A stretch of DNA of 64,000 nucleotides from Betaproteobacteria bacterium (GTDB lineage Bacteria > Pseudomonadota > Gammaproteobacteria > Burkholderiales > Rhodocyclaceae). The stretch is taken from assembly GCA_016208415.1 (NCBI GenBank), contig JACQYB010000040.1, positions 1 through 64,000 on the forward strand. The letters run 5' to 3'. Below are positions 1-64,000 of the stretch, in pieces (within the stretch, counting starts at the first letter, position 1; each line of letters opens with the position of its first letter). The position numbers and the translations under genes are program-made. The notes under the pieces were generated by a model. The model was given only the letters and a program-made list of their open reading frames with translations, was not told where the DNA came from and did no database searches.

Positions 1-314
1 GTGACCTCGCGCGCCACCCCCGACTTGACGTCGGCCAGGAAGCTGTGGGCGGCCACGCAGTATTCGCAGCCGTTGCTGCGGCTGATCACGAGGAACACCA
101 CTTCCTGCTCCGCCGGGGTGAAGCCGGAATCGCGGCGGAAGGCCGCGTAGCCGTCCAGGTAGGTGTCGAGCAGGCCCGGCGAGTGGACCATGCGGGCGTA
201 CATGTTGGGGATGAAGCCCACCTGGGCCAGCGCCTTGTCCAGCACGGCGCGGGCTGCGCCGTCGGTGGTGTCGGGGGTGTGCGGCGGAAGGGACAGTTTG
301 TACTCGGATAACAT
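1..314 (-). CDS. Carboxymuconolactone decarboxylase / AhpD-like protein (3' end off the window)
   Basis: The ATG is at 314 and the frame stays open to base 1, so only the first 104 residues are visible. The motif CEYCVAAHS matches the redox-active CxxC plus downstream His of the CMD/AhpD fold, and it is preceded by the helix TPAEQEVVFLVISRSNGC usual in this family. Members are small cytoplasmic peroxidase-associated or decarboxylase-like enzymes; the CxxC points to the peroxidase-type group. The substrate cannot be told. The gene is divergent from the NPC-repeat genes, with about 345 bp between them. Confidence 0.85.
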   Translation of the reverse strand, partial: MLSEYKLSLPPHTPDTTDGAARAVLDKALAQVGFIPNMYARMVHSPGLLDTYLDGYAAFRRDSGFTPAEQEVVFLVISRSNGCEYCVAAHSFLADVKSGVAREV

Positions 315-659
315 GGCAGGCTCCTGGCGGGTGGTGTGGTGCAAGAAAATGACGGCACGCCGGCCGCGCCGCACGTCGTGATGCGGCGCGCGCAACGCCG
401 GTGCCCGTCGGGGGCACCCGGCCATGGGGCCGCAGCGCCGCCGGCGTCGCACACCATTGGTCGCGAAACGGCCACTGCGTCTTACAGCGCCACCAAAAAA
501 TGAAGTTATTCGCCGCCCGTGTAAGGTTTCGCGCGCCGGCCCGACTACCGATCACGGGCCGGATGGAGCGCGCGGCGCACCCCGCCCCCGTGCAAGCCCT
601 GCTCGTCGATGCCGGGCCCGCCCCGGGGCCGGCGACCCACCCACCTTTGCGGAGGCCAC
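315..659. other. Intergenic region between divergent genes
   Basis: This 345-bp stretch separates the divergent CMD-like gene from the NPC-repeat cytochrome. I see no convincing gene. It should hold both promoters. A purine-rich ribosome binding site (GCGGAGG) sits just before the ATG at 660. I found no FNR-type box here. Confidence 0.5.
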
Positions 660-1340
660 ATGAACCGAAGAACCCTTCCCCTTGCCGCCGTCCTGGCCGG
701 CGCCGCGCTGCTCGCCGCGACCCTGCCCGCGGCTGCGGCCAATCCGTGCAATCCCTGCGCGCAAAAGGCCAGGAATCCCTGCGCGGCGAAGTCCGCCAAC
801 CCCTGCGCGGCCAAGCCGAAGAACCCCTGTGCGGCCAAGTCCGCCAACCCCTGCGCCGCCAGCGACCGCGTCGATCCCAAACTGATCACCCGCCCCAAGG
901 GCACCCGGCTGGCCGCAGGCCCCGCCGCGGAACTGAGGAAGGACGGCGAGAAGCTGTGGAACGACACCAAACTGTCCACCAACGGCATGTCCTGCAACAC
1001 CTGCCACCAGAACCACGGCGCCTTCGAAGCCAGCTTCGCCAAGCCTTACCCCCACAAGGTGCAGATGGCCTCCGACCGCGCCGGGCTCAAGACCATCGCG
1101 CTCGACGAGATGATCCAGGCCTGCATGGTCATGCCCATGGCCGCCAAGCCCCTGCCCTGGGATTCGCGCGAACTGGCCGCGCTCACCGCCTACACCGCCG
1201 AGGTGCAGAAGAGCTTCAGGCCGGCGAAGGCCGGCAAGGCCGCCAACCCGTGCGCGGCGAAAAATCCGTGTGCCGCAAAGAATCCGTGCGCGGCGAAGAA
1301 CCCCTGCGCACCAAAGAACCCGTGCGCGGGCAAGAAATAG
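660..1340 (+). CDS. Secreted monohaem cytochrome c flanked by NPC/NPCAAK repeats
   Basis: A protein of 226 residues. Residues 1-27 form a clear Sec signal peptide ending near AAA. Six NPC units (NPC spaced by short Ala/Lys linkers) follow at about residues 28-66. Next comes a small cytochrome c domain with one CNTCH haem site (Cys112, Cys115, His116) and a Met-rich stretch CMVMPMA that could supply the distal ligand. The C-terminus (about 195-226) is five more NPC units at 6-residue spacing. The start at 660 is chosen over the longer frame because of the GGAGG upstream and the signal peptide. The next gene encodes a protein made almost only of the same repeat, so the two probably act together. 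The repeat Cys residues lack the CxxCH context, so they are not haem sites. Metal binding or disulphide cross-linking is inference. Confidence 0.85.
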   Translation: MNRRTLPLAAVLAGAALLAATLPAAAANPCNPCAQKARNPCAAKSANPCAAKPKNPCAAKSANPCAASDRVDPKLITRPKGTRLAAGPAAELRKDGEKLWNDTKLSTNGMSCNTCHQNHGAFEASFAKPYPHKVQMASDRAGLKTIALDEMIQACMVMPMAAKPLPWDSRELAALTAYTAEVQKSFRPAKAGKAANPCAAKNPCAAKNPCAAKNPCAPKNPCAGKK

Positions 1341-1400
1341 CGGAGCCCACGCCCCGCTATGCGTGATGTAACCCCACCGTTCCGACAGGAGGAAACCCCC

Positions 1401-1652
1401 ATGAAAGCGACCTTCCGACAAGCCCGTCTCATCCTCGGCGCCGCCGCCCTGGCGCTGGCGCTGCCCGCGGCCCACGCCGCCAACCCGTGCGCCCCGAAGA
1501 ATCCCTGCTCCGCCAAGAACCCGTGCGCAGCCAAGATGGCCAATCCCTGCGCACCCGCGGCGAAGAAGAAGGACGCCAAGACGATGAACCCCTGTGCGGC
1601 GAAGAATCCCTGCGCGGCCAAGTCGATGAACCCCTGCGCGCCGAAGAAGTAG
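1401..1652 (+). CDS. Small secreted NPC-repeat protein
   Basis: An 83-residue protein with a strong ribosome binding site (GACAGGAGG) and a signal peptide of about 26 residues ending in HAA. The mature part is seven NPC units joined by Ala/Lys/Pro linkers (NPCAPK, NPCSAK, NPCAAK) with one Lys-rich spacer in the middle. No known domain is visible. The mature peptide would carry seven Cys, one per repeat, all after Asn-Pro. It lies 60 bp after the NPC cytochrome and before a strong terminator, so the two genes look like a bicistron. The repeat composition suggests a Cys-based metal or redox matrix in the periplasm, but I do not recognise a described family. Confidence 0.8.
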   Translation: MKATFRQARLILGAAALALALPAAHAANPCAPKNPCSAKNPCAAKMANPCAPAAKKKDAKTMNPCAAKNPCAAKSMNPCAPKK

Positions 1653-1686
1653 GACGCGGCAGCAGTCACCACGACGTTCGCGATGG

Positions 1687-1724
1687 CCGGGAAGCGGCCG
1701 GCGCCGCTTCCCGGATTCTTTTCG
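1687..1724 (+). terminator. Intrinsic terminator after the NPC-repeat genes
   Basis: A perfect 12-bp stem (CCGGGAAGCGGC at 1687-1698 pairing with 1703-1714) with a four-base loop is followed by ATTCTTTT. It ends the NPC bicistron and separates it from the pentahaem gene. Confidence 0.85.
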
Positions 1725-1746
1725 CATTGGAGTCGCGTCGCCGTCG

Positions 1747-3138
1747 ATGAGCGCCGTTCCCACCCCCTGGTTGCTGGTGCTGGCTCTGGCCGCAGGATGC
1801 GGCCAGCCGCCCGCACCCGCCGTGCCGCCCGCTGCGCCGTCGGCCTCCTCCTCCGCGCCGGCGCCGGACGCCACGGCGGCCTTCCTGGCGCGCCACTGGG
1901 CGCGACCGCTGCCTCCCCAGGGCGCGGCCCCGCCGCACTTCAGCCCCCTGGAGGCGGATCTCGAACCCGCCGCCTGCGGCACCTGCCACGTGGAGCAGTA
2001 CCGCGACTGGCAGGGCTCGCTCCACGCCGCCGCCATGGGGCCGGGCCTCCTCGGCCAGCTCGTGGACATGGCGCCCGAGGCGCGCGACGAGCACCAGGAC
2101 TGCATCCGCTGCCACGCGCCCCTGGCCGAGCAGGCGGACAGCCTGGCGCAGGCCATCGCCGCCGTCGGCGGCCGGAAGAAGACGGGCGGCCTGCACCAGC
2201 GGGGGCTGGTTTGCGCCGCCTGCCACGTGCGCGGCCGGGAGCACTTCGGGCCGCCGCGGCGCGCCGGTACCGAGCCCCCGTCCTCCGGAGTGCCGGCACC
2301 ACGTTCCGCCGATCGACCCGCACCACCTCCCGCTGGACCGCTTGCGGCGCCGTCCGCGGAGCGTCAAACACCGCCTGCCGACAAACTTCCGGCGCAGACT
2401 TCCACCGGACGGCCGATACCGCCGGTCGACGAACGTCCGGCGCTCCCCCACGGCGGCTGGAGCGCGGCGCCCGCCTTCGAGGATTCCCGCTTCTGCGCCG
2501 CCTGCCACCAGTTCGACCCCGACGGCTACGCCCTCAACGGCAAGCTGCTGGAGAACACCTACGAAGAGTGGAAGGCCAGCCCCCAGGCCGCCGCCGGCCA
2601 GAGCTGCCAGTCCTGCCACATGCCCGGGCGGCGCCACCTGTGGCGCGGCGTGCATGACGCGCAGACCATGCGCGCCGCCGTGACCGTGGAAGTGACGGCC
2701 CCCGCGCTGGAACAGGGCACGGTCCACGCCGCGCTCGTCGTGCGCAACACCGGCACCGGCCACCACTTTCCCACCTACGTCACCCCCCGCGTGGTGGCGG
2801 AGATCTTCCAGGAAGACGCCCGCGGCCGCGCCATCCCCGACACCCGCGCCGAGCACGTCATCCAGCGCCAGGTCAGCCCCGACCTGTCGCGGGAGATCGC
2901 CGACACGCGCCTGGCCCCCGGCGCCCAGGCCGTGCTCGACTACCGCCGGGCGCGCTCGCCGGGCGCGGTGCGGCTGGCCTACCGGCTGAGGGTGGAGCCG
3001 GATCATTTCTACACCGGACTCTACGAATCGCTGCTGACCGCGGGCGCGGGCCGCGGCGCCGCCATGATCCGCGAGGCGCTGACGCGCTCGCGGGCCAGCC
3101 ATTTCACGTTTCTGGAGGAGCGCCGGGCGCTGCCGTGA
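1747..3138 (+). CDS. Pentahaem c-type cytochrome lipoprotein
   Basis: A protein of 463 residues. The start is followed by a lipoprotein signal with lipobox LAAGC (Cys18), so the mature protein is probably membrane-anchored on the periplasmic side. Five haem c sites are visible: CGTCH 77-81, CIRCH 119-123, CAACH 156-160, CAACH 250-254 and CQSCH 287-291. The arrangement resembles cytochrome c554-type multihaem proteins. A proline-rich insert of about 80 residues (about 170-248) separates haems 3 and 4. The C-terminal third is a beta-rich, haem-free domain containing a GTGHHFPTY motif that could give a His ligand. Electron transfer is certain in kind, the partner unknown. The last 35 bp overlap the convergent XRE gene. 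Confidence 0.85.
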   Translation: MSAVPTPWLLVLALAAGCGQPPAPAVPPAAPSASSSAPAPDATAAFLARHWARPLPPQGAAPPHFSPLEADLEPAACGTCHVEQYRDWQGSLHAAAMGPGLLGQLVDMAPEARDEHQDCIRCHAPLAEQADSLAQAIAAVGGRKKTGGLHQRGLVCAACHVRGREHFGPPRRAGTEPPSSGVPAPRSADRPAPPPAGPLAAPSAERQTPPADKLPAQTSTGRPIPPVDERPALPHGGWSAAPAFEDSRFCAACHQFDPDGYALNGKLLENTYEEWKASPQAAAGQSCQSCHMPGRRHLWRGVHDAQTMRAAVTVEVTAPALEQGTVHAALVVRNTGTGHHFPTYVTPRVVAEIFQEDARGRAIPDTRAEHVIQRQVSPDLSREIADTRLAPGAQAVLDYRRARSPGAVRLAYRLRVEPDHFYTGLYESLLTAGAGRGAAMIREALTRSRASHFTFLEERRALP

Positions 3139-3469
3139 GGGAGGGATCGTGCCGTTCCCGGATGCCGCGAATGGCGGCGCAGACCTGATCCAGCTCGGCG
3201 GGCGACAGGCCGGACAAGTCGAGCAGAAGCTGCGCCAGGTCGTCGTCGTCGCAGTACAGGTAGGCCACGGGAATCTTCAGCGCGGCAGCGATCCGTTGCG
3301 CCACCTTGAACTGTGGCTCATGGGCGCCGGTCTCGTAGCGGCTGATGCGGGCGCTGCTGCAGCTCTCATCCAGTCCGATCAGCACGCCAAGCCGGTCCTG
3401 GGGCAAGCCGGCGCGCTGGCGCGCCGCGCGCAGACGTCGGCCAAACAGGGTCTGTGGATGCTTGGGCAT
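3104..3469 (-). CDS. XRE-family helix-turn-helix regulator
   Basis: A 121-residue protein starting at the ATG at 3469. An N-terminal HTH_3 domain (FGRRLRAARQRAGLPQDRLG, then ARISRYETGAHEP) covers residues 8-70. The remainder is an acidic alpha-helical tail. It is divergent from the hemerythrin gene and shares a short intergenic region holding an inverted repeat, so autoregulation and control of the hemerythrin are plausible. Its 3' end runs 35 bp into the convergent cytochrome gene. Confidence 0.8.
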   Translation of the reverse strand: MPKHPQTLFGRRLRAARQRAGLPQDRLGVLIGLDESCSSARISRYETGAHEPQFKVAQRIAAALKIPVAYLYCDDDDLAQLLLDLSGLSPAELDQVCAAIRGIRERHDPSLTAAPGAPPET

Positions 3470-3503
3470 CCTGCGATATTCGTAATTCTGACTTGCACGG
3501 CCT

Positions 3504-3518
3504 CTACGAAATACGTAG
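3504..3518. promoter_or_regulatory. Inverted repeat, candidate operator for the XRE regulator
   Basis: CTACG-AAATA-CGTAG lies in the gap between the divergent XRE and hemerythrin genes. The binding protein is inferred from position only. Confidence 0.4.
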
Positions 3519-3565
3519 ACTTCATGTGGGCGGCATGCACGGCGACGCCGCCGGGAGGGTGAGTC

Positions 3566-4018
3566 TTGTCCAAGAACCGCATCACCGCACGCGAACGGCA
3601 CGCCGATGGCGCAGCGCTCCTGGAGCGGCTGAAGGAGTGGTGTGCCGATGCGGCGCACCAGGACTGTCGCAGGTGTGCCCCCGCGCGCCGGCGCTCCTGC
3701 GCGGATGCGCTCGCCGACGTTCTCGACGAATCGCTGGCTTTCTTTTTCGATCTCTTCCGGACCGAGGAGTCGCTCATGAAAGCGCTCCCCCGCGAACCCG
3801 GACTCCACGCGTGCTGCGAACACCACCGCGCCGACCATGCGGACATCGTGGCACGGCTTTCCGCTCTGGCGGGAAGGCTCGACGGTGAGGATGCCATCGC
3901 CTTGAGAGATGAACTTCGCGCCGTGGTGGAGCACTGGCTGCAGGCGCACACCCGCGAGCATGACGAAGCCCTTGGCCGCGCGATGGCGGCAAGCGGCATC
4001 CGCCCGGCAAAGCCCTGA
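3566..4018 (+). CDS. Hemerythrin-like domain protein
   Basis: A 150-residue protein. The TTG at 3566 is taken as start because GGGAGG sits 7 bases upstream and no ATG fits. The helical pattern and motifs (His12, then FRTEESLM, HHRADHADI, and HTREHDEAL) match the four-helix hemerythrin fold with His/Glu/Asp ligands for a di-iron centre. Such proteins bind O2 or NO, or sense them. Six Cys in residues 25-50 (including CRRC) are unusual for the family. The divergent XRE regulator next door suggests a two-gene sensor/response unit. Its physiological ligand is not evident. Confidence 0.75.
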   Translation: MSKNRITARERHADGAALLERLKEWCADAAHQDCRRCAPARRRSCADALADVLDESLAFFFDLFRTEESLMKALPREPGLHACCEHHRADHADIVARLSALAGRLDGEDAIALRDELRAVVEHWLQAHTREHDEALGRAMAASGIRPAKP

Positions 4019-4046
4019 TCGTCATCGCCCGCGGCGCTCAATGTCG

Positions 4047-4065
4047 AGCCCGTTCGGGCTAGAAT
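4047..4065 (+). promoter_or_regulatory. Small hairpin and candidate -10 element before the Uma2 gene
   Basis: AGCCCG-TT-CGGGCT (4047-4060) overlaps a TAGAAT hexamer (4060-4065) 34 bp upstream of the Uma2 start. It could be a promoter -10 with an overlapping operator, or the remnant of a terminator for the hemerythrin gene. No good -35 is seen. Confidence 0.35.
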
Positions 4066-4099
4066 CGGTTCGTCATCGTCCGCCCACGGAAGGATCAAC

Positions 4100-4693
4100 A
4101 TGGGACTGGCCCTGCGCGACAGCACCTCCCACACCTACGCCGACTACCTCGGCTGGCCCGAGGACGTGCGCTACGAACTCATCGACGGCGTCGCCTACCT
4201 GATGGCGCCGGCTCCAGCCCTGGATCACCAGGACGTGGCCGGGGAGATCTACTTCCAGTTGCGCCGTGCCCTGGAAGGCCGCCCCTGCCGCGCCTTCGTC
4301 GCCCCGGTTGATGTGCGCCTGCCCCGTGCCAATGAGACCGACGAGCGTGTCGATACCGTGGTGCAACCCGACGTGCTGGTGGTGTGCGATCCGGCCAAAC
4401 TCGACCGGCGCGGGGTACGCGGCGCGCCGGACCTGGTGGTGGAGGTGCTCTCCCGCTCCACCGCCTCCCACGACCACGTGCGCAAGCGCCGCGTCTATGA
4501 GCGCGCCGGGGTGCGGGAATACTGGCTGGTGCATCCCGCCGACCGCATGCTGACCATCTACCGCCTGGACGGGGCCGAGTACGGCAAGCCGGAGGTGCAG
4601 GAACTGGCGGGCGAGACGGCGGTGGGCGTGCTGCCCGAGGTGGTCATCGCCTGGGATGCCCTGGTGGAACGTCTGCCGCCGGTGGAGTTCTGA
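4100..4693 (+). CDS. Uma2 family (DUF820) restriction-endonuclease-like protein
   Basis: A 197-residue protein of normal family length. It has the typical opening (YADYLGWPEDVRYELIDGVA) and the PD-(D/E)xK-like core with VVQPDVLVV and APDLVVEVLSRST, then REYWLVHPADR. These proteins are abundant in cyanobacteria and scattered in other bacteria; the nuclease fold is inferred from homology and no biological role is established. It is a single gene convergent with tsaD. Confidence 0.85.
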   Translation: MGLALRDSTSHTYADYLGWPEDVRYELIDGVAYLMAPAPALDHQDVAGEIYFQLRRALEGRPCRAFVAPVDVRLPRANETDERVDTVVQPDVLVVCDPAKLDRRGVRGAPDLVVEVLSRSTASHDHVRKRRVYERAGVREYWLVHPADRMLTIYRLDGAEYGKPEVQELAGETAVGVLPEVVIAWDALVERLPPVEF

Positions 4694-4808
4694 GCGGCGC
4701 AAGAGGGGGGGCACGGGCAAGAAGCAGGCGGTTTACCCGCCGCTCGGCCCGCTCCCGGCGCGGTGACCGATCCGCGGCGCCGTTGCGAAGCAACGTGGAC
4801 TGCCTCTC

Positions 4809-5831
4809 TTAGCCCGCCGGCGGCAGTTCCGCCAGATCCCAGCGCGGACGCACGCCGAAGGCGTGGCCGGCGGGGCGCTGCGGCGCCCCATGGCGCAGGC
4901 GCAGCGCCCCCGCCAGGGCGATCATGGCGCCGTTGTCGGTGCACAGTTCCGGTTCGGGGTAGAACACCCTTGCCCCGGCCCGCGCCGCGGCCGCGTCCAG
5001 CGCCTCGCGCAGGCGGCGGTTGGCGCCCACGCCCCCCGCCACTACCAGCCGCTGCAGGCCGGTCTGGCGCAGCGCGGCCATGCCCTTGCCCACCAGCACG
5101 TCCACCGCGGCCTCCTCGAAGCCGGCGGCCAGGTCGGCACGCTCCTGCTCGTCGAGCCCGCCGCGGGCGTGGGTCATCACCGCGGTCTTGAGTCCGCTGA
5201 AGCTGAAGTTGAGATCGCCGCTGGCGGCCATGGGACGCGGCAGGCGGAACCGCCCCCTCTGCCCCTGCAGAGCCAGCCGCGCCAGCGCCGGCCCGCCCGG
5301 ATAGCCAAGCCCCAGCAGCTTGGCGGTCTTGTCGAAGGCCTCCCCCGCCGCGTCGTCCACCGTCTCGCCCAGCAGTTCGTAACGTCCCACGCCGGTCACG
5401 CGCATCAACTGGGTGTGGCCGCCGGACACCAGCAGCGCGACGAAAGGAAACTGCGGCGCATCGGCGGAAAGCAGGGGCGAGAGCAGGTGGCCTTCCAGAT
5501 GGTGCACCGGCAGCGCAGGCACGCCCCAGGCGTAGGCCAGGGCCTCGGCGAAGCTTGCGCCGACAAGCAGGGCGCCGGCCAAACCCGGCCCGGCGGTGTA
5601 GGCGACGGCATCCACGGCTCGCGGCGCCACGGACGCCTGCGCCATCACTTGCCGCACCAGCGGCAACAGGCGCCGCACGTGATCGCGCGATGCCAGTTCC
5701 GGCACCACGCCGCCTTAGAGTTCGTGAAGATCGGCCTGGGAATGGAGGGCGTGGGCGAGCAATCCCCTGTCACCGTCGATGAGGGCGACGCCGGTTTCGT
5801 CGCAGGAGGATTCGATGCCGAGGACGAGCAT
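4809..5831 (-). pseudogene. tsaD: tRNA N6-adenosine threonylcarbamoyltransferase, interrupted by an in-frame stop
   Basis: From the ATG at 5831 the frame encodes a full-length TsaD (340 codons) with [10 protein letters not shown] at the N-terminus, the HHLEGHL metal-binding motif and a normal C-terminus. Codon 39 (bases 5717-5715) is TAA, exactly where the family has Tyr in [14 protein letters not shown]. Both sides of the stop are in the same frame, so this is a single-base nonsense change (TAC or TAT to TAA), not a frameshift. TsaD makes the t6A modification with TsaB/TsaC/TsaE and is normally essential, so a sequencing error, a mixed population or stop suppression must be considered. Restart at the GTG at 5708 would lose the first 41 residues, including part of the active-site fold. 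Confidence 0.85.
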
Positions 5832-5889
5832 GGATCGGTGGGCAGGTCGCGCCTGGCGACGCCCGGACGTGTGGTGGTCGGCAAATTCT

Positions 5890-5920
5890 ACCGCCGCCGT
5901 GTGCTGCACACGGCGGCGGT
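5890..5920. repeat. Perfect 31-bp palindrome between tsaD and rpsU
   Basis: ACCGCCGCCGTGTG (5890-5903) pairs perfectly with 5907-5920 around a 3-base loop. It sits 59 bp upstream of tsaD and about 90 bp upstream of rpsU. No T-run follows on either strand, apart from a weak AGAATTT on the minus side. It could be an operator or a transcript-stabilising hairpin. Confidence 0.75.
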
Positions 5921-5975
5921 GTGAAAAGGCAGGCGAGCACCGCCTGCGCGTATTCTCATTCGACGCCGGCCGGGT

Positions 5976-5981
5976 TATGAT
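5976..5981 (+). promoter_or_regulatory. Candidate -10 element of the rpsU promoter
   Basis: TATGAT lies 30 bp before the rpsU ATG within an AT-richer patch. No strong -35 is visible at the right spacing. Confidence 0.45.
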
Positions 5982-6011
5982 TCGCGCTTTCGCCTGATCC
6001 GGGGAAGTGTA

Positions 6012-6224
6012 ATGCCGAGTGTTCGCGTCAAGGAAAACGAGCCGTTCGAAGTCGCCATCCGCCGCTTCAAGCGCACCATCGAAAAAGCCGGGCTGCTGAC
6101 CGAGCTGCGTGCCCGCGAGTTCTACGAAAAGCCCACGTCCGAGCGCAAGCGCAAGCTGGCCGCCGCCGTCAAGCGCCACCACAAGCGCCTGCGCAGCCAG
6201 ACCCTGCCGCCCAAGATGTACTGA
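6012..6224 (+). CDS. rpsU: 30S ribosomal protein S21
   Basis: A 70-residue, highly basic protein that matches S21 along its length ([20 protein letters not shown] at the start, LPPKMY at the end). It is the first gene of the conserved macromolecular-synthesis cluster rpsU-yqeY-dnaG-rpoD. The start is an ATG preceded by GGGGAAG. Confidence 0.97.
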
Positions 6225-6293
6225 TCCCCACCGCCAGTCCGTGCTGCCGAGCCCCTGCCCCTCCCCGGGCGCGGGACTGAGGTCATCGACATC

Positions 6294-6746
6294 GTGCCCC
6301 TCAAGGAACGCATCAACGACGACATGAAGGCGGCCATGCGCGCCCGCGAAGCCGCACGGCTGTCGGCCATCCGCCTGCTGCTCGCCGCCATCAAGCAGCG
6401 CGAGGTGGATGAGCGCGTCCAGCTCGACGACGCCGGCGTGGTGGCGGTCATCGACAAGATGCAGAAGCAGCGCCGCGACTCCATCGCCCAGTACCAGGCA
6501 GCCAAGCGCCAGGATCTGGCGGACGCGGAGAAGTTCGAACTCGATGTCCTGGCCGCCTACATGCCCCAGGCCGCCAGCGAGGAAGAAATCCGCAACGCCG
6601 TGGCCGCCGCCGTCGCCGAGACGGGTGCGGCCACGGCGCAGGACATGGGGCGCGTCATGACCCTTCTCAAGACCCGCCTTGCCGGCCGGGCCGACATGGC
6701 CGAAGTGTCGGCGCTGGTGCGCAAGGCGCTGACGCCGGCCGGCTGA
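6294..6746 (+). CDS. yqeY: GatB/YqeY domain protein
   Basis: A 150-residue protein with the typical YqeY opening ([16 protein letters not shown]) and the motif [13 protein letters not shown]. YqeY resembles the tail domain of GatB, which docks tRNA in the amidotransferase; its cellular function is not established. The start is GTG. The position between rpsU and dnaG is conserved in betaproteobacteria. Confidence 0.93.
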
Positions 6747-6894
6747 GCGCCCGTGAAGGGTGCGTTTCGACTGAACTGCGGAGCCGGCGTTTCAACCGCG
6801 TGCGGGTGATTCCTGCCCGATCCGGGCACTTGCCACGCCCCCAGCCCATCGCAGGCGGCACCCCGTTCGGACCGCGGCAGGCGTGGCACCACCC

Positions 6895-6900
6895 TATAAT
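6895..6900 (+). promoter_or_regulatory. Consensus -10 element upstream of dnaG
   Basis: A perfect TATAAT ends 46 bp before the dnaG start codon. No clear -35 is seen, so its strength is uncertain. It implies dnaG-rpoD can be transcribed separately from rpsU-yqeY. Confidence 0.55.
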
Positions 6901-6946
6901 GCTCATGAAGCCTTGGGAAAACCCCCAGCGGCCATAGCTCAGGGAC

Positions 6947-8701
6947 GTGATCCCCCAGTCCTTCATCCAGGATCTGCTCGCGCGCATCGATATCGTCGAG
7001 GTGATCGAGCGTCACGTCCAACTCAAGAAGCAGGGCGCCAACTTCGTCGCCTGCTGTCCATTCCACTCGGAAAAGACGCCCTCGTTCTCGGTCAGCCCGG
7101 TCAAGCAGTTCTACCACTGCTTCGGCTGCGGCGCCCACGGCAGCGCCGTCGGTTTCCTGATGGAATACTCGGGGCTGAGCTACGTCGACGCCATCCACGA
7201 ACTGGCCCACCGCCTCGGGCTGACGGTGCCCGAGGAAAGCCGCGCGCGGCGCCACAGTGCGGACGTCCAGCCGCTTACCGAAGTCATGGCCCGCGCCGCC
7301 CGCTTCTATCGCGAACAGCTCAAGGCGTCGCCGCGGGCCATCGACTACCTCAAGGGACGCGGCCTGACCGGCGAGATCGCCGCCCGCTTCGGCCTCGGCT
7401 ACGCGCCCGACGGCTGGCAAGCACTGGCCCAGGCCTTTCCCGACTACGCGACTGCCGGTCAGTTGCATCAGTGCGGCCTGGTCATCGACGGCGACACCGG
7501 CCGGCGCTGGGACCGCTTCCGCGACCGCATCATGTTCCCCATCCTGGACGGCCGCGGCAATGTGATCGGATTCGGCGGGCGCATCATCGACCAGGGCGAG
7601 CCCAAGTACCTGAATTCGCCCGAAACACCGCTGTTCGACAAGGGACGCACGCTCTACGGCCTGCCCCAGGCGCGCGCCGCGGTGCGCAACCTCGGCAGGG
7701 TGATCGTGGTGGAGGGCTACATGGATGTGGTGGCGCTAGCGCAGTACGGAGTGACCAACGCCGTGGCCACGCTGGGTACGGCCACCACGCCGATCCACGC
7801 CCAGGCGCTGCTGCGCGCGGCACCGCGCGTGGTGTTCTGCTTCGACGGCGACAACGCCGGTCGCAAGGCGGCATGGCGCGCGCTGGAGTCCAGCCTGGAG
7901 CATCTGGGCGACGACCGTGTCGCGGCCTTCCTGTTCCTGCCCGAAGGCCACGACCCCGACAGCTACGTGCGCGAAGCCGGCGCCGAGTCTTTCCAGCGGC
8001 TTGCCGCGCGTGCGGCTCCGCTGGCGGAGTTCCTGTTGCGTGAGTTGCGCGCCGGCCGCGACCTGGCCACCGCCGAGGGCCGGGCCAGTCTCGTCCACGA
8101 CGCCAAGCCGTTGCTGGCGCGGCTGCACGCACCGTTGCTGCGCCTGCAACTGGTGCGGGCGCTGGCCGAGATCAGCCGCATCAGCCCGGCGGAACTGGAG
8201 GCGGCCTGCGGCCTCAAACCCTTGGTCGTGCCGACACGGCGCCCTTCCGGCCTTGCGCCGGGCGCTCCGCGGCGCAGGCCCGCGCCGCTGTCGCGAACCC
8301 TGTTGAAGATCATCCTGCAGAAGCCCGAATGGGCGGCGCGCATCCCCCCCGAAGCCCTGCTGGCCGACGGACCCGAGGCCGAGGCGCTGCGCGCCATCGC
8401 CGACGCGGTGGATCACGGCGAGTTGCCCGCCGGACAACTCGGCATGCTGCTGGAGCACTTCCGCGAGACGGCCCACCATGCGCTGCTGGACGAGGTGGTC
8501 GGCGAACTGGTGGCGGAACGGGCCGACGAGTCGGCGCTGGAAACCGTGTTCGGTGACGCGCTGGAGCGGGTTCGGGGGGCCGAACTGCGCCAGGCCATCG
8601 ACGCGCTCACGCGCAAGGAACGCAGCGACGGGCTGTCGGCCGAGGAACGACGCCGCCTGGCCGAGTTGCTGGCCAAAAAGCACAATAGTGCGAACAGTTA
8701 G
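6947..8701 (+). CDS. dnaG: DNA primase
   Basis: A 584-residue protein of normal length. The N-terminal zinc-ribbon is complete (CPFHSEKTPSF then CFGCGAHG). The catalytic core holds the TOPRIM signature VVEGYMDVVAL and the acidic motif FDGDNAGR. The C-terminal part is the DnaB helicase-binding region. It synthesises RNA primers at the replication fork. The start is GTG with AGGGA just upstream. Confidence 0.97.
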   Translation: MIPQSFIQDLLARIDIVEVIERHVQLKKQGANFVACCPFHSEKTPSFSVSPVKQFYHCFGCGAHGSAVGFLMEYSGLSYVDAIHELAHRLGLTVPEESRARRHSADVQPLTEVMARAARFYREQLKASPRAIDYLKGRGLTGEIAARFGLGYAPDGWQALAQAFPDYATAGQLHQCGLVIDGDTGRRWDRFRDRIMFPILDGRGNVIGFGGRIIDQGEPKYLNSPETPLFDKGRTLYGLPQARAAVRNLGRVIVVEGYMDVVALAQYGVTNAVATLGTATTPIHAQALLRAAPRVVFCFDGDNAGRKAAWRALESSLEHLGDDRVAAFLFLPEGHDPDSYVREAGAESFQRLAARAAPLAEFLLRELRAGRDLATAEGRASLVHDAKPLLARLHAPLLRLQLVRALAEISRISPAELEAACGLKPLVVPTRRPSGLAPGAPRRRPAPLSRTLLKIILQKPEWAARIPPEALLADGPEAEALRAIADAVDHGELPAGQLGMLLEHFRETAHHALLDEVVGELVAERADESALETVFGDALERVRGAELRQAIDALTRKERSDGLSAEERRRLAELLAKKHNSANS

Positions 8702-8719
8702 GCAGCGCGTGAGCTAAGG

Positions 8720-8725
8720 TATAAT
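8720..8725 (+). promoter_or_regulatory. Consensus -10 element upstream of rpoD
   Basis: TATAAT sits in an AT-rich patch just after the dnaG stop and 48 bp before the rpoD ATG. It likely gives rpoD its own promoter. The -35 region overlaps the dnaG stop codon and is weak. Confidence 0.55.
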
Positions 8726-8772
8726 TTAAAGTTTTCTGTCTCCTGCCGCTGCCACGCACATCGAGGAAATTC

Positions 8773-10740
<1,968 letters not shown>

Positions 10741-10745
10741 TCCGC

Positions 10746-10777
10746 CCCGGGCCGGCTGGCGCCGGCCCGGGTCTGTT
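10746..10777 (+). terminator. Hairpin after rpoD, probable terminator
   Basis: An 11-bp perfect stem (CCCGGGCCGGC with 10761-10771) and a 4-base loop, followed by GTCTGTT. The T-run is poor, so it may work only in part. Confidence 0.6.
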
Positions 10778-10829
10778 GGCCCGGGGTCTGTCCCGCATCA
10801 TCCCGCAGTCGTACAATCTGCCCCCCCAC

Positions 10830-10906
<77 letters not shown>

Positions 10907-11223
10907 GCACCTTGCGCGAGGCGCTGCACGACCCCGTGCCGCGCCCCCCCCAAGAAGCAGTCCAATTATCAGGTGAAAGGCCGCCAATCAAGGCCGGCAG
11001 AGCATTCTCACCATGCAGACCACTGTCTCCCACAAGCAGGTAGAATTCCACGGAGTGTGCCGAGGAGCACGATGTTCCTCGCCGGCCGGCGAAGCGGCGG
11101 GGCACGCCGGAAGCCTCCTCGGACGCCCGATGCGACGCGTCGGAATGCGGCGCCGGCTGGAGAAACGAGATCGGCCCACGGTGGCGGTAAGCAACGACCG
11201 ACCCTTGCCAAGGGTGGCACTGA
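10907..11223. other. Gap between the tRNA and the PhnD-like gene
   Basis: This 317-bp stretch has no convincing gene. It should hold the promoter of the PhnD-like/kinase pair. I see no recognisable operator, riboswitch or repeat. Confidence 0.4.
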
Positions 11224-12081
11224 ATGACCTACGTGGTGGCGTCCGCACTGAGAATGGTGGCCCTGGTCGTCGCAGGTGTGGCCTGCACGCTGGCCGTGTC
11301 TGCCGAGGACCAAAGGTTGAGCTTCGGCGTCGTCAGCCAGCGCAGCCCGATGGTCACGGCGAAGTACTGGAATCCCATCCTGCGTTACGTCTCGCACCGC
11401 AGCGGCGTGCCGCTGATCCTCAAGCTCAGCAACACGGGTGAGGAAGCCTCGCAGGCCATCGGTCGCGGCGAGCCGGATTTCGCGTACACCAACCACTGCT
11501 TCTCGCAAGAGAACGACCGCATCGGCTATCGCGTGATCGCGCGGCCGCGGGAGAACGCCGTGCGGGGCCAGATCGTCGTGCGCTCCGGGTCGACCATCGG
11601 GTCGCTGCACGAACTGAACGGCGTGGAGGTCGCGTTCCCCCATGCCCGGGCGTTCCTCGGCTACTACGTCACCCAGGATCATCTCCTGCGGGCAGGCATC
11701 CACGTCAGGCCCGTGTTCGCCGGGAACCAGGAGGGGGCGATGGCCCAGCTCAAGAACGGGCGCGTGCAGGCAGCCTCCGTCAATTCCGCGGTAATGCGGG
11801 AATACGCCGCACGGGAGGGACTCGGCTACCGCGCATTGTGGAGTTCCGAGCCGTTCCTCGCCATCCCGGTGGTGGTCCATCCGCGCGTCGGCGCGGAGCG
11901 CGCCAGGGCCGTCCAGGAGGCGCTGACGACCATGACGGACGATCCGGAGGGCGGCCGCATCCTGGCCGAGAGCGCCGCGCAGGTGGGCCAGGTACCGCCC
12001 TACGGCTTCGTCGCCGCGTCGGGCAGCGAATATGACAATGTGCGCCGCGTGTACCGCAGCCGCGTCGTGACGGGGAAGTAG
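11224..12081 (+). CDS. PhnD-like periplasmic phosphate/phosphonate-type binding protein
   Basis: A 285-residue protein with an N-terminal signal segment (about residues 8-26, ending VSA) and a PBP2/PhnD fold: [20 protein letters not shown] near the start, [11 protein letters not shown] in the first lobe, and [18 protein letters not shown] in the hinge. It ends one base before the GTG of a large sensor kinase. No ABC transporter genes are present. This pairing suggests the protein is the periplasmic sensing partner of the kinase and not a transport component; the ligand is unknown. Confidence 0.8.
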
Positions 12082-12082
12082 C

Positions 12083-15000
12083 GTGGCCTCGGCTGCGGAT
12101 GTCCGTGGGTGGTCGCGGCTGAGCATTCCGGCCCGTCTCATCGCGGTTTCTGCGGTGCTGCTCGCGGTCTGTGGCGCTGTGCTGATCTTCCTGCTCGCTC
12201 GCGGCGAGGTCGAAGTCCTGCGCCGCGACCTGAGCCAGCGGCTGGGGAACGCCCTGGACTCCCTGGCCCCGGAACTGGCCGAACAGGCGGTCGTCGGCAA
12301 CTACGACGTCATCGAGAGGATGCTCGCCACGCGCGCCCGGCAATCGACGGTGGCCTCCGTGGCCTGGTTCGACGATGCCGGGCCGACGCTGGTGGCGCGC
12401 AACCCGGGCAGGGTGTCGGGCGCGCCCCGCTGGGTCGTTGACTGGGCCCGACTGCCCCCCCTCGAACAGTCGCGCCCCATCGTGGTGGGCGGGGAAAGCT
12501 ACGGACGGATCGTCCTGAAGCTCGACCCCACCGACGACCTGAACGGCGTCTGGCAGGACATGATCCTGATGACCGAGGTGCTCGCTCTCGGCCTTGCCGT
12601 GCTGCTGGGCATCATCGGGACGACCATCCGCCGCAGCCTGCGCCCCCTTGAAGCCATGGCCACGGCGGCCAGGCGACTGGGCAGCGGCGACCACGCGCAC
12701 CGGGTCCTGGCGCTCGGCGCCCCGGAGATGCGCGACCTGGCACAGGCCTTCAACCACATGGCCGGGCGCCTGGAAGAGTCGCTGCGCTCGCTGCAGGAGA
12801 GCGAGCAGCGCTATCGCTCCGTGGTCGATCGCATCCACGAGGTGGTCTTCCAGACGGACGCCGAGGGTCGCTGGACCTTCCTCAACCAAGCCTGGGAGGA
12901 GATCACCGGATTCAGCCCGGACGAAAGCCTCGGCAAGCCCTTCCCCGACCACCTCCACGCCGACGACGGCCCCTGCGCCATGGAACTGCTCGGCTCGCTG
13001 ACCGGGCGCCATGCGGCCCCTGTCCGCCACGAGGTCCGCGCGCTTCACAAACGGGGCGGCTACCGCTGGGTCGAGGTCAATGCGCGGCCCATCCCCGGGG
13101 CGCCGGGCGCCGTCGCCGGTGCGTCGGGCACACTGCGCGACATCACGCAGGTGCGCGAAGCCCAACTCGCCCTCGAAGCGCACCGCAATCACCTGGAACA
13201 CCTGGTCGCCGCACGCACCGCCGAAGTCCACGCCGCCGAGGCGCAACTGCGCCTGATCCTCGAATCCAGCGCCGACGGCCTGTACGGCATGGACGCACAC
13301 GGCCGCATCACCTTCGCGAACCCGGCCGCGTGCGAACTGCTCGGCCACGCCCGGGAGGATCTGGTCGGGCAGGTTGCGCACAGGACGATCCACCATGCAC
13401 GAGGGGATCACACCCCCTATCCGGCCGCCCAGTGCCCCATGCTGGCCACCCTGCGGGAAGGCCGCGTGGTGCGAAACGACAGCGAAGTGTTCTGGCGCGC
13501 CGACGGCCGGCCGATCCCGGTGGCCTATGCCGCCCAGCCCATGTACGGCACCGGCGGCGACATCGTCGGCGCAGTGGTGAGCTTCATGGACGTCACCGCA
13601 CAGCGCGAAGCCGAAGCCGCCCGCGAGGCGGCGCTGGTGGAAGCGCGGCAACTGGCGCGGGTGCGCAGCGAGTTCCTCGCCAACATGAGCCACGAGATCC
13701 GCACCCCCCTGAACGCGGTGCTGGGCCTCGCCCAGGTGGGGATGCGCGACACCGGAGGGCGCCGATCCGCTGACATCTGTGCCCGCATCCTCGATGCCGG
13801 CCAGTTGCTGCTGGGCATCGTCAACAACATCCTGGACTTCTCCAAGATCGAGGCCGGCAAGCTGGAGGTGGAGCACAAACCCTTCGAACCCGGTGACGTC
13901 ATCGACCGCGCCATCGGCGTCATTGCGGCCGCCGCCTGCGCCAAGGGCCTCGATCTCGGGGTTGAGGAGGCGCCCGACCTGCCCGCCCGCTGTAGCGGCG
14001 ATGCGCTGCGCATCTCGCAGGTGCTGGTGAATCTCCTGTCGAACGCGGTGAAATTCACCCAACGCGGGGCGATCGCACTTTCGGTGGGCCGCGAAGACGA
14101 GCAGTTGTTGCTGCGGGTGACCGACAGCGGCATCGGCATGACCCCGGAGCAGCAGGAACGCCTGTTCCAGCCCTTCGAACAGGCCGACGGCTCCACCACG
14201 CGGCGCTTCGGCGGCACCGGCCTGGGACTGGCCATCACCCGGCGGCTGGTGGATCTGATGGCCGGCAGCATCAGGGTGCGGAGCAGCCCCGGCGCGGGCA
14301 CCGCGATCGAGGTTCGGCTACCGCTGATCGACGCCGCCGCACCGGCGGCCGTGCCGGCGCTCGCGCTGATCCTGGCCGGGTTGGAGCCCGCCGAATCCGG
14401 CACCGTCACGGCGGGGCTGCGCACCCGCGGCATTGCGTCGCGCAGCGTGCCCGCAGAAGCGGCATTCGATGCCCCCGTGGACCTGGTGGTGCTGGACAGC
14501 GCCCGGGTCTGCGAAACCCGGCCTGACATGGCCCGGGAGTCCATGTCCCGGGGCCAGCGCGTGGCGGTGGTTTGCAGCCCCGGCAGGAGCAACGTCCTGC
14601 CGGACTGGCTGTGCCAGCAGGCGCACATCGTCGAGCGCCCGGTGCGCATTCGCCATCTTGTCGGCGCCTGCCAGCCTGCGGGCAGCGGGCCGGCCCCCGC
14701 TGCCGCGCACACACCGCGGCTCAAGGGCGTGCGCATCCTGGCGGCCGAGGACAACGAACTCAACCGCCTCGTCCTGGCGGAGATGCTTCGCGGCGATGCC
14801 CCGGCCCTGACGCTGGTGGAGGACGGCGCGCAGGCCCTGGAGAAGGTGCGCGGCGGCGGCGCCCGGGACTACGACATCGTGCTCATGGACATCCAGATGC
14901 CGGGGATGGACGGCTACGAGGCAACGCGGCAGATGCACGCCCTCGACCCGGAACTGCCGGTCATCGGGCTGACCGCCCACGCCATGGCCGAGGAGCGCGA

Positions 15001-15592
15001 GCGCTGTTTCGCGGCCGGCATGGTGGCCCACGTGACCAAGCCCATCGACCTCGGGATCCTGGTCGCCGCCATACTGCACCATCGCCGCGGGCAGCCCGCG
15101 CCCAGCCGCGACAATCCCGAAGGGCACCCCCTGGCGGCTGGAAGCCCCGCATCACATGGCGGCGATGAAACCGCCGCGGGCCACGATGCCGCGTCCATCG
15201 ACTGGCCCGCACTCGAAGCCCGCTACGGTATCGCCCTGCGCGACAGGCTGGTCGGCACCCTCCTCGCCTCCTGCGGCGAAATGCCCTCGCGGTTGCGCGC
15301 GGCGGCGCGATGCAACGATCTGGCCGCGCTGTCCTTTCTCGCCCACAACCTGCGGGGCGTGAGCGGAAACCTCATGCTCCGCGGCACGCACGATCTGGCC
15401 CGGCGCGCGGAAGACGCCGCGCGCCAGGGCGCACCCGACGCCCCGGCGCTGGGCACCCGGCTGGCCACCGTCGTGGACGAACTGCTCGTTGCGCTGGCCC
15501 ACTGCAAGGCCACGCGCCCTCAAGCCGCCCCCCTGCGGACCGTTAAATACGTCACGAAAGCTGACAAGGGCAAAATCGTCGAAAGGCGATGA
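12083..15592 (+). CDS. Hybrid sensor histidine kinase with PAS, receiver and Hpt domains
   Basis: An 1169-residue membrane kinase starting at GTG, one base after the PhnD-like stop. Order: TM1 (about 15-38), periplasmic sensor (about 40-155), TM2 (about 160-180), HAMP, PAS (about 245-360), PAS (about 385-510), HisKA with phospho-His in [14 protein letters not shown] (about 535), HATPase_c (about 640-755), a degenerate receiver-like segment, a full receiver (AEDNELNR, phospho-Asp in [12 protein letters not shown], about 882-1000), and a C-terminal Hpt domain ([10 protein letters not shown], about 1085). The layout is BarA/TorS-like and predicts a His-Asp-His relay. The likely input is the preceding binding protein. 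Its last ten or so codons are made by the 5' half of a c-di-GMP riboswitch, so the very C-terminus is probably not conserved. Confidence 0.9.
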
Positions 15593-15643
15593 CGCAAAGT
15601 CACCGGCCTAAAGGGGAAACCCCAGGGTAGCGGGACCGCCGGC
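15561..15643 (+). promoter_or_regulatory. Cyclic di-GMP-I riboswitch (GEMM-I)
   Basis: The stretch matches the GEMM-I consensus closely: AAGGGCAAA, a GTCGAAAGGC hairpin with a GAAA tetraloop, GACGCAAAGTC, CACCGGCCTAAA, a short GGGG-AAA-CCCC stem (tetraloop-receptor side), GGGTAGCGGGACC and CGCCGG. The order and joining segments agree with the Vibrio Vc2 aptamer. It overlaps the 3' end and stop codon of the kinase and lies about 355 bp upstream of the lytic transglycosylase, the next gene on the strand. Whether it turns expression on or off is not evident; the hairpins at 15723-15829 are candidates for the expression platform. Confidence 0.88.
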
Positions 15644-15722
15644 AACAACAGTCACGGCACGGGCGCCATCCGGGCCTGCGTGCGGCCACGGCCGCCACGG
15701 TCCCGGCTCCCCGAGGGCATCC

Positions 15723-15829
15723 GGCGGGTTCAACAGAACCCGCCCGCGGCGTGGTCGCAGCGCGGAGTTCTCCGCTCGTTCCAAGCGCGGACTTCGCCGC
15801 TTGGTCGAAACGCGGAGTTCTCCGCGTGG
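15723..15829 (+). repeat. Run of stem-loops downstream of the riboswitch
   Basis: GGCGGGTTC-AACA-GAACCCGCC (15723-15744) is followed by three tandem copies, about 25 bp apart, of a GCGGAGTTCTCCGC-type palindrome. The last copy is a perfect ACGCGGAG-TT-CTCCGCGT. None has a T-run. They lie in the leader between the GEMM aptamer and the transglycosylase gene. Confidence 0.65.
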
Positions 15830-15998
15830 GCCCCCGTTCCCTGCAGATGCGCCGTCGCGTCCCTGCGCACCGGTGTGCGCCATCCCGCCATTCGATTCTG
15901 CCTGCCCCGTCGGCAACGACCTCGCCCGAAGCACTCCAGTTCACCGGGCGTCCGTGGCACCCGCCCCCCCGGCGGGAACCTGACGAGGGAGAACAAAC

Positions 15999-17009
15999 GT
16001 GTGGATCTCCGGCATCGTATGGACAGCCTTGCCCCAGCGGCGCGCACTTGCCGTTCGCGCCGCCATCCGCAGTGGTCGGCGTGCCCCTGCCGCCTGCGCC
16101 GCCATCGTCATCTGCGCCGCCCTGTGGCTGGCGGGTTGCGCCGGCCTGCCGCAGGACAGCGGCAATGTGCCCGCGCCGCAAGTCCCCGCACCGCAACTGC
16201 CCGCACCGCCCCGCACGCCCGCCGCCGAGGAAGCCCCGCCACGGCTCTCCCCCGTCGAACAGGAGCGCGCGCTGGCCACCGAGATTTCGCGCACCTGGTT
16301 CGTCGGCAACCAGCGCGCCGCGCGCATCGTGCGGGCGGCATCCCAAGCCTCCAGGCACACCACCCTGCCGCGCACGCTCATCCTCGCCATCATCGCCGTG
16401 GAGTCGAGTTTCAACACCCTGGCGGTCAGCCCGGTGGGCGCCCGCGGCCTGATGCAGGTGCTGCCCGAAGCACACCCGGAGAAGGTGGAGCGCATCGGCG
16501 GCGAACACATGCTGCACGACGTGGACACCGGCATCCATGTGGGAGCCCGCATCCTCCACGAGTACCGCCGGGTGACCGGAAACCTGCGCGCCGCGTTGCG
16601 GCGCTACAGCGGTGCAGCGCGCAACTACGCCGACAAGGTGCTGAAGCACAAGGAGCATTTCGACCTCGTGCAGGCGCGGGGCAGCGTGCCGATCACCCTG
16701 CAGTTCCCGTGGCCAGAGGACACCGCCCGGCGCGACGACCACGAACCTGCCCTCCGGGCCTGGCCGCACGCGGCGGCCGCCGATGCCTGGTCCGGCTGGC
16801 ACGCGGCGCATGAAGGACCCGACATGGAGGGTGACGAAGTGATCGCCCCGCTGCCGCCTTCACCGCCACAACCCCAACTTGCGCACTGGAGCATCCCCGC
16901 GGCGCGTCGTCCGAGCGCGCGCAGCGCGGCGCGCGGGCACCTCGACCAGACGCCCGACACCGCGCCGCCGTGTCCGACGGGGGAGGCCGCTATCGTTTGC
17001 ACTTCGTGA
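15999..17009 (+). CDS. Lytic transglycosylase lipoprotein (SLT domain)
   Basis: A 336-residue protein. The GTG at 15999 has GACGAGGGAG upstream. A long basic N-terminus leads to a lipobox (LWLAGC, Cys near 47). A Pro-rich linker (about 55-85) precedes an SLT domain (about 115-220) with the catalytic Glu in AVESSFN, then SPVGARGLMQVLP and RRYSGAARNYADKV. It cleaves peptidoglycan from the periplasmic face, as used for inserting secretion or motility machines. The C-terminal 100 residues are low-complexity. The upstream c-di-GMP riboswitch ties it to the motile/sessile switch. Confidence 0.87.
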   Translation: MWISGIVWTALPQRRALAVRAAIRSGRRAPAACAAIVICAALWLAGCAGLPQDSGNVPAPQVPAPQLPAPPRTPAAEEAPPRLSPVEQERALATEISRTWFVGNQRAARIVRAASQASRHTTLPRTLILAIIAVESSFNTLAVSPVGARGLMQVLPEAHPEKVERIGGEHMLHDVDTGIHVGARILHEYRRVTGNLRAALRRYSGAARNYADKVLKHKEHFDLVQARGSVPITLQFPWPEDTARRDDHEPALRAWPHAAAADAWSGWHAAHEGPDMEGDEVIAPLPPSPPQPQLAHWSIPAARRPSARSAARGHLDQTPDTAPPCPTGEAAIVCTS

Positions 17010-17174
17010 CAAATTCCGCCTCTGCGCCATGGCGGATCGCACAACATGGAACCCGCGCAGGTAGCGACAACTCTCATGGCGTGGTGGCAACATGCACCAT
17101 CTGCACCGTGACCTGGGCCACACTGGCGGCGCGACGGGCAAGCGCGCACCACGGAATCGGGAGAGACTCGAAGC

Positions 17175-18281
17175 GTGCCGACACTTGATCCGCAACCGAC
17201 CATCCTGGTGGTGGACGACACCGCCGAGAACATCGCCGTGCTCAGCGGGCTGCTCAAACCCGACTACCGGGTGCGGGCCGCCACCAGCGGCGCCCGCGCG
17301 CTGGAGGTCGCCGCCCTGGACCCCCGCCCCGACCTCATCCTGCTCGACGTGATGATGCCCGAGATGGATGGCTACGACGTCCTCGGCGCCCTGCGCGCCA
17401 GCCCCCGCAGCCGCGACATCCCCGTCGTCTTCGTCACCGCCATGGACGGTGCCGAGGAGGAGGTGCGCGGACTCGATCTCGGCGCGGCGGACTACATCAC
17501 CAAGCCCTTCCGCCCGGCCATCGTCCTGGCGCGGTTCGAGGACTTCGAGGCCATCGCCCCGCGCTACGCCGACAGCGAACCCGGCACCCGGTCCGCGACC
17601 CCGTTCGCGTTCGCCCCACCCGTGTCGGCACCTTGCACCTGCGCGCCACCGCCACCCCCCCCCCGGCCGTGGCCGGTGAAGCAGCGCCGCGCCGCCTGAT
17701 CGCCATCTTCGTGCTGCTGGTCGCCCTCATCGCCGCCATCGGAGCAACGCCATCGAACTGCTGGTGAAGAGCGCGCCGCTCCACGACATCGGCAAGGTCG
17801 GCATTCCCGACCAGATCCTGCTCAAGCCCGGCAAGCTCTCCGCCGACGAATGGACGATCATGAGGACGCATGCCGTGGTCGGCGCCGACGCCATCGAACA
17901 GGCCGAGCGCGACGGCGACAGGCCGGTGGAATTCCTCGTCCTGGCCAAGGAAATCGCCCGCTGGCACCACGAGAAGTGGGACGGCAGCGGCTACCCGGAA
18001 GGGCTGCGCGGCGAGGCCATCCCCGTCTCGGCGCGGCTGATGGCGGTGGCCGACGTCTTCGATGCGCTCATCAGCCCGCGCGTATACAAGGCCCCGATGT
18101 CCTTCGACCGGGCGCGCGACATCATCCGCGACGAACGCGGCCGCCACTTCGACCCCGACATCGTGGACGCCTTCCTGGCGCGGTTCGAGGACTTCGAGGC
18201 CATCGCCCGGCGCTACGCCGACAGCGAACCCGGCACCCGGTCCGCGACCCCGTTCGCGTTCGCCCCACCCGTGTCGGCACC

Positions 18282-18285
<4 letters not shown>
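17175..18285 (+). pseudogene. Response regulator with HD-GYP domain, middle replaced by a 223-bp duplication
   Basis: GTG at 17175 opens a normal receiver domain (ILVVDDTAENIAVL, phospho-Asp in LILLDVMMPEMDGYD, Lys in YITKPF). After PAIVLAR the sequence jumps into a copy of a segment that belongs 649 bp downstream, ends in a different frame, and the product stops at 17697-17699. The HD-GYP domain resumes at about 17750 (IELLVKSAPLHDIGKVGIPD, then HHEKWDGSGYP) in another frame and ends normally at 18285. Missing are the receiver-HD linker and the first helices of the HD-GYP domain, about 90 residues in relatives. Intact homologues hydrolyse c-di-GMP, so the damage lies in the pathway read by the nearby riboswitch. 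A chimeric assembly is the main alternative. Confidence 0.8.
17524..17746 (+). repeat. 223-bp direct repeat, copy A (inserted copy)
   Basis: It is identical to 18173-18395 except for 5 substitutions, with no gaps (offset 649). One substitution changes the native TGA stop to TGC. This copy is the misplaced one: it replaces the middle of the response regulator, and its flanks do not match the protein family. Confidence 0.9.
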
Positions 18286-22433
<4,148 letters not shown>

Positions 22434-22472
22434 GTCACCGCAGGGCCTGATCCCCCGCGAGGGATCGTCACC

Positions 22473-22625
<153 letters not shown>

Positions 22626-22662
22626 GCCGGCCCCTTATTAGAGGAAAACGGGTTCGTGATGG

Positions 22663-23043
22663 TCAGTCCGCCTCAAACACCTGCCCATCCTGCATGTCCT
22701 CGGTCACGAGCGTCCTGCACTCGGCAAGCAACGCCGCGGCGATCACCATGGCGTCGTAGATGGAAAGGCTGTGCTTGTCTGCCAGCGACAGGCCCATGTC
22801 TTGGGTTTCCTCGGTGATCGGCACGACCTTGCACACGGCGCGGATGGGAGCGAGCACCTCGCGCACTTCTGCGACCGACATCCCCAGCTTGCGCGTGGCC
22901 ACCGACGCGAACTCGTTGAGTACCTGCACACTGATGACGCCGCCCCCCGCCAGGACTTCTTCGGCGCGGTCGGCCCTGGATTCGTCAGCCGAGAGCAGGT
23001 ACAGGAGGACGTTGGTATCGAAGAACCGCTCAGCGGCGCTCAT
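22663..23043 (-). CDS. PIN-domain toxin (VapC-like)
   Basis: A 126-residue protein starting at ATG 23043 (a TTG 9 bases upstream is possible). The PIN-domain acids are visible: FFDTNVLLY at the start, NEFASV in the middle, SIYDAMVIAAAL and LVTEDMQDG at the end. PIN toxins are Mg-dependent RNases. Its start overlaps the end of the AbrB-type antitoxin gene by 14 bp, as expected for a coupled TA pair. Confidence 0.88.
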   Translation of the reverse strand: MSAAERFFDTNVLLYLLSADESRADRAEEVLAGGGVISVQVLNEFASVATRKLGMSVAEVREVLAPIRAVCKVVPITEETQDMGLSLADKHSLSIYDAMVIAAALLAECRTLVTEDMQDGQVFEAD

Positions 23044-23263
23044 GGGCTTCAAGCCGGTCGAACTTGAAGTCGGCGGGAAGGCGGCCGCGGAACTTCCTCA
23101 GCCGCGCCAGCAGTTCGCACGCTCCGGGGCGCTTCTGGATGTCGAACGTTCGCGCGCCGGCGACCTGGATTTCGATTTCGTCGCCTTCCTTGAGCGCGAG
23201 CGCTTCCACCACGGCGGCGGGCAGGCGCACGGCCAGACTGTTGCCCCACTTCGAGACCTGCAT
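23030..23263 (-). CDS. AbrB/MazE-type antitoxin
   Basis: A 77-residue protein with a swapped-hairpin DNA-binding start (VSKWGNSLAVRLPAAVVEAL then LKEGDEIEI) and a basic C-terminal toxin-binding tail. It is the antitoxin of the downstream PIN toxin. An inverted repeat 23 bp upstream fits autoregulation. Confidence 0.87.
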   Translation of the reverse strand: MQVSKWGNSLAVRLPAAVVEALALKEGDEIEIQVAGARTFDIQKRPGACELLARLRKFRGRLPADFKFDRLEAHERR

Positions 23264-23285
23264 GTTTGCCTCCGGAATGGCGGAT

Positions 23286-23299
23286 ATACAGACCTGTAT
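23286..23299. promoter_or_regulatory. Operator-like inverted repeat of the first PIN TA pair
   Basis: ATACAG-AC-CTGTAT in the promoter region of the AbrB-type antitoxin gene (start 23263). Confidence 0.55.
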
Positions 23300-23340
23300 T
23301 GTCTATCTTTGGCGCTTCATGCGCACTGCGGTGGACGCAT

Positions 23341-23751
23341 TCAGGATGCAGCGGCGCTTGCCCAGTTTTCCACCACCAAGCCGGGATACCCCCGGAAATC
23401 CGCCTCGTTGTTGGTCACGAGGATAGTGCCCGCGCTCACCGCATGCGCTGCGATGAGCCGGTCCAGGGCATCGCGGTTGCGTTCGCGCACGGCAGCGCGC
23501 AGCACGCCGTAACTTTCCGCGGCGGCCTCATCGAAAGGCAGGACCGGAATCCGGGCGGTCAGGGCGCTCAACACCTGTGCATTGTGGTCGCGGCTGGCCG
23601 GGTGCATTTCAAGGCCCGCGCGCAACTCGGCCAGGGTGACGACGGATATGACCGCGTCGCCCTGGTGCAGGGCCTCCAGCCGCTGCAGCGCGGCCGCCGG
23701 GTGGCGCTTCATGAGGTAGATGCAGATGTTGGTGTCGAGCATGTAGCGCAT
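23341..23751 (-). CDS. vapC: VapC-type PIN RNase toxin
   Basis: A 136-residue protein, typical VapC: MLDTNICIYLMKRHP at the start, TLAELRAGLE in the middle, LDRLIAAHA and LVTNNEADF near the end, giving the conserved PIN acids. It starts 2 bp after the VapB stop. VapC toxins cleave initiator tRNA or rRNA; the target here is unknown. Confidence 0.92.
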   Translation of the reverse strand: MRYMLDTNICIYLMKRHPAAALQRLEALHQGDAVISVVTLAELRAGLEMHPASRDHNAQVLSALTARIPVLPFDEAAAESYGVLRAAVRERNRDALDRLIAAHAVSAGTILVTNNEADFRGYPGLVVENWASAAAS

Positions 23752-23753
23752 GC

Positions 23754-24026
23754 CTAGCCCTCGCGTTCCGGGCCGGCGGTGCGCTCGAAGGCGCTCCAGT
23801 CACGCTCGGCTTCTTCGTGGAACTCCCGCCCTTCGGCCATGAAGTCGGGGCTGAACATGGCGAAGATCTTTCCGACGCCGGCCAGGGTTTGCCGTGACAC
23901 GGGGCGAAGCACCAGGGTGTTGCCGACCTTTTCGATCTCCACCTCCTGGGAGGCTTCGGCGATGGCGAGTTCCTTGGGGATGCGCACGGCCAGCGAATTG
24001 CCGCTCTTGAAGATCCGGGTCAGCAT
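23754..24026 (-). CDS. vapB: VapB-type antitoxin
   Basis: A 90-residue protein. The SpoVT/AbrB N-terminus (MLTRIFKSGNSLAVRIPKEL) is followed by an acidic, aromatic C-terminal tail that would wrap the toxin. ATG at 24026 is chosen because the longer frame upstream has no family similarity. The upstream AT-rich patch 24040-24062 contains repeated GTATATAC/GATATAC elements, a likely operator. Confidence 0.88.
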   Translation of the reverse strand: MLTRIFKSGNSLAVRIPKELAIAEASQEVEIEKVGNTLVLRPVSRQTLAGVGKIFAMFSPDFMAEGREFHEEAERDWSAFERTAGPEREG

Positions 24027-24193
24027 GGCGAGTTCCTGTAGCGATGTATATACAGGATATACGCTCGGTGCGGCGGGTGCAACCGGGCATCGCGACAGCA
24101 AGGCGGCAGATCGAGCCAACGCGGTGTCGGGCGCCGTCCCCGGGCGGCGCAGCCCCAGCGCCGATGCCCGGGGTGGGCGGCGAATCCCGGCCG

Positions 24194-24874
24194 TCAGAGC
24201 AGCCGCGAAACCTCGAACACGGCTTCGATCGACTGCCCGCTCCAGTGGTATTCCAGGTAGGCGCTGTGGAGGCAGTTGCGCACGATGGCCGTGCGCAGGG
24301 CGGCGAGGCATTCTCCGCCTGCGTGCCGCACCGAGGGGTAATGGATGCCCGCGGCGCCCCGGGCGCGCAGCGCCCGCCCGATGCCCTGGGCGTAGCCGTA
24401 GTCATGGGGGTCGACGATGCGCGGCTCGGCTTGGCAGGCCTCGCGCAGGTCGGTCACCTCGCCGCTGGCCTCGACGGTGTAGAGCCGCATCTGCAGGCGC
24501 ATGGGCGGCTCCCGCGTGGCATCCATGAAGCGGGCCTGGTGGTGGCGGGACTCTTCCACGGCGGTGATGCGGCTGCGCGCGCAGTAGAAGACGCCGTAGC
24601 TGCCGTCGCTGAAGCGGTTGCCCTGTGGATTGGGGTGGGTGAAGGCGGCCATGATGGACGTGCTGCCGGGGCCGAACAGGCGCTCGTCCGCGGGCACCAG
24701 GGTGATGTCGCCGAGATCGTCGCGGATGCGGTCGTTGGTCATCGCCTCCAGGGCGTAGAGGGCGTCGAAATCCTCCGGCGCGGCGACGCGCTCGAACAGG
24801 CCGACGGCCGGAAAGCGCGTGGGAATGACCCGGTAGGCGGGCGCCCAGGCGAGGCGGGAAGTGGGGTAGCTCAA
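24194..24874 (-). CDS. RES-domain toxin
   Basis: A 226-residue protein. The start is TTG at 24874, overlapping the antitoxin TGA (TTGA). Family features are the AYRVIPTRFP opening, LYALEAMTNDR, PQGNRFSDGSYGVFYCA, and the C-terminal YHWSGQSIEAVFEV. RES toxins (ParT/MbcT group) are ADP-ribosyltransferase-like and consume NAD+ or modify proteins. The gene before it encodes the matching Xre-type antitoxin. Confidence 0.9.
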   Translation of the reverse strand: MSYPTSRLAWAPAYRVIPTRFPAVGLFERVAAPEDFDALYALEAMTNDRIRDDLGDITLVPADERLFGPGSTSIMAAFTHPNPQGNRFSDGSYGVFYCARSRITAVEESRHHQARFMDATREPPMRLQMRLYTVEASGEVTDLREACQAEPRIVDPHDYGYAQGIGRALRARGAAGIHYPSVRHAGGECLAALRTAIVRNCLHSAYLEYHWSGQSIEAVFEVSRLL

Positions 24875-25290
24875 GCCCAGCCGCCGCGCTGGGCATCCAG
24901 GTACTGGCGCACCGCCAGCAGGTCGGCCACGTTGCCGCCGAGCATGCGCTCCAGCGCGCTGCGCCCGCCGAACAGGGGCGCGGAATTGGCCTTCTTCACC
25001 CAGGCATCGGCGGCGCGAACGTCGGGCAGCAGGATCTGCAGCGCCTTGTAGATGCCCAGCACGTAGGACAGGCGTTCCAGCGTGTCGTGCCCGGGGGCGG
25101 CGCTCTCGGGCGCGGCCTTCCACTTGTAGTAGGTGGAGCGGCCCGGGCCGCCGAGCAGGGTGATCTGCTCGCCATCGGTCAGGCCCCAGTCGCGGCCGAT
25201 GTTGAAGAAGGCGCGCAGGCCCGCGGCGGACATGGCCTTGCGCTCGGGCGGGGTGCCGGCGGGGCGGGGGCGGCGGGCAGCGAGAGGCAT
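24871..25290 (-). CDS. Xre/MbcA/ParS-type antitoxin
   Basis: A 139-residue protein. A basic N-terminus precedes a divergent HTH (FFNIGRDWGLTDGEQITLLG) and a C-terminal toxin-binding domain (DUF2384-like), with LERMLGGNVADLLAVRQYLD near the end. It is the cognate antitoxin of the RES toxin, with which it overlaps by 4 bp. Confidence 0.87.
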   Translation of the reverse strand: MPLAARRPRPAGTPPERKAMSAAGLRAFFNIGRDWGLTDGEQITLLGGPGRSTYYKWKAAPESAAPGHDTLERLSYVLGIYKALQILLPDVRAADAWVKKANSAPLFGGRSALERMLGGNVADLLAVRQYLDAQRGGWA

Positions 25291-25618
25291 GGTGTCGTGG
25301 TCCAGTCGCGGAACTGGCTATCAGCGTAGTCCACATTCGGACTCGATGCAACGTTGGTATGTGGCGCACGTCCTGGGCGCCAACGCGGCAATCCGAAGCG
25401 TCATCCCCGCCGCGGCCCCTGAACGACAGCCGACACTGCACGCAGTGTGCGGTTTCCGGGTCAAAGCCCGCGCGGCCACGCGGGGCGACGTTCCTTTGCC
25501 CGACGGCGATGCGCCGTCCACATCCGCACCCGCCTGCGACACTCTGTCGCACCCCGGCGCCTCGCGATGGGGATAGGATTTCCGGCAGTCGTCCAGCGCC
25601 AATGCGCGGGAGTGCCCC
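25291..25618. other. Gap between the Xre-RES pair and the SCO1 cluster
   Basis: A 328-bp divergent intergenic region. It contains the inverted repeat at 25328-25343 near the antitoxin start. I see no convincing gene in the rest, and no FNR box. Confidence 0.4.
25328..25343. promoter_or_regulatory. Operator-like inverted repeat of the Xre-RES pair
   Basis: AGTCC-ACATTC-GGACT lies 38 bp upstream of the Xre antitoxin start. Confidence 0.45.
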
Positions 25619-25819
25619 ATGAACGTGCCATCCGCCCCGACCCAAGCCCCCGCCCCCTCCGCCGCGACGGGCGCGGATATGCCCGCGCTGCTCCCGGGTG
25701 CGGGCTTCGCGCTGGCCTCGCTCATCCTGCTGCCGGCGGTGGCGCAGCGCATCGGGCTGGGGTCCAGCCTGACCATCGCCCTGCGCGCGGCCCTCATGCG
25801 CGCATCGAACCGTGTCTGA
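25619..25819 (+). CDS. Possible small membrane protein upstream of SCO1
   Basis: A 66-residue frame with a Pro/Ala-rich N-terminus and one hydrophobic segment (about 26-43), then a short basic tail. It ends 8 bp inside the SCO1 gene, which has no clear ribosome binding site of its own, so coupling is plausible. No family is recognised and the frame may be fortuitous. Confidence 0.4.
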   Translation: MNVPSAPTQAPAPSAATGADMPALLPGAGFALASLILLPAVAQRIGLGSSLTIALRAALMRASNRV

Positions 25820-26408
25820 CGGCGCGCGCCTGCTTCCCGCCGCCCTGGCCGCCGGCGCCATCCTGCTTTCCGCCTGTTCCGACGGCGGCCCCGCTTCGGC
25901 GGGCCACGCCGCGCTCAACCTCTCCGGCCGGCCCGCCGGCGGCGACTTCGTGCTGCAGTCCGCCGCCGGGCCGCTGGACACGAAGAGCCTGCGCGGGCGG
26001 GTGCTGCTGCTGTTCTTCGGCTACACCAGTTGCCCGGACATCTGCCCCGGGGCGCTGGCCGCCGGCGCCCAGGCCCTCAACGCGCTGGACGCAAGGGAGC
26101 GCGAGCGCGTCCGGCTGGTGTTCGTCTCGGTGGACCCGGAGCGCGACACCCCCGAGCGCCTGAAGGAATACGTCTCCTACTTCCACCCGCAGATGATCGG
26201 CGTCACCGGCACGCCGGCGGAAATCGCCGCGGTGGCCACGGCCTATCGCGCCTTTTACGTGCGCCACCCCACCGCCGCCGACGGCAGCTACGCCGTGGAT
26301 CACTCCACCAGCACCTACGTCATCGGGCCGGACGGCCGGCTGGCCGAGGTGGTGGTTGCGGGCATGAGCGCGCAGCAGGTGGCGGACGTCGTGCGCCGGC
26401 TGCTGTGA
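25812..26408 (+). CDS. SCO1/SenC/PrrC-family copper chaperone lipoprotein
   Basis: A 198-residue protein with a lipobox (LLSAC) and a thioredoxin fold carrying the copper site Cys-x3-Cys in TSCPDICPG and the third ligand His in the DHSTSTYVIG segment. SCO proteins deliver copper to the CuA site of haem-copper oxidases, or act in redox/copper homeostasis. It heads a tight run of genes (spacing 1 bp or overlaps) with a MacB-like ABC system. Confidence 0.92.
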   Translation: MSDGARLLPAALAAGAILLSACSDGGPASAGHAALNLSGRPAGGDFVLQSAAGPLDTKSLRGRVLLLFFGYTSCPDICPGALAAGAQALNALDARERERVRLVFVSVDPERDTPERLKEYVSYFHPQMIGVTGTPAEIAAVATAYRAFYVRHPTAADGSYAVDHSTSTYVIGPDGRLAEVVVAGMSAQQVADVVRRLL

Positions 26409-26409
26409 C

Positions 26410-26730
26410 ATGCCGGCACGCCCCTCCACCCTGGCCCTGACCGCGCTCGCCGCGGCGCTGACCGCCTTCGCGCTGACCCTTGCCGATGCCGCCTGGCCGG
26501 GCCGCGCCGGCGCGGCGCGCACCGCCGGCTCGCAACGTCTCGTGCGGCGCCTGGGACTCACCGACATCGCCCTGTTCACCGAGGCCCGCTATACCCGCCA
26601 CCGCTCCCAGGCCGACCTGCATTCCGCCTTCCAGGACCACCCGCTGGCGCTGGAACACTTTCCCTCCGGCAGCCTGGTGCCGCCGCCCCGCCATGACCCG
26701 CTGGATCGCACGGCAACGCTACCTGATTGA
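26410..26730 (+). CDS. Small secreted or membrane-anchored protein of unknown function
   Basis: A 106-residue protein. Residues 6-28 are a signal/anchor segment. The mature part contains LTDIALFTEARYTRH and HPLALEHFPSGSLVPPP. No domain is recognised. It begins 1 bp after SCO1 and overlaps the permease start by 38 bp, which implies a shared job with the ABC system, perhaps as its periplasmic adaptor. That role is inference. Confidence 0.7.
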   Translation: MPARPSTLALTALAAALTAFALTLADAAWPGRAGAARTAGSQRLVRRLGLTDIALFTEARYTRHRSQADLHSAFQDHPLALEHFPSGSLVPPPRHDPLDRTATLPD

Positions 26731-27829
26731 TTACGCGCTGGCCTCCGCCGCCCGCCGCCGCACCCGCAACATCGGGCTGCTGCTGGTCTATGCGCTGCTC
26801 GTATTCGTGCTCGCCTCGGTGATGCTGTTTTCCCTGGCGCTGCGCCACGAGGCCACGGCCGTGCTGCGGCATTCCCCGGAAGTGATCCTGCAGCGCATGG
26901 TGGCCGGCCGCCACGACCTGATCCCGCCCGGCTACGCGGAGCGCATCGGCCGCATCCGCGGCGTGCAGAAGCAGGCGGGGCGCCTGTGGGGCTATTACTA
27001 CGACCCGGTGATGAAGGCCAACTTCACCTTCATGGTGCCCCCGGACGGTGGGATCGAGCGCCGCAGCATCGCCGTCGGGCCGGCGCTGGCGCGCGAGCGC
27101 GGCCTGGACGAGAACACCGGCATTTCCTTCCGCGCCTATTCCGGCAAGCTCTTCGCCTTCACCGTCGGGGCCGTGCTGCCCCAGGACTCGGAACTGGTGA
27201 GCGCCGACCTGGTGCTGATGCACGAGGACGACTTCCGCGCCTTCTTCGAGTATCCCGCCGGGCACTGGACGGACATCGCGCTGTCGGTGGCCAACCCACA
27301 GGAGGTGCGCAACGTCGCCGCCAAGCTCGCCGCTGCGCTGCCCGACTCGCGCCCCATCCTGCGCGAGGAGGTGCTGCGCACCTACGCCTCCATCTTCGAC
27401 TGGCGCGAGGGCATCGTGCTCACCGTGCTTTCCGGCGCCCTGCTGGCCTTCGCCATCCTCGCCTGGGAGAAGGCGTCGGGGCTGTCCGCCGACGAGAAGC
27501 GCGAGATCGGCATCCTCAAGGCCATCGGCTGGGAGACCTCCGACGTGCTGAAGATGAAGGCCTGGGAAGGGACGCTGCTTTCGCTCAGCGCCTTCCTCGC
27601 CGGCTACGTGGCGGCGTGGCTGCATGTGTTCCACTTCGACGCCGGGCTGTTCGCGCCGGTGCTCAAGGGCTGGGCGGTGCTCTACCCGCGCTTCGATCTG
27701 ACCCCGGCGGTGGACGGCCTGACCCTGGCGACGCTGTTCTTCTTCACCGTCTTCCCCTACACGGCGGCGGTGCTGGTGCCGGTGTGGCGCGCCGCCATCA
27801 CCGACCCGGACGCGGTGATGCGGGCGTGA
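26693..27829 (+). CDS. FtsX/MacB-type ABC permease
   Basis: A 378-residue protein starting at ATG 26693. TM1 (about 26-50) is followed by a large periplasmic domain (about 55-235) and then a C-terminal FtsX core of three TM segments (about 245-265, 300-325, 345-365), with the GILKAIGWETSDVLKMKAWE coupling region between. This is the architecture of the mechanotransmission ABC family (MacB/LolCE/FtsX), which does not move substrate through the membrane but drives periplasmic events. Its stop overlaps the ATPase start (GTGA). Confidence 0.88.
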   Translation: MTRWIARQRYLIDYALASAARRRTRNIGLLLVYALLVFVLASVMLFSLALRHEATAVLRHSPEVILQRMVAGRHDLIPPGYAERIGRIRGVQKQAGRLWGYYYDPVMKANFTFMVPPDGGIERRSIAVGPALARERGLDENTGISFRAYSGKLFAFTVGAVLPQDSELVSADLVLMHEDDFRAFFEYPAGHWTDIALSVANPQEVRNVAAKLAAALPDSRPILREEVLRTYASIFDWREGIVLTVLSGALLAFAILAWEKASGLSADEKREIGILKAIGWETSDVLKMKAWEGTLLSLSAFLAGYVAAWLHVFHFDAGLFAPVLKGWAVLYPRFDLTPAVDGLTLATLFFFTVFPYTAAVLVPVWRAAITDPDAVMRA

Positions 27830-28500
27830 TCGAACTGCGCGCCATCACCAAGGCCTTCAACCAGGGCCAGCACAACGAGTTCTGGGCACTCGACGGCATC
27901 GACCTCACCGTGGAGGCACGCCGCGTCACCGCCCTCACGGGCCCCAGCGGGTCGGGCAAGACCACCCTGCTCACTGTGCTGGGCTGCCTGGCGCGGCCCA
28001 CCAGCGGCCGCGTGAGCCTCAAGGGCGAGGACATCTCCGGCCTGCCGGAACGCTTTCTCACCGAAATCCGCCGCCGCAGTTTCGGCTTCGTGTTCCAGCA
28101 ATTCAACCTCATCCGCGGCCTGTCGGCGCTGGAGAACGTGATGTTGCCGGCCTACCCCCTGGGGCCGGAGTTCGGCGCCCTGCGGCTGCGCGCCGAGGCC
28201 CTGCTGGCGCGCCTGCACCTCGCCCACCGGCGCGAGGCGCGCGTGGAATGGCTCTCCGGCGGCGAGCAGCAGCGGGTGGCCATTGCCCGGGCGCTGATCA
28301 ACGACCCGGAGGTGGTCATCGCCGACGAGCCCACGGCCAACCTGGACACCGCCCTGTCGCGCCAATTCCTCGCCATCCTCGAGGAGTTGAGCGCCGAGGG
28401 CCGCACCGTGCTGCTCACCAGCCATGACCCGCTGGTGGTGGAATCGACGGCGGTGCATCGGGTAGTGTCCATGCGCGACGGCCGGCTGGTGGCAGCGTGA
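27826..28500 (+). CDS. MacB/LolD-type ABC transporter ATPase
   Basis: A 224-residue ATPase with Walker A GPSGSGKTT, Q-loop FQQFNLIRGL, signature LSGGEQQRVAIARAL, Walker B VVIADEPTANLD and the H-loop SHDP. It belongs to the LolD/MacB subfamily and pairs with the preceding permease, with which it overlaps by 4 bp. Confidence 0.94.
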   Translation: MIELRAITKAFNQGQHNEFWALDGIDLTVEARRVTALTGPSGSGKTTLLTVLGCLARPTSGRVSLKGEDISGLPERFLTEIRRRSFGFVFQQFNLIRGLSALENVMLPAYPLGPEFGALRLRAEALLARLHLAHRREARVEWLSGGEQQRVAIARALINDPEVVIADEPTANLDTALSRQFLAILEELSAEGRTVLLTSHDPLVVESTAVHRVVSMRDGRLVAA

Positions 28501-28576
28501 GCAACCGTCGCCGGGCCGCCCCAGGACAGTTGCGCGCCCCCGCGGGAGGCTGTCGCGCAGCGACTGGGGGCACACA

Positions 28577-29578
28577 GTGATCTTCCAGTCCGCCATCATC
28601 GCCCTGCTGCTGGCTTCCGGCCTGGGCCTGGCGATGCTGGCGGCGGCCGCGCCGTTTGCCGTGCAGGTGATGCGCCACTGGAACATCGCCAGCGGCGCCG
28701 AGCGGCAACTGCAACTGGAGCGGCGCACCTACCTGTTTTCCACGCTGCTGGTGTTCGTGCTCGCCACCCAGGCGCTGGCGCTGCTGCTGTTCGTGTTCAA
28801 CGCCGACAGGATGTCGGTGATGTTCGTCGGCGCCATGTGCGCCGTGGGCACGCTCAACGTCAACGGCTACGGCTTTCCGGCGCTGGGGCTGCAGATCGCC
28901 GTGTTCTTCGCCGCCGCGGCGTGGCTGGCGATCAACCACGTGGACACCCGTGCCCGCGACTACCCGCTGGTGCGCGTGAAATACGCCCTGCTGCTGGCGC
29001 TGGTGCCGCTGCTGGCGGTGAGCTTCGCCACCCAGTTGGGCCACTTCCTCAACCTTCGTGCCGACGTCATCACCTCCTGCTGCGGCAGCATGTTCTCCAG
29101 CGACGCCAGGGGGCTGTCCGCCGACCTGACGGCGCTGCCGCCCGTGCCGGCCATGGTCGCGTTCTACGGCGCCCTGCTGCTCGCGGCGGCGAGCGCTGCC
29201 TGGCATGGGGTGAAAGGCCGGGGCGGCACCCTCCTGGCCGGCGCCAGCGCGCTGGCCTTCGCCGCAGCCATCGCCGGCATCCTGTCCTTCGTCTCCCTCT
29301 ACATCTACGAGCACCCGCACCACCATTGCCCGTTCTGCATCCTCAAGCCGGACTACGACTACCGCGGCTACGCCCTCTACCTGCCGCTGTTCGCCGCCAC
29401 CGCCGCCGGGCTGGCGGTGGGGGCGCTGCAGCCGTTCCGGCGCGTGCCCAGCCTGGCGACGGTGATTCCCGAAACCTCGCGCCGGCTGGCCTGGGTGGCG
29501 CTGGCGGGTTATCTGCTGTTTGCGATCATCGCCACATCCATGATCCTGGCGTCCAACCTGGTGCTGATCGAGTCATGA
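28577..29578 (+). CDS. Polytopic membrane protein with CCG and HPHHHCPFC motifs
   Basis: A 333-residue protein starting at GTG after GGGGG. About eight hydrophobic segments are visible. Two cysteine-containing motifs stand out: SCCGSMF (about 172) and a His/Cys cluster HPHHHCPFC (about 246-254), followed by DYDYRGY. Both fall in loops flanked by TM helices and could form a copper or haem site. No named family is recognised. Its place in the SCO1/ABC run suggests work on metallocofactors in the periplasm. Confidence 0.72.
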   Translation: MIFQSAIIALLLASGLGLAMLAAAAPFAVQVMRHWNIASGAERQLQLERRTYLFSTLLVFVLATQALALLLFVFNADRMSVMFVGAMCAVGTLNVNGYGFPALGLQIAVFFAAAAWLAINHVDTRARDYPLVRVKYALLLALVPLLAVSFATQLGHFLNLRADVITSCCGSMFSSDARGLSADLTALPPVPAMVAFYGALLLAAASAAWHGVKGRGGTLLAGASALAFAAAIAGILSFVSLYIYEHPHHHCPFCILKPDYDYRGYALYLPLFAATAAGLAVGALQPFRRVPSLATVIPETSRRLAWVALAGYLLFAIIATSMILASNLVLIES

Positions 29579-29754
29579 CGCACGTCGCCCCGCTCGACGC
29601 CACCAGCGTCGCCTGGCGCGACGAGGCAGCCGACGTGGCTTCGCCATCGACGGCCGGACGCCTGAACCCCATGATCGCCGCGGCCGCCATGGCCATGAGC
29701 TCGGTTTCCGTCGTGACCAACTCGCTGCGGCTGCAGCGGCAAGGGTCGAACTGA
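29575..29754 (+). pseudogene. Detached C-terminal tail of a copper P-type ATPase
   Basis: A 59-codon frame overlapping the previous stop (ATGA). Its second half (LNPMIAAAAMAMSSVSVVTN then SLRL) is the hallmark last transmembrane segment and C-terminus of CopA-type P1B ATPases. No other part of the ATPase is present. The first 30 residues match nothing I recognise. It is probably a relic of a lost copA gene fused to local sequence, although coupled translation as a tiny membrane protein cannot be excluded. Confidence 0.65.
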
Positions 29755-29827
29755 GCGGCGCGCCCGCAGGGCGCCGGGATGTCCGTCCCGTGCGGCCCCG
29801 CTGCGGCAGACGCGACGGCGAGCGGTC

Positions 29828-30475
29828 CTACGCGCTACTGCCCGTTTTCGCGCGCCCCGCCCCGCAGCGGCGCTTCTCGATGCGGCGCCGGCGATGGCTG
29901 TCGGCGCGAATCCTGGCGACGATGTCCCGGCCCGCCTTCTCCTGATGGGCTTCCAGTTTCCGCTGCAGCGTGCGCCGGTTCATCTTCAATTCGCGCGCCG
30001 CCGCCGACACGTTGCCGCCGTGGTCGCCCAGGGCCCGCAGGATGTGTTTCCACTCCAGCTCGTCCAGCGTATGGACCCGCTCGGGCTCGGAACCCGGCAG
30101 CCCCGCGGACGTCGACGCGGGGTCGATGCCCAGTCCGTGGAGGATTTCTTCCACATAGGCGGGCTTGGCCATGTAGTTCCAGGCCCCAAGCTTGATGGAG
30201 TAGATCGCCGTTTCGATGCTGGCGTGGCGGGTCAATACCAGGATCCTCATGGCGGGACAGATGGCTTTCAGCGGTCGGATCAGCCCGAGGCCCGACGCAT
30301 CGTCGAGTTGCTGCTCGATGATCGCGTAATCGGGGCGTGCGGCAGTGGCCGCGGTGATCGCCGAATCGGGATCGCGACACGAAACGGCCTCGAAGTGGCG
30401 CCGGCGCAGGGTACGGGTCAGGGTTCTGGAGTGGATCGGATCGTCGTCGACAATCAACATGCGCGCACAGGTCAT
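29828..30475 (-). CDS. RegA/ActR/PrrA-like response regulator with Glu at the phosphorylation site
   Basis: A 215-residue protein with a receiver domain (ILVVDDDP-like start, switch Thr in VLTRHAS, Lys in YMAKPAY) and a C-terminal Fis-type HTH (GGNVSAAARELKMNRRTLQRK). In this family the phospho-acceptor lies in YAIVDLRL; here the segment is YAIIEQQL, so Asp is replaced by Glu54 (codon GAG at 30316-30314). The paralogue at 40716-41354 keeps Asp. A Glu often mimics the phosphorylated state, so this copy may be always active. It is divergent from norC, and RegA proteins are redox-linked regulators, so control of nor is likely. The C-terminal 25 residues are unusually basic. Confidence 0.87.
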   Translation of the reverse strand: MTCARMLIVDDDPIHSRTLTRTLRRRHFEAVSCRDPDSAITAATAARPDYAIIEQQLDDASGLGLIRPLKAICPAMRILVLTRHASIETAIYSIKLGAWNYMAKPAYVEEILHGLGIDPASTSAGLPGSEPERVHTLDELEWKHILRALGDHGGNVSAAARELKMNRRTLQRKLEAHQEKAGRDIVARIRADSHRRRRIEKRRCGAGRAKTGSSA

Positions 30476-30861
30476 GGGCGAGGGCCTTGGGATGGCAGAT
30501 GCCCTGCTCCTATCAATCTCCGTGCCAGTGGAAAGGCGGGGGCCTGAATTCCGCTTTCTATCTAAAACAACGCCTTACATTTGCACGACAGAGTCCTGGG
30601 ATCACCCGGGGATCACCCTGGTGTCACCGAATGCCATAAGCGGCACCCGCAACCGCCATTACTGGCGTTCCCTTCTCGCCATCCCGGCTTCCTGCGCAAG
30701 CCGTTCGAACGGGCCACACTCGCCCGGGTCCAGGGACAGCCGGAAACGCCGCGGAATCGGGCCCTTCGAGGCCCTGCGACAATATGTAGCAAACCGCGCA
30801 CCGCCGCTCCCTGCCTGCGCGCAATTGCGGCCCCGCCTGTGTTTCCCGCGGCCCCCCCGTC

Positions 30862-30875
30862 TTGATGGCAGTCAA
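30862..30875. promoter_or_regulatory. FNR/DNR-type binding site upstream of norC
   Basis: TTGAT-GGCA-GTCAA matches the FNR/DNR consensus (TTGAT-N4-ATCAA) at 9 of 10 bases. Its centre is 41.5 bp upstream of the start point predicted from the -10 at 30898, the usual place for class II activation. A Crp/Fnr regulator is encoded at 49796-50584. Confidence 0.75.
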
Positions 30876-30897
30876 TTTCCGGCCCCGGGCGCGCGTC

Positions 30898-30903
30898 TAG
30901 ATT
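30898..30903 (+). promoter_or_regulatory. Candidate -10 element of the norC promoter
   Basis: TAGATT, 49 bp before the norC ATG. There is no -35 hexamer, as expected for a promoter activated from -41.5. Confidence 0.55.
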
Positions 30904-30951
30904 CCGCCTCCGCGCAGGTCGTCTGCGCACCAACACGGGAGGGCATCGCCC

Positions 30952-33398
<2,447 letters not shown>

Positions 33399-33402
<4 letters not shown>

Positions 33403-33656
33403 ATGCGCGCCGCCTCGATCTCGTCTTTGCTTTTCTCGTCGCTGCCACCGGCGTCACCTGGGTCGTGGGCGAGTCGGGTTCCGCCGGTCCGGCCGCGGTC
33501 GCGCTCATCCTCGGCCTGGCGTTCGCCAAGGGCTGGCTGGTGATCCGCGAATTCATGGTGCTGCGCCGCGCCTCGCTCCTCTGGAACCTGATCGTCGGCG
33601 GCTGGCTGACGCTGGTGCTGGCGATCATCGCACTGACCTACTGGAAGGCACTCTGA
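33399..33656 (+). CDS. norF: NorF-like small membrane protein (CoxIV-like)
   Basis: An 85-residue protein with three hydrophobic segments, including LGLAFAKGWLVIREFMVLRR, typical of prokaryotic CoxIV-like NorF. It overlaps norE (ATGA) and norQ (TGATG). Confidence 0.85.
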
Positions 33657-34453
33657 TGAACGCTGCTGCAAGCACTGAAATTCCCTACTACGAAGCCGCC
33701 GGCAACGAGATCGCACTGTTCGAGCACGCCTGGAAGAACCGCCTGCCGGTGCTCATCAAGGGTCCCACCGGCATCGGCAAGACGCGCTTCGTCGCCCACA
33801 TGGCGGCGCGGCTGCGCCTGCCGCTGTTCACCGTCGCCTGCCACGACGATCTCACCGCCGCCGACCTCGTCGGCCGCCACCTGATCGGCGACGGCGAAAC
33901 CTATTGGTCCGACGGCCCGCTGACGCGCGCGGTGCGCGAGGGCGGCATCTGCTACCTCGACGAGGTGGTCGAGGCGCGCAAGGACACCACTGTCGTCATC
34001 CATCCGCTCGCCGACCATCGCCGCGAACTGCCCATCGACCGCACCGGCGAGCTGCTGCATGCGCCCGACCGCTTCATGCTCGTCGTCTCCTACAACCCCG
34101 GCTACCAGAACTTCATGAAGGGCATGAAGCCCTCGACGCGCCAGCGCTTTGTCAGCCTGCGCTTCGACTTTCCCGGGGCGGCGCGCGAGGAAGCCGTCCT
34201 GCGCGGCGAGACCGGCTGCGACGACATGACCGCGAAGCGCCTCGTTTCCATCGGCCGCAGCCTGCGTGCACTCAAGGACGTGGATCTGGAAGAGGTGGCC
34301 AGCACGCGCCTGCTGGTCTACGCCGCGATCCTGATCCGCGCCGGCATGGAGCCGACCGAGGCCTGCCGCGCCACGCTCGTCGAAAGTCTCACCGACGACG
34401 CCGAAGTCGCGCAGGCGCTGATGGAGGTCGTGCTTGCCACCTTCGGCAAATAG
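33656..34453 (+). CDS. norQ: NorQ/CbbQ-type MoxR AAA+ ATPase
   Basis: A 265-residue protein with Walker A GPTGIGKT, Walker B GGICYLDEVVEARKDT and sensor segment YNPGYQNFMKGMKPSTRQRF, the CbbQ/NirQ/NorQ pattern. Together with the von Willebrand protein NorD it activates NO reductase, probably inserting the non-haem iron or remodelling the complex. Confidence 0.95.
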   Translation: MNAAASTEIPYYEAAGNEIALFEHAWKNRLPVLIKGPTGIGKTRFVAHMAARLRLPLFTVACHDDLTAADLVGRHLIGDGETYWSDGPLTRAVREGGICYLDEVVEARKDTTVVIHPLADHRRELPIDRTGELLHAPDRFMLVVSYNPGYQNFMKGMKPSTRQRFVSLRFDFPGAAREEAVLRGETGCDDMTAKRLVSIGRSLRALKDVDLEEVASTRLLVYAAILIRAGMEPTEACRATLVESLTDDAEVAQALMEVVLATFGK

Positions 34454-35417
34454 CGGCGAGGCGACCCAGCGCCTGCGCCTTGCCTTCCAGACGGGGTTTT
34501 TCGTGCTGTTCATCGTCGCGCCGGTGTTCGACCTCTTCCGCTACGACCTAACGCGCGGTCACGCCATTCTGCTCGGCTTCGAGTGGCGCCTGGGCCTCGA
34601 CGAGTTCTTCGCCGGGCGGATCAGCGCCACGCAGGCCGGCATCAACATCCTGCTGCGCCTGTTCCTGCCCATCTTCGGCGGCGCGGCGCTCTTCATCGCC
34701 GTCGCCTGGCGCTGGGGCCGGCTCTACTGCGGCTGGCTCTGCCCGCATTTCTCCGTCGTCGAGACCATCAACCGGCTCATGCGGCGCGCCAGCGGCAAGC
34801 CGAGCCTGTGGGAAGGAAAGGCCCTGCCGCCGAAGAACCCGGACGGCAGCACGTTCAGGGTCGACGCGCGCTGGTGGCTGCTCACGGTGCCGCTCGCCGT
34901 GGCTTTCGCCTTCCTCTGGGCGGTCGTGCTGCTGACCTACCTGCTGCCGCCGGCCGAGGTCTACGGCAATCTCCTCGCCGCCACGCCCACGCGCAACCAG
35001 GCCTTGTTCATCGGCGTCGGCACCTTCGTCCTGACGCTCGAATTCCTCTTCGCGCGGCACCTGTTCTGCCGCTTCGGCTGCGCCGTGGGGCTGTTCCAGA
35101 GCCTGGCCTGGATGGCCAACCGCGGCGCCATGGTGGTCGGTTTCGAGCGCGCCCGCGCCGCCGACTGCGCCGACTGCTACGACGCGGGCGGCCCCGGCCA
35201 TGCCGCCTGCGAGGGCGTCTGCCCGATGCGGCTGCGCCCGCGCGTGCCCAAGCACAAGATGTTCACCTGCACGCAATGCGGCCAGTGCATCGCCGCCTGC
35301 GGCACGGTGGAACGCAATCGCCCGGAGGGCACCCTGCTGCGCTGGGTGGACCGGGACGCCGCGCGCCGCAACGAGGCGCAGGTGAGCCTGACGGGCAAGC
35401 GCGATCCCCGGGAGTAG
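34434..35417 (+). CDS. NapH/CcoG-like 4Fe-4S membrane protein of the nor operon
   Basis: A 327-residue protein. The start is TTG at 34434, 20 bp inside norQ. Four or five TM segments carry the twin motifs YCGWLCPHFSVVE and CRFGCAVGLFQS of the NapH/NosR/CcoG group, followed by CADCYDAGGP, CEGVCPMRL and CTQCGQCIAACGT for iron-sulphur clusters. Genes of this type occur between norQ and norD in several betaproteobacteria. A role in electron supply or metal insertion for NO reductase is inferred. Confidence 0.88.
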   Translation: MPPSANSGEATQRLRLAFQTGFFVLFIVAPVFDLFRYDLTRGHAILLGFEWRLGLDEFFAGRISATQAGINILLRLFLPIFGGAALFIAVAWRWGRLYCGWLCPHFSVVETINRLMRRASGKPSLWEGKALPPKNPDGSTFRVDARWWLLTVPLAVAFAFLWAVVLLTYLLPPAEVYGNLLAATPTRNQALFIGVGTFVLTLEFLFARHLFCRFGCAVGLFQSLAWMANRGAMVVGFERARAADCADCYDAGGPGHAACEGVCPMRLRPRVPKHKMFTCTQCGQCIAACGTVERNRPEGTLLRWVDRDAARRNEAQVSLTGKRDPRE

Positions 35418-35420
35418 CAC

Positions 35421-37331
35421 ATGGAAGAATGGGTCGGCGGTCTGTGGGACCGCTTCATCACCAAGACAGCGCGGCGCGACCACCCGGAAGCCGCCGTGCA
35501 TCTGGCCGAGGTCGAGAAGATGCTCGGCGTGCTGTTCCGCGCCCTCGGCGGCGACGCCGGCCTGCGCGTCGCGCCCGCGGCAGACACGCGCCACGGCGCG
35601 CGCCGGCGTCTGCTCGAACGCGTCGCCGGCACTGGCGAGAAGAGCGCCCATGCCACGCTCGACCTGGAGACGTTGCGGCTGCCGCCTACGCTCGCCTGGT
35701 TTCCGGACAAGAAGCTCAATCGCGACCTGTATCTGTGGCTGATCGCGCTGGCCGCGGGCGCCGGCCCGGATTCGCTGGCCGCAGGCGCCGTCCCAGACGC
35801 GCGCGCGCCGGCAGCAAGCCATGGTCCATCGCCGGACGCCTGGCAGCTACGCAACCAGGTCGCCGTCCTCCGCGCGCTGAAACGCTTTCCCGGGCTGACG
35901 CCGCGTTACGAACGCCTGGTCGAGGCGGTGCTGGCCGAGCGCATCCCGCCCGATGCCTTGCCCGCCGACGAGGCCGCCCAGGAGCGCGCGCTGCGCGAAG
36001 CCCTGCGCGCCCCCGGCAGCGTCACCGCGCTGCCGCCGCTCGCCGGCCGCAAGTCGAAGCCGCTCCAGCCCGTGCCGCTGTGGATTTATCCGGCACCTCC
36101 AGCCGCAACGCCTGCACCACGCAAGGCCCCTGCCGCCGAGCCGCAGGACAGCGACGCCGGCGCGCAAAGCGCCGCGGAAAACCGCCACCATCAGGCCGAG
36201 CGCACCGAGCTGCCGGAAAACGAATCGCCTTTCATCCTCATGTTCCGCGCCGAAAGCCTGTTGTCCTGGGCCGAGTACGTGAAGGTCAATCGTGACACCG
36301 ACGAGGACGACAACCCCGACGCCGCGCGCGCCGCCGAAAACATGGATCGCCTCTCCATCGCCCAGGACGACGGCAAGCGGGTCGCGTCGAAGGTACGCTT
36401 CGACCTCGACCTGCCCGCCGCCGCGCAGGATGACATCGTGCTTGAGGAAGGCATCCTGCTGCCGGAATGGGACTGGCGCCGCCACGAACTCAAGCCCGGC
36501 TTCTGCCGCCTGCAGACCATGACGGCGCGCGACGCGACAGCGATCCCGCTGCCCGAGCGCCTGCGCCGGCCGGCGCGCAAGCTCCGAAGCCAGTTCGCCG
36601 CGCTCGCCCCGGCGCGGCGCTGGCTCAAGGCGCAGCCCGAGGGCACCGAACTGGACATCGACGCCTGCGTGCGCCTGCACACCGACCGACTTGCGGGCCA
36701 GCATTTCGCGGCAGCGGGCGCCTATCTGGCACAGAACCGGCACGAACGCGATCTGGCCTGCCTCGTGCTCGCCGATCTGTCCCTGTCGACCGATGCCTGG
36801 GTTTCGGACGAGCAGCGCGTCATCGATGTCATCCGCGACAGCCTGATGCTCTTCGGCGAGGCGCTGGGGGCCACCGGCGACGCCTTCGCCCTGCACGGTT
36901 TCTCGTCGCTCAAGCGCAGCCTGGTGCGCTTCCACGAGATCAAGGATTTCGCCGCGCCGTTCGACAGCGCGGCGCGCGGGCGCATCGCGGCGCTCAAGCC
37001 CGGCTATTACACGCGCATGGGCGCGGCGGTGCGCCACGCCGCCTCGATCCTGGAACGCCAGCCCGCCGCGCTGCGCCTGCTGCTGATCCTCTCCGACGGC
37101 AAGCCGCACGACATCGACCTCTACGAAGGCCGCTACGGCATCGAGGACACGCGCCATGCCCTGATCAACGCACGAAGCAAAGGCCTCAAGCCCTTCTGCG
37201 TCACCATCGACCGCGAAGGCGCCGCCTACCTGCCGCACCTGTTCGGGCCGGGCGGATTCACGGTGCTGAGGAAACCCGAGGAACTGCCGCTGCGCCTGCC
37301 GCAGCTTTATGCGCAGCTCACGGGGCGCTAG
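35421..37331 (+). CDS. norD: NorD, von Willebrand factor A domain protein for NO reductase activation
   Basis: A 636-residue protein of usual size for NorD. The C-terminal vWA domain (about 445-630) has the MIDAS motif LADLSLSTDAW and LILSDGKPHDID. The middle (about 225-265) is a low-complexity Pro/Ala linker. It works with NorQ. Last gene of the operon. A second, fragmentary copy of its MIDAS region lies at 40540-40667. Confidence 0.94.
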   Translation: MEEWVGGLWDRFITKTARRDHPEAAVHLAEVEKMLGVLFRALGGDAGLRVAPAADTRHGARRRLLERVAGTGEKSAHATLDLETLRLPPTLAWFPDKKLNRDLYLWLIALAAGAGPDSLAAGAVPDARAPAASHGPSPDAWQLRNQVAVLRALKRFPGLTPRYERLVEAVLAERIPPDALPADEAAQERALREALRAPGSVTALPPLAGRKSKPLQPVPLWIYPAPPAATPAPRKAPAAEPQDSDAGAQSAAENRHHQAERTELPENESPFILMFRAESLLSWAEYVKVNRDTDEDDNPDAARAAENMDRLSIAQDDGKRVASKVRFDLDLPAAAQDDIVLEEGILLPEWDWRRHELKPGFCRLQTMTARDATAIPLPERLRRPARKLRSQFAALAPARRWLKAQPEGTELDIDACVRLHTDRLAGQHFAAAGAYLAQNRHERDLACLVLADLSLSTDAWVSDEQRVIDVIRDSLMLFGEALGATGDAFALHGFSSLKRSLVRFHEIKDFAAPFDSAARGRIAALKPGYYTRMGAAVRHAASILERQPAALRLLLILSDGKPHDIDLYEGRYGIEDTRHALINARSKGLKPFCVTIDREGAAYLPHLFGPGGFTVLRKPEELPLRLPQLYAQLTGR

Positions 37332-37800
37332 CAGGCGGCGAACGGAATGCGGAAGATCGGGTGGGAGCGGCGACCGACAAGCTCCGACAGACGCGGTGCA
37401 CGGCAGGCAACGCACCCTTCACGGGTGCTCGGACCTGCGCCAACTCCTTCACCACTGCGCCTCGGCCGGTGCGGTCGAACGCATGGCAATGATGACCGTC
37501 TGGCCATCACGTTCCTCTCGCTGCGTCGCCATGCATCCCCTCTCCTTTCAAGACTTGGTGGCAAACCCAAACCCCGGAAAAGCAGGAGACGGACGTCCTG
37601 CACTGCCGTGCTCCGCAAGAGGCGCGCCGCCGCCTTTCCACGTGGAAGTCCCTCGCAGCCCGTGGCGCCGTTAACCAACCGCATTCATCCGGATCCCCTG
37701 ATTTGCAGAAGCATATCCGGACAATCGGCGCCGGCAGAGGAGCCGTTGACGCCTTGAGCGCCGCAGTATATCTTTTTGATGGATATCATCGGAGAGTGGC
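37332..37800. other. Gap after norD with no recognised gene
   Basis: A 469-bp stretch at the left edge of the TA island. I see no family-like frame. Near its right end ATATC...GATAT (about 37768-37786) precedes the vapB start and may be its operator. The rest could be decayed sequence. Confidence 0.4.
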
Positions 37801-38046
37801 GTGGAAACAGCAAAGGTGTTCTGGTCTGGCCGATCCCAGGCAGTACGTTTGCCCAAGGAATTCCGCTTCGAAGGCGAGGAAGTGCGTATTCGCCGGCACG
37901 GCGCGGGCGTCATTCTCGAACCGATCCCGACCGATTGGGCTTGGCTCGACGCGCTCACCGGCCCGGTTGATGCTGACCTTCAGCAAGCCGCCGCCGAACA
38001 GCCGGCGCCGCAGGAGCGGCCCGAACTGGACGATCTGTTCCGCTGA
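37801..38046 (+). CDS. vapB: VapB-type antitoxin
   Basis: An 81-residue protein starting at [23 protein letters not shown] is the classic VapB swapped-hairpin opening, followed by [16 protein letters not shown] and an acidic tail. Its stop overlaps the VapC start by 1 bp. Confidence 0.9.
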
Positions 38047-38447
38047 TGCGCTTCCTGCTCGACTCCAACGCCGTGATCGCTTTGCTGAACGATCCGGCGG
38101 GCCATGTTTCGCGGCGCGTCCGGCAATATCGGCCGGCCGACATCGGCCTCTCCGCCGTCGTCATGCACGAGCTCTATTTCGGTGCGTTCAAGAGCCAACG
38201 GCGCGACCGGAATCTGGCCATCGTTGACGGGCTTCGGCTGGAGGTCATCGCCTTCGACCAGGAGGATGCGCGGCACGCCGGAGAGATACGTGCCGCGCTG
38301 GCCGCACAAGGCACGCCGATCGGTGGCTACGACGTTCTGATCGCAGGTCAGGCTCGCGCTCGCGCCCTGACACTGGTGACGCGGAACCTGCGCGAGTTTC
38401 AGCGCGTGGACGGTCTGCGTCTCGAAAACTGGGAGGCTGGAACATGA
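38046..38447 (+). CDS. vapC: VapC-type PIN RNase toxin
   Basis: A 133-residue VapC with the PIN acids in FLLDSNAVIALL, VVMHELYFGA, GGYDVLIAGQA and LVTRNLREFQRV. It is coupled to VapB by a TGATG overlap. Confidence 0.93.
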   Translation: MRFLLDSNAVIALLNDPAGHVSRRVRQYRPADIGLSAVVMHELYFGAFKSQRRDRNLAIVDGLRLEVIAFDQEDARHAGEIRAALAAQGTPIGGYDVLIAGQARARALTLVTRNLREFQRVDGLRLENWEAGT

Positions 38448-38793
38448 GCGACAACGCCTACGTCTGCACATTCTTTCCGGGACGCGCACGCGCAACTCGT
38501 CAACACGCGCTTCGTCCGCGTGCTTGCGCAATGCCGCGAGTGCCGCCCCAAAACGCTTTCCCTCACTTTCATCGGATTCGCATTCCCCGCCGGCCTGACA
38601 CGTGCGGCACCGTGACGGACAGGGCGTTGGACGTGTCCACCCGGAGCGGAGCAGTCGCCCGCGCCTACAAAGTCGGTCTGCTCGCGCAACACCGGAACGC
38701 TGATGCACGTCAAAGTTGATCAGAGCAGAAGATGGGGATCCGACGGGGGTCGCCAGGACCTGGAGGAGCGGCCGAAGCCGGTCGCGGAAACGA
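38448..38793. other. Gap between two TA pairs
   Basis: 346 bp without a recognised gene. A frame overlapping the vapC stop (38444-38719, 91 codons, very Arg-rich) has no family features and is probably spurious. On the minus strand a stretch reading KRFGAALAALRKHADEARVD looks protein-like and may be the relic of a lost gene. Confidence 0.35.
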
Positions 38794-39213
38794 TTACTGC
38801 CTGTCCGCCACGTTTGGCACCAGCCAGTTCTCCACCACCAGCCCGGGCACGCGCGAGAACTCGCGGACGTTGTCGGTGACCAGCACGGCGCCGTGAGCCA
38901 CGGCCTGGGCGGCTATCCAGGTGTCGTTGGCGCCAATGGGCGTGCCCTGCCGTTCCAGTGCGGCGCAGACGCGTGCGTAGCAGAGGCTGACCTTGGCATC
39001 GACGACGGCCATCGGCATGCGCGCTGCCAGGTCCGCCAGACGCGCGCGGTTTCGCTCGGAGTGCGCGCTTTTCTCGGCGCCGAACGCCAGTTCGCCGAGC
39101 ACGACACACGACAGGAGCAGACTGGCGAGAGGCGTGCCGTCGAGCCGGCCGCGCACTTCCGGGTGCCCCTTGAGGGACGCGATGACGATGTTCGTGTCGA
39201 GCAGGTAGCGCAT
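38794..39213 (-). CDS. vapC: VapC-type PIN RNase toxin
   Basis: A 139-residue VapC (FitB/VapC type): MRYLLDTNIVIASLKGHPEV, VVLGELAFGAEKS, GANDTWIAAQA and LVTDNVREFSRV supply the PIN acids. It starts 3 bp after a Phd/YefM-type antitoxin, a common pairing. Confidence 0.92.
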   Translation of the reverse strand: MRYLLDTNIVIASLKGHPEVRGRLDGTPLASLLLSCVVLGELAFGAEKSAHSERNRARLADLAARMPMAVVDAKVSLCYARVCAALERQGTPIGANDTWIAAQAVAHGAVLVTDNVREFSRVPGLVVENWLVPNVADRQ

Positions 39214-39216
39214 CGC

Positions 39217-39447
39217 TCAGTCCAGCGACGGCACGGGCTCGGCGGGGGCATCGGCGGGCGCTTCGATATCGATGTCCTCTTCGGTCCAGAACGGGCGAAA
39301 GACATCCGCGGCCATCCTCGGCGCCTCGGGGACCAGTCGGGCGATCACCCTTCCATGGCGGGTGATGGCGATTTCGGCCCCGCCTTCCACTTCGGCAAGC
39401 AACGCGGAGAGATGGGATTTCATCTCAACGACCGGCACGGTTCTCAT
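39217..39447 (-). CDS. Phd/YefM-type antitoxin
   Basis: A 76-residue protein: VPVVEMKSHLSALLAEVEGG and ITRHGRVIARLVPE form the Phd fold, and the acidic C-terminus binds the toxin. A long perfect inverted repeat lies just upstream. Confidence 0.9.
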   Translation of the reverse strand: MRTVPVVEMKSHLSALLAEVEGGAEIAITRHGRVIARLVPEAPRMAADVFRPFWTEEDIDIEAPADAPAEPVPSLD

Positions 39448-39456
39448 GCTGGGCTC

Positions 39457-39488
39457 CTGATATTGTGACCATATGACCACAATATCAG
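39457..39488. promoter_or_regulatory. Operator of the Phd-VapC pair
   Basis: CTGATATTGTG (39457-39467) and its perfect complement (39478-39488) flank a 10-bp spacer, 9 bp upstream of the antitoxin ATG. It fits autoregulation by Phd dimers. Confidence 0.75.
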
Positions 39489-39555
39489 CATGTAAGCCAG
39501 AACTCAACCGCGCGCTTTCGCGCCGCACGGGGCGCTCCTGCGGGCGCGCCCGCGT

Positions 39556-39612
39556 GCTCACTTCTTGTTCGAGGCGCGCAGCGAGCGCGGCGGCCGACAG
39601 ATTGCCGCCAGA
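39556..39612 (-). pseudogene. Remnant of a RegA-like response regulator gene
   Basis: On the minus strand SGGNLSAAA (start of the Fis HTH) is joined directly to the last residues SLRASNKK and a stop, in different frames. The intact gene at 40716-41354 has the same pieces about 45 residues apart (GGNLSAAARALG, then SLRPSNKE). The DNA around the stop is nearly identical between the two. It is a deletion relic of a third RegA copy. Confidence 0.7.
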
Positions 39613-39710
39613 TGGGTCTGCACGGTGCGGTAAAGCACCGTGCGCTCGGGTTGGCTGCGGTAATGGAAAGTGCTGCGCGACGACGCGCGGGTGGCGGTGG
39701 CGGGCAGGGT

Positions 39711-39729
39711 TGTTAACTACTGCTTAACA
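39711..39729. promoter_or_regulatory. Operator-like inverted repeat of the RelE/HigBA pair
   Basis: TGTTAA-CTACTGC-TTAACA lies 30 bp upstream of the toxin gene. Confidence 0.5.
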
Positions 39730-39758
39730 TCAAGCGCCAATCCATTTACTATCGCCGC

Positions 39759-40016
39759 ATGCTTGCGTTGCGCTTTGCCAAGCCTGCCATCAAGGCGCTG
39801 CTCAAAATGCCAGCCGGCATTGCCGGGCGGATGCGCGCTGAGCTGGATGCCGTCGTCGCCGACCCGACCGCCTATCGCGGCGACTGGAAGCCGCTGCAAG
39901 GTTCGGACTTCTGGCGCTTGCGGGTGGGCGACTGGCGCGCGATCTGCGATTTGCGCGACGCAGAACTGGTGTTGCTGGTAGTCAAGATCGCACCGAGAGG
40001 AGACGCATACAAATGA
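39759..40016 (+). CDS. RelE/ParE-superfamily toxin
   Basis: An 85-residue basic protein: LALRFAKPAIKALLKMP, GDWKPLQGSDFWRLRVGDWR and LVVKIAPRGDAYK are typical of RelE/HigB mRNA interferases. The toxin gene precedes the antitoxin, as in HigBA loci, and overlaps it by 4 bp. Confidence 0.92.
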   Translation: MLALRFAKPAIKALLKMPAGIAGRMRAELDAVVADPTAYRGDWKPLQGSDFWRLRVGDWRAICDLRDAELVLLVVKIAPRGDAYK

Positions 40017-40369
40017 GCGTACAAATCATCGAACTGAACGGGGTGCCGGCTTTCGCCGTGGTGCCGATGGACGAATGGAATACTTTGCTCGCCCGCCTGG
40101 AAGACGCGCAGGACATGGCCGACGCCAAGGCGGCGCGCGATACTGAGAACTTTCCTGCCGAGTTTGCCGATCGTCTTCTGGCAGGTGAATCGCCGTTGCG
40201 CGTCTGGCGCGACCATCGCGGCCTGACCTTGCAGGCGCTTGCCGAATCCTGCGGCGTGACGCGCCAGATGCTCTCGATGATCGAACACGGCAAGGCCAAG
40301 CCATCGGCTGACCTGCTCGGCAGGCTGGCCGGTACGCTCGGCTGTGACATGGACGATCTTCACGGCTGA
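40013..40369 (+). CDS. XRE-type antitoxin of the RelE-like toxin
   Basis: A 118-residue protein. The N-terminal third resembles a Phd/prevent-host-death stretch (PAFAVVPMDEWNTLLARLED). The C-terminal HTH_3 domain (RDHRGLTLQALAESCGVTRQ, then MIEHGKAKPSADLL) binds the operator. Confidence 0.88.
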   Translation: MSVQIIELNGVPAFAVVPMDEWNTLLARLEDAQDMADAKAARDTENFPAEFADRLLAGESPLRVWRDHRGLTLQALAESCGVTRQMLSMIEHGKAKPSADLLGRLAGTLGCDMDDLHG

Positions 40370-40539
40370 GAAGCCTTCGGCTCATCGGGTGCCTCATTGC
40401 CTTGGGCAAGGAACGGCCCATTACCCGGAAAAAGGTCGAGACCGAAACCCAACGCTCCCGCCCTGTCGTCCGGCGAGTGCAGCAGGTATTCCAGCTCTCC
40501 CCGTTGCGCCTTGCCGAGATGGCGCTGGATTATTCCGGC

Positions 40540-40667
40540 GCTCGAGCCTACCTGGCGCCGAAGAACCATGAGCGCGACCTCGCCTGCCTGGCGCTCGCCG
40601 ACCTGTCGTTGTCGACCGATGCCTGCGTTTCCGACGAGCAGCGCGTCATCGACGTGATCCGCGACTG
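40540..40667 (+). pseudogene. Fragment of a second norD gene
   Basis: About 42 codons match the MIDAS region of the intact norD at 35421-37331: AYLAPKNHERDLACLALADL, then SLSTDACVSDEQRVIDVIRD. The corresponding residues in NorD begin AYLAQNRHERDL. The fragment ends abruptly where NorD continues with SLMLFGE. A short stretch upstream (VVRRVQQVFQ, about 40462-40492) may be an earlier piece of the same gene brought close by a deletion. Confidence 0.85.
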
Positions 40668-40715
40668 TGCCGGCGCCTATGGAATGCGGGGCCGAGCGGG
40701 CGGCGCGCCGCGTGC

Positions 40716-41354
40716 TCACTCCTTGTTCGAGGGGCGCAGCGAGCGCCGCCGGCGCTGCGGTACCCGCTTGCGGATCTCGCCCAGCAGGTCCTTTCCTGCG
40801 GAATCGTTGCGCGCCGCCAGCTTGCGTTGCAGCGTGCGGCGGTACATGCCCAGCGCGCGCGCGGCGGCCGAGAGATTGCCGCCATGCTCGCGCAGGGCGC
40901 CGACGATCAGCTTCCATTCGAGTTCGTCGAAGCCGCGCTTGCCTCCCGGCATGGGCGCTCCCTCTTCCCCGGCCAGCGCGACCGGATCGATCCCCAGCGA
41001 CGAGATGATCTCCTCGATGTAGGCCGGCTTCGCCATGTAATGGGCGGCGCCGAGCTTGATCGAGTCGACGGCGGTCGCAATGCTGGCGTAGCCGGTCAGG
41101 ACCAGTATCCGCATCGCCGGGTTGATCGCTTTCAGGGGGCGGATCAATCCCATGCCGGAGTGCGCGCCCAGGCGCAGGTCGACGATTGCATAATCGGGCG
41201 GCAGCGTCCCGGCGCTCGCCAGTGCATCGTCGCACTTGCGCACGGAAGCGGCTTCGAAGTGGCGCATGCGGAAGGCGCGCGTCAGGATACGCGCCAGATC
41301 CGGATCGTCTTCGACGATCAGGACCCTCTTTCGGCGGCTCATTTTTCTCTGCAT
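40716..41354 (-). CDS. RegA/ActR/PrrA-like response regulator (intact phospho-Asp)
   Basis: A 212-residue protein (start ATG 41354, or 41342 at MSRRKR). Receiver: VLIVEDDPDLARIL, phospho-Asp59 in YAIVDLRLGAHSG, Thr/Lys switch in VLTGYAS and YMAKPAY. C-terminus: Fis-type HTH GGNLSAAARALGMYRRTLQ. It is clearly paralogous to the Glu54 protein next to norC and probably answers a RegB/PrrB redox kinase that is not in this window. Confidence 0.9.
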   Translation of the reverse strand: MQRKMSRRKRVLIVEDDPDLARILTRAFRMRHFEAASVRKCDDALASAGTLPPDYAIVDLRLGAHSGMGLIRPLKAINPAMRILVLTGYASIATAVDSIKLGAAHYMAKPAYIEEIISSLGIDPVALAGEEGAPMPGGKRGFDELEWKLIVGALREHGGNLSAAARALGMYRRTLQRKLAARNDSAGKDLLGEIRKRVPQRRRRSLRPSNKE

Positions 41355-41395
41355 CGGGGTTGGGCAAACACGGGGATTGTCCGCATGCCGCGCCC

Positions 41396-41821
41396 GCCCG
41401 CCAATATGGGACGGTCGCGGACGACGGCGCGCGCATTCTCGGTTTCCATACCGTCAGCACGGGTGCCATCGACTTCCGCAATTGGCCGCCGGGCGTGCGC
41501 CTGCCGCGATACCCGGTGCCGGTGGCGCGCATGGGCCGGTTGGCCGTCGACGTTCGCGCGCAAGGTGCCGGGGTGGGTGCGGCCCTGCTGGATCATGCCT
41601 TGCGGCTTTCCGCGGCCATGGCCGAGCGTATCGGCCTGCATGCCGTGGTCGTCGATGCCAAGCATCCCGAAGCGGCGGCGTTCTATGCCCGCTACGGCTT
41701 TCAGCCGTTTCGGGATGACGGGTTGAGCATGTTCCTGATGATGTCGGTGATCCGTCGCCTCCTGGATGTTGCGGGCAGGCCCGTCAGCGCTTCGCCGGCC
41801 CCGCCCCGGGCGAGTCGGTGA
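41396..41821 (+). pseudogene. N-terminally truncated GNAT acetyltransferase toxin (TacT-like)
   Basis: The frame reads through the conserved C-terminal two thirds of a TacT/AtaT-like GNAT: GARILGFHTVS, LPRYPVPVARMGRLAVD, the acetyl-CoA loop RAQGAGVGAALL, and AAAFYARYGFQPF. The first 50-60 residues are missing; upstream the frame runs antisense into the RegA gene. No RHH (DUF1778) antitoxin gene is present. It is probably a dead TA module. Confidence 0.75.
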
Positions 41822-42209
41822 CGAAGGCGATCCTGGTGATCGCCGCCTTCTGCGCCACGTTCATCACCTCCAGCACCTTCTCGTAGCGGGTGCCACGGTC
41901 GGCGCGCAGGTGCACTTCGGGATTTTCAGGTCCCGCTTCGGCGAGGCGGGCAACCAGCGCCTCGCGCATGATCGCCTCGCCGTTCCAGTAGAGACGCCCC
42001 TCGCCGTCGATGGCGATCTGGATCACGCGCGGCTTGTCCTCCAGTTTCGCCGCATCCACCCTGGGCAGATCCACCGCCACCGCCTGGTGGAACAGCGGCG
42101 CGGTGATGATGAAGATCACCAGCAGCACCAGCATCACATCCACCAGCGGCGTGGTGTTGATCTCGGCCATGGGCTGGCCGGGGCCGGGGTCGAAGCCGCC
42201 GAAGCTCAT
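41784..42209 (-). CDS. exbD: ExbD/TolR-family biopolymer transport protein
   Basis: A 141-residue protein with one N-terminal TM segment carrying the essential Asp in INTTPLVDVMLVLLVIFII and a periplasmic C-terminal domain. It uses proton flow with ExbB to energise TonB. Last gene of the tonB-receptor operon. Confidence 0.95.
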   Translation of the reverse strand: MSFGGFDPGPGQPMAEINTTPLVDVMLVLLVIFIITAPLFHQAVAVDLPRVDAAKLEDKPRVIQIAIDGEGRLYWNGEAIMREALVARLAEAGPENPEVHLRADRGTRYEKVLEVMNVAQKAAITRIAFVTDSPGAGPAKR

Positions 42210-42219
42210 GTTGTGCGCC

Positions 42220-42954
42220 TCATCTGCCCCGCGTGCCGCGCGCCTGCGCCAGGTCGATGGCCGACGCCTCGCCGGACAGGCGCATGCCCGCCGTGAGCCA
42301 GGCGTGCAGGTCGTGGGCGAAGCCGTCCAGCTCCGCCAGGGTGAGCCGGTTGGCGCGCACGCAGGCGTTGTAGGCCAGCACCGCGGGTATGGCGACGAAC
42401 AGCCCGGCGGCGGTCATGATCAAGGCCTCGCCCACCGGCCCGGCCACCTTGTCCAGCACCACCTGGGTGGCCCCGGAAAGCCCCACCAGGGCGTGGTAGA
42501 TGCCCCAGACCGTGCCGAACAGGCCGACGAAGGGCGCCGTGGCGCCGACCGAGGCGAGGAAGGTGAGCCCGCGCTCGATGCCGGCCTGGACCCTGACCAT
42601 GCGCCCGCGCAGCGCCCGGGTGACGAACTCGTCCAGTGGCAGCCCCGCACCGATGCCGCCCGGCGCCCGCTCGCCGTGGGCCTGCGCCGCCAGCGTGCCG
42701 GCCCGCGCCACGGCGGCAAGGACGCCGCTCCTGTCCTCGCGCTCGATCGCCTCGAGCGCCGCCGGCAGCGAAGGCGCGCTCCAGAACGCCGCCAACGCCC
42801 GGGCGTGGCTGCGGGCGAAGCGAAGCTGGCCGGCGATCTTGCCGAAGATCACCGTCCAGCTCGCCGCCGAAGCCAGCAGGAGAAGGATGGACACGGCATG
42901 GGTGACCAGGTCGCCTTGTGCCCAGAAGTGGGCGAGGCCGAGGTTCTCGTTCAT
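42220..42954 (-). CDS. exbB: ExbB/TolQ-family proton channel protein
   Basis: A 244-residue protein with three TM segments, including ASVGATAPFVGLFGTVWGIY and the conserved GEALIMTAAGLFVAIPAVLA. It overlaps the TlpA-like gene by 4 bp and is followed 10 bp later by exbD. Confidence 0.95.
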   Translation of the reverse strand: MNENLGLAHFWAQGDLVTHAVSILLLLASAASWTVIFGKIAGQLRFARSHARALAAFWSAPSLPAALEAIEREDRSGVLAAVARAGTLAAQAHGERAPGGIGAGLPLDEFVTRALRGRMVRVQAGIERGLTFLASVGATAPFVGLFGTVWGIYHALVGLSGATQVVLDKVAGPVGEALIMTAAGLFVAIPAVLAYNACVRANRLTLAELDGFAHDLHAWLTAGMRLSGEASAIDLAQARGTRGR

Positions 42955-43475
42955 GGAGTTTCCTTCAGTTTGCGCAAGCGCGTCTCAGACGTTGCAGGCG
43001 GGGCGGACAGCCCCAGATGACGGCGCGCGGCGGCCTCGTCGGCGACCCCGGAAACGGCCGCCTTGCCGCCGCGCCCATCAAAGAACAGGGTGCGCGGCAG
43101 TTCCCCGCGCCATTTCGAGTCGAGGGCGTAGGCAAGCGCCTCCGGTGGCGCGGCGCCGTAGGCATAGCGGCGCCCCGGAACACCGAGCCGGTCGAGGGGC
43201 CCGGACAGGCCGTCGACGGCGGGTTCCGTCGCCACGGTGATCAGCCGCAGGCGGGAATCGGCCTTCGCCATGTCGGCGAAGCGCCGCAGGTTCTTCTTGC
43301 AGTGCACGCACTCGGAGGACCACAGGGCGACGATGGTCGGCGCCGCATGGGAGGCCGCATCCCCCAGGGCGCGCGCCTGCCCGCGGTCGAGGATGACGAA
43401 GGGCTCGGCCGGGAAGGCCGCCGCTGCGCCGAGGAGCATGGCGGCGGCAAGGACGGGGGCGAGAAGCGCTCGCAT
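42951..43475 (-). CDS. Secreted thioredoxin-like (TlpA-type) protein
   Basis: A 174-residue protein with a signal peptide (about 1-23) and a thioredoxin-like domain with CxxC in SSECVHCKKNL and the cis-Pro region LPRTLFFDGRGG. It is probably a periplasmic reductase, perhaps keeping metal-binding cysteines of the neighbouring CECC protein reduced (inference from position). Confidence 0.82.
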   Translation of the reverse strand: MRALLAPVLAAAMLLGAAAAFPAEPFVILDRGQARALGDAASHAAPTIVALWSSECVHCKKNLRRFADMAKADSRLRLITVATEPAVDGLSGPLDRLGVPGRRYAYGAAPPEALAYALDSKWRGELPRTLFFDGRGGKAAVSGVADEAAARRHLGLSAPPATSETRLRKLKETP

Positions 43476-43480
43476 AGCCT

Positions 43481-44659
43481 CTAGCGCAGGGCAAACAGGC
43501 GCATGCCTTCGCCTTCGGTGCGCCAGAAGACGAAGAGGTCGTCGCCGCGCCCGATCACTCGCGGCTGGTCGGAGGCCGCGGCGGTCTGCGCAACGGCAAG
43601 CGGGCGAAAACTCACGCCGCCATCGCCGGAAATCTCCGCGCGCAACTGTGTGCGTTCGCCGTCGAATTCCTTCCAGGCGATGGCCAGCCGCTGCCCGGCC
43701 ACCGCCAGATCCGCATGGGCGGCCCGCTCGCCGCCGACGGAGCGTTGGCCGGCGACGCCGTGGGCCGTCAGCCGGCCGTAGAACACCCGGCCCTCGCCCT
43801 CCTTCACGTTGAACCAGACGGCATGGCGCGTGCCGTCCGGCGCCACGGCGAGTGCCGGCCCGTGGTGCGGGCAGGCGTCGATCTTCCAGCGCTCGAAGGT
43901 GGCGCGCGTGACCGAGCTCGGCGCGCCGCCGGGGCCCAGTCTGGCCAGTGAGTGGTCGCGCTCGTTGGGCTCGAAGACGTGGCGCCAGAGGATCAGCGGC
44001 ACGCCGTCGGTGTCCGGCGCGGCGGCGATGCGGCAGCATTCGCAGGAGTGGTCGGCGACCTTGACCTCGGGCCGGAACGTGCGCCCGCCGTCGTCGGAGA
44101 CCGCCGCATAGACGGCGGCGCCGCGATAGCCCTTGCCGGCCGTCCTGGCCGATTCGAGATCACGCTTGTCGATCCACGCCAGAAAAATGCGCCCGGCGCC
44201 ATCGACCACCGGCGCCTCGAAGCGGTGGGTGATTTCCCGGCGGTCGCGATGAACCGTGAGTGGCGGCGAAAAGGTGGCGCCGCCATCCTCCGAGCGCGCC
44301 GCGCGCACCGCCCCCGAAAAGGGCTTGCCCAGCGGTCGCGTCCAGGTCGCGAGCAGGGCGCCGTCAGGCAGGGCGAGGATCTTCGGCCGGTTCTCGCCGT
44401 CGGCGGAGATCGCTTCCGGGACGGCGTTCACGACCGCGGGCGGCGACCATGTCCTGCCCTCGTCCGGGCTGCGGTAGAGCATCACGTGCTCGCCCTGCTT
44501 CGTCACCGCGATCAGCGTGCCGTCGCCGGCGAAAACGGCCGAAGTGCCGTATTCGGCCTTCGGCATCGGCATCCTGCCCATGCCCTGGGCGCAGGCCGCG
44601 CCCGCCGCGAGCGCGAGCGCGGCCACAACGAGCATCCTGGCCGTCGTGCGCAGTGGCAT
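43481..44659 (-). CDS. Secreted BNR-repeat (sialidase-like beta-propeller) protein with a CECC motif
   Basis: A 392-residue protein with a signal peptide (about 1-24) followed by Met-rich MGRMPMP. Several Asp-box repeats (SPDEGRTWSPP, SEDGGATFSPP, SDDGGRTFRPE, SGDGGVSFRPL) define a six-bladed sialidase fold. The sialidase catalytic Arg/Tyr set is not evident. Instead DHSCECCRIA (about 203-212) and a later DACPHHGPAL give Cys/His clusters suited to copper. It lies between a TonB receptor and a TlpA-like protein, overlapping the receptor by 1 bp. A metal-handling role is inferred. Confidence 0.75.
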   Translation of the reverse strand: MPLRTTARMLVVAALALAAGAACAQGMGRMPMPKAEYGTSAVFAGDGTLIAVTKQGEHVMLYRSPDEGRTWSPPAVVNAVPEAISADGENRPKILALPDGALLATWTRPLGKPFSGAVRAARSEDGGATFSPPLTVHRDRREITHRFEAPVVDGAGRIFLAWIDKRDLESARTAGKGYRGAAVYAAVSDDGGRTFRPEVKVADHSCECCRIAAAPDTDGVPLILWRHVFEPNERDHSLARLGPGGAPSSVTRATFERWKIDACPHHGPALAVAPDGTRHAVWFNVKEGEGRVFYGRLTAHGVAGQRSVGGERAAHADLAVAGQRLAIAWKEFDGERTQLRAEISGDGGVSFRPLAVAQTAAASDQPRVIGRGDDLFVFWRTEGEGMRLFALR

Positions 44660-46944
44660 CAGAAATCACCCTTGGCCTGGATGACCCAGGTGCGCTGGGT
44701 GTAGGGGTGATAGGCGTAGTAGCGCTCGTTTGTCAGGTTATCCACGCCGAACGCCAGCGAGAACCGTTTGTCGATCTGGTAACTGACTTTGGCATCGGCA
44801 ACGAAGAAGCGGCTCACGGCGCCGTAGACGTCGTCGTGGGTATCGCTGTTGTCGAATTCGTTGAATTGCCTGCCGCCGTAGCGCCCGGCCAGGGTCAGGG
44901 CCAGCTTGTCGCTGGCGCGCCAGGTGGCCGCCAGCGTCGCCCGCCAGTCGGGGATGCGCAGCATGCGCCTGCCCACGCTCGCCGGGCTCTTTTCGTTGGC
45001 GAGAATGCGCGAATCCGCGAAGGTCAGGCTGCCGGTCAGATCGAGCCCCCGGACGAAGGCGTCGCGCCGCTGCAGCGTCGTCTCGATGCCGCGCACGCGC
45101 ACCTTGTCCACGTTCTGCACGTTGGTCACCGTGGGCGTCACGGTGGTGTTGGTCTGGCGCGTCAGGGCATCGGTCAGGTTGTCCTGGAACAGGGACACGC
45201 GCAGGGTGCCGGCGCCCAGTTCCCGTTCGGCCGCGAGTTCGCCCGCCAGAATCTTCTCCGGCTTCAGACTGGGGTCGTTGTTGATGATGGACGTGCCGGT
45301 GATCGAACCCTGGAACAGCTCGTTCACCGTCGGGAAACGCACGGCGCGGGAAAGGGAGCCACGCAGCAGCCAGTCCTCGGTCGCGGCCCAGGACAGGGAA
45401 AGCTTGGGCGACAGGGTGTTCTCGCTGCGCTGCGGATACGGCACGGTGGACGAGGCGTTCGAGCGCGTGCCCTCGGACGCGCGCCATTGTTCGTAGCGGG
45501 CGCCCAGGGTCAGTCGCCAGTCCTGCCCGAAGCGGATCGCATCCTGCAGGTAGAGCGCCTGCGTCTCGGTCCTGCCCGTGGCGCCGGCCGTCAGGGCGGC
45601 GGTGCTCCCGGCGAGCCAGTTGGCCGTGGCGTAAGTCCGGTCGCTCAAGCTGTAACGGTCGAAGTGGTAGCCGAAGGCCACTTCATGGCCGCGCGTGCCG
45701 CGGTCGGGCCGCCAGTCGACACGGGCATCGGCGGTACTCCAGCCTGTTCCATCCTGCAACTGGACTTCTCCGGCGCCGCCGCCCGCCGCCGTCGGCAGGG
45801 CGACGGTGGGACGGCGCGTGATGTCCTTGTCGATGTCGTACCTGGTCAGCGCGACCTCGAACGCCCAGTCGCCGTCCGATTTCGGATCGAAGCGCCAGGC
45901 GAGGCTGTTCATCCAGTGTTCCTCGTTGCGCAAGCTGGGCTGCAAGGCCGTGGCGGACAGGGTGTAGCGCCTGCCGTCGATGTTCAGTGCGCCGCTGTAG
46001 ACCGGGTTTCCCGCGGGGTTGCGCAGACAGCTCTCGACGCCGATGTCCGAATCGTTGCGCCAGTGGCCCAGGGTGTAGGTGAGGCGGGCGGCGGGCGAGA
46101 AGTCGTAGGCGAGCCTGATGTTGGCGTTGTCCTGGCGCGTGCGGTCGATGCTGGTGGCGCCCAGGACGACGCGCTCCGCACCCTTGGGATCCTTGTCCCG
46201 GTGGTAGCCGGTCACGACGGTATCGCTCCCGCCGGCAGCCGTCGTCGAGCGCGCGGCGGTCGAGAACGACTGCGGGTGGCCGGTATTCTCGAAATGGTTG
46301 AAGCCCAGGAACCAGCGCAGGTCGCCGTGCCGGCTGCCGACGGAGGCGCCGAGGCGCGAGCCGTCGTAGTCCCGGTCGGTGCCGTAGAGGCGGAAGTTCT
46401 GCCGGAACGCCTGGGCATCGGTGTGGGCGTCGAAGGCTTCCGGCATGCGCGTCTTCATGACCATGACGACACCGACGGCGTTGCCCGGGTACGCGGCGGA
46501 GTGGGCGCCGTAACTCACGTCGACGCGCTCGAGTTCCTGCGGCATGACGAGCCACCAGCGCGGCGCGAAAGCGTAGGAGTTGCCGAGCAGGTTCGACACC
46601 AGCAGATTGTCCGCATAGACGAGCGAACGGGCGCTGTCGAGGGTGCCCGCATTGCGCGAGGATACGATGGCGTTGCGATCGCCAATGTAGCGCTTGCGGA
46701 TCTGCAGACTCGGCAGGTACTTCACCGCGTCCTCGGTATTGATGACGTTGGTGCTGTCGATGAGCGCCCTGCCGGCCGCCTCGGTGGAGGTGGTGATGTT
46801 GCGGAAGGCGGCGGGACGCTGGCAATAGACGCTCACTTCGCCGAGTTCCTGCGCCTTTTCCTCGGCCAGCGCCAGGCCCGGCAGGGCCATCGCGACGGCG
46901 AGGCAGAGGGCGTGCGGTTTCGGTTGCCTGGGTGTGCGATACAT
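44659..46944 (-). CDS. TonB-dependent outer-membrane receptor
   Basis: A 761-residue protein. Start ATG 46944 has GGGGAGG upstream, and a signal peptide ends LALAEE. The plug domain (STNVINTEDAVKYLPSLQIR through MPQELERVDVSYGAHSAAYP) and a 22-strand barrel ending in an aromatic AKGDF are present. Met and His in the plug and loops and the neighbours (TlpA-like, CECC propeller, ExbBD, NosL) point towards copper uptake like NosA/OprC, but the substrate is not proved by the sequence. Confidence 0.9.
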   Translation of the reverse strand: MYRTPRQPKPHALCLAVAMALPGLALAEEKAQELGEVSVYCQRPAAFRNITTSTEAAGRALIDSTNVINTEDAVKYLPSLQIRKRYIGDRNAIVSSRNAGTLDSARSLVYADNLLVSNLLGNSYAFAPRWWLVMPQELERVDVSYGAHSAAYPGNAVGVVMVMKTRMPEAFDAHTDAQAFRQNFRLYGTDRDYDGSRLGASVGSRHGDLRWFLGFNHFENTGHPQSFSTAARSTTAAGGSDTVVTGYHRDKDPKGAERVVLGATSIDRTRQDNANIRLAYDFSPAARLTYTLGHWRNDSDIGVESCLRNPAGNPVYSGALNIDGRRYTLSATALQPSLRNEEHWMNSLAWRFDPKSDGDWAFEVALTRYDIDKDITRRPTVALPTAAGGGAGEVQLQDGTGWSTADARVDWRPDRGTRGHEVAFGYHFDRYSLSDRTYATANWLAGSTAALTAGATGRTETQALYLQDAIRFGQDWRLTLGARYEQWRASEGTRSNASSTVPYPQRSENTLSPKLSLSWAATEDWLLRGSLSRAVRFPTVNELFQGSITGTSIINNDPSLKPEKILAGELAAERELGAGTLRVSLFQDNLTDALTRQTNTTVTPTVTNVQNVDKVRVRGIETTLQRRDAFVRGLDLTGSLTFADSRILANEKSPASVGRRMLRIPDWRATLAATWRASDKLALTLAGRYGGRQFNEFDNSDTHDDVYGAVSRFFVADAKVSYQIDKRFSLAFGVDNLTNERYYAYHPYTQRTWVIQAKGDF

Positions 46945-46989
46945 TCGGTTCCTCCCCGAGTCGATATTGGATGGTTTGTTCCTGGGCAC

Positions 46990-47658
46990 TCAGCTATCCA
47001 GCCGAAAGACGATGGGCACCAGCACACTGGCCGCCACCGCCTCGTCGCCGCGCCGGGCGGGCACGAAGCGCCAGCGGCCGACGGCCTCCAGCGCCGCGTC
47101 GTCCAGGCGCGCGAAGCCGCTGGACTTGTGCAGTTCGACCCGATCCGCCTGCCCCTGCGCGCTGACCCGTACCCGCAGCACCACCTTGCCCTACTCGCCC
47201 ATGCGCCGCGAGGCGGGCGGGTAGACGGGCCTGGGGTTCGACAGGTAGTCGGCGTCGAAGCGCGCCGCTGTCACGGGCGGCGGGGCCGCGGGCGGAGGTG
47301 GAGCCGCAGCCGCGGGCGGTGCCGCAGCGGGTTCCACCGGCGCGGCGGGAGGCTGGGGCGCGACGGCGAAGGACGCGGCCGGCGCGGCGGCCTGCGGGGT
47401 TGCGGTGATGACCGGCGGTGGCGGCGTGGGGCGCGTGCGCTGGCGCACCGGTGGCGGCGGCGGGGGCGGCGCGGCGCGTGGCGGCGTCGGCGCCTCTTCC
47501 ACCAGGCGCACCATGATCTCGCGCGCGGCCTGGCGCACCTGCGGCCGCGCCGAAAGATCCAGGGCCGCCCACAGCAGGGCGGCATGGGCCGCCACGACCA
47601 GGGCGAAGCGCTGGGCGCGCCGTGCCGGCGGTTCCGGGGCGGCAAGAATGACGCTCAT
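46990..47658 (-). pseudogene. tonB: TonB energy transducer interrupted by an amber codon
   Basis: From ATG 47658 the frame gives an N-terminal TM (about 15-33), a long Pro-rich periplasmic spacer and the TonB box-binding domain (YLSNPRPVYPPASRRMGE, then KVVLRVRVSAQGQ, ending FRLDS). Codon 156 (47193-47191) is TAG where the family has Gln (GEQGKV). Both halves are in the same frame, so it is one substitution (CAG to TAG). Without readthrough the product lacks the receptor-contacting domain. The gene heads the operon tonB-receptor-BNR-TlpA-exbB-exbD. Confidence 0.87.
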
Positions 47659-48063
47659 GGGTGTTTCCGCAAATGGCGGCAGACCCGCGCTGCGCCGCCG
47701 CCACACCAAGGCGCTCCACGGCTCGGGCGATGCCCGGCCTTCATCGATCCGGCGCCACGCTGGCCCTCACCCGCACCGTGCGGCCGGGCTCGTTGACACG
47801 GGTGGTCCGGGTGAATCCAGCCACCATGGCGCCGGCGCGGCGACGCGCCGCGATCGTCCTCTCGCTTTCATCTCCATCCTCCCCGATGGCGCCGGAAAGG
47901 GCCGGCGAATGGATGCGGATGTTAGGGCCGGGAACACGACGCGGGAATGAGGCGAATTGCCGCGCGGCAGATTGCCGCAGGCGGTGGGGGTGTAGCCCGC
48001 GACAAAGCGGGCACAATCGCAGGCCGCGCGCCTGGCGCCGAACCCGGAGAATCCCGCCCGCCC
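47659..48063. other. Divergent intergenic region between tonB and the TauE-like gene
   Basis: A 405-bp region with no recognised gene. It must hold the promoter of the TonB operon. I looked for a cobalamin riboswitch, a Fur box and an FNR box and saw none. Confidence 0.4.
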
Positions 48064-48426
48064 ATGGAGAGCCTGCATGCCCTCGCCGCCGGAGCTTCCT
48101 CCTATTGGCTCGCCTTCATCACCGGCCTGCTCGGCAGTGGCCACTGCCTGGGCATGTGCGGAGGACTGGCGTCGGGATTCTTCATGAAAATGGGCACGAG
48201 GGCGCCGGCACCCTACCTCGCCTACCACGCGGCGCGCATCGGCGTTTATGCCGCCATCGGCATCGTTGCCGCCACGCTGGGCGCCGTGGTGCTGGCCAGC
48301 GGGCGCATCGGGCTGGGTCAGGGCGTACTGCAGATCGTCGCCGGAGGGGTGGTGATCCTGCCGGGGGTCTCCACCCTGTGGTCGGGCGTCCGCTTCTATC
48401 TGGTGATGTACCGGCTGGTCGCCTGA
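48064..48426 (+). CDS. Half-length TauE/SafE-like membrane protein
   Basis: A 120-residue protein with the family signature GSGHCLGMCGGLASG after the first TM, then three more hydrophobic segments. Relatives (the sulphite-exporter/heavy-metal family found near cbb3 and copper genes) are about 220-240 residues; this one stops half way, at VMYRLVA. The following 180 bp do not continue the family in any frame. It is either truncated or a short variant. The HCxGMC motif suggests metal binding. Confidence 0.65.
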   Translation: MESLHALAAGASSYWLAFITGLLGSGHCLGMCGGLASGFFMKMGTRAPAPYLAYHAARIGVYAAIGIVAATLGAVVLASGRIGLGQGVLQIVAGGVVILPGVSTLWSGVRFYLVMYRLVA

Positions 48427-48615
48427 ACGGCTGCGTCCGCGTGTCGACCCGGCTGCGGCGTCGGCGTGTCGACCGGGCAGCGCAGCGCGCGTCGTGGCCG
48501 GGAGGCGGCATCGGCGTTTCGCCTGCACCGGGATGCGACAAGATGCCGCACGGGCCGAGTATTCGCAGCGGCTAATATGGGGCGGAGGAATTTCCAACCG
48601 CCCAAGGAGTCCGCC

Positions 48616-49239
48616 ATGGATCGCCGCCATATGCTCAAGCTCTCCCTGCTCGCCGGTACCGGACTGGCCGCCGGCAGCGCCCTGGCCCAGCAGGCCTGCC
48701 CAGGCGACGGCACGCCGTCGCAGTTCGTGCCGAAGAAGGCCGCCGACGCGAAGGCGGCCGAAAACGATATCGAGAAATTCCCGAAATGCCCCTACTGCGG
48801 CATGGACCGCAGGCAGTATCACCATTCCCGGATGCTCATCCAGTACAGCGACGACCTGCCCGACGGCACCTGCTCGATCCACTGCGCCGCCATCAGCCTG
48901 TCGCTCAACATCGACCGCGAGCCCAAGGCCATCTGGGTGGGGGACAACGCGGCAGCGGGCGAGGTCAAGCCGCTGGTCGAAGTGGACCGCGCCACCTTCC
49001 TCATCGGCAGCAAGATCCCGGGCGTCATGACAGCCCAGAGCAAGGTCGCCTACGGCACCGAGGACGCCGCCAGGGCCGCCCAAGCGGCCAACGGCGGCGA
49101 GCTGGGCAATTTCGACAAGGCCTTGCTGGCGGCCTACACCAGCATGTCCCAGGACGTGTCCCGCATCCGCAAGAACCGCGCCGAGCGGCGCCGCAAGATG
49201 ATGGAACAGCAGGGCAGGCCCATGGAGCACAAGTCCTGA
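48616..49239 (+). CDS. NosL-family protein with a Tat-like signal
   Basis: A 207-residue protein. The N-terminus (DRRHMLKLSLLAGTGLAAGS) resembles a twin-arginine or Sec signal with AQQA cleavage. The NosL-type core has CPYCGMDRRQYHHSRMLIQY and GTCSIHCAAISL. NosL delivers Cu(I) to N2O reductase. The His-rich stretch after CGMD and the long basic C-terminus are unusual. It is coupled to a second NosL by a TGATG overlap. Confidence 0.83.
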   Translation: MDRRHMLKLSLLAGTGLAAGSALAQQACPGDGTPSQFVPKKAADAKAAENDIEKFPKCPYCGMDRRQYHHSRMLIQYSDDLPDGTCSIHCAAISLSLNIDREPKAIWVGDNAAAGEVKPLVEVDRATFLIGSKIPGVMTAQSKVAYGTEDAARAAQAANGGELGNFDKALLAAYTSMSQDVSRIRKNRAERRRKMMEQQGRPMEHKS

Positions 49240-49745
49240 TGTCCGCAGGGCCGCGCGCCCTGGCGGCGCTGCTGCTGGCCGCCTGGGTGGCGCTGGCTGC
49301 GGGCCTGGCGCTCGCCCAGGCGGGGCCCGCCATCCCGAAACCGGGGCCGAAGGATCTGTGCCCCGTGTGCGGCATGCTGGTCTCCAAGTACCCGCACTGG
49401 GTGGCGACCATCGTCTACAAGGACGGCCACGCCCACCACTTCGACGGCGCCAAGGACCTGTTCAAGTTCTGGTTCGAGCCGGCGAAGTACGCTAGCGGCC
49501 ACCGGCGCGAGGACATGGCGGCGATCCGCGTCACCGACTTCTACAACCTGCAGCCCGTCGACGCCCGCAGGGCCTTCTACGTCATCGGCTCCGACGTGCT
49601 CGGACCCATGGGCCACGAACTGGTGCCCCTGGCCAGCCGCGAGGACGCGGAGGAGTTCCTGAAGGAGCACAAGGGCAAGCGCATCCTCGGCTTCGACCAG
49701 GTGGGCCGGGAATTGCCGGCGCAACTCGACGCCGGGAAATTCTGA
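49239..49745 (+). CDS. NosL-family copper-binding protein
   Basis: A 168-residue protein with a signal peptide (about 1-27) and the NosL core: DLCPVCGMLVSKYPHWVATI, the His-rich KDGHAHHFDGAKDL, and a C-terminal strand-rich part (GFDQVGRELPAQL). No lipobox Cys is seen, unlike classic NosL. The pair of NosL genes next to a TonB uptake operon suggests copper supply to denitrification enzymes. Confidence 0.87.
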   Translation: MSAGPRALAALLLAAWVALAAGLALAQAGPAIPKPGPKDLCPVCGMLVSKYPHWVATIVYKDGHAHHFDGAKDLFKFWFEPAKYASGHRREDMAAIRVTDFYNLQPVDARRAFYVIGSDVLGPMGHELVPLASREDAEEFLKEHKGKRILGFDQVGRELPAQLDAGKF

Positions 49746-49795
49746 GCCCGCGCGCCGGGGACGAAGCGTCGGGGTGACCGAACCACACGGTTCCG

Positions 49796-50584
49796 ATGCG
49801 CGGCGATTCCCCCAGAAAATTGGCAAGCGACGACCACAGCGCCTGCCCCCTGCGGCGGACCCTGGCCAGCACGGGAATCACCATAGAAGTTCTGACGGGC
49901 CTTCATGCCCATATCGAAAGGCCGAAATTCCGGCGCGGCGAAATCCTGTTCCACATGTGCGCACCGGCCGACAGCGTCCATTGCCTGCGCCACGGTGTCG
50001 TCAAGCTGGTGCGCTACGACAGCGACGGCACCGAGCACATCGTGCGCATACTCGGGGCTGGCGAAGTGGCCGGCCTGGAATCGATCTTTCGCGATGAGTT
50101 CGCACACACGGCCATCGCGCTGGGGAACGTGGAAACCTGCCGGATTCCCTTCTACTACTTCCGGAACCTCATCGCGCAACATGAGGAGTTCCGGATGCAC
50201 ATCCTGGCCATGTCGCAGGAAGCCCTGCGCCAGGCGGACGCCTGGCTGGCCGAACTGGTCTATGCCGCCATTCCGGCCCGGGTGCGTACCGCCCGGTTGC
50301 TGTTGCGCCTACGCATCGACGACGGCGACCGCATCCACTGGCTCAACCTGGAAGACATGGGATCCATTCTCGGGGTCGCACCCGAAACCGTCAGCCGCGT
50401 GCTTTCCGGCTTCCAGCGTGCGGGCATCCTGTGGCGCGTCGGCAGCGGCTTCGCGAACCGCCACTACCGTGGCGACATCGCCGCCCTGACAAGGATATCC
50501 CGGGAAGGGGAGGCGCATCGATGGCGGCGGCAATTGCGGCAGGCGCGCGTCGCACGCGGCATATTCCGCCTGCGCGGCGCATGA
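49796..50584 (+). CDS. Crp/Fnr-family transcription regulator
   Basis: A 262-residue protein with a cyclic-nucleotide-binding fold (FRRGEILFHMCAPADSVHCL to VKLVRYDSDGTEHIVRILGA) and a C-terminal winged HTH (LEDMGSILGVAPETVSRVLS). It lacks the four-Cys arrangement of oxygen-sensing FNR, so it is closer to the DNR/NNR or other Cys-poor groups. The HTH element E(T)VSR should read TTGAT-type boxes such as the one before norC. The last 30 residues are Arg-rich and not typical. Confidence 0.88.
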   Translation: MRGDSPRKLASDDHSACPLRRTLASTGITIEVLTGLHAHIERPKFRRGEILFHMCAPADSVHCLRHGVVKLVRYDSDGTEHIVRILGAGEVAGLESIFRDEFAHTAIALGNVETCRIPFYYFRNLIAQHEEFRMHILAMSQEALRQADAWLAELVYAAIPARVRTARLLLRLRIDDGDRIHWLNLEDMGSILGVAPETVSRVLSGFQRAGILWRVGSGFANRHYRGDIAALTRISREGEAHRWRRQLRQARVARGIFRLRGA

Positions 50585-50596
50585 ATCCCGACGCCG

Positions 50597-50822
50597 GGGC
50601 GGAGTATTTGCCCGCTGCGCGGCCATTCCCCGGACTTCAAGCGGGGGACACGCAATGACGGACGAGGAGAAAGGGGGCGAAGGGGATCAGGAGAAGCGCG
50701 CTTCCAGCAGCGTCAGGTCGTCGGCCAGGAGTATGCCGTTGGAGAGATTTTGCAGCGCCTTCCGCAGCGCTTCGAGATCCAGCGGCGTGCGCGGATAGCC
50801 CAGGGTCTTCAGCATGCCGAGG
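50597..50822. repeat. Divergent copy of the 3' end of the PAS-PP2C gene, copy A
   Basis: It aligns with 51661-51885 over about 225 bp with scattered substitutions and small gaps (roughly 85% by eye), including non-coding sequence beyond the stop codon. Together the two copies flank the MazEF-like module. Confidence 0.8.
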
Positions 50823-50824
50823 CC
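50697..50824 (-). pseudogene. C-terminal remnant of a PAS-PP2C phosphatase paralogue
   Basis: The last 42 codons (MLKTLGYPRTPLDLEALRKA to LTLLEARFS) match the end of the intact gene at 51755-52864. Upstream the similarity stops and a MazF-like toxin gene follows. Confidence 0.8.
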
Positions 50825-50876
50825 AGTTCGTCCCCCTCACGTTCGGGCCTTCTTCGGGAGAGTCCGCCGCTACTGG

Positions 50877-51221
50877 CTACTGCTTTGGCAGCCGCAGGAT
50901 GCGGCGAAGCGATTCCTCGATCGCCGCCAGGTCTTCGGCTCCGATTTCGCCGACAAGAGCCTTGAGCCGCGTCTTGTCTACGGCCCGAATGTGCTCGACG
51001 CGCGCTTTGGAGTCCGCCCCCATCGATGGCGTGGACAACAGCAGCGGCGGGACGGGCGGGGTCCTGGTCGTGGTCAGCGGCACCACGACCACCGTGCGGC
51101 GATGGTCATTGACCTCTTCCGTTGAAAGCACCACGCAGGGCCTCGTCTTTGCAATTTCCGAGCCGCGTACCGGGTCGAGTTCAACCCAATACACATGGCC
51201 GCGCAAGATGGCCTTGCTCAT
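50877..51221 (-). CDS. MazF/PemK-type endoribonuclease toxin
   Basis: A 114-residue protein: GHVYWVELDPVRGSEIAKTR then RPCVVLSTEEVN and VPLTTT are the MazF/PemK signature, with the catalytic Arg and Thr in place. It overlaps the antitoxin stop by 4 bp. Confidence 0.93.
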   Translation of the reverse strand: MSKAILRGHVYWVELDPVRGSEIAKTRPCVVLSTEEVNDHRRTVVVVPLTTTRTPPVPPLLLSTPSMGADSKARVEHIRAVDKTRLKALVGEIGAEDLAAIEESLRRILRLPKQ

Positions 51222-51580
51222 GCGGTTCTTGCGGCACGCGCCGCGCCGGGCTCCTGCTCCTGAAGCGCCTTGGCTTCCCGGTACTGACGTTCGAACTCCT
51301 GTGCATCAAAACCGTCGTCCACGTCGGCTTCGAGAGAAGTGCCCAACCACGAGGCTTCCTCGGCAACAAGCGCGGGGTCCTTGGCTTCAAGCTCGGTCAG
51401 GCGCTTTGCCGCCTCGGCCAGCTCGTTGCTCTCGCGGTCCAGCTCACGGCGAAGAAGGTCAATCAGGAACCGGCCACGTTGGCGTGGCGCAACAACCTGC
51501 GCGAAGCGGGCCGCGAGATCATCCGGAAGGCGCACAAGCACTTGCTGTTGTCTGGGCATGGTGGAGTTGCGATCTGACAT
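51218..51580 (-). CDS. Ribbon-helix-helix antitoxin of the MazF-like toxin
   Basis: A 120-residue protein. The N-terminal ribbon-helix-helix (QQQVLVRLPDDLAARFAQVV, RGRFLIDLLRREL) binds DNA; the long acidic helical tail binds the toxin. ATG at 51580 is used; ATG at 51559 is possible. Confidence 0.87.
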   Translation of the reverse strand: MSDRNSTMPRQQQVLVRLPDDLAARFAQVVAPRQRGRFLIDLLRRELDRESNELAEAAKRLTELEAKDPALVAEEASWLGTSLEADVDDGFDAQEFERQYREAKALQEQEPGAARAARTA

Positions 51581-51594
51581 TGCTCATATGAACA

Positions 51595-51609
51595 TGATAC
51601 ATGCTATCA
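51595..51609. promoter_or_regulatory. Operator-like inverted repeat of the MazEF-like pair
   Basis: TGATA-CATGC-TATCA lies 14 bp upstream of the antitoxin start. Confidence 0.5.
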
Positions 51610-51660
51610 CTCCATCCATGCCCCCGGACCGCCGCCCACGCCGGCGCCTGGCCCTGCCCC

Positions 51661-51885
51661 GGGGCTGAGGGATATTTGCCCGCAGGGCGGCGATTCCCCG
51701 GACTTCAAGCGCGGGACACGCGATGACGGACGGGAAGAATGGCGGCGAAGGGGATCAGGAGAAGCGCGCTTCCAGCAGCGTCAGATCGTCGGCCAGACGT
51801 ATGCCGTTGGAAAAATTCAGCAGCGCCTTCTGCAGCGCTTCGAGATTCAGCGGCGTGCGCGGATAGCCCATGGTCTTCAGCGTGC
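51661..51885. repeat. Divergent copy of the 3' end of the PAS-PP2C gene, copy B (native)
   Basis: The native partner of 50597-50822, covering the last 43 codons of the intact phosphatase gene and about 95 bp beyond its stop. Confidence 0.8.
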
Positions 51886-52864
51886 CCAGCAATCCCTCTG
51901 CGCCAAGCATGTCTCCCGATGCGTCGTGGATTTCCGTGGCGCCGTCGGTGAACATCAGCAGGGCATCCCCCGGGGCGCAGGCGAATGCCTCTTCCTGGTA
52001 GTCTGCGCCGGTGGTCGCGCCGAGGGGCAGGCCCGAGGCGGCGATCTGGTCCGCCCCGCCGTCTGGGTGGACCAGGAGCATGCCGGGTCCCCCGGCCGAC
52101 ACGAAGCGCACGGTCCTGGCGGCGGCGTCCACGACGCCGCAAAGCGCGGTGGCGAAGGACTCGTATTTCACCACCTGGCACAGTTCCCGGTTCAACAGCC
52201 CGGCAAACTCCGCCGGCACGGTGAGGGCGTGGAAATTGCGCTCCCACAGGGCGCTCAGATGCATGGTATGGAGGGCGGCGGCCACGCCGTGCCCCATCAC
52301 GTCCGCCAGCAGAAAGCCGTAGTGGTCGGCATCGAGGGCGCGGAGGGCGAAATAGTCGCCGCCGACCATGTCATGGGGCAGATAGATGCTGGCGAAGCCG
52401 ACCCGGTCGTCCCGGGGCAGTTGATGCTCCATCGACAGGGTCTGGATGCGCTTGGCGCGCTGCAGGTTGGCGTGGGTTTCGGAGAAATCTCGGAACGTCT
52501 CCACGCCTCCGACCACCTGGCCCTGCGCATCGTGGATGGGCGCCACCGATACCGTCATGGGCACGCGCTCCCCGCTCTTGGTGAGGCCGTACACCGTGAG
52601 GGCGACGTTGCTGGCGCTGTTGGTGACCATGCTGCGGTGCAAGGGGCAGAACTCGTGGCCGCACAGCCGCCGTCCATCCTGGTCGACATGGGCGAGAACG
52701 CCGTCGTGGCAGCATCGGCCCACGACTTCATCGGCGGTCCATCCGGTGATGCGTTCGGCGGACTTGCTCCAGTACACGATGCGGCGTTCCCTGTCGCACA
52801 CGTAAACGCCGTCGTTCAGCGAGTCCAGGATGACATCGGACACGGGTGCGTTTGCCTCGGTCAC
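51755..52864 (-). CDS. PAS domain plus PP2C/SpoIIE-type serine phosphatase
   Basis: A 369-residue protein. The GTG at 52864 follows CGGAGGAG and is preferred to the longer frame. The N-terminal PAS domain (about 10-130) contains a Cys/His-rich segment (GRCCHDGVLAH, then CGHEFCPLH) that could bind metal. The C-terminal SpoIIE/PP2C domain has the metal-binding Asp motifs GGDYFA, LLADVMGHG, LLMFTDGATE and ADDLTLLEARF. RsbU-like enzymes dephosphorylate anti-sigma antagonists; no partner gene is next to it. Confidence 0.9.
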   Translation of the reverse strand: MTEANAPVSDVILDSLNDGVYVCDRERRIVYWSKSAERITGWTADEVVGRCCHDGVLAHVDQDGRRLCGHEFCPLHRSMVTNSASNVALTVYGLTKSGERVPMTVSVAPIHDAQGQVVGGVETFRDFSETHANLQRAKRIQTLSMEHQLPRDDRVGFASIYLPHDMVGGDYFALRALDADHYGFLLADVMGHGVAAALHTMHLSALWERNFHALTVPAEFAGLLNRELCQVVKYESFATALCGVVDAAARTVRFVSAGGPGMLLVHPDGGADQIAASGLPLGATTGADYQEEAFACAPGDALLMFTDGATEIHDASGDMLGAEGLLGTLKTMGYPRTPLNLEALQKALLNFSNGIRLADDLTLLEARFS

Positions 52865-52925
52865 CGACGTACTCCTCCGACTGGATACCGAACAGAAGAG
52901 GTAACGGCACCCGGAGCGCGCGGGT

Positions 52926-54752
52926 TTAGCTGCGGTCGCTGCGCCTGCCTGAGGCGCCGCCATCGCTCCCGTGCGCCGCCAGGCGCCGCCGCATCCCCAG
53001 CGACCAGCCCACCGCCGCCAGCGCCGCCAGCACCACCGGCCCGTTGCCCAGTCGCGCGTAGGGCGTGGTGCCGGTGTAGCCGCGCACCTCGGCGGTGAGG
53101 GCGCCGGCGGTGAAGGGCGGCAGCGTGTGCAGCAGTTCGCCGCGGGCGCCGATCACGGCCGTCATGCCGGTGTTGGTGGCGCGCAGCATCATGCGGCCGG
53201 ACTCCAGGGCGCGCATGCGGGAGATCTGCAGGTGCTGGGGCTGGGCCAGGGAATCGCCGAACCAGGCGGTGTTGGAGAGATTGACCAGCAGCGTGGCCTG
53301 CGGCAGGGCGCGGATGATCTCCTCGCCGAATACGTCCTCGTAGCAGATGTTCGGCGCCACCGCCTCGCCGGCCAGGCGCAGCGGCGGCTGCTCGGCACCG
53401 CCGCGGGCGAAGTCGGACATGGGGATGCGCAGCCATTCCAGCGTCCAGGCGAGCAGCGGCGGCGTGAATTCGCCGAAGGGCACGAGATGGTTCTTGCTGT
53501 AGCGCTGCGCCGGGCTGGCGCCGTAGCCCACGGCGCTGTTGAGGTAGCGGCCGGCGTTGTCGCGGGTGACGATGCCAAGCAGCACGTCCGCGCCGGGGCC
53601 GGCGGCCTCGGCCAGCGCTTCCAGGTAGCCCTGGGGCACGCCGTCCAGCGTCGTCGGCAGTGCCGTCTCCGGCAGCACCAGCAGACGGGCGGGATGGCGG
53701 CGCGCCAGTTGCAGGTAGGCATCCAGGGATTGGGTGAGGCGCTCCGGCTGCCACTTCAGGCTCTGTTCGACGTTGCCCTGCAACAAGCTGACGGTGAAGG
53801 CCGCCGGCTGCGCGTCGGTCCAGTTCACCCGTCCCAGCGCCGCGCCCCCCCCGGCCACCGCCGCCACGGCCGACACGGCCACGGCCAGCATCCCCGGCCG
53901 CCATGCCGCCGCCGGGCCGTCCCAAGGCGGCATGGAGCCCCCCTGGGGGGCAGCGAAGCGTGGGGGCGGTTCCGCTGCCGCCGCCGGGCCGTCCCAAGGC
54001 GGCATGGAGCCCCCTTGGGGGGCAGCGAAGCGTGGGGGCGGTTCCGCTGCCGCCGCCGGGCCGCCCCAAGGCGGCATGCAGCCCCCCTGGGGGGCAGCGA
54101 AGCGTGGGGGCGGTTCACATGCCGCGGTGGCGAGCAGCGCGGCGAGCAGCATCGTAATGAAGCCCAGACCATAGATCCCCACCAGCGGCGCCAGGCCGGC
54201 CAGCGGGCTGGGAGGCGTATGGACGTAGCCCAGCGCGAGCCAGGGGAAGCCCGTCAGGACCCAGCCGCGCAGCCATTCGGCGAGTGTCCAGGCGCCGGCG
54301 GCCAGCAGGGCGTCCGCCACCGGCCGGCCGCTGCGCAGCCACCCGAACAGCGCCCCGGCGCCGGCCGGGAAGAGCGCCAGCAGGGCGCAGAACAACAGCG
54401 TGGCCACGGCCGCCAGCGCCGTGGGCATGCCGCCGTAGTCGTGCAGGCTGACGAAAATCCACGACACCCCGGCGAGGAAGAAACCGAGCCCGAAGGCGAA
54501 GCCGCGCACCGCCGCGGCGGCGGCGGCATGGGAACGGCCCCCACGCTTCGCTGCCCCCCAAGGGGGCCCCCTGCCGCCTTGGGGCGGCCCGGCGGCGGCA
54601 GGGAAACGGCCCCCACGCTTCGCGCCACGCCACAGCGCCACCAGTGCGGCGAGGGTGAGCAGCGGCAGGGGAAACAGCCCGAAGGGCGCGAAGGCCGCGA
54701 CCGTGGCCCCGCCCAGCGCCGCGGCGGCGATGACGGGCAGCGCGCGCCTCAT
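52926..54752 (-). CDS. lnt: Apolipoprotein N-acyltransferase with in-frame repeat insertions
   Basis: A 608-residue protein; Lnt is usually about 510-530. The N-terminal TM bundle and the nitrilase domain are complete, with catalytic Glu in LPETALPTTLD, Lys in YSKNHLVPFGE and Cys in NICYEDVFGEE. Extra length comes from two in-frame insertions made of the same palindromic DNA repeat: one near residues 43-77 and a triple 24-residue repeat (EPPPRFAAPQGGSMPPWDGP-type) near residues 210-285, both in loops between TM segments. It adds the third acyl chain to lipoproteins in the inner membrane. It overlaps corC (ATGA). Confidence 0.93.
   Translation of the reverse strand: MRRALPVIAAAALGGATVAAFAPFGLFPLPLLTLAALVALWRGAKRGGRFPAAAGPPQGGRGPPWGAAKRGGRSHAAAAAAVRGFAFGLGFFLAGVSWIFVSLHDYGGMPTALAAVATLLFCALLALFPAGAGALFGWLRSGRPVADALLAAGAWTLAEWLRGWVLTGFPWLALGYVHTPPSPLAGLAPLVGIYGLGFITMLLAALLATAACEPPPRFAAPQGGCMPPWGGPAAAAEPPPRFAAPQGGSMPPWDGPAAAAEPPPRFAAPQGGSMPPWDGPAAAWRPGMLAVAVSAVAAVAGGGAALGRVNWTDAQPAAFTVSLLQGNVEQSLKWQPERLTQSLDAYLQLARRHPARLLVLPETALPTTLDGVPQGYLEALAEAAGPGADVLLGIVTRDNAGRYLNSAVGYGASPAQRYSKNHLVPFGEFTPPLLAWTLEWLRIPMSDFARGGAEQPPLRLAGEAVAPNICYEDVFGEEIIRALPQATLLVNLSNTAWFGDSLAQPQHLQISRMRALESGRMMLRATNTGMTAVIGARGELLHTLPPFTAGALTAEVRGYTGTTPYARLGNGPVVLAALAAVGWSLGMRRRLAAHGSDGGASGRRSDRS
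53911..54126. repeat. Three tandem copies of a 72-bp repeat inside lnt
   Basis: Exact period of 72 bp (starts 53911, 53983, 54055), each with GGCGGCATG, the palindrome CCCCCTTGGGGGG and GCAGCGAAGCGTGGGGGCGG. Because 72 is a multiple of three, the reading frame of lnt is kept. Copies differ by only a few bases. Confidence 0.92.
54532..54623. repeat. Inverted copy of the 72-bp repeat inside lnt
   Basis: The same element in the opposite orientation (GGCCCCCACGCTTCGC, CCCCCCAAGGGGG, CCGCCTTGGGGCGGCCC) plus a second partial copy. It is again in frame and codes for a GGR/PPWG-rich stretch of Lnt. Confidence 0.88.
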
Positions 54753-55582
54753 TCAGGCTCGGGCTGGACGCGATCCACGAGGAGCGTGTGCACGCGCCGG
54801 CTGTCGGCGCGCAGGACCTGGATGCGCAGGCCGTCCACCACGACGGCCTCGCCGCGCTTGGGCAGCCGGCCGAGGTGATGGATGACCAGGCCCCCCACGG
54901 TGTCGAACTCGTCGTCCTCGAAATGGGTATCGAAGGCGGCGTTGAAGTCGTCGATCTCGGTGGTGGCCTTGACGCGGTAGCGCCCGCTCTGGTCCAGCAG
55001 GATGCTGTCGCCGGCCTCGTCGAAGTCGTACTCGTCCTCGATGTCGCCGACGATCTGCTCCAGCACGTCCTCGATGGTCACCAGCCCCGCCACGCCGCCG
55101 TACTCGTCCACCACGATGGCCATGTGGTTGCGCGACACGCGGAACTCGCGCAGCAGCACGTTGAGCCGCTTGGACTCGGGCACGAACACCGCCGGGCGCA
55201 GCATGTCGCGCAGGTGGAACTCCTTGCCGGCGAAGTAGCGCAGCAGGTCCTTGGCCAGCAGGATGCCGATGATGTCGTCCTTGCCCTCGCCGACCACCGG
55301 AAAGCGCGAGTGTGCAGTGTGGATGACCTGGTCGATGAACGCCTCGGGCGTCTGGTCGATGTGGATCACTTCCATCTGGGCGCGCGGCACCATGATGTCG
55401 CGCACCTGCATGTCGGACACGCCCAGGGCGCCCTCGATGATGGACAGGGCATCGGCGTCGAGCAGGTTGCGTTCGAAGGCGGAATGCAGCAGCGCGAGCA
55501 ACTGCTCGCGGTCTTCGGGCTCGCGCATGAGCAGCGTGGACAGCCGCTCCAGCAGCGTAGGTCGACTCGGGGAACCTTCCAT
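54749..55582 (-). CDS. corC: CorC/HlyC-family CBS-domain transporter-associated protein
   Basis: A 277-residue protein. ATG at 55582. Two CBS domains (VRDIMVPRAQMEVIHIDQTP start; VSRNHMAIVVDEYGGVAGLV) and a C-terminal CorC_HlyC domain (IHHLGRLPKRGEAVVVDGLR). It sits between ybeY and lnt, the conserved order phoH-ybeY-corC-lnt. It is associated with Mg/Co efflux or lipoprotein-related membrane homeostasis. Confidence 0.95.
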   Translation of the reverse strand: MEGSPSRPTLLERLSTLLMREPEDREQLLALLHSAFERNLLDADALSIIEGALGVSDMQVRDIMVPRAQMEVIHIDQTPEAFIDQVIHTAHSRFPVVGEGKDDIIGILLAKDLLRYFAGKEFHLRDMLRPAVFVPESKRLNVLLREFRVSRNHMAIVVDEYGGVAGLVTIEDVLEQIVGDIEDEYDFDEAGDSILLDQSGRYRVKATTEIDDFNAAFDTHFEDDEFDTVGGLVIHHLGRLPKRGEAVVVDGLRIQVLRADSRRVHTLLVDRVQPEPE

Positions 55583-55634
55583 GTGCAATCGGCGCGTTCG
55601 GTGCAGCCGCTAAGCCGCGGAGTCGGCGTGGCGA

Positions 55635-56180
55635 CTATCCGGCGGCATAGGGGTCGGCAATTCCCAGCGCGGCGAGTATCTCCCTCTCCTTGGCTTCCAT
55701 GAGCGCGGCCTCCTCCTCCGACTCATGGTCCCATCCCAGCAGATGCAGCATACCATGCACCATGAGATGGGCGTAATGGGATGCGAGCGGCTTTTCCTGG
55801 GCGTGCGCCTCCTGCTCCACCACCGGCGCGCACAGCACCAGGTCGCCGGCCAGCCGCGGCGGCGCCTCGTAGGGAAAGGACAGCACGTTGGTGGCATTGT
55901 CGCGCCCGCGCCAGGCGGCATTCAGTTCGCGGCCCTCCTTCTGGTCCACCAACCGCACGGTCACCTCGCCGCCGCCGTCCCAGGCAGCGCGCAGCCAGCG
56001 GCGGATGTCGGCACGGCCGGGCAGGCCCTCCGCCTGGCAGGCATACTGGACCGCCAGCACCAGGCGGCGTCCGCCGCCCGCCGCACCGGGCTGCCCGGTC
56101 CCGCCGCGCACGGGCCGCCCGGGTTCCCCGCGCACGGACGGCTCAGCCTTGCGTACCTTCTTCCCGCCGTCTGTCGTCAT
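55635..56180 (-). CDS. ybeY: Endoribonuclease YbeY
   Basis: A 181-residue protein with the zinc motif [12 protein letters not shown] (HxxxHxxxxxH) and NVLSFPYE. It acts in 16S rRNA 3'-end maturation and ribosome quality control. The first 30 residues are Gly/Pro/Arg-rich and overlap the phoH stop by 38 bp, so the real start might be further in. Confidence 0.93.
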
Positions 56181-57216
56181 CTTCGTAGGCCGCCACGATG
56201 CGCGCCACCAGCGGATGGCGCACCACGTCGGCGGCGGTGAATTCCGTGAACGCGATGCCACGCACCGCCGCCAGCACGCGGCGCGCCTCCAGCAGGCCGC
56301 TCTTCTGGCCGCGCGCCAGGTCGATCTGGGTGACGTCGCCGGTGACCACCGCCCGCGCGCCGATGCCGATGCGGGTGAGGAACATCTTCATCTGCTCCGG
56401 CGTGGTGTTCTGCGCCTCGTCCAGGATGATGAAGGCGTGGTTCAGCGTGCGCCCGCGCCCGCAGGCCAGGGGCGCGATCTCGATGGCCTGGCGCTCGAAC
56501 AGTTTGGCCACCTTCTCGACGCCCAGCAGGTCGTAGAGGGCGTCGTAGAGCGGGCGCAGGTAGCGGTCCACCTTCTGCGCCAGGTCACCGGGCACCAAGC
56601 CCAGGCACTCGCCCGCCTCCACCGCCGGGCGGGTGAGGACGATGCGGCTGACCTGGTCGCGCTCCATGGCGTCCACCGCGCTGGCCACGGCCAGGTAGGT
56701 CTTGCCGGTGCCCGCCGGGCCGATGCCGAAGGTGATGTCGTGGTCCTGGATCTGCCGCAGGTACTGCACCTGGCGCGGCGTGCGCCCGTGCAGGTCGGCG
56801 CGCCGGGTGAGCAGCACCGGACCGGCGCCGGCCGCCGCCTCGGCGGCGTCCTGGCGCAGTTCCACCAGGCCCAGTTGAAGCTCGTCCAGGCTCAGGGTGT
56901 CGCCGGCGCGGTTGTAGAAATGCTCGATGGCGGCGGCGCCGCGCCGCGCCTGGTCGGCGGCGCCGCGCACGGTGAAGCTCGGGCCGCGCCGCGCGACGGC
57001 CACGTCGAAGGCGGCCTCGATCTGGCGCAGGTTCTCGTCCAGGGCGCCGCAGAGGTTCGCTAGGCGGTGGTTGTCCAGTGGGTCGAGATGGACTTCAACG
57101 GCGGCTGGCTTGGGCAGCGCCGCCGCCCCCGGCGTTGGGATCGGGGCCGGGCGCTCGGAGCGGCGGCCCGAGCTGCCGCTGCGGATGGCGACGCGCCGTC
57201 CGGGCTGGGGCTTCAT
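56143..57216 (-). CDS. phoH: PhoH-like P-loop ATPase
   Basis: A 357-residue protein. ATG at 57216 overlaps the miaB stop (ATGA). Walker A GPAGTGKT in [18 protein letters not shown], Walker [20 protein letters not shown], then [19 protein letters not shown]. The PhoH/YbeZ protein works with YbeY in RNA metabolism. Confidence 0.95.
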
Positions 57217-58407
57217 GCCTGGGCCGCCGCCTCCCGCACGACCTCGCCGCGCAGGCTGTGGGGCAGGGCGGCGGTGATGCGCACATCCACGAAGCGGTGG
57301 ATGAGATCGACCGGCCCGCCGAAATTCACCACGCGGTTGTTGTCGGTGCGCCCCGCCAGCTCGGTGGGGTCCTTCTTCGCCCGGCCCTCCACCATCACCC
57401 GCTGCACGCTGCCCACCATGGCGCGGGAGATGGCCTGGGCCTGCGCCTCGATGCGCGCCTGCAGGCGCAGCAGGCGGGCGAGCTTGACGTCGTGGGGCGT
57501 GGCATCGGGCAGGTCCGCCGCCGGCGTGCCGGGGCGGGGGCTGTAGAGGAAGCTGAAACTGGCGTCGAAGCCCACCTCGTCGATGAGCCGCATGGTGCGC
57601 TCGAAGTCGTCGTCCGTCTCGCCGGGGAAGCCAACGATGAAGTCCGACGACAGGCAGATGTCCGGGCGTGCCGCGCGCAGCCGCCGCACCACCGATTTGT
57701 ACTCCAGCGCCGTGTAGCCGCGCTTCATGGCCGCCAGGATGCGATCGGAACCGGACTGCACCGGCAGGTGCAGGTGGGAAACCAGCCTCGGCAGGCGGGT
57801 GTAGGCGTCGATCACCCGGGGGCTCATCTCGCGCGGGTGGGAGGTGGTGTAGCGCAGCCGCTCGATGCCGGGGATGTCGTGCACGCATTCCAGCAGCAGG
57901 GCGAAATCCGCCGCGTCGCCGTCGGGCAGGGCACCGCGGTACGCGTTCACGTTCTGCCCCAGCAGGGTGATTTCCTTCACCCCCTGGGCGGCCAGCCCGG
58001 CCACCTCGACGAGCACGTCCTCCAGCGGCCGCGAGATTTCCTCGCCGCGCGCGGCGCCGGGCGATGAGCGCGGGAATGCGATGCAGTGTCTGCGGACCGA
58101 AAACGATGTCCACGTAGGGCGCCCGGGCGATGATGGCCTCGCCCTCCTGGCTGGCCACGCAGCCGCCCACGCCGATCACCAGGTCGGGCCGTTCCTGCTT
58201 CAGCAGCCGCACCCGGCCCAGGTCGTGGAATACCCGCTCCTGCGCCTTCTCGCGCACCGAGCAGGTGTTGAACAGGATGAGGTCGGCGTCCTCCGGGCGG
58301 TCGGTCTTCTCGTAGCCCTCGGCGGCGGCGAGCACGGCGGCCATCCGGTCGGCGTCGTACTCGTGCATCTGGCAGCCGAAGCTGCGGATGTAGACCTTTT
58401 TCGTCAC
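57213..58407 (-). pseudogene. miaB: tRNA-2-methylthio-N6-isopentenyladenosine synthase with internal deletion and frameshift
   Basis: GTG at 58407 opens a normal MiaB N-terminus with the first cluster cysteines ([32 protein letters not shown]) up to [12 protein letters not shown]. At about 58046-58056 the frame changes and the sequence resumes at [20 protein letters not shown]. The lost part, about 50 residues, holds the radical-SAM motif CSKYCSFC. From there on the C-terminal half ([11 protein letters not shown] through the TRAM domain) is intact to 57213. Total length is about 150 bp short of a normal gene. The product could not do methylthiolation. Short GCGC/CGGCG repeats at the junction suggest slippage or an assembly collapse. 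Confidence 0.87.
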
Positions 58408-58436
58408 TGCTTCTTCATCGGAACGATGTGCGGACT

Positions 58437-58817
58437 TCACTGCCGCTCGTACGCATCGCGCACAGGCCGCTCGGGCCGAGCGGCCTCCTCGGCGGTGAGG
58501 ATCCACACCCGGTGCACCGCGCCGCCGTTGTCGGTGGTGAAGCGCACCAGCGCCGGCTGGTGTACCGCCGAGGGGACCAGGATGCGGTTGAACTCGTCGC
58601 GGATCTGCAGGCCGGCCGCCAGCGGCAGGGTGGCGCCGCCGATGTCCACCGACGACAGCCCGGGCGGCTGCATCACGCCGCGGCGCGCATCACCCGGAAT
58701 CGGACGCTGCGGCCCGCCGGGCGCCACCAGCGCCTGGGGCTCCTGCGGCGCCTCACCGCCGTCGCCCTGCGCGGCACCGATGACGCCCTGGATGATCAGG
58801 GGGATGAGGGGATTCAT
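58437..58817 (-). CDS. Hypothetical protein
   Basis: A 126-residue protein from ATG 58817. It has a short hydrophobic start ([17 protein letters not shown]), a Pro/Gly-rich middle and a C-terminal segment with [20 protein letters not shown]. No family is recognised. It lies 29 bp upstream of the miaB start on the same strand. Confidence 0.55.
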
Positions 58818-58983
58818 GCTGCAGTCCGGCGGATGGGTCGGGCGAGGCATGCTCCACCCGAGGTGAAGCCGATTATAGACTAGCCCGGCACGCCGCCCGT
58901 GGCCGGAACAAGGGCAATTCGACACCTCTGTTCCGCACCGTTGCAGTGCCGCTCACACACCAACCCCCCGCTGGCGTCCTCCT

Positions 58984-61632
58984 TCAACCGCCGACGGAGT
59001 GCAGGTGCGACGCGGCCGCATGCCCGCCGGCATCGCGCGCGTCGACGGGGCGCAGGGCAACGCTGAACTCGCGTCCCCCGTCGGCGCGCTGCATGGTGAT
59101 CAGGACGTCCACGGGCGTGGGCTGGTTGTCGGCGCCCAACAGGGTCATGGGAACCCAGCCGCCACTGCCCAGCGTCACCAGGTATCCCTCGAAGGCGGGG
59201 GCATCGCCTTCGGCCACGAAGGCCGCCAGCGGCAGGCCGACGATGTCCTGGACCTCGACGCCCAGAAGCCGCTGCACTTCGCCGTCGCAGCGGATGACGA
59301 AGCCGTCGCCGTCCATGGCCAGAAGGGCGGCGGGTTCGGGCATGGCCGGCGCGTCCTCGGACTCGGCCGCCCCCGGCAGCGCTGTGGCCTCGCCGTCGTC
59401 AGGCGAGCCATGCTCCGCCCGCCGCGCCGCCGTGATGTCGATGAACGACGCCATGGCGGCATAGGGCCGGGGGGAATCGCTGTGGAACAGCGGCTGCACG
59501 TTCCACGACAGCCAGATGCGCGACCCGTCGGGACGACGCACGCTGAGCACCTGGTCGCGGCTCGCCCTGGCTGAGGCCAGCGCCACCGCCGCCGGATGGG
59601 TATGCCGCGCCACCGCCGTGCCGTCTTCGAAACACCCCTGCCAGCGCGGGCTGCCCGGCATCAGCCCGAGCAGGCTGCCATGCTCCACGCCGAGGATGTG
59701 CGCCGCACCGGCATTGCAGTCGGCGATGCGCCCGCTGGCGTCCACCAGCATCACGCCCTCGGCCAGCAGTCCGATGAGCGCCCGCAGGCGCTGCTCGGCC
59801 GCCCGCAGCGAGTGTTCGAGCTGCAGGCGCGCCGTGTTGTCGCTGAAGGCGAGATACCAGGCAGGCTCGTCGTCATAGGCGGACAGGCGCACCAAGGCGG
59901 CGACCCAGAGATAGCTGCCGTCGGCGCGGCGCAGTTGCAGATCGCGGGCGGTACCGTGGCCGCGTTCCACGGCCTGGGTAAGCTGCTCCAGCGCCCGGGG
60001 ATCGGCACACAGTTGCGCCAGCCCCCGGCCGACGCAGGCTCCGCGCTCCAGCCCGAGGGTCTGCAGGAGGGCGTCGTTGGCATAGCGCACCTGCCCGCCC
60101 TCCACCGTCGCCACGCACAACGGCAGGGGATTGGCCTCGGAGATGGCGCGAAAGTGCTGCAGGCTCTCGCGCAGGGTGAGATCCACTTCCTTGCGGTCGG
60201 AGATGTCGATGACGAAGCCGTGGATGCGCTGCGGACGCCCCTGGGCGTCGGTCTCCAGCCAGGCGCTGTCGCGCACCCAGCGCAGCGTGCCGTCGCCGCG
60301 CACGATGCGGTACTCAGCCTCGAAGGGCGCGCCCAGCAGCAACTGCTTGTAGCGCGCCTGGAGCGCCTCCCGGTCCTCTTCGTGCACGGCGTCGTCCCAC
60401 AGCGGCGGGTGCTCGACGAAGTCCGCCGCCGCACGGCCATGGATGGCATCGGCCGAAGGGCTGAGGTAGAGCAGGCGGCGGCGCCCCGGCGCCATGGCAT
60501 ACACCGCCGCCCCGGCGCGGCGCAGCGTAGCCAGCAGCGCATCGTGGGTTTCCTCCAGCGAGCGCTGGTCGTGGTCCAGCTTGTCCAGCATGGCATTGAA
60601 GGCGCCGCCCAGCCGTGCGATCTCCGCCGGCGCCGCCACCTGCGCCCGCGACTGCGGCAGGCCGCCGGTCACCGCGCGGGCAGCGTCGAACAGGCTGTCC
60701 AGCCCCCGCAGCAGCCGCACCCGCAGCGCCACCAGCGCGATCACGGCCAGTGCCAGCACAACGCCGCCCAGCAGCGCGAAGCGCGCCGCCGCGGCCACGG
60801 GCCGGCTGCCGAGCCGTTCCGCCGGCACGCCCACCATGGTGCGCCAGTCCGTGCCGAGGATGGCCTGGTAGCCGTACAGGCGGTCGACGCCGTCGGCGGC
60901 GCGCACCTTGGCGGTGCTGCCGCGGCTCTGCGCGCTGATCGTGCGCTCGGGGGAAGGATCGGCACGGCCGGCGATGAGCGCGCCGGCGCCGTCGTCGATG
61001 GCCACCACGCCGCCCCCCGCCGAGCGGGCGTCGAACACCATGGGCAGCACCGCCGCCGGATCGGCCAGCAGCACCAGCATGCCCACCACGGCGCCGTCCC
61101 CGTCCTTCAGGGGCTGGGCCAGCGGCAGGTGCCAGGCGCGCCCGCCCGCCCCGGCCCGGGGCTTGCCGAGGATGAAGACGCCGTCCTGCACCACCCGCGC
61201 CAGCACCTCCCGCAGATCGGGGGACTCCGCCGTCGTCGCGTCCGGCGGGGCACTGCGGCACACCACGGTACCGTCCCGCGTCACGCTGAGCAGCCCGCGA
61301 TGCTGGGGCAGCAGGTCGGGGAAGTCGCGAAACGCCGCGTCGCACGCCGTGGCGTCCAGGGCGGCGATGGCGGGGCGCTTCGCCAGGCGTTCCAGCAGCA
61401 CCCGGCTGTCGTCGACGAAGCGCTCCACATTGACCGCCGCGTGATCGGCCAGCCGCAAGGCCACGGATTCCGTCTCGGACAGTTCGTCCACCGTCTGGCG
61501 CAGCAGTTCGTAGGCGATGCCGGCAAGTACCAGGACCGCCGTCAGGGCGACCAGCAGGTTGAGGCGGAACGTCAGGGACCAGGGCGGCGCCCTGTCATCG
61601 GTCTTCGTGGAGCGAGAAGGGCTTGGTGGCAC
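58984..61632 (-). CDS. Membrane sensor with Cache, HAMP and PAS domains but no output domain
   Basis: An 882-residue protein: TM1 (about 25-45), dCache periplasmic sensor (about 50-275), TM2 (about 280-305), HAMP (about 305-365), then four PAS/PAC units (about 370-500, 505-620, 630-745, 765-870). It ends after the last PAS without a kinase, GGDEF, EAL or methyl-accepting domain. It is followed on the same strand, upstream at 61804-64000, by a PAS histidine kinase, to which it may lend its sensory part. Loss of a C-terminal output domain is the alternative. Confidence 0.8.
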   Translation of the reverse strand: MPPSPSRSTKTDDRAPPWSLTFRLNLLVALTAVLVLAGIAYELLRQTVDELSETESVALRLADHAAVNVERFVDDSRVLLERLAKRPAIAALDATACDAAFRDFPDLLPQHRGLLSVTRDGTVVCRSAPPDATTAESPDLREVLARVVQDGVFILGKPRAGAGGRAWHLPLAQPLKDGDGAVVGMLVLLADPAAVLPMVFDARSAGGGVVAIDDGAGALIAGRADPSPERTISAQSRGSTAKVRAADGVDRLYGYQAILGTDWRTMVGVPAERLGSRPVAAAARFALLGGVVLALAVIALVALRVRLLRGLDSLFDAARAVTGGLPQSRAQVAAPAEIARLGGAFNAMLDKLDHDQRSLEETHDALLATLRRAGAAVYAMAPGRRRLLYLSPSADAIHGRAAADFVEHPPLWDDAVHEEDREALQARYKQLLLGAPFEAEYRIVRGDGTLRWVRDSAWLETDAQGRPQRIHGFVIDISDRKEVDLTLRESLQHFRAISEANPLPLCVATVEGGQVRYANDALLQTLGLERGACVGRGLAQLCADPRALEQLTQAVERGHGTARDLQLRRADGSYLWVAALVRLSAYDDEPAWYLAFSDNTARLQLEHSLRAAEQRLRALIGLLAEGVMLVDASGRIADCNAGAAHILGVEHGSLLGLMPGSPRWQGCFEDGTAVARHTHPAAVALASARASRDQVLSVRRPDGSRIWLSWNVQPLFHSDSPRPYAAMASFIDITAARRAEHGSPDDGEATALPGAAESEDAPAMPEPAALLAMDGDGFVIRCDGEVQRLLGVEVQDIVGLPLAAFVAEGDAPAFEGYLVTLGSGGWVPMTLLGADNQPTPVDVLITMQRADGGREFSVALRPVDARDAGGHAAASHLHSVGG

Positions 61633-61803
61633 GTTGCGGGAGCCGGTCTGGCGAGGGGCTGGATGGATCGTGAATGTTGATCCGCCGCATATCCGGGCGT
61701 CAAGCGCGCCAGGTCACAGTGTGTGTAAAGCGGACCGTTGGCAGAGAAGCGTGAGGAGTGGGGATGGGGACGACAGGTTCTCGCGTCTGAATCCCGGGTC
61801 CCC

Positions 61804-64000
61804 TCACCCCGCCGCCCGCCGGCTGCGCGACGACGCCAGCGGCGCGGCGTCGGCTCCGGGCGCACCAATGGTGAAGCGGAAGGTGGCACCCCCGCCCACC
61901 ACGCTGTCCGCCCAGATGCGCCCCTTGTGGCGCTCGATGATGCGCTTGACGATGGCCAGGCCCACACCGGTGCCGGCAAACTCACCCGCGGCGTGCATGC
62001 GCTGGAACACGCCGAACAGGCGATCCGCATACTGCATGTCGAAGCCGGCGCCGTTGTCGCGCACGAAGAACACCGTCTCGCCCGCGCCGCCCTCCACCCC
62101 GATCTCCAGCCGCGGATCATCGACGCGGGACGAGAACTTCATGGCATTGCCGATGAGGTTGGCCCAGACCTGGCGCAGCATCGCCAGGTCGCCGCGCACC
62201 CGCCCGAGGTCGCCGACGCTGACCTGCGCCCGCGGCCAGGTCTCCCCCAGGTCCGCCACCACGCCGCGCGCCAGCGCGGTCATGTCCACCTCCGCCTCGG
62301 TCAGTTCCACGCGGCTGGCGCGGGAGAAGCGCAGGATGTCGTCGATGAGCTGGCCCATGCGCTCGGCGTTGCGGCGGATGCGCTCCAGCAGTTCGCGCCC
62401 TTCGCGGCTGATGGCCTTGTACTCGGTCTCTTCGAGGATATGGGCAAAGCCGTTGATGGCGCGCAGCGGCGCGCTGAGGTCGTGGGACACGGAGTAGGAA
62501 AAGGACTCCAGCTCGCGTACCGCCTGCTGCAGCTCGGCGGTGCGCTCGATCACCCGCTGTTCCAGCGACTCGTTGAGTTCGCGGATGGCCTCCTCGGCCT
62601 TCACCCGGGCGGTGACGTCGCGCAGGATGACGGTGTAGAGCTTCTGCCCCCCGGTCTCGAGCTGGGAGACGGACGCCTCCAGGGGTAGTTCGCTGCCGTC
62701 GCGGCGCACCCCCGCCACCCGTCCCATCTCCCCCACCCGCCGGCTGCTCGCGCCGGAGCCCGCAAATCCCGCCATCTGGCCCTTGTGCCGGCGGCGGGCG
62801 CGTTGCGGGATGAGGCGGTCCAGCGGCTGGCCCAACATCTCCTCGGCGCCGTAGCCGAACATGGCCTCGGCGGCGGGATTGAACAGCGTCACCCGGTACT
62901 GCTGATCCACGGTGATCACCGCGTCCATGGCCGAGGCGATGATGCCGGCCAGGCGCGCCTCGCTCTTGAGCAGCGCATCCTCGGCCTGCTTGCGCGAGGT
63001 GATGTCGGTGAAGGACACCACCGCGGCGTAGGGGCGCGCCGCGCCGGCGTGGACCAGCGGCTGGGCGTTCATGGTGACCCACACCAGCGTGCCGCCGCGA
63101 TCGAGCGTGCCCACCACCACGCCTTGCTGCGCCTGGCCGGAGGACAGCGCCGCCAGCGGCGGAAAATCGGCGTCGGTGAGCGCCCGGCCGTCCTCGGCCA
63201 CCGCTCCCCAGGTGGGTTCGCGGGAGCTCATGGCACGCAGCGCCTCCAGCCCCTGGCCCAGGATCTGCTCCGCGGCGCGGTTGCAGGTGACGATGCGGCC
63301 CGTGGCATCGACCAGCACCACCCCCTCGGCCAGGGCCGCCACCAGGCTGCGGAAACGCTCCTCGCCGGCGCGCAGCGACTCCTCCGTCTGGCGCCGCGCG
63401 GTGACATCGTAGATGCCCAGGTACACCGCCGCTTCGCCGTCGAAGCTGGCCGGCCGCGCCGAGGCGATCACCCAGAAGATGCGCCCGTCGGGGTGGCGCA
63501 GCGGAAATTCCAGGTCGCGAAAGGAGGTCTCGCGGGCAAGCCGCTCGGCCAGGCCTTCGCGCTCTTCCAGTCGCACGAAGTACAGGCCTAGGGCGTGCCC
63601 CTCGCACTCGTCGTGGGCGATGTCGAACACGCGCTCGAAAGCCTCGTTGGTGAAGCGGATCAGCCCGTCCGGCTCCCCCACCACCAACAGCGGCACGGGG
63701 CTGGACTCGGCCACGGTGCGGAAGTACTCCTCCCGGTCGCGCTGCTTGGCCTCGGCCAGGCGCCGGCCGGTGACGTCGACGATGATGCCGTCAACGCACA
63801 GCGCCCTGCCCTCGGCATCGGTGATGAGCCAGCCGCGATCATGGACCAGGCGGATGCTGCCGTCGGGCCGCTGCACCCGGTATTCGAGGCTGAACGGCGG
63901 CGCACCCTCGCGCACCTGCGCCAGGGTCTCCTCCAGCCGTGCGCGGTCTTCCTGCGCCACGCTCTCCAGCCACAGGTTGGGCCGGGCGTAGAACTCGCCG
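61804..64000 (-). CDS. PAS-containing sensor histidine kinase (5' end off the window)
   Basis: The visible 732 residues start inside a PAS domain at the right edge. Several PAS/PAC units are followed by a coiled coil, HisKA with phospho-His in YSVSHDLSAPLRAINGFAHI, and HATPase_c (LIGNAMKFSS, VRDNGAGFDM, GTGVGLAIVKRII). The dimerisation motif SHDLSAPLRAI is of the phytochrome-like kinase type. No receiver is attached. The true start is beyond base 64000. Confidence 0.9.
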   Translation of the reverse strand, partial: GEFYARPNLWLESVAQEDRARLEETLAQVREGAPPFSLEYRVQRPDGSIRLVHDRGWLITDAEGRALCVDGIIVDVTGRRLAEAKQRDREEYFRTVAESSPVPLLVVGEPDGLIRFTNEAFERVFDIAHDECEGHALGLYFVRLEEREGLAERLARETSFRDLEFPLRHPDGRIFWVIASARPASFDGEAAVYLGIYDVTARRQTEESLRAGEERFRSLVAALAEGVVLVDATGRIVTCNRAAEQILGQGLEALRAMSSREPTWGAVAEDGRALTDADFPPLAALSSGQAQQGVVVGTLDRGGTLVWVTMNAQPLVHAGAARPYAAVVSFTDITSRKQAEDALLKSEARLAGIIASAMDAVITVDQQYRVTLFNPAAEAMFGYGAEEMLGQPLDRLIPQRARRRHKGQMAGFAGSGASSRRVGEMGRVAGVRRDGSELPLEASVSQLETGGQKLYTVILRDVTARVKAEEAIRELNESLEQRVIERTAELQQAVRELESFSYSVSHDLSAPLRAINGFAHILEETEYKAISREGRELLERIRRNAERMGQLIDDILRFSRASRVELTEAEVDMTALARGVVADLGETWPRAQVSVGDLGRVRGDLAMLRQVWANLIGNAMKFSSRVDDPRLEIGVEGGAGETVFFVRDNGAGFDMQYADRLFGVFQRMHAAGEFAGTGVGLAIVKRIIERHKGRIWADSVVGGGATFRFTIGAPGADAAPLASSRSRRAAG

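Follow-up and report, generated by a model that had tools for sequence, protein, structure and literature searches.

Gene organization around norC

The window, as the whole 64,000-nucleotide stretch of Rhodocyclaceae DNA analyzed here will be called, carries a nitric oxide reductase (nor) gene cluster and, divergently oriented from norC, a gene encoding a RegA-like regulator. The genes concerned are listed below, together with their conservation in two related genomes: G029, which is Candidatus Nitricoxidireducens bremensis, and G023, a closed 2.70-Mb genome that is probably Ca. Nitricoxidivorans perseverans.

29828 to 30475, reverse strand: RegA-like pseudo-receiver regulator with Glu54 (receiver and Fis-type helix-turn-helix, HTH), divergent from norC
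30952 to 31386, forward strand: norC, cytochrome c subunit of nitric oxide reductase, divergent neighbour of the Glu54 gene
31409 to 32782, forward strand: norB, catalytic subunit (COX1 family)
33656 to 34453, forward strand: norQ (CbbQ/NirQ/NorQ AAA ATPase)
34434 to 35417, forward strand: NapH/CcoG-like 4Fe-4S membrane protein within the nor cluster, conserved in G023 and G029
35421 to 37331, forward strand: norD-like protein, last of the nor cluster, conserved in G023 and G029 (named by synteny, without a Pfam match)
40716 to 41354, reverse strand: Asp54 paralogue (motif IVDLRL) of the same subfamily, with a full receiver pocket

Across three orthologous loci, norC is 88-93% identical. The stretch from norD to the Asp54 paralogue (37801-40369) contains several toxin-antitoxin-like pairs, VapBC-like and RelE/HTH-like by eye.

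A RegA-like protein with a pseudo-receiver domain

The gene at 29828-30475 has an intact reading frame of 215 amino acids, in which Pfam recognizes a Response_reg domain (PF00072; residues 7-112, 1.5e-17) and an HTH_8 domain (residues 136-176, 1.9e-11). Residue 54, the phospho-Asp position, is Glu (codon GAG, motif IIEQQL). This agrees with the initial annotation, which had described a RegA-like regulator with Glu in place of the phospho-Asp next to norC, as well as a paralogue retaining Asp about 10 kb away; the latter is the IVDLRL protein at 40716-41354, which is 55% identical to the Glu54 protein. The further statement that every other receiver feature is kept stands only in part. It holds for the acidic pair (D10, D11), T82, Y101, K104 and the HTH. 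It fails at T+1, where Arg83 replaces the Gly or Ala of nearly all relatives, and at D+1, which is Gln55 instead of Leu; moreover, D11 is lost in the G029 orthologue. In normal receivers, a small T+1 residue opens the phosphorylation site to access (PMC12632262).

The AlphaFold2 model of the Glu54 protein has a mean pLDDT of 91, and its nearest solved relative in both fold and sequence (42% identity) is 3rqi, a Burkholderia RegA-like protein with a phosphorylated Asp. Its recognition helix, RRTLQRKL, is the same as in the Asp copies and in canonical RegA. In the curated RegA/ActR/PrrA equivalog model NF033791, the protein scores 116.2 bits against a cut-off of 250, the Asp paralogue reaching 124.2. 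It shares the RegA-type Fis HTH and recognition helix with this family, while the phospho-Asp, a place within the canonical RegA clade and a cognate RegB in the genome are all missing. A pseudo-receiver is defined as a recognized receiver without at least one of D, DD, T and K (PMC12632262). Judged from its sequence, a recognized PF00072 receiver with Glu at D, the Glu54 protein is by this definition a pseudo-receiver (atypical) response regulator and, by the curated model, not a RegA/ActR/PrrA equivalog. It is nevertheless predicted to work like a RegA-family regulator.

The genome from which the window derives is 99.96% complete and contains no canonical RegA; besides the Glu54 protein, it has just the Asp paralogue. 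A search of this genome for a RegB orthologue found none, the best match (3e-13) covering the kinase core only, and no regB adjoins the Glu54 gene. RegB orthologues are present in G023, G029 and a third genome, G088 (the G023 and G088 proteins being 58-59% identical to that of G029), and these three genomes also retain canonical RegBA.

Occurrence in relatives and probable loss of switching by phosphorylation

Of 136 distinct RegA-like sequences, 132 carry Asp at position 54 and four carry Glu; the query is additionally listed in this tally as a row of its own. The four Glu54 sequences comprise three norC-divergent copies and one lying within a nor cluster. Copies divergent from norC are known from four genera, represented by the window, G029, G023 and G088; at a strict cut-off, none beyond these was found in 399 genomes of the family, nor was such a copy found in four further genomes of the genus of G029. 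The alignment of nor-adjacent RegA proteins that the initial annotation had proposed as a check shows E54-Q55 in three of the four norC-divergent copies (window, G029 and G023), and Glu54 again in a fifth nor-linked copy, which converges on norD in the nor cluster of Rhodocyclaceae bacterium BROCD002. A sequencing error or a change limited to one strain is rejected by this recurrence in three genera and BROCD002. BROCD002 also has an Asp copy, located near SCO1 and nosL-like genes.

The G088 copy departs from this pattern: it reads Asp54-Gln55, its acidic pair is Gly-Ala, Thr82 and Lys104 are replaced by Ala and Ile, respectively, and its HTH is conserved. All five nor-linked copies are thus pseudo-receivers, versus four of four sister copies elsewhere that keep Asp and the pocket. 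Since G088 retains Asp54 and has lost DD, T and K, the common feature is a lost phosphorylation switch and not a Glu mimic.

This bears on the possibility that Glu54 is a phospho-mimic, making the protein permanently similar to phosphorylated RegA and driving nor constitutively wherever it is made. T82, K104 and Y101, which a Glu mimic would need, are kept in all E54 copies, and Glu, the residue that most often replaces the phospho-Asp, can act as a phosphate mimic in some regulators (PMC4395418, PMC12632262). Glu alone is, however, often insufficient, and ChxR DNA binding survived replacement of its Glu (PMC4395418); Arg83 might moreover neutralize Glu54 in the window copy. Mimicry does not explain the G088 copy, and the abandonment of the pocket by a different route in that copy weakens the strict form of this reading. 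We regard it as the case in a minority of conceivable outcomes, albeit a sizeable one, and as a reading that may apply to the E54 copies.

Alternatively, the altered receiver may take another input, such as a ligand, cysteine or copper chemistry, or a different modification. Rhodobacter capsulatus RegA binds copper and dimerizes via a disulfide without phosphorylation (PMC9147068), and ligand binding is known for some pseudo-receivers (PMC12632262). Against this, the alignment reveals no cysteine common to the nor-linked copies, and we consider such an input unlikely.

In a maximum-likelihood tree, a subfamily of nine sequences stands apart from all canonical RegA proteins (support 100/100). 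Within it, the four norC-divergent copies group together (100/96), as do the two copies of BROCD002 (100/96); the remaining three members are the Asp copies of the window, G023 and G029. According to the best tree, pseudo-receivers arose on two separate occasions. A single clade of all five nor-linked copies is absent from it, though not rejected (AU p 0.129), so that one or two losses of the phosphorylation switch are both compatible with the data; a clade of the three norC-divergent E54 copies without G088 gives an AU p of 0.25. The five nor-linked pseudo-receivers are accordingly not independent points.

Whole-gene dN/dS is 0.29-0.31 for the E54 copies and 0.24-0.33 for the Asp copies of the same three genomes, values that were obtained by the Nei-Gojobori method and are rough at such distances, dS being near saturation. 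Relaxed selection on the E54 copies was not seen, their dN/dS equalling that of the Asp copies and pointing to purifying selection of the same strength. Confinement of Glu54 to one strain with relaxed selection across the gene, the outcome named beforehand as speaking against a functional copy, is therefore not what we find, as Glu54 recurs in other genera.

The same data address whether the receiver is simply degenerating after duplication, leaving a declining relic near norC. The pocket residues lost differ between genera, no such copy was found in the four further genomes of the genus of G029, and the G088 branch is exceptionally long (2.09), from which its receiver may be decaying or heavily remodelled. 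Intact frames, a dN/dS like that of the Asp copies, and a conserved promoter, box and synteny make decay as a general explanation very unlikely.

Predicted regulatory elements between the Glu54 gene and norC

The intergenic region and two further sites in the window contain the following predicted elements.

30512 to 30527, reverse strand: sigma-54-type promoter TGGCACG-N4-TTGAT, beginning at position -52 relative to the regA start codon
30776 to 30790, forward strand: putative RegA-type operator GCGACAATATGTAGC, lying in a 17-bp block and beginning 176 bp upstream of the norC ATG
30862 to 30875, forward strand: FNR/DNR-type box TTGATGGCAGTCAA, beginning 90 bp upstream of the norC ATG
25536 to 25550, forward strand: second box of the RegA type, with a single mismatch, in front of the SCO1/ABC gene group
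48535 to 48549, forward strand: third box of the RegA type, with a single mismatch, in front of the nosL-like gene at 48616

All four norC-divergent loci share the 17-bp block GCGACAATATGTAGCAA without any change; it starts 174-177 bp before the norC ATG and lies a near-constant 86-87 bp upstream of the FNR/DNR-type box. Its flanks are otherwise poorly conserved, and the longest common block in 2000 dinucleotide shuffles was 8 bp. Even in G029, where the block overlaps the end of an inserted activator gene, it is unchanged. It resembles the boxes of RegA, PrrA and RegR: compared with the RegR and PrrA motifs given in PMC5506826, the norC box has two deviating bases, a match that about 3% of random 25-mers equal. 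An exact copy of the R. capsulatus-style box GCGGC-N-GTCGC was not found before norC; this published motif is so degenerate as to be uninformative, since 20% of random 25-mers match it when at most one mismatch is allowed. In the window, a CRP/FNR-family regulator gene near nosL (49796-50584, forward strand) encodes a candidate protein for the FNR/DNR box before norC.

Exact boxes occur in the homologous SCO1-group and nosL promoters of G029 and G023, and both genomes also have similar boxes in front of their Asp copies, as does G023 in front of regB. The SCO1/ABC and nosL-like boxes may delineate a small copper/denitrification regulon. Over six genomes and both strands there are 18 exact matches versus 7 for the reversed control; at one mismatch, no genome-wide excess over the reversed control was seen. 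The norC box of BROCD002 has two mismatches. In a further genome, G137 (L164), the box is found 177 bp before norC though only canonical RegA was found there, which indicates that it is not exclusive to the Glu copy. From its distribution, the norC box is best read as a general operator of the RegA group.

That the Glu copy works alongside a phosphorylatable paralogue, as originally suggested, is plausible on these grounds, since the two proteins share a recognition helix and boxes of this kind stand before the likely targets of the Asp paralogue. A shared helix and the same kind of box would also suit an antagonist, occupying the norC box or forming inactive heterodimers with phosphorylated RegA paralogues and so damping them. 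WhiI/BldM is a known heterodimer involving an atypical response regulator (PMC12632262), and canonical RegBA is also retained in G023, G029 and G088. The window genome, on the other hand, has no canonical RegA to oppose, only the Asp paralogue, and Bradyrhizobium RegR acts positively on norC (PMC4064962). Antagonism is a rather doubtful explanation.

Upstream of the regulator gene itself, TGGCACG-N4-TTG(A/T)T is present 46-53 bp before the coding start in 4/4 norC-divergent copies and in 0/4 Asp copies; such a site occurs in 0.27% of random 300-bp pieces. In the sigma-54 consensus used for comparison, the -12 element is TTGC, and each site has one mismatch to the consensus, always at the C of TTGC. 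Having TTGAT or TTGTT at -12 could weaken the predicted promoter. No good sigma-54 site was found before the BROCD002 Glu54 copy.

Genes for PAS/sigma-54 activators accompany two of the nor-linked copies. In G029, one sits between the Glu54 regulator and norC (L031:8798-10186); its product scores 260 bits, well under the NorR cut-off of 476. A homologue (L054:8433-9872) adjoins the BROCD002 copy divergently, and the activators in other genomes are 53-68% identical to that of G029. A search for a common upstream activating sequence of a sigma-54 activator found no shared 6-mer.

Discussion

Kinase independence and dedication to nor, as put forward in the initial annotation, are supported by synteny in four genera, by the five of five pseudo-receivers among nor-linked copies versus intact receivers in all four sisters, and by the conserved RegA-like box. 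Linkage to nor is conserved, the gene being divergent from norC in four genera and inside the nor cluster in a fifth. The constitutive activity that the initial annotation also put forward is a hypothesis, so that its interpretation is borne out in part. With a receiver of this composition, the Glu54 regulator is very probably kinase-independent. It likely acts at the predicted norC box, and we think it rather an activator than a repressor of norC, with fair assurance. The supply of the regulator through sigma-54 appears moderately probable from the conserved promoter motif.

In the model we favour, a sigma-54 activator would drive synthesis of the Glu54 regulator from the TGGCACG-N4-TTGAT promoter. 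The regulator would be locked in a binding-competent state by its sequence, that is by Glu54 together with T82 and K104, or by the other pocket changes in G088. It would dimerize on GCGACAATATGTAGC, 176 bp before norC, and most likely co-activate together with a protein of the FNR/DNR type sitting 86 bp downstream of it. The signal input would then be the amount of protein and the FNR/DNR partner, not RegB. Control is probably exerted by the amount of regulator made and not by a kinase. Taken as a whole, the moderately favoured interpretation is, in our estimate, a RegA paralogue that works without phosphorylation, is probably supplied through sigma-54 and acts jointly with an activator of the FNR/DNR type at the norC operator. 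Precedents exist for its parts: Bradyrhizobium RegR binds and activates norC independently of the kinase RegS (PMC4064962), all four tested forms of Acidithiobacillus RegA, phosphorylated-like as well as unphosphorylated ones, bind target DNA (PMC5506826), and synthesis has been proposed in general as the control point of constitutively active pseudo-receivers (PMC12632262).

With RegA/ActR/PrrA/RegR (NF033791), the protein shares the receiver and Fis-type HTH, the recognition helix, a similar DNA box and, in the case of RegR, the link to denitrification and norC. It differs in its score (116 versus 250 bits), its separate clade (100/100), the replaced phospho-Asp and the lack of an adjoining regB. 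With the pseudo-receivers ChxR, HP1043 and WhiI it has in common the missing phosphorylation site, Glu as the commonest replacement and possible control through supply. Unlike in those systems, the copy adjoins its likely target and a phosphorylatable paralogue is present in the same genome; to our knowledge, none of the three is of the RegA/Fis-HTH type. As for NorR, the NO-responsive sigma-54 activator of nor, the regulator gene adjoins nor and sigma-54 is probably involved upstream, but the Glu54 protein is not itself a sigma-54 activator.

In the literature searched, we found no paper on a nor-linked atypical RegA. New here are the predicted 17-bp norC operator block and the sigma-54-type promoter before the norC-divergent copies. 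How bacterial pseudo-receivers are switched on and off was called a mystery in a 2025 review (PMC12632262), and at this locus a pseudo-receiver can be tested together with its predicted operator and promoter and with a phosphorylatable paralogue encoded by the same genome.

More tentatively, a two-component switch may have been converted, perhaps twice and each time beside nor, into a supply-controlled factor, in which a sigma-54 promoter replaces the kinase input and the DNA box, common to it and its phosphorylatable paralogues, is kept; in NO-respiring bacteria, this would free nor from redox sensing by RegB. Ca. N. bremensis, and probably also the second of these organisms, was enriched on nitric oxide as electron acceptor (PMC10390337), and the control of nor in such NO-enriched organisms bears directly on NO and N2O turnover.
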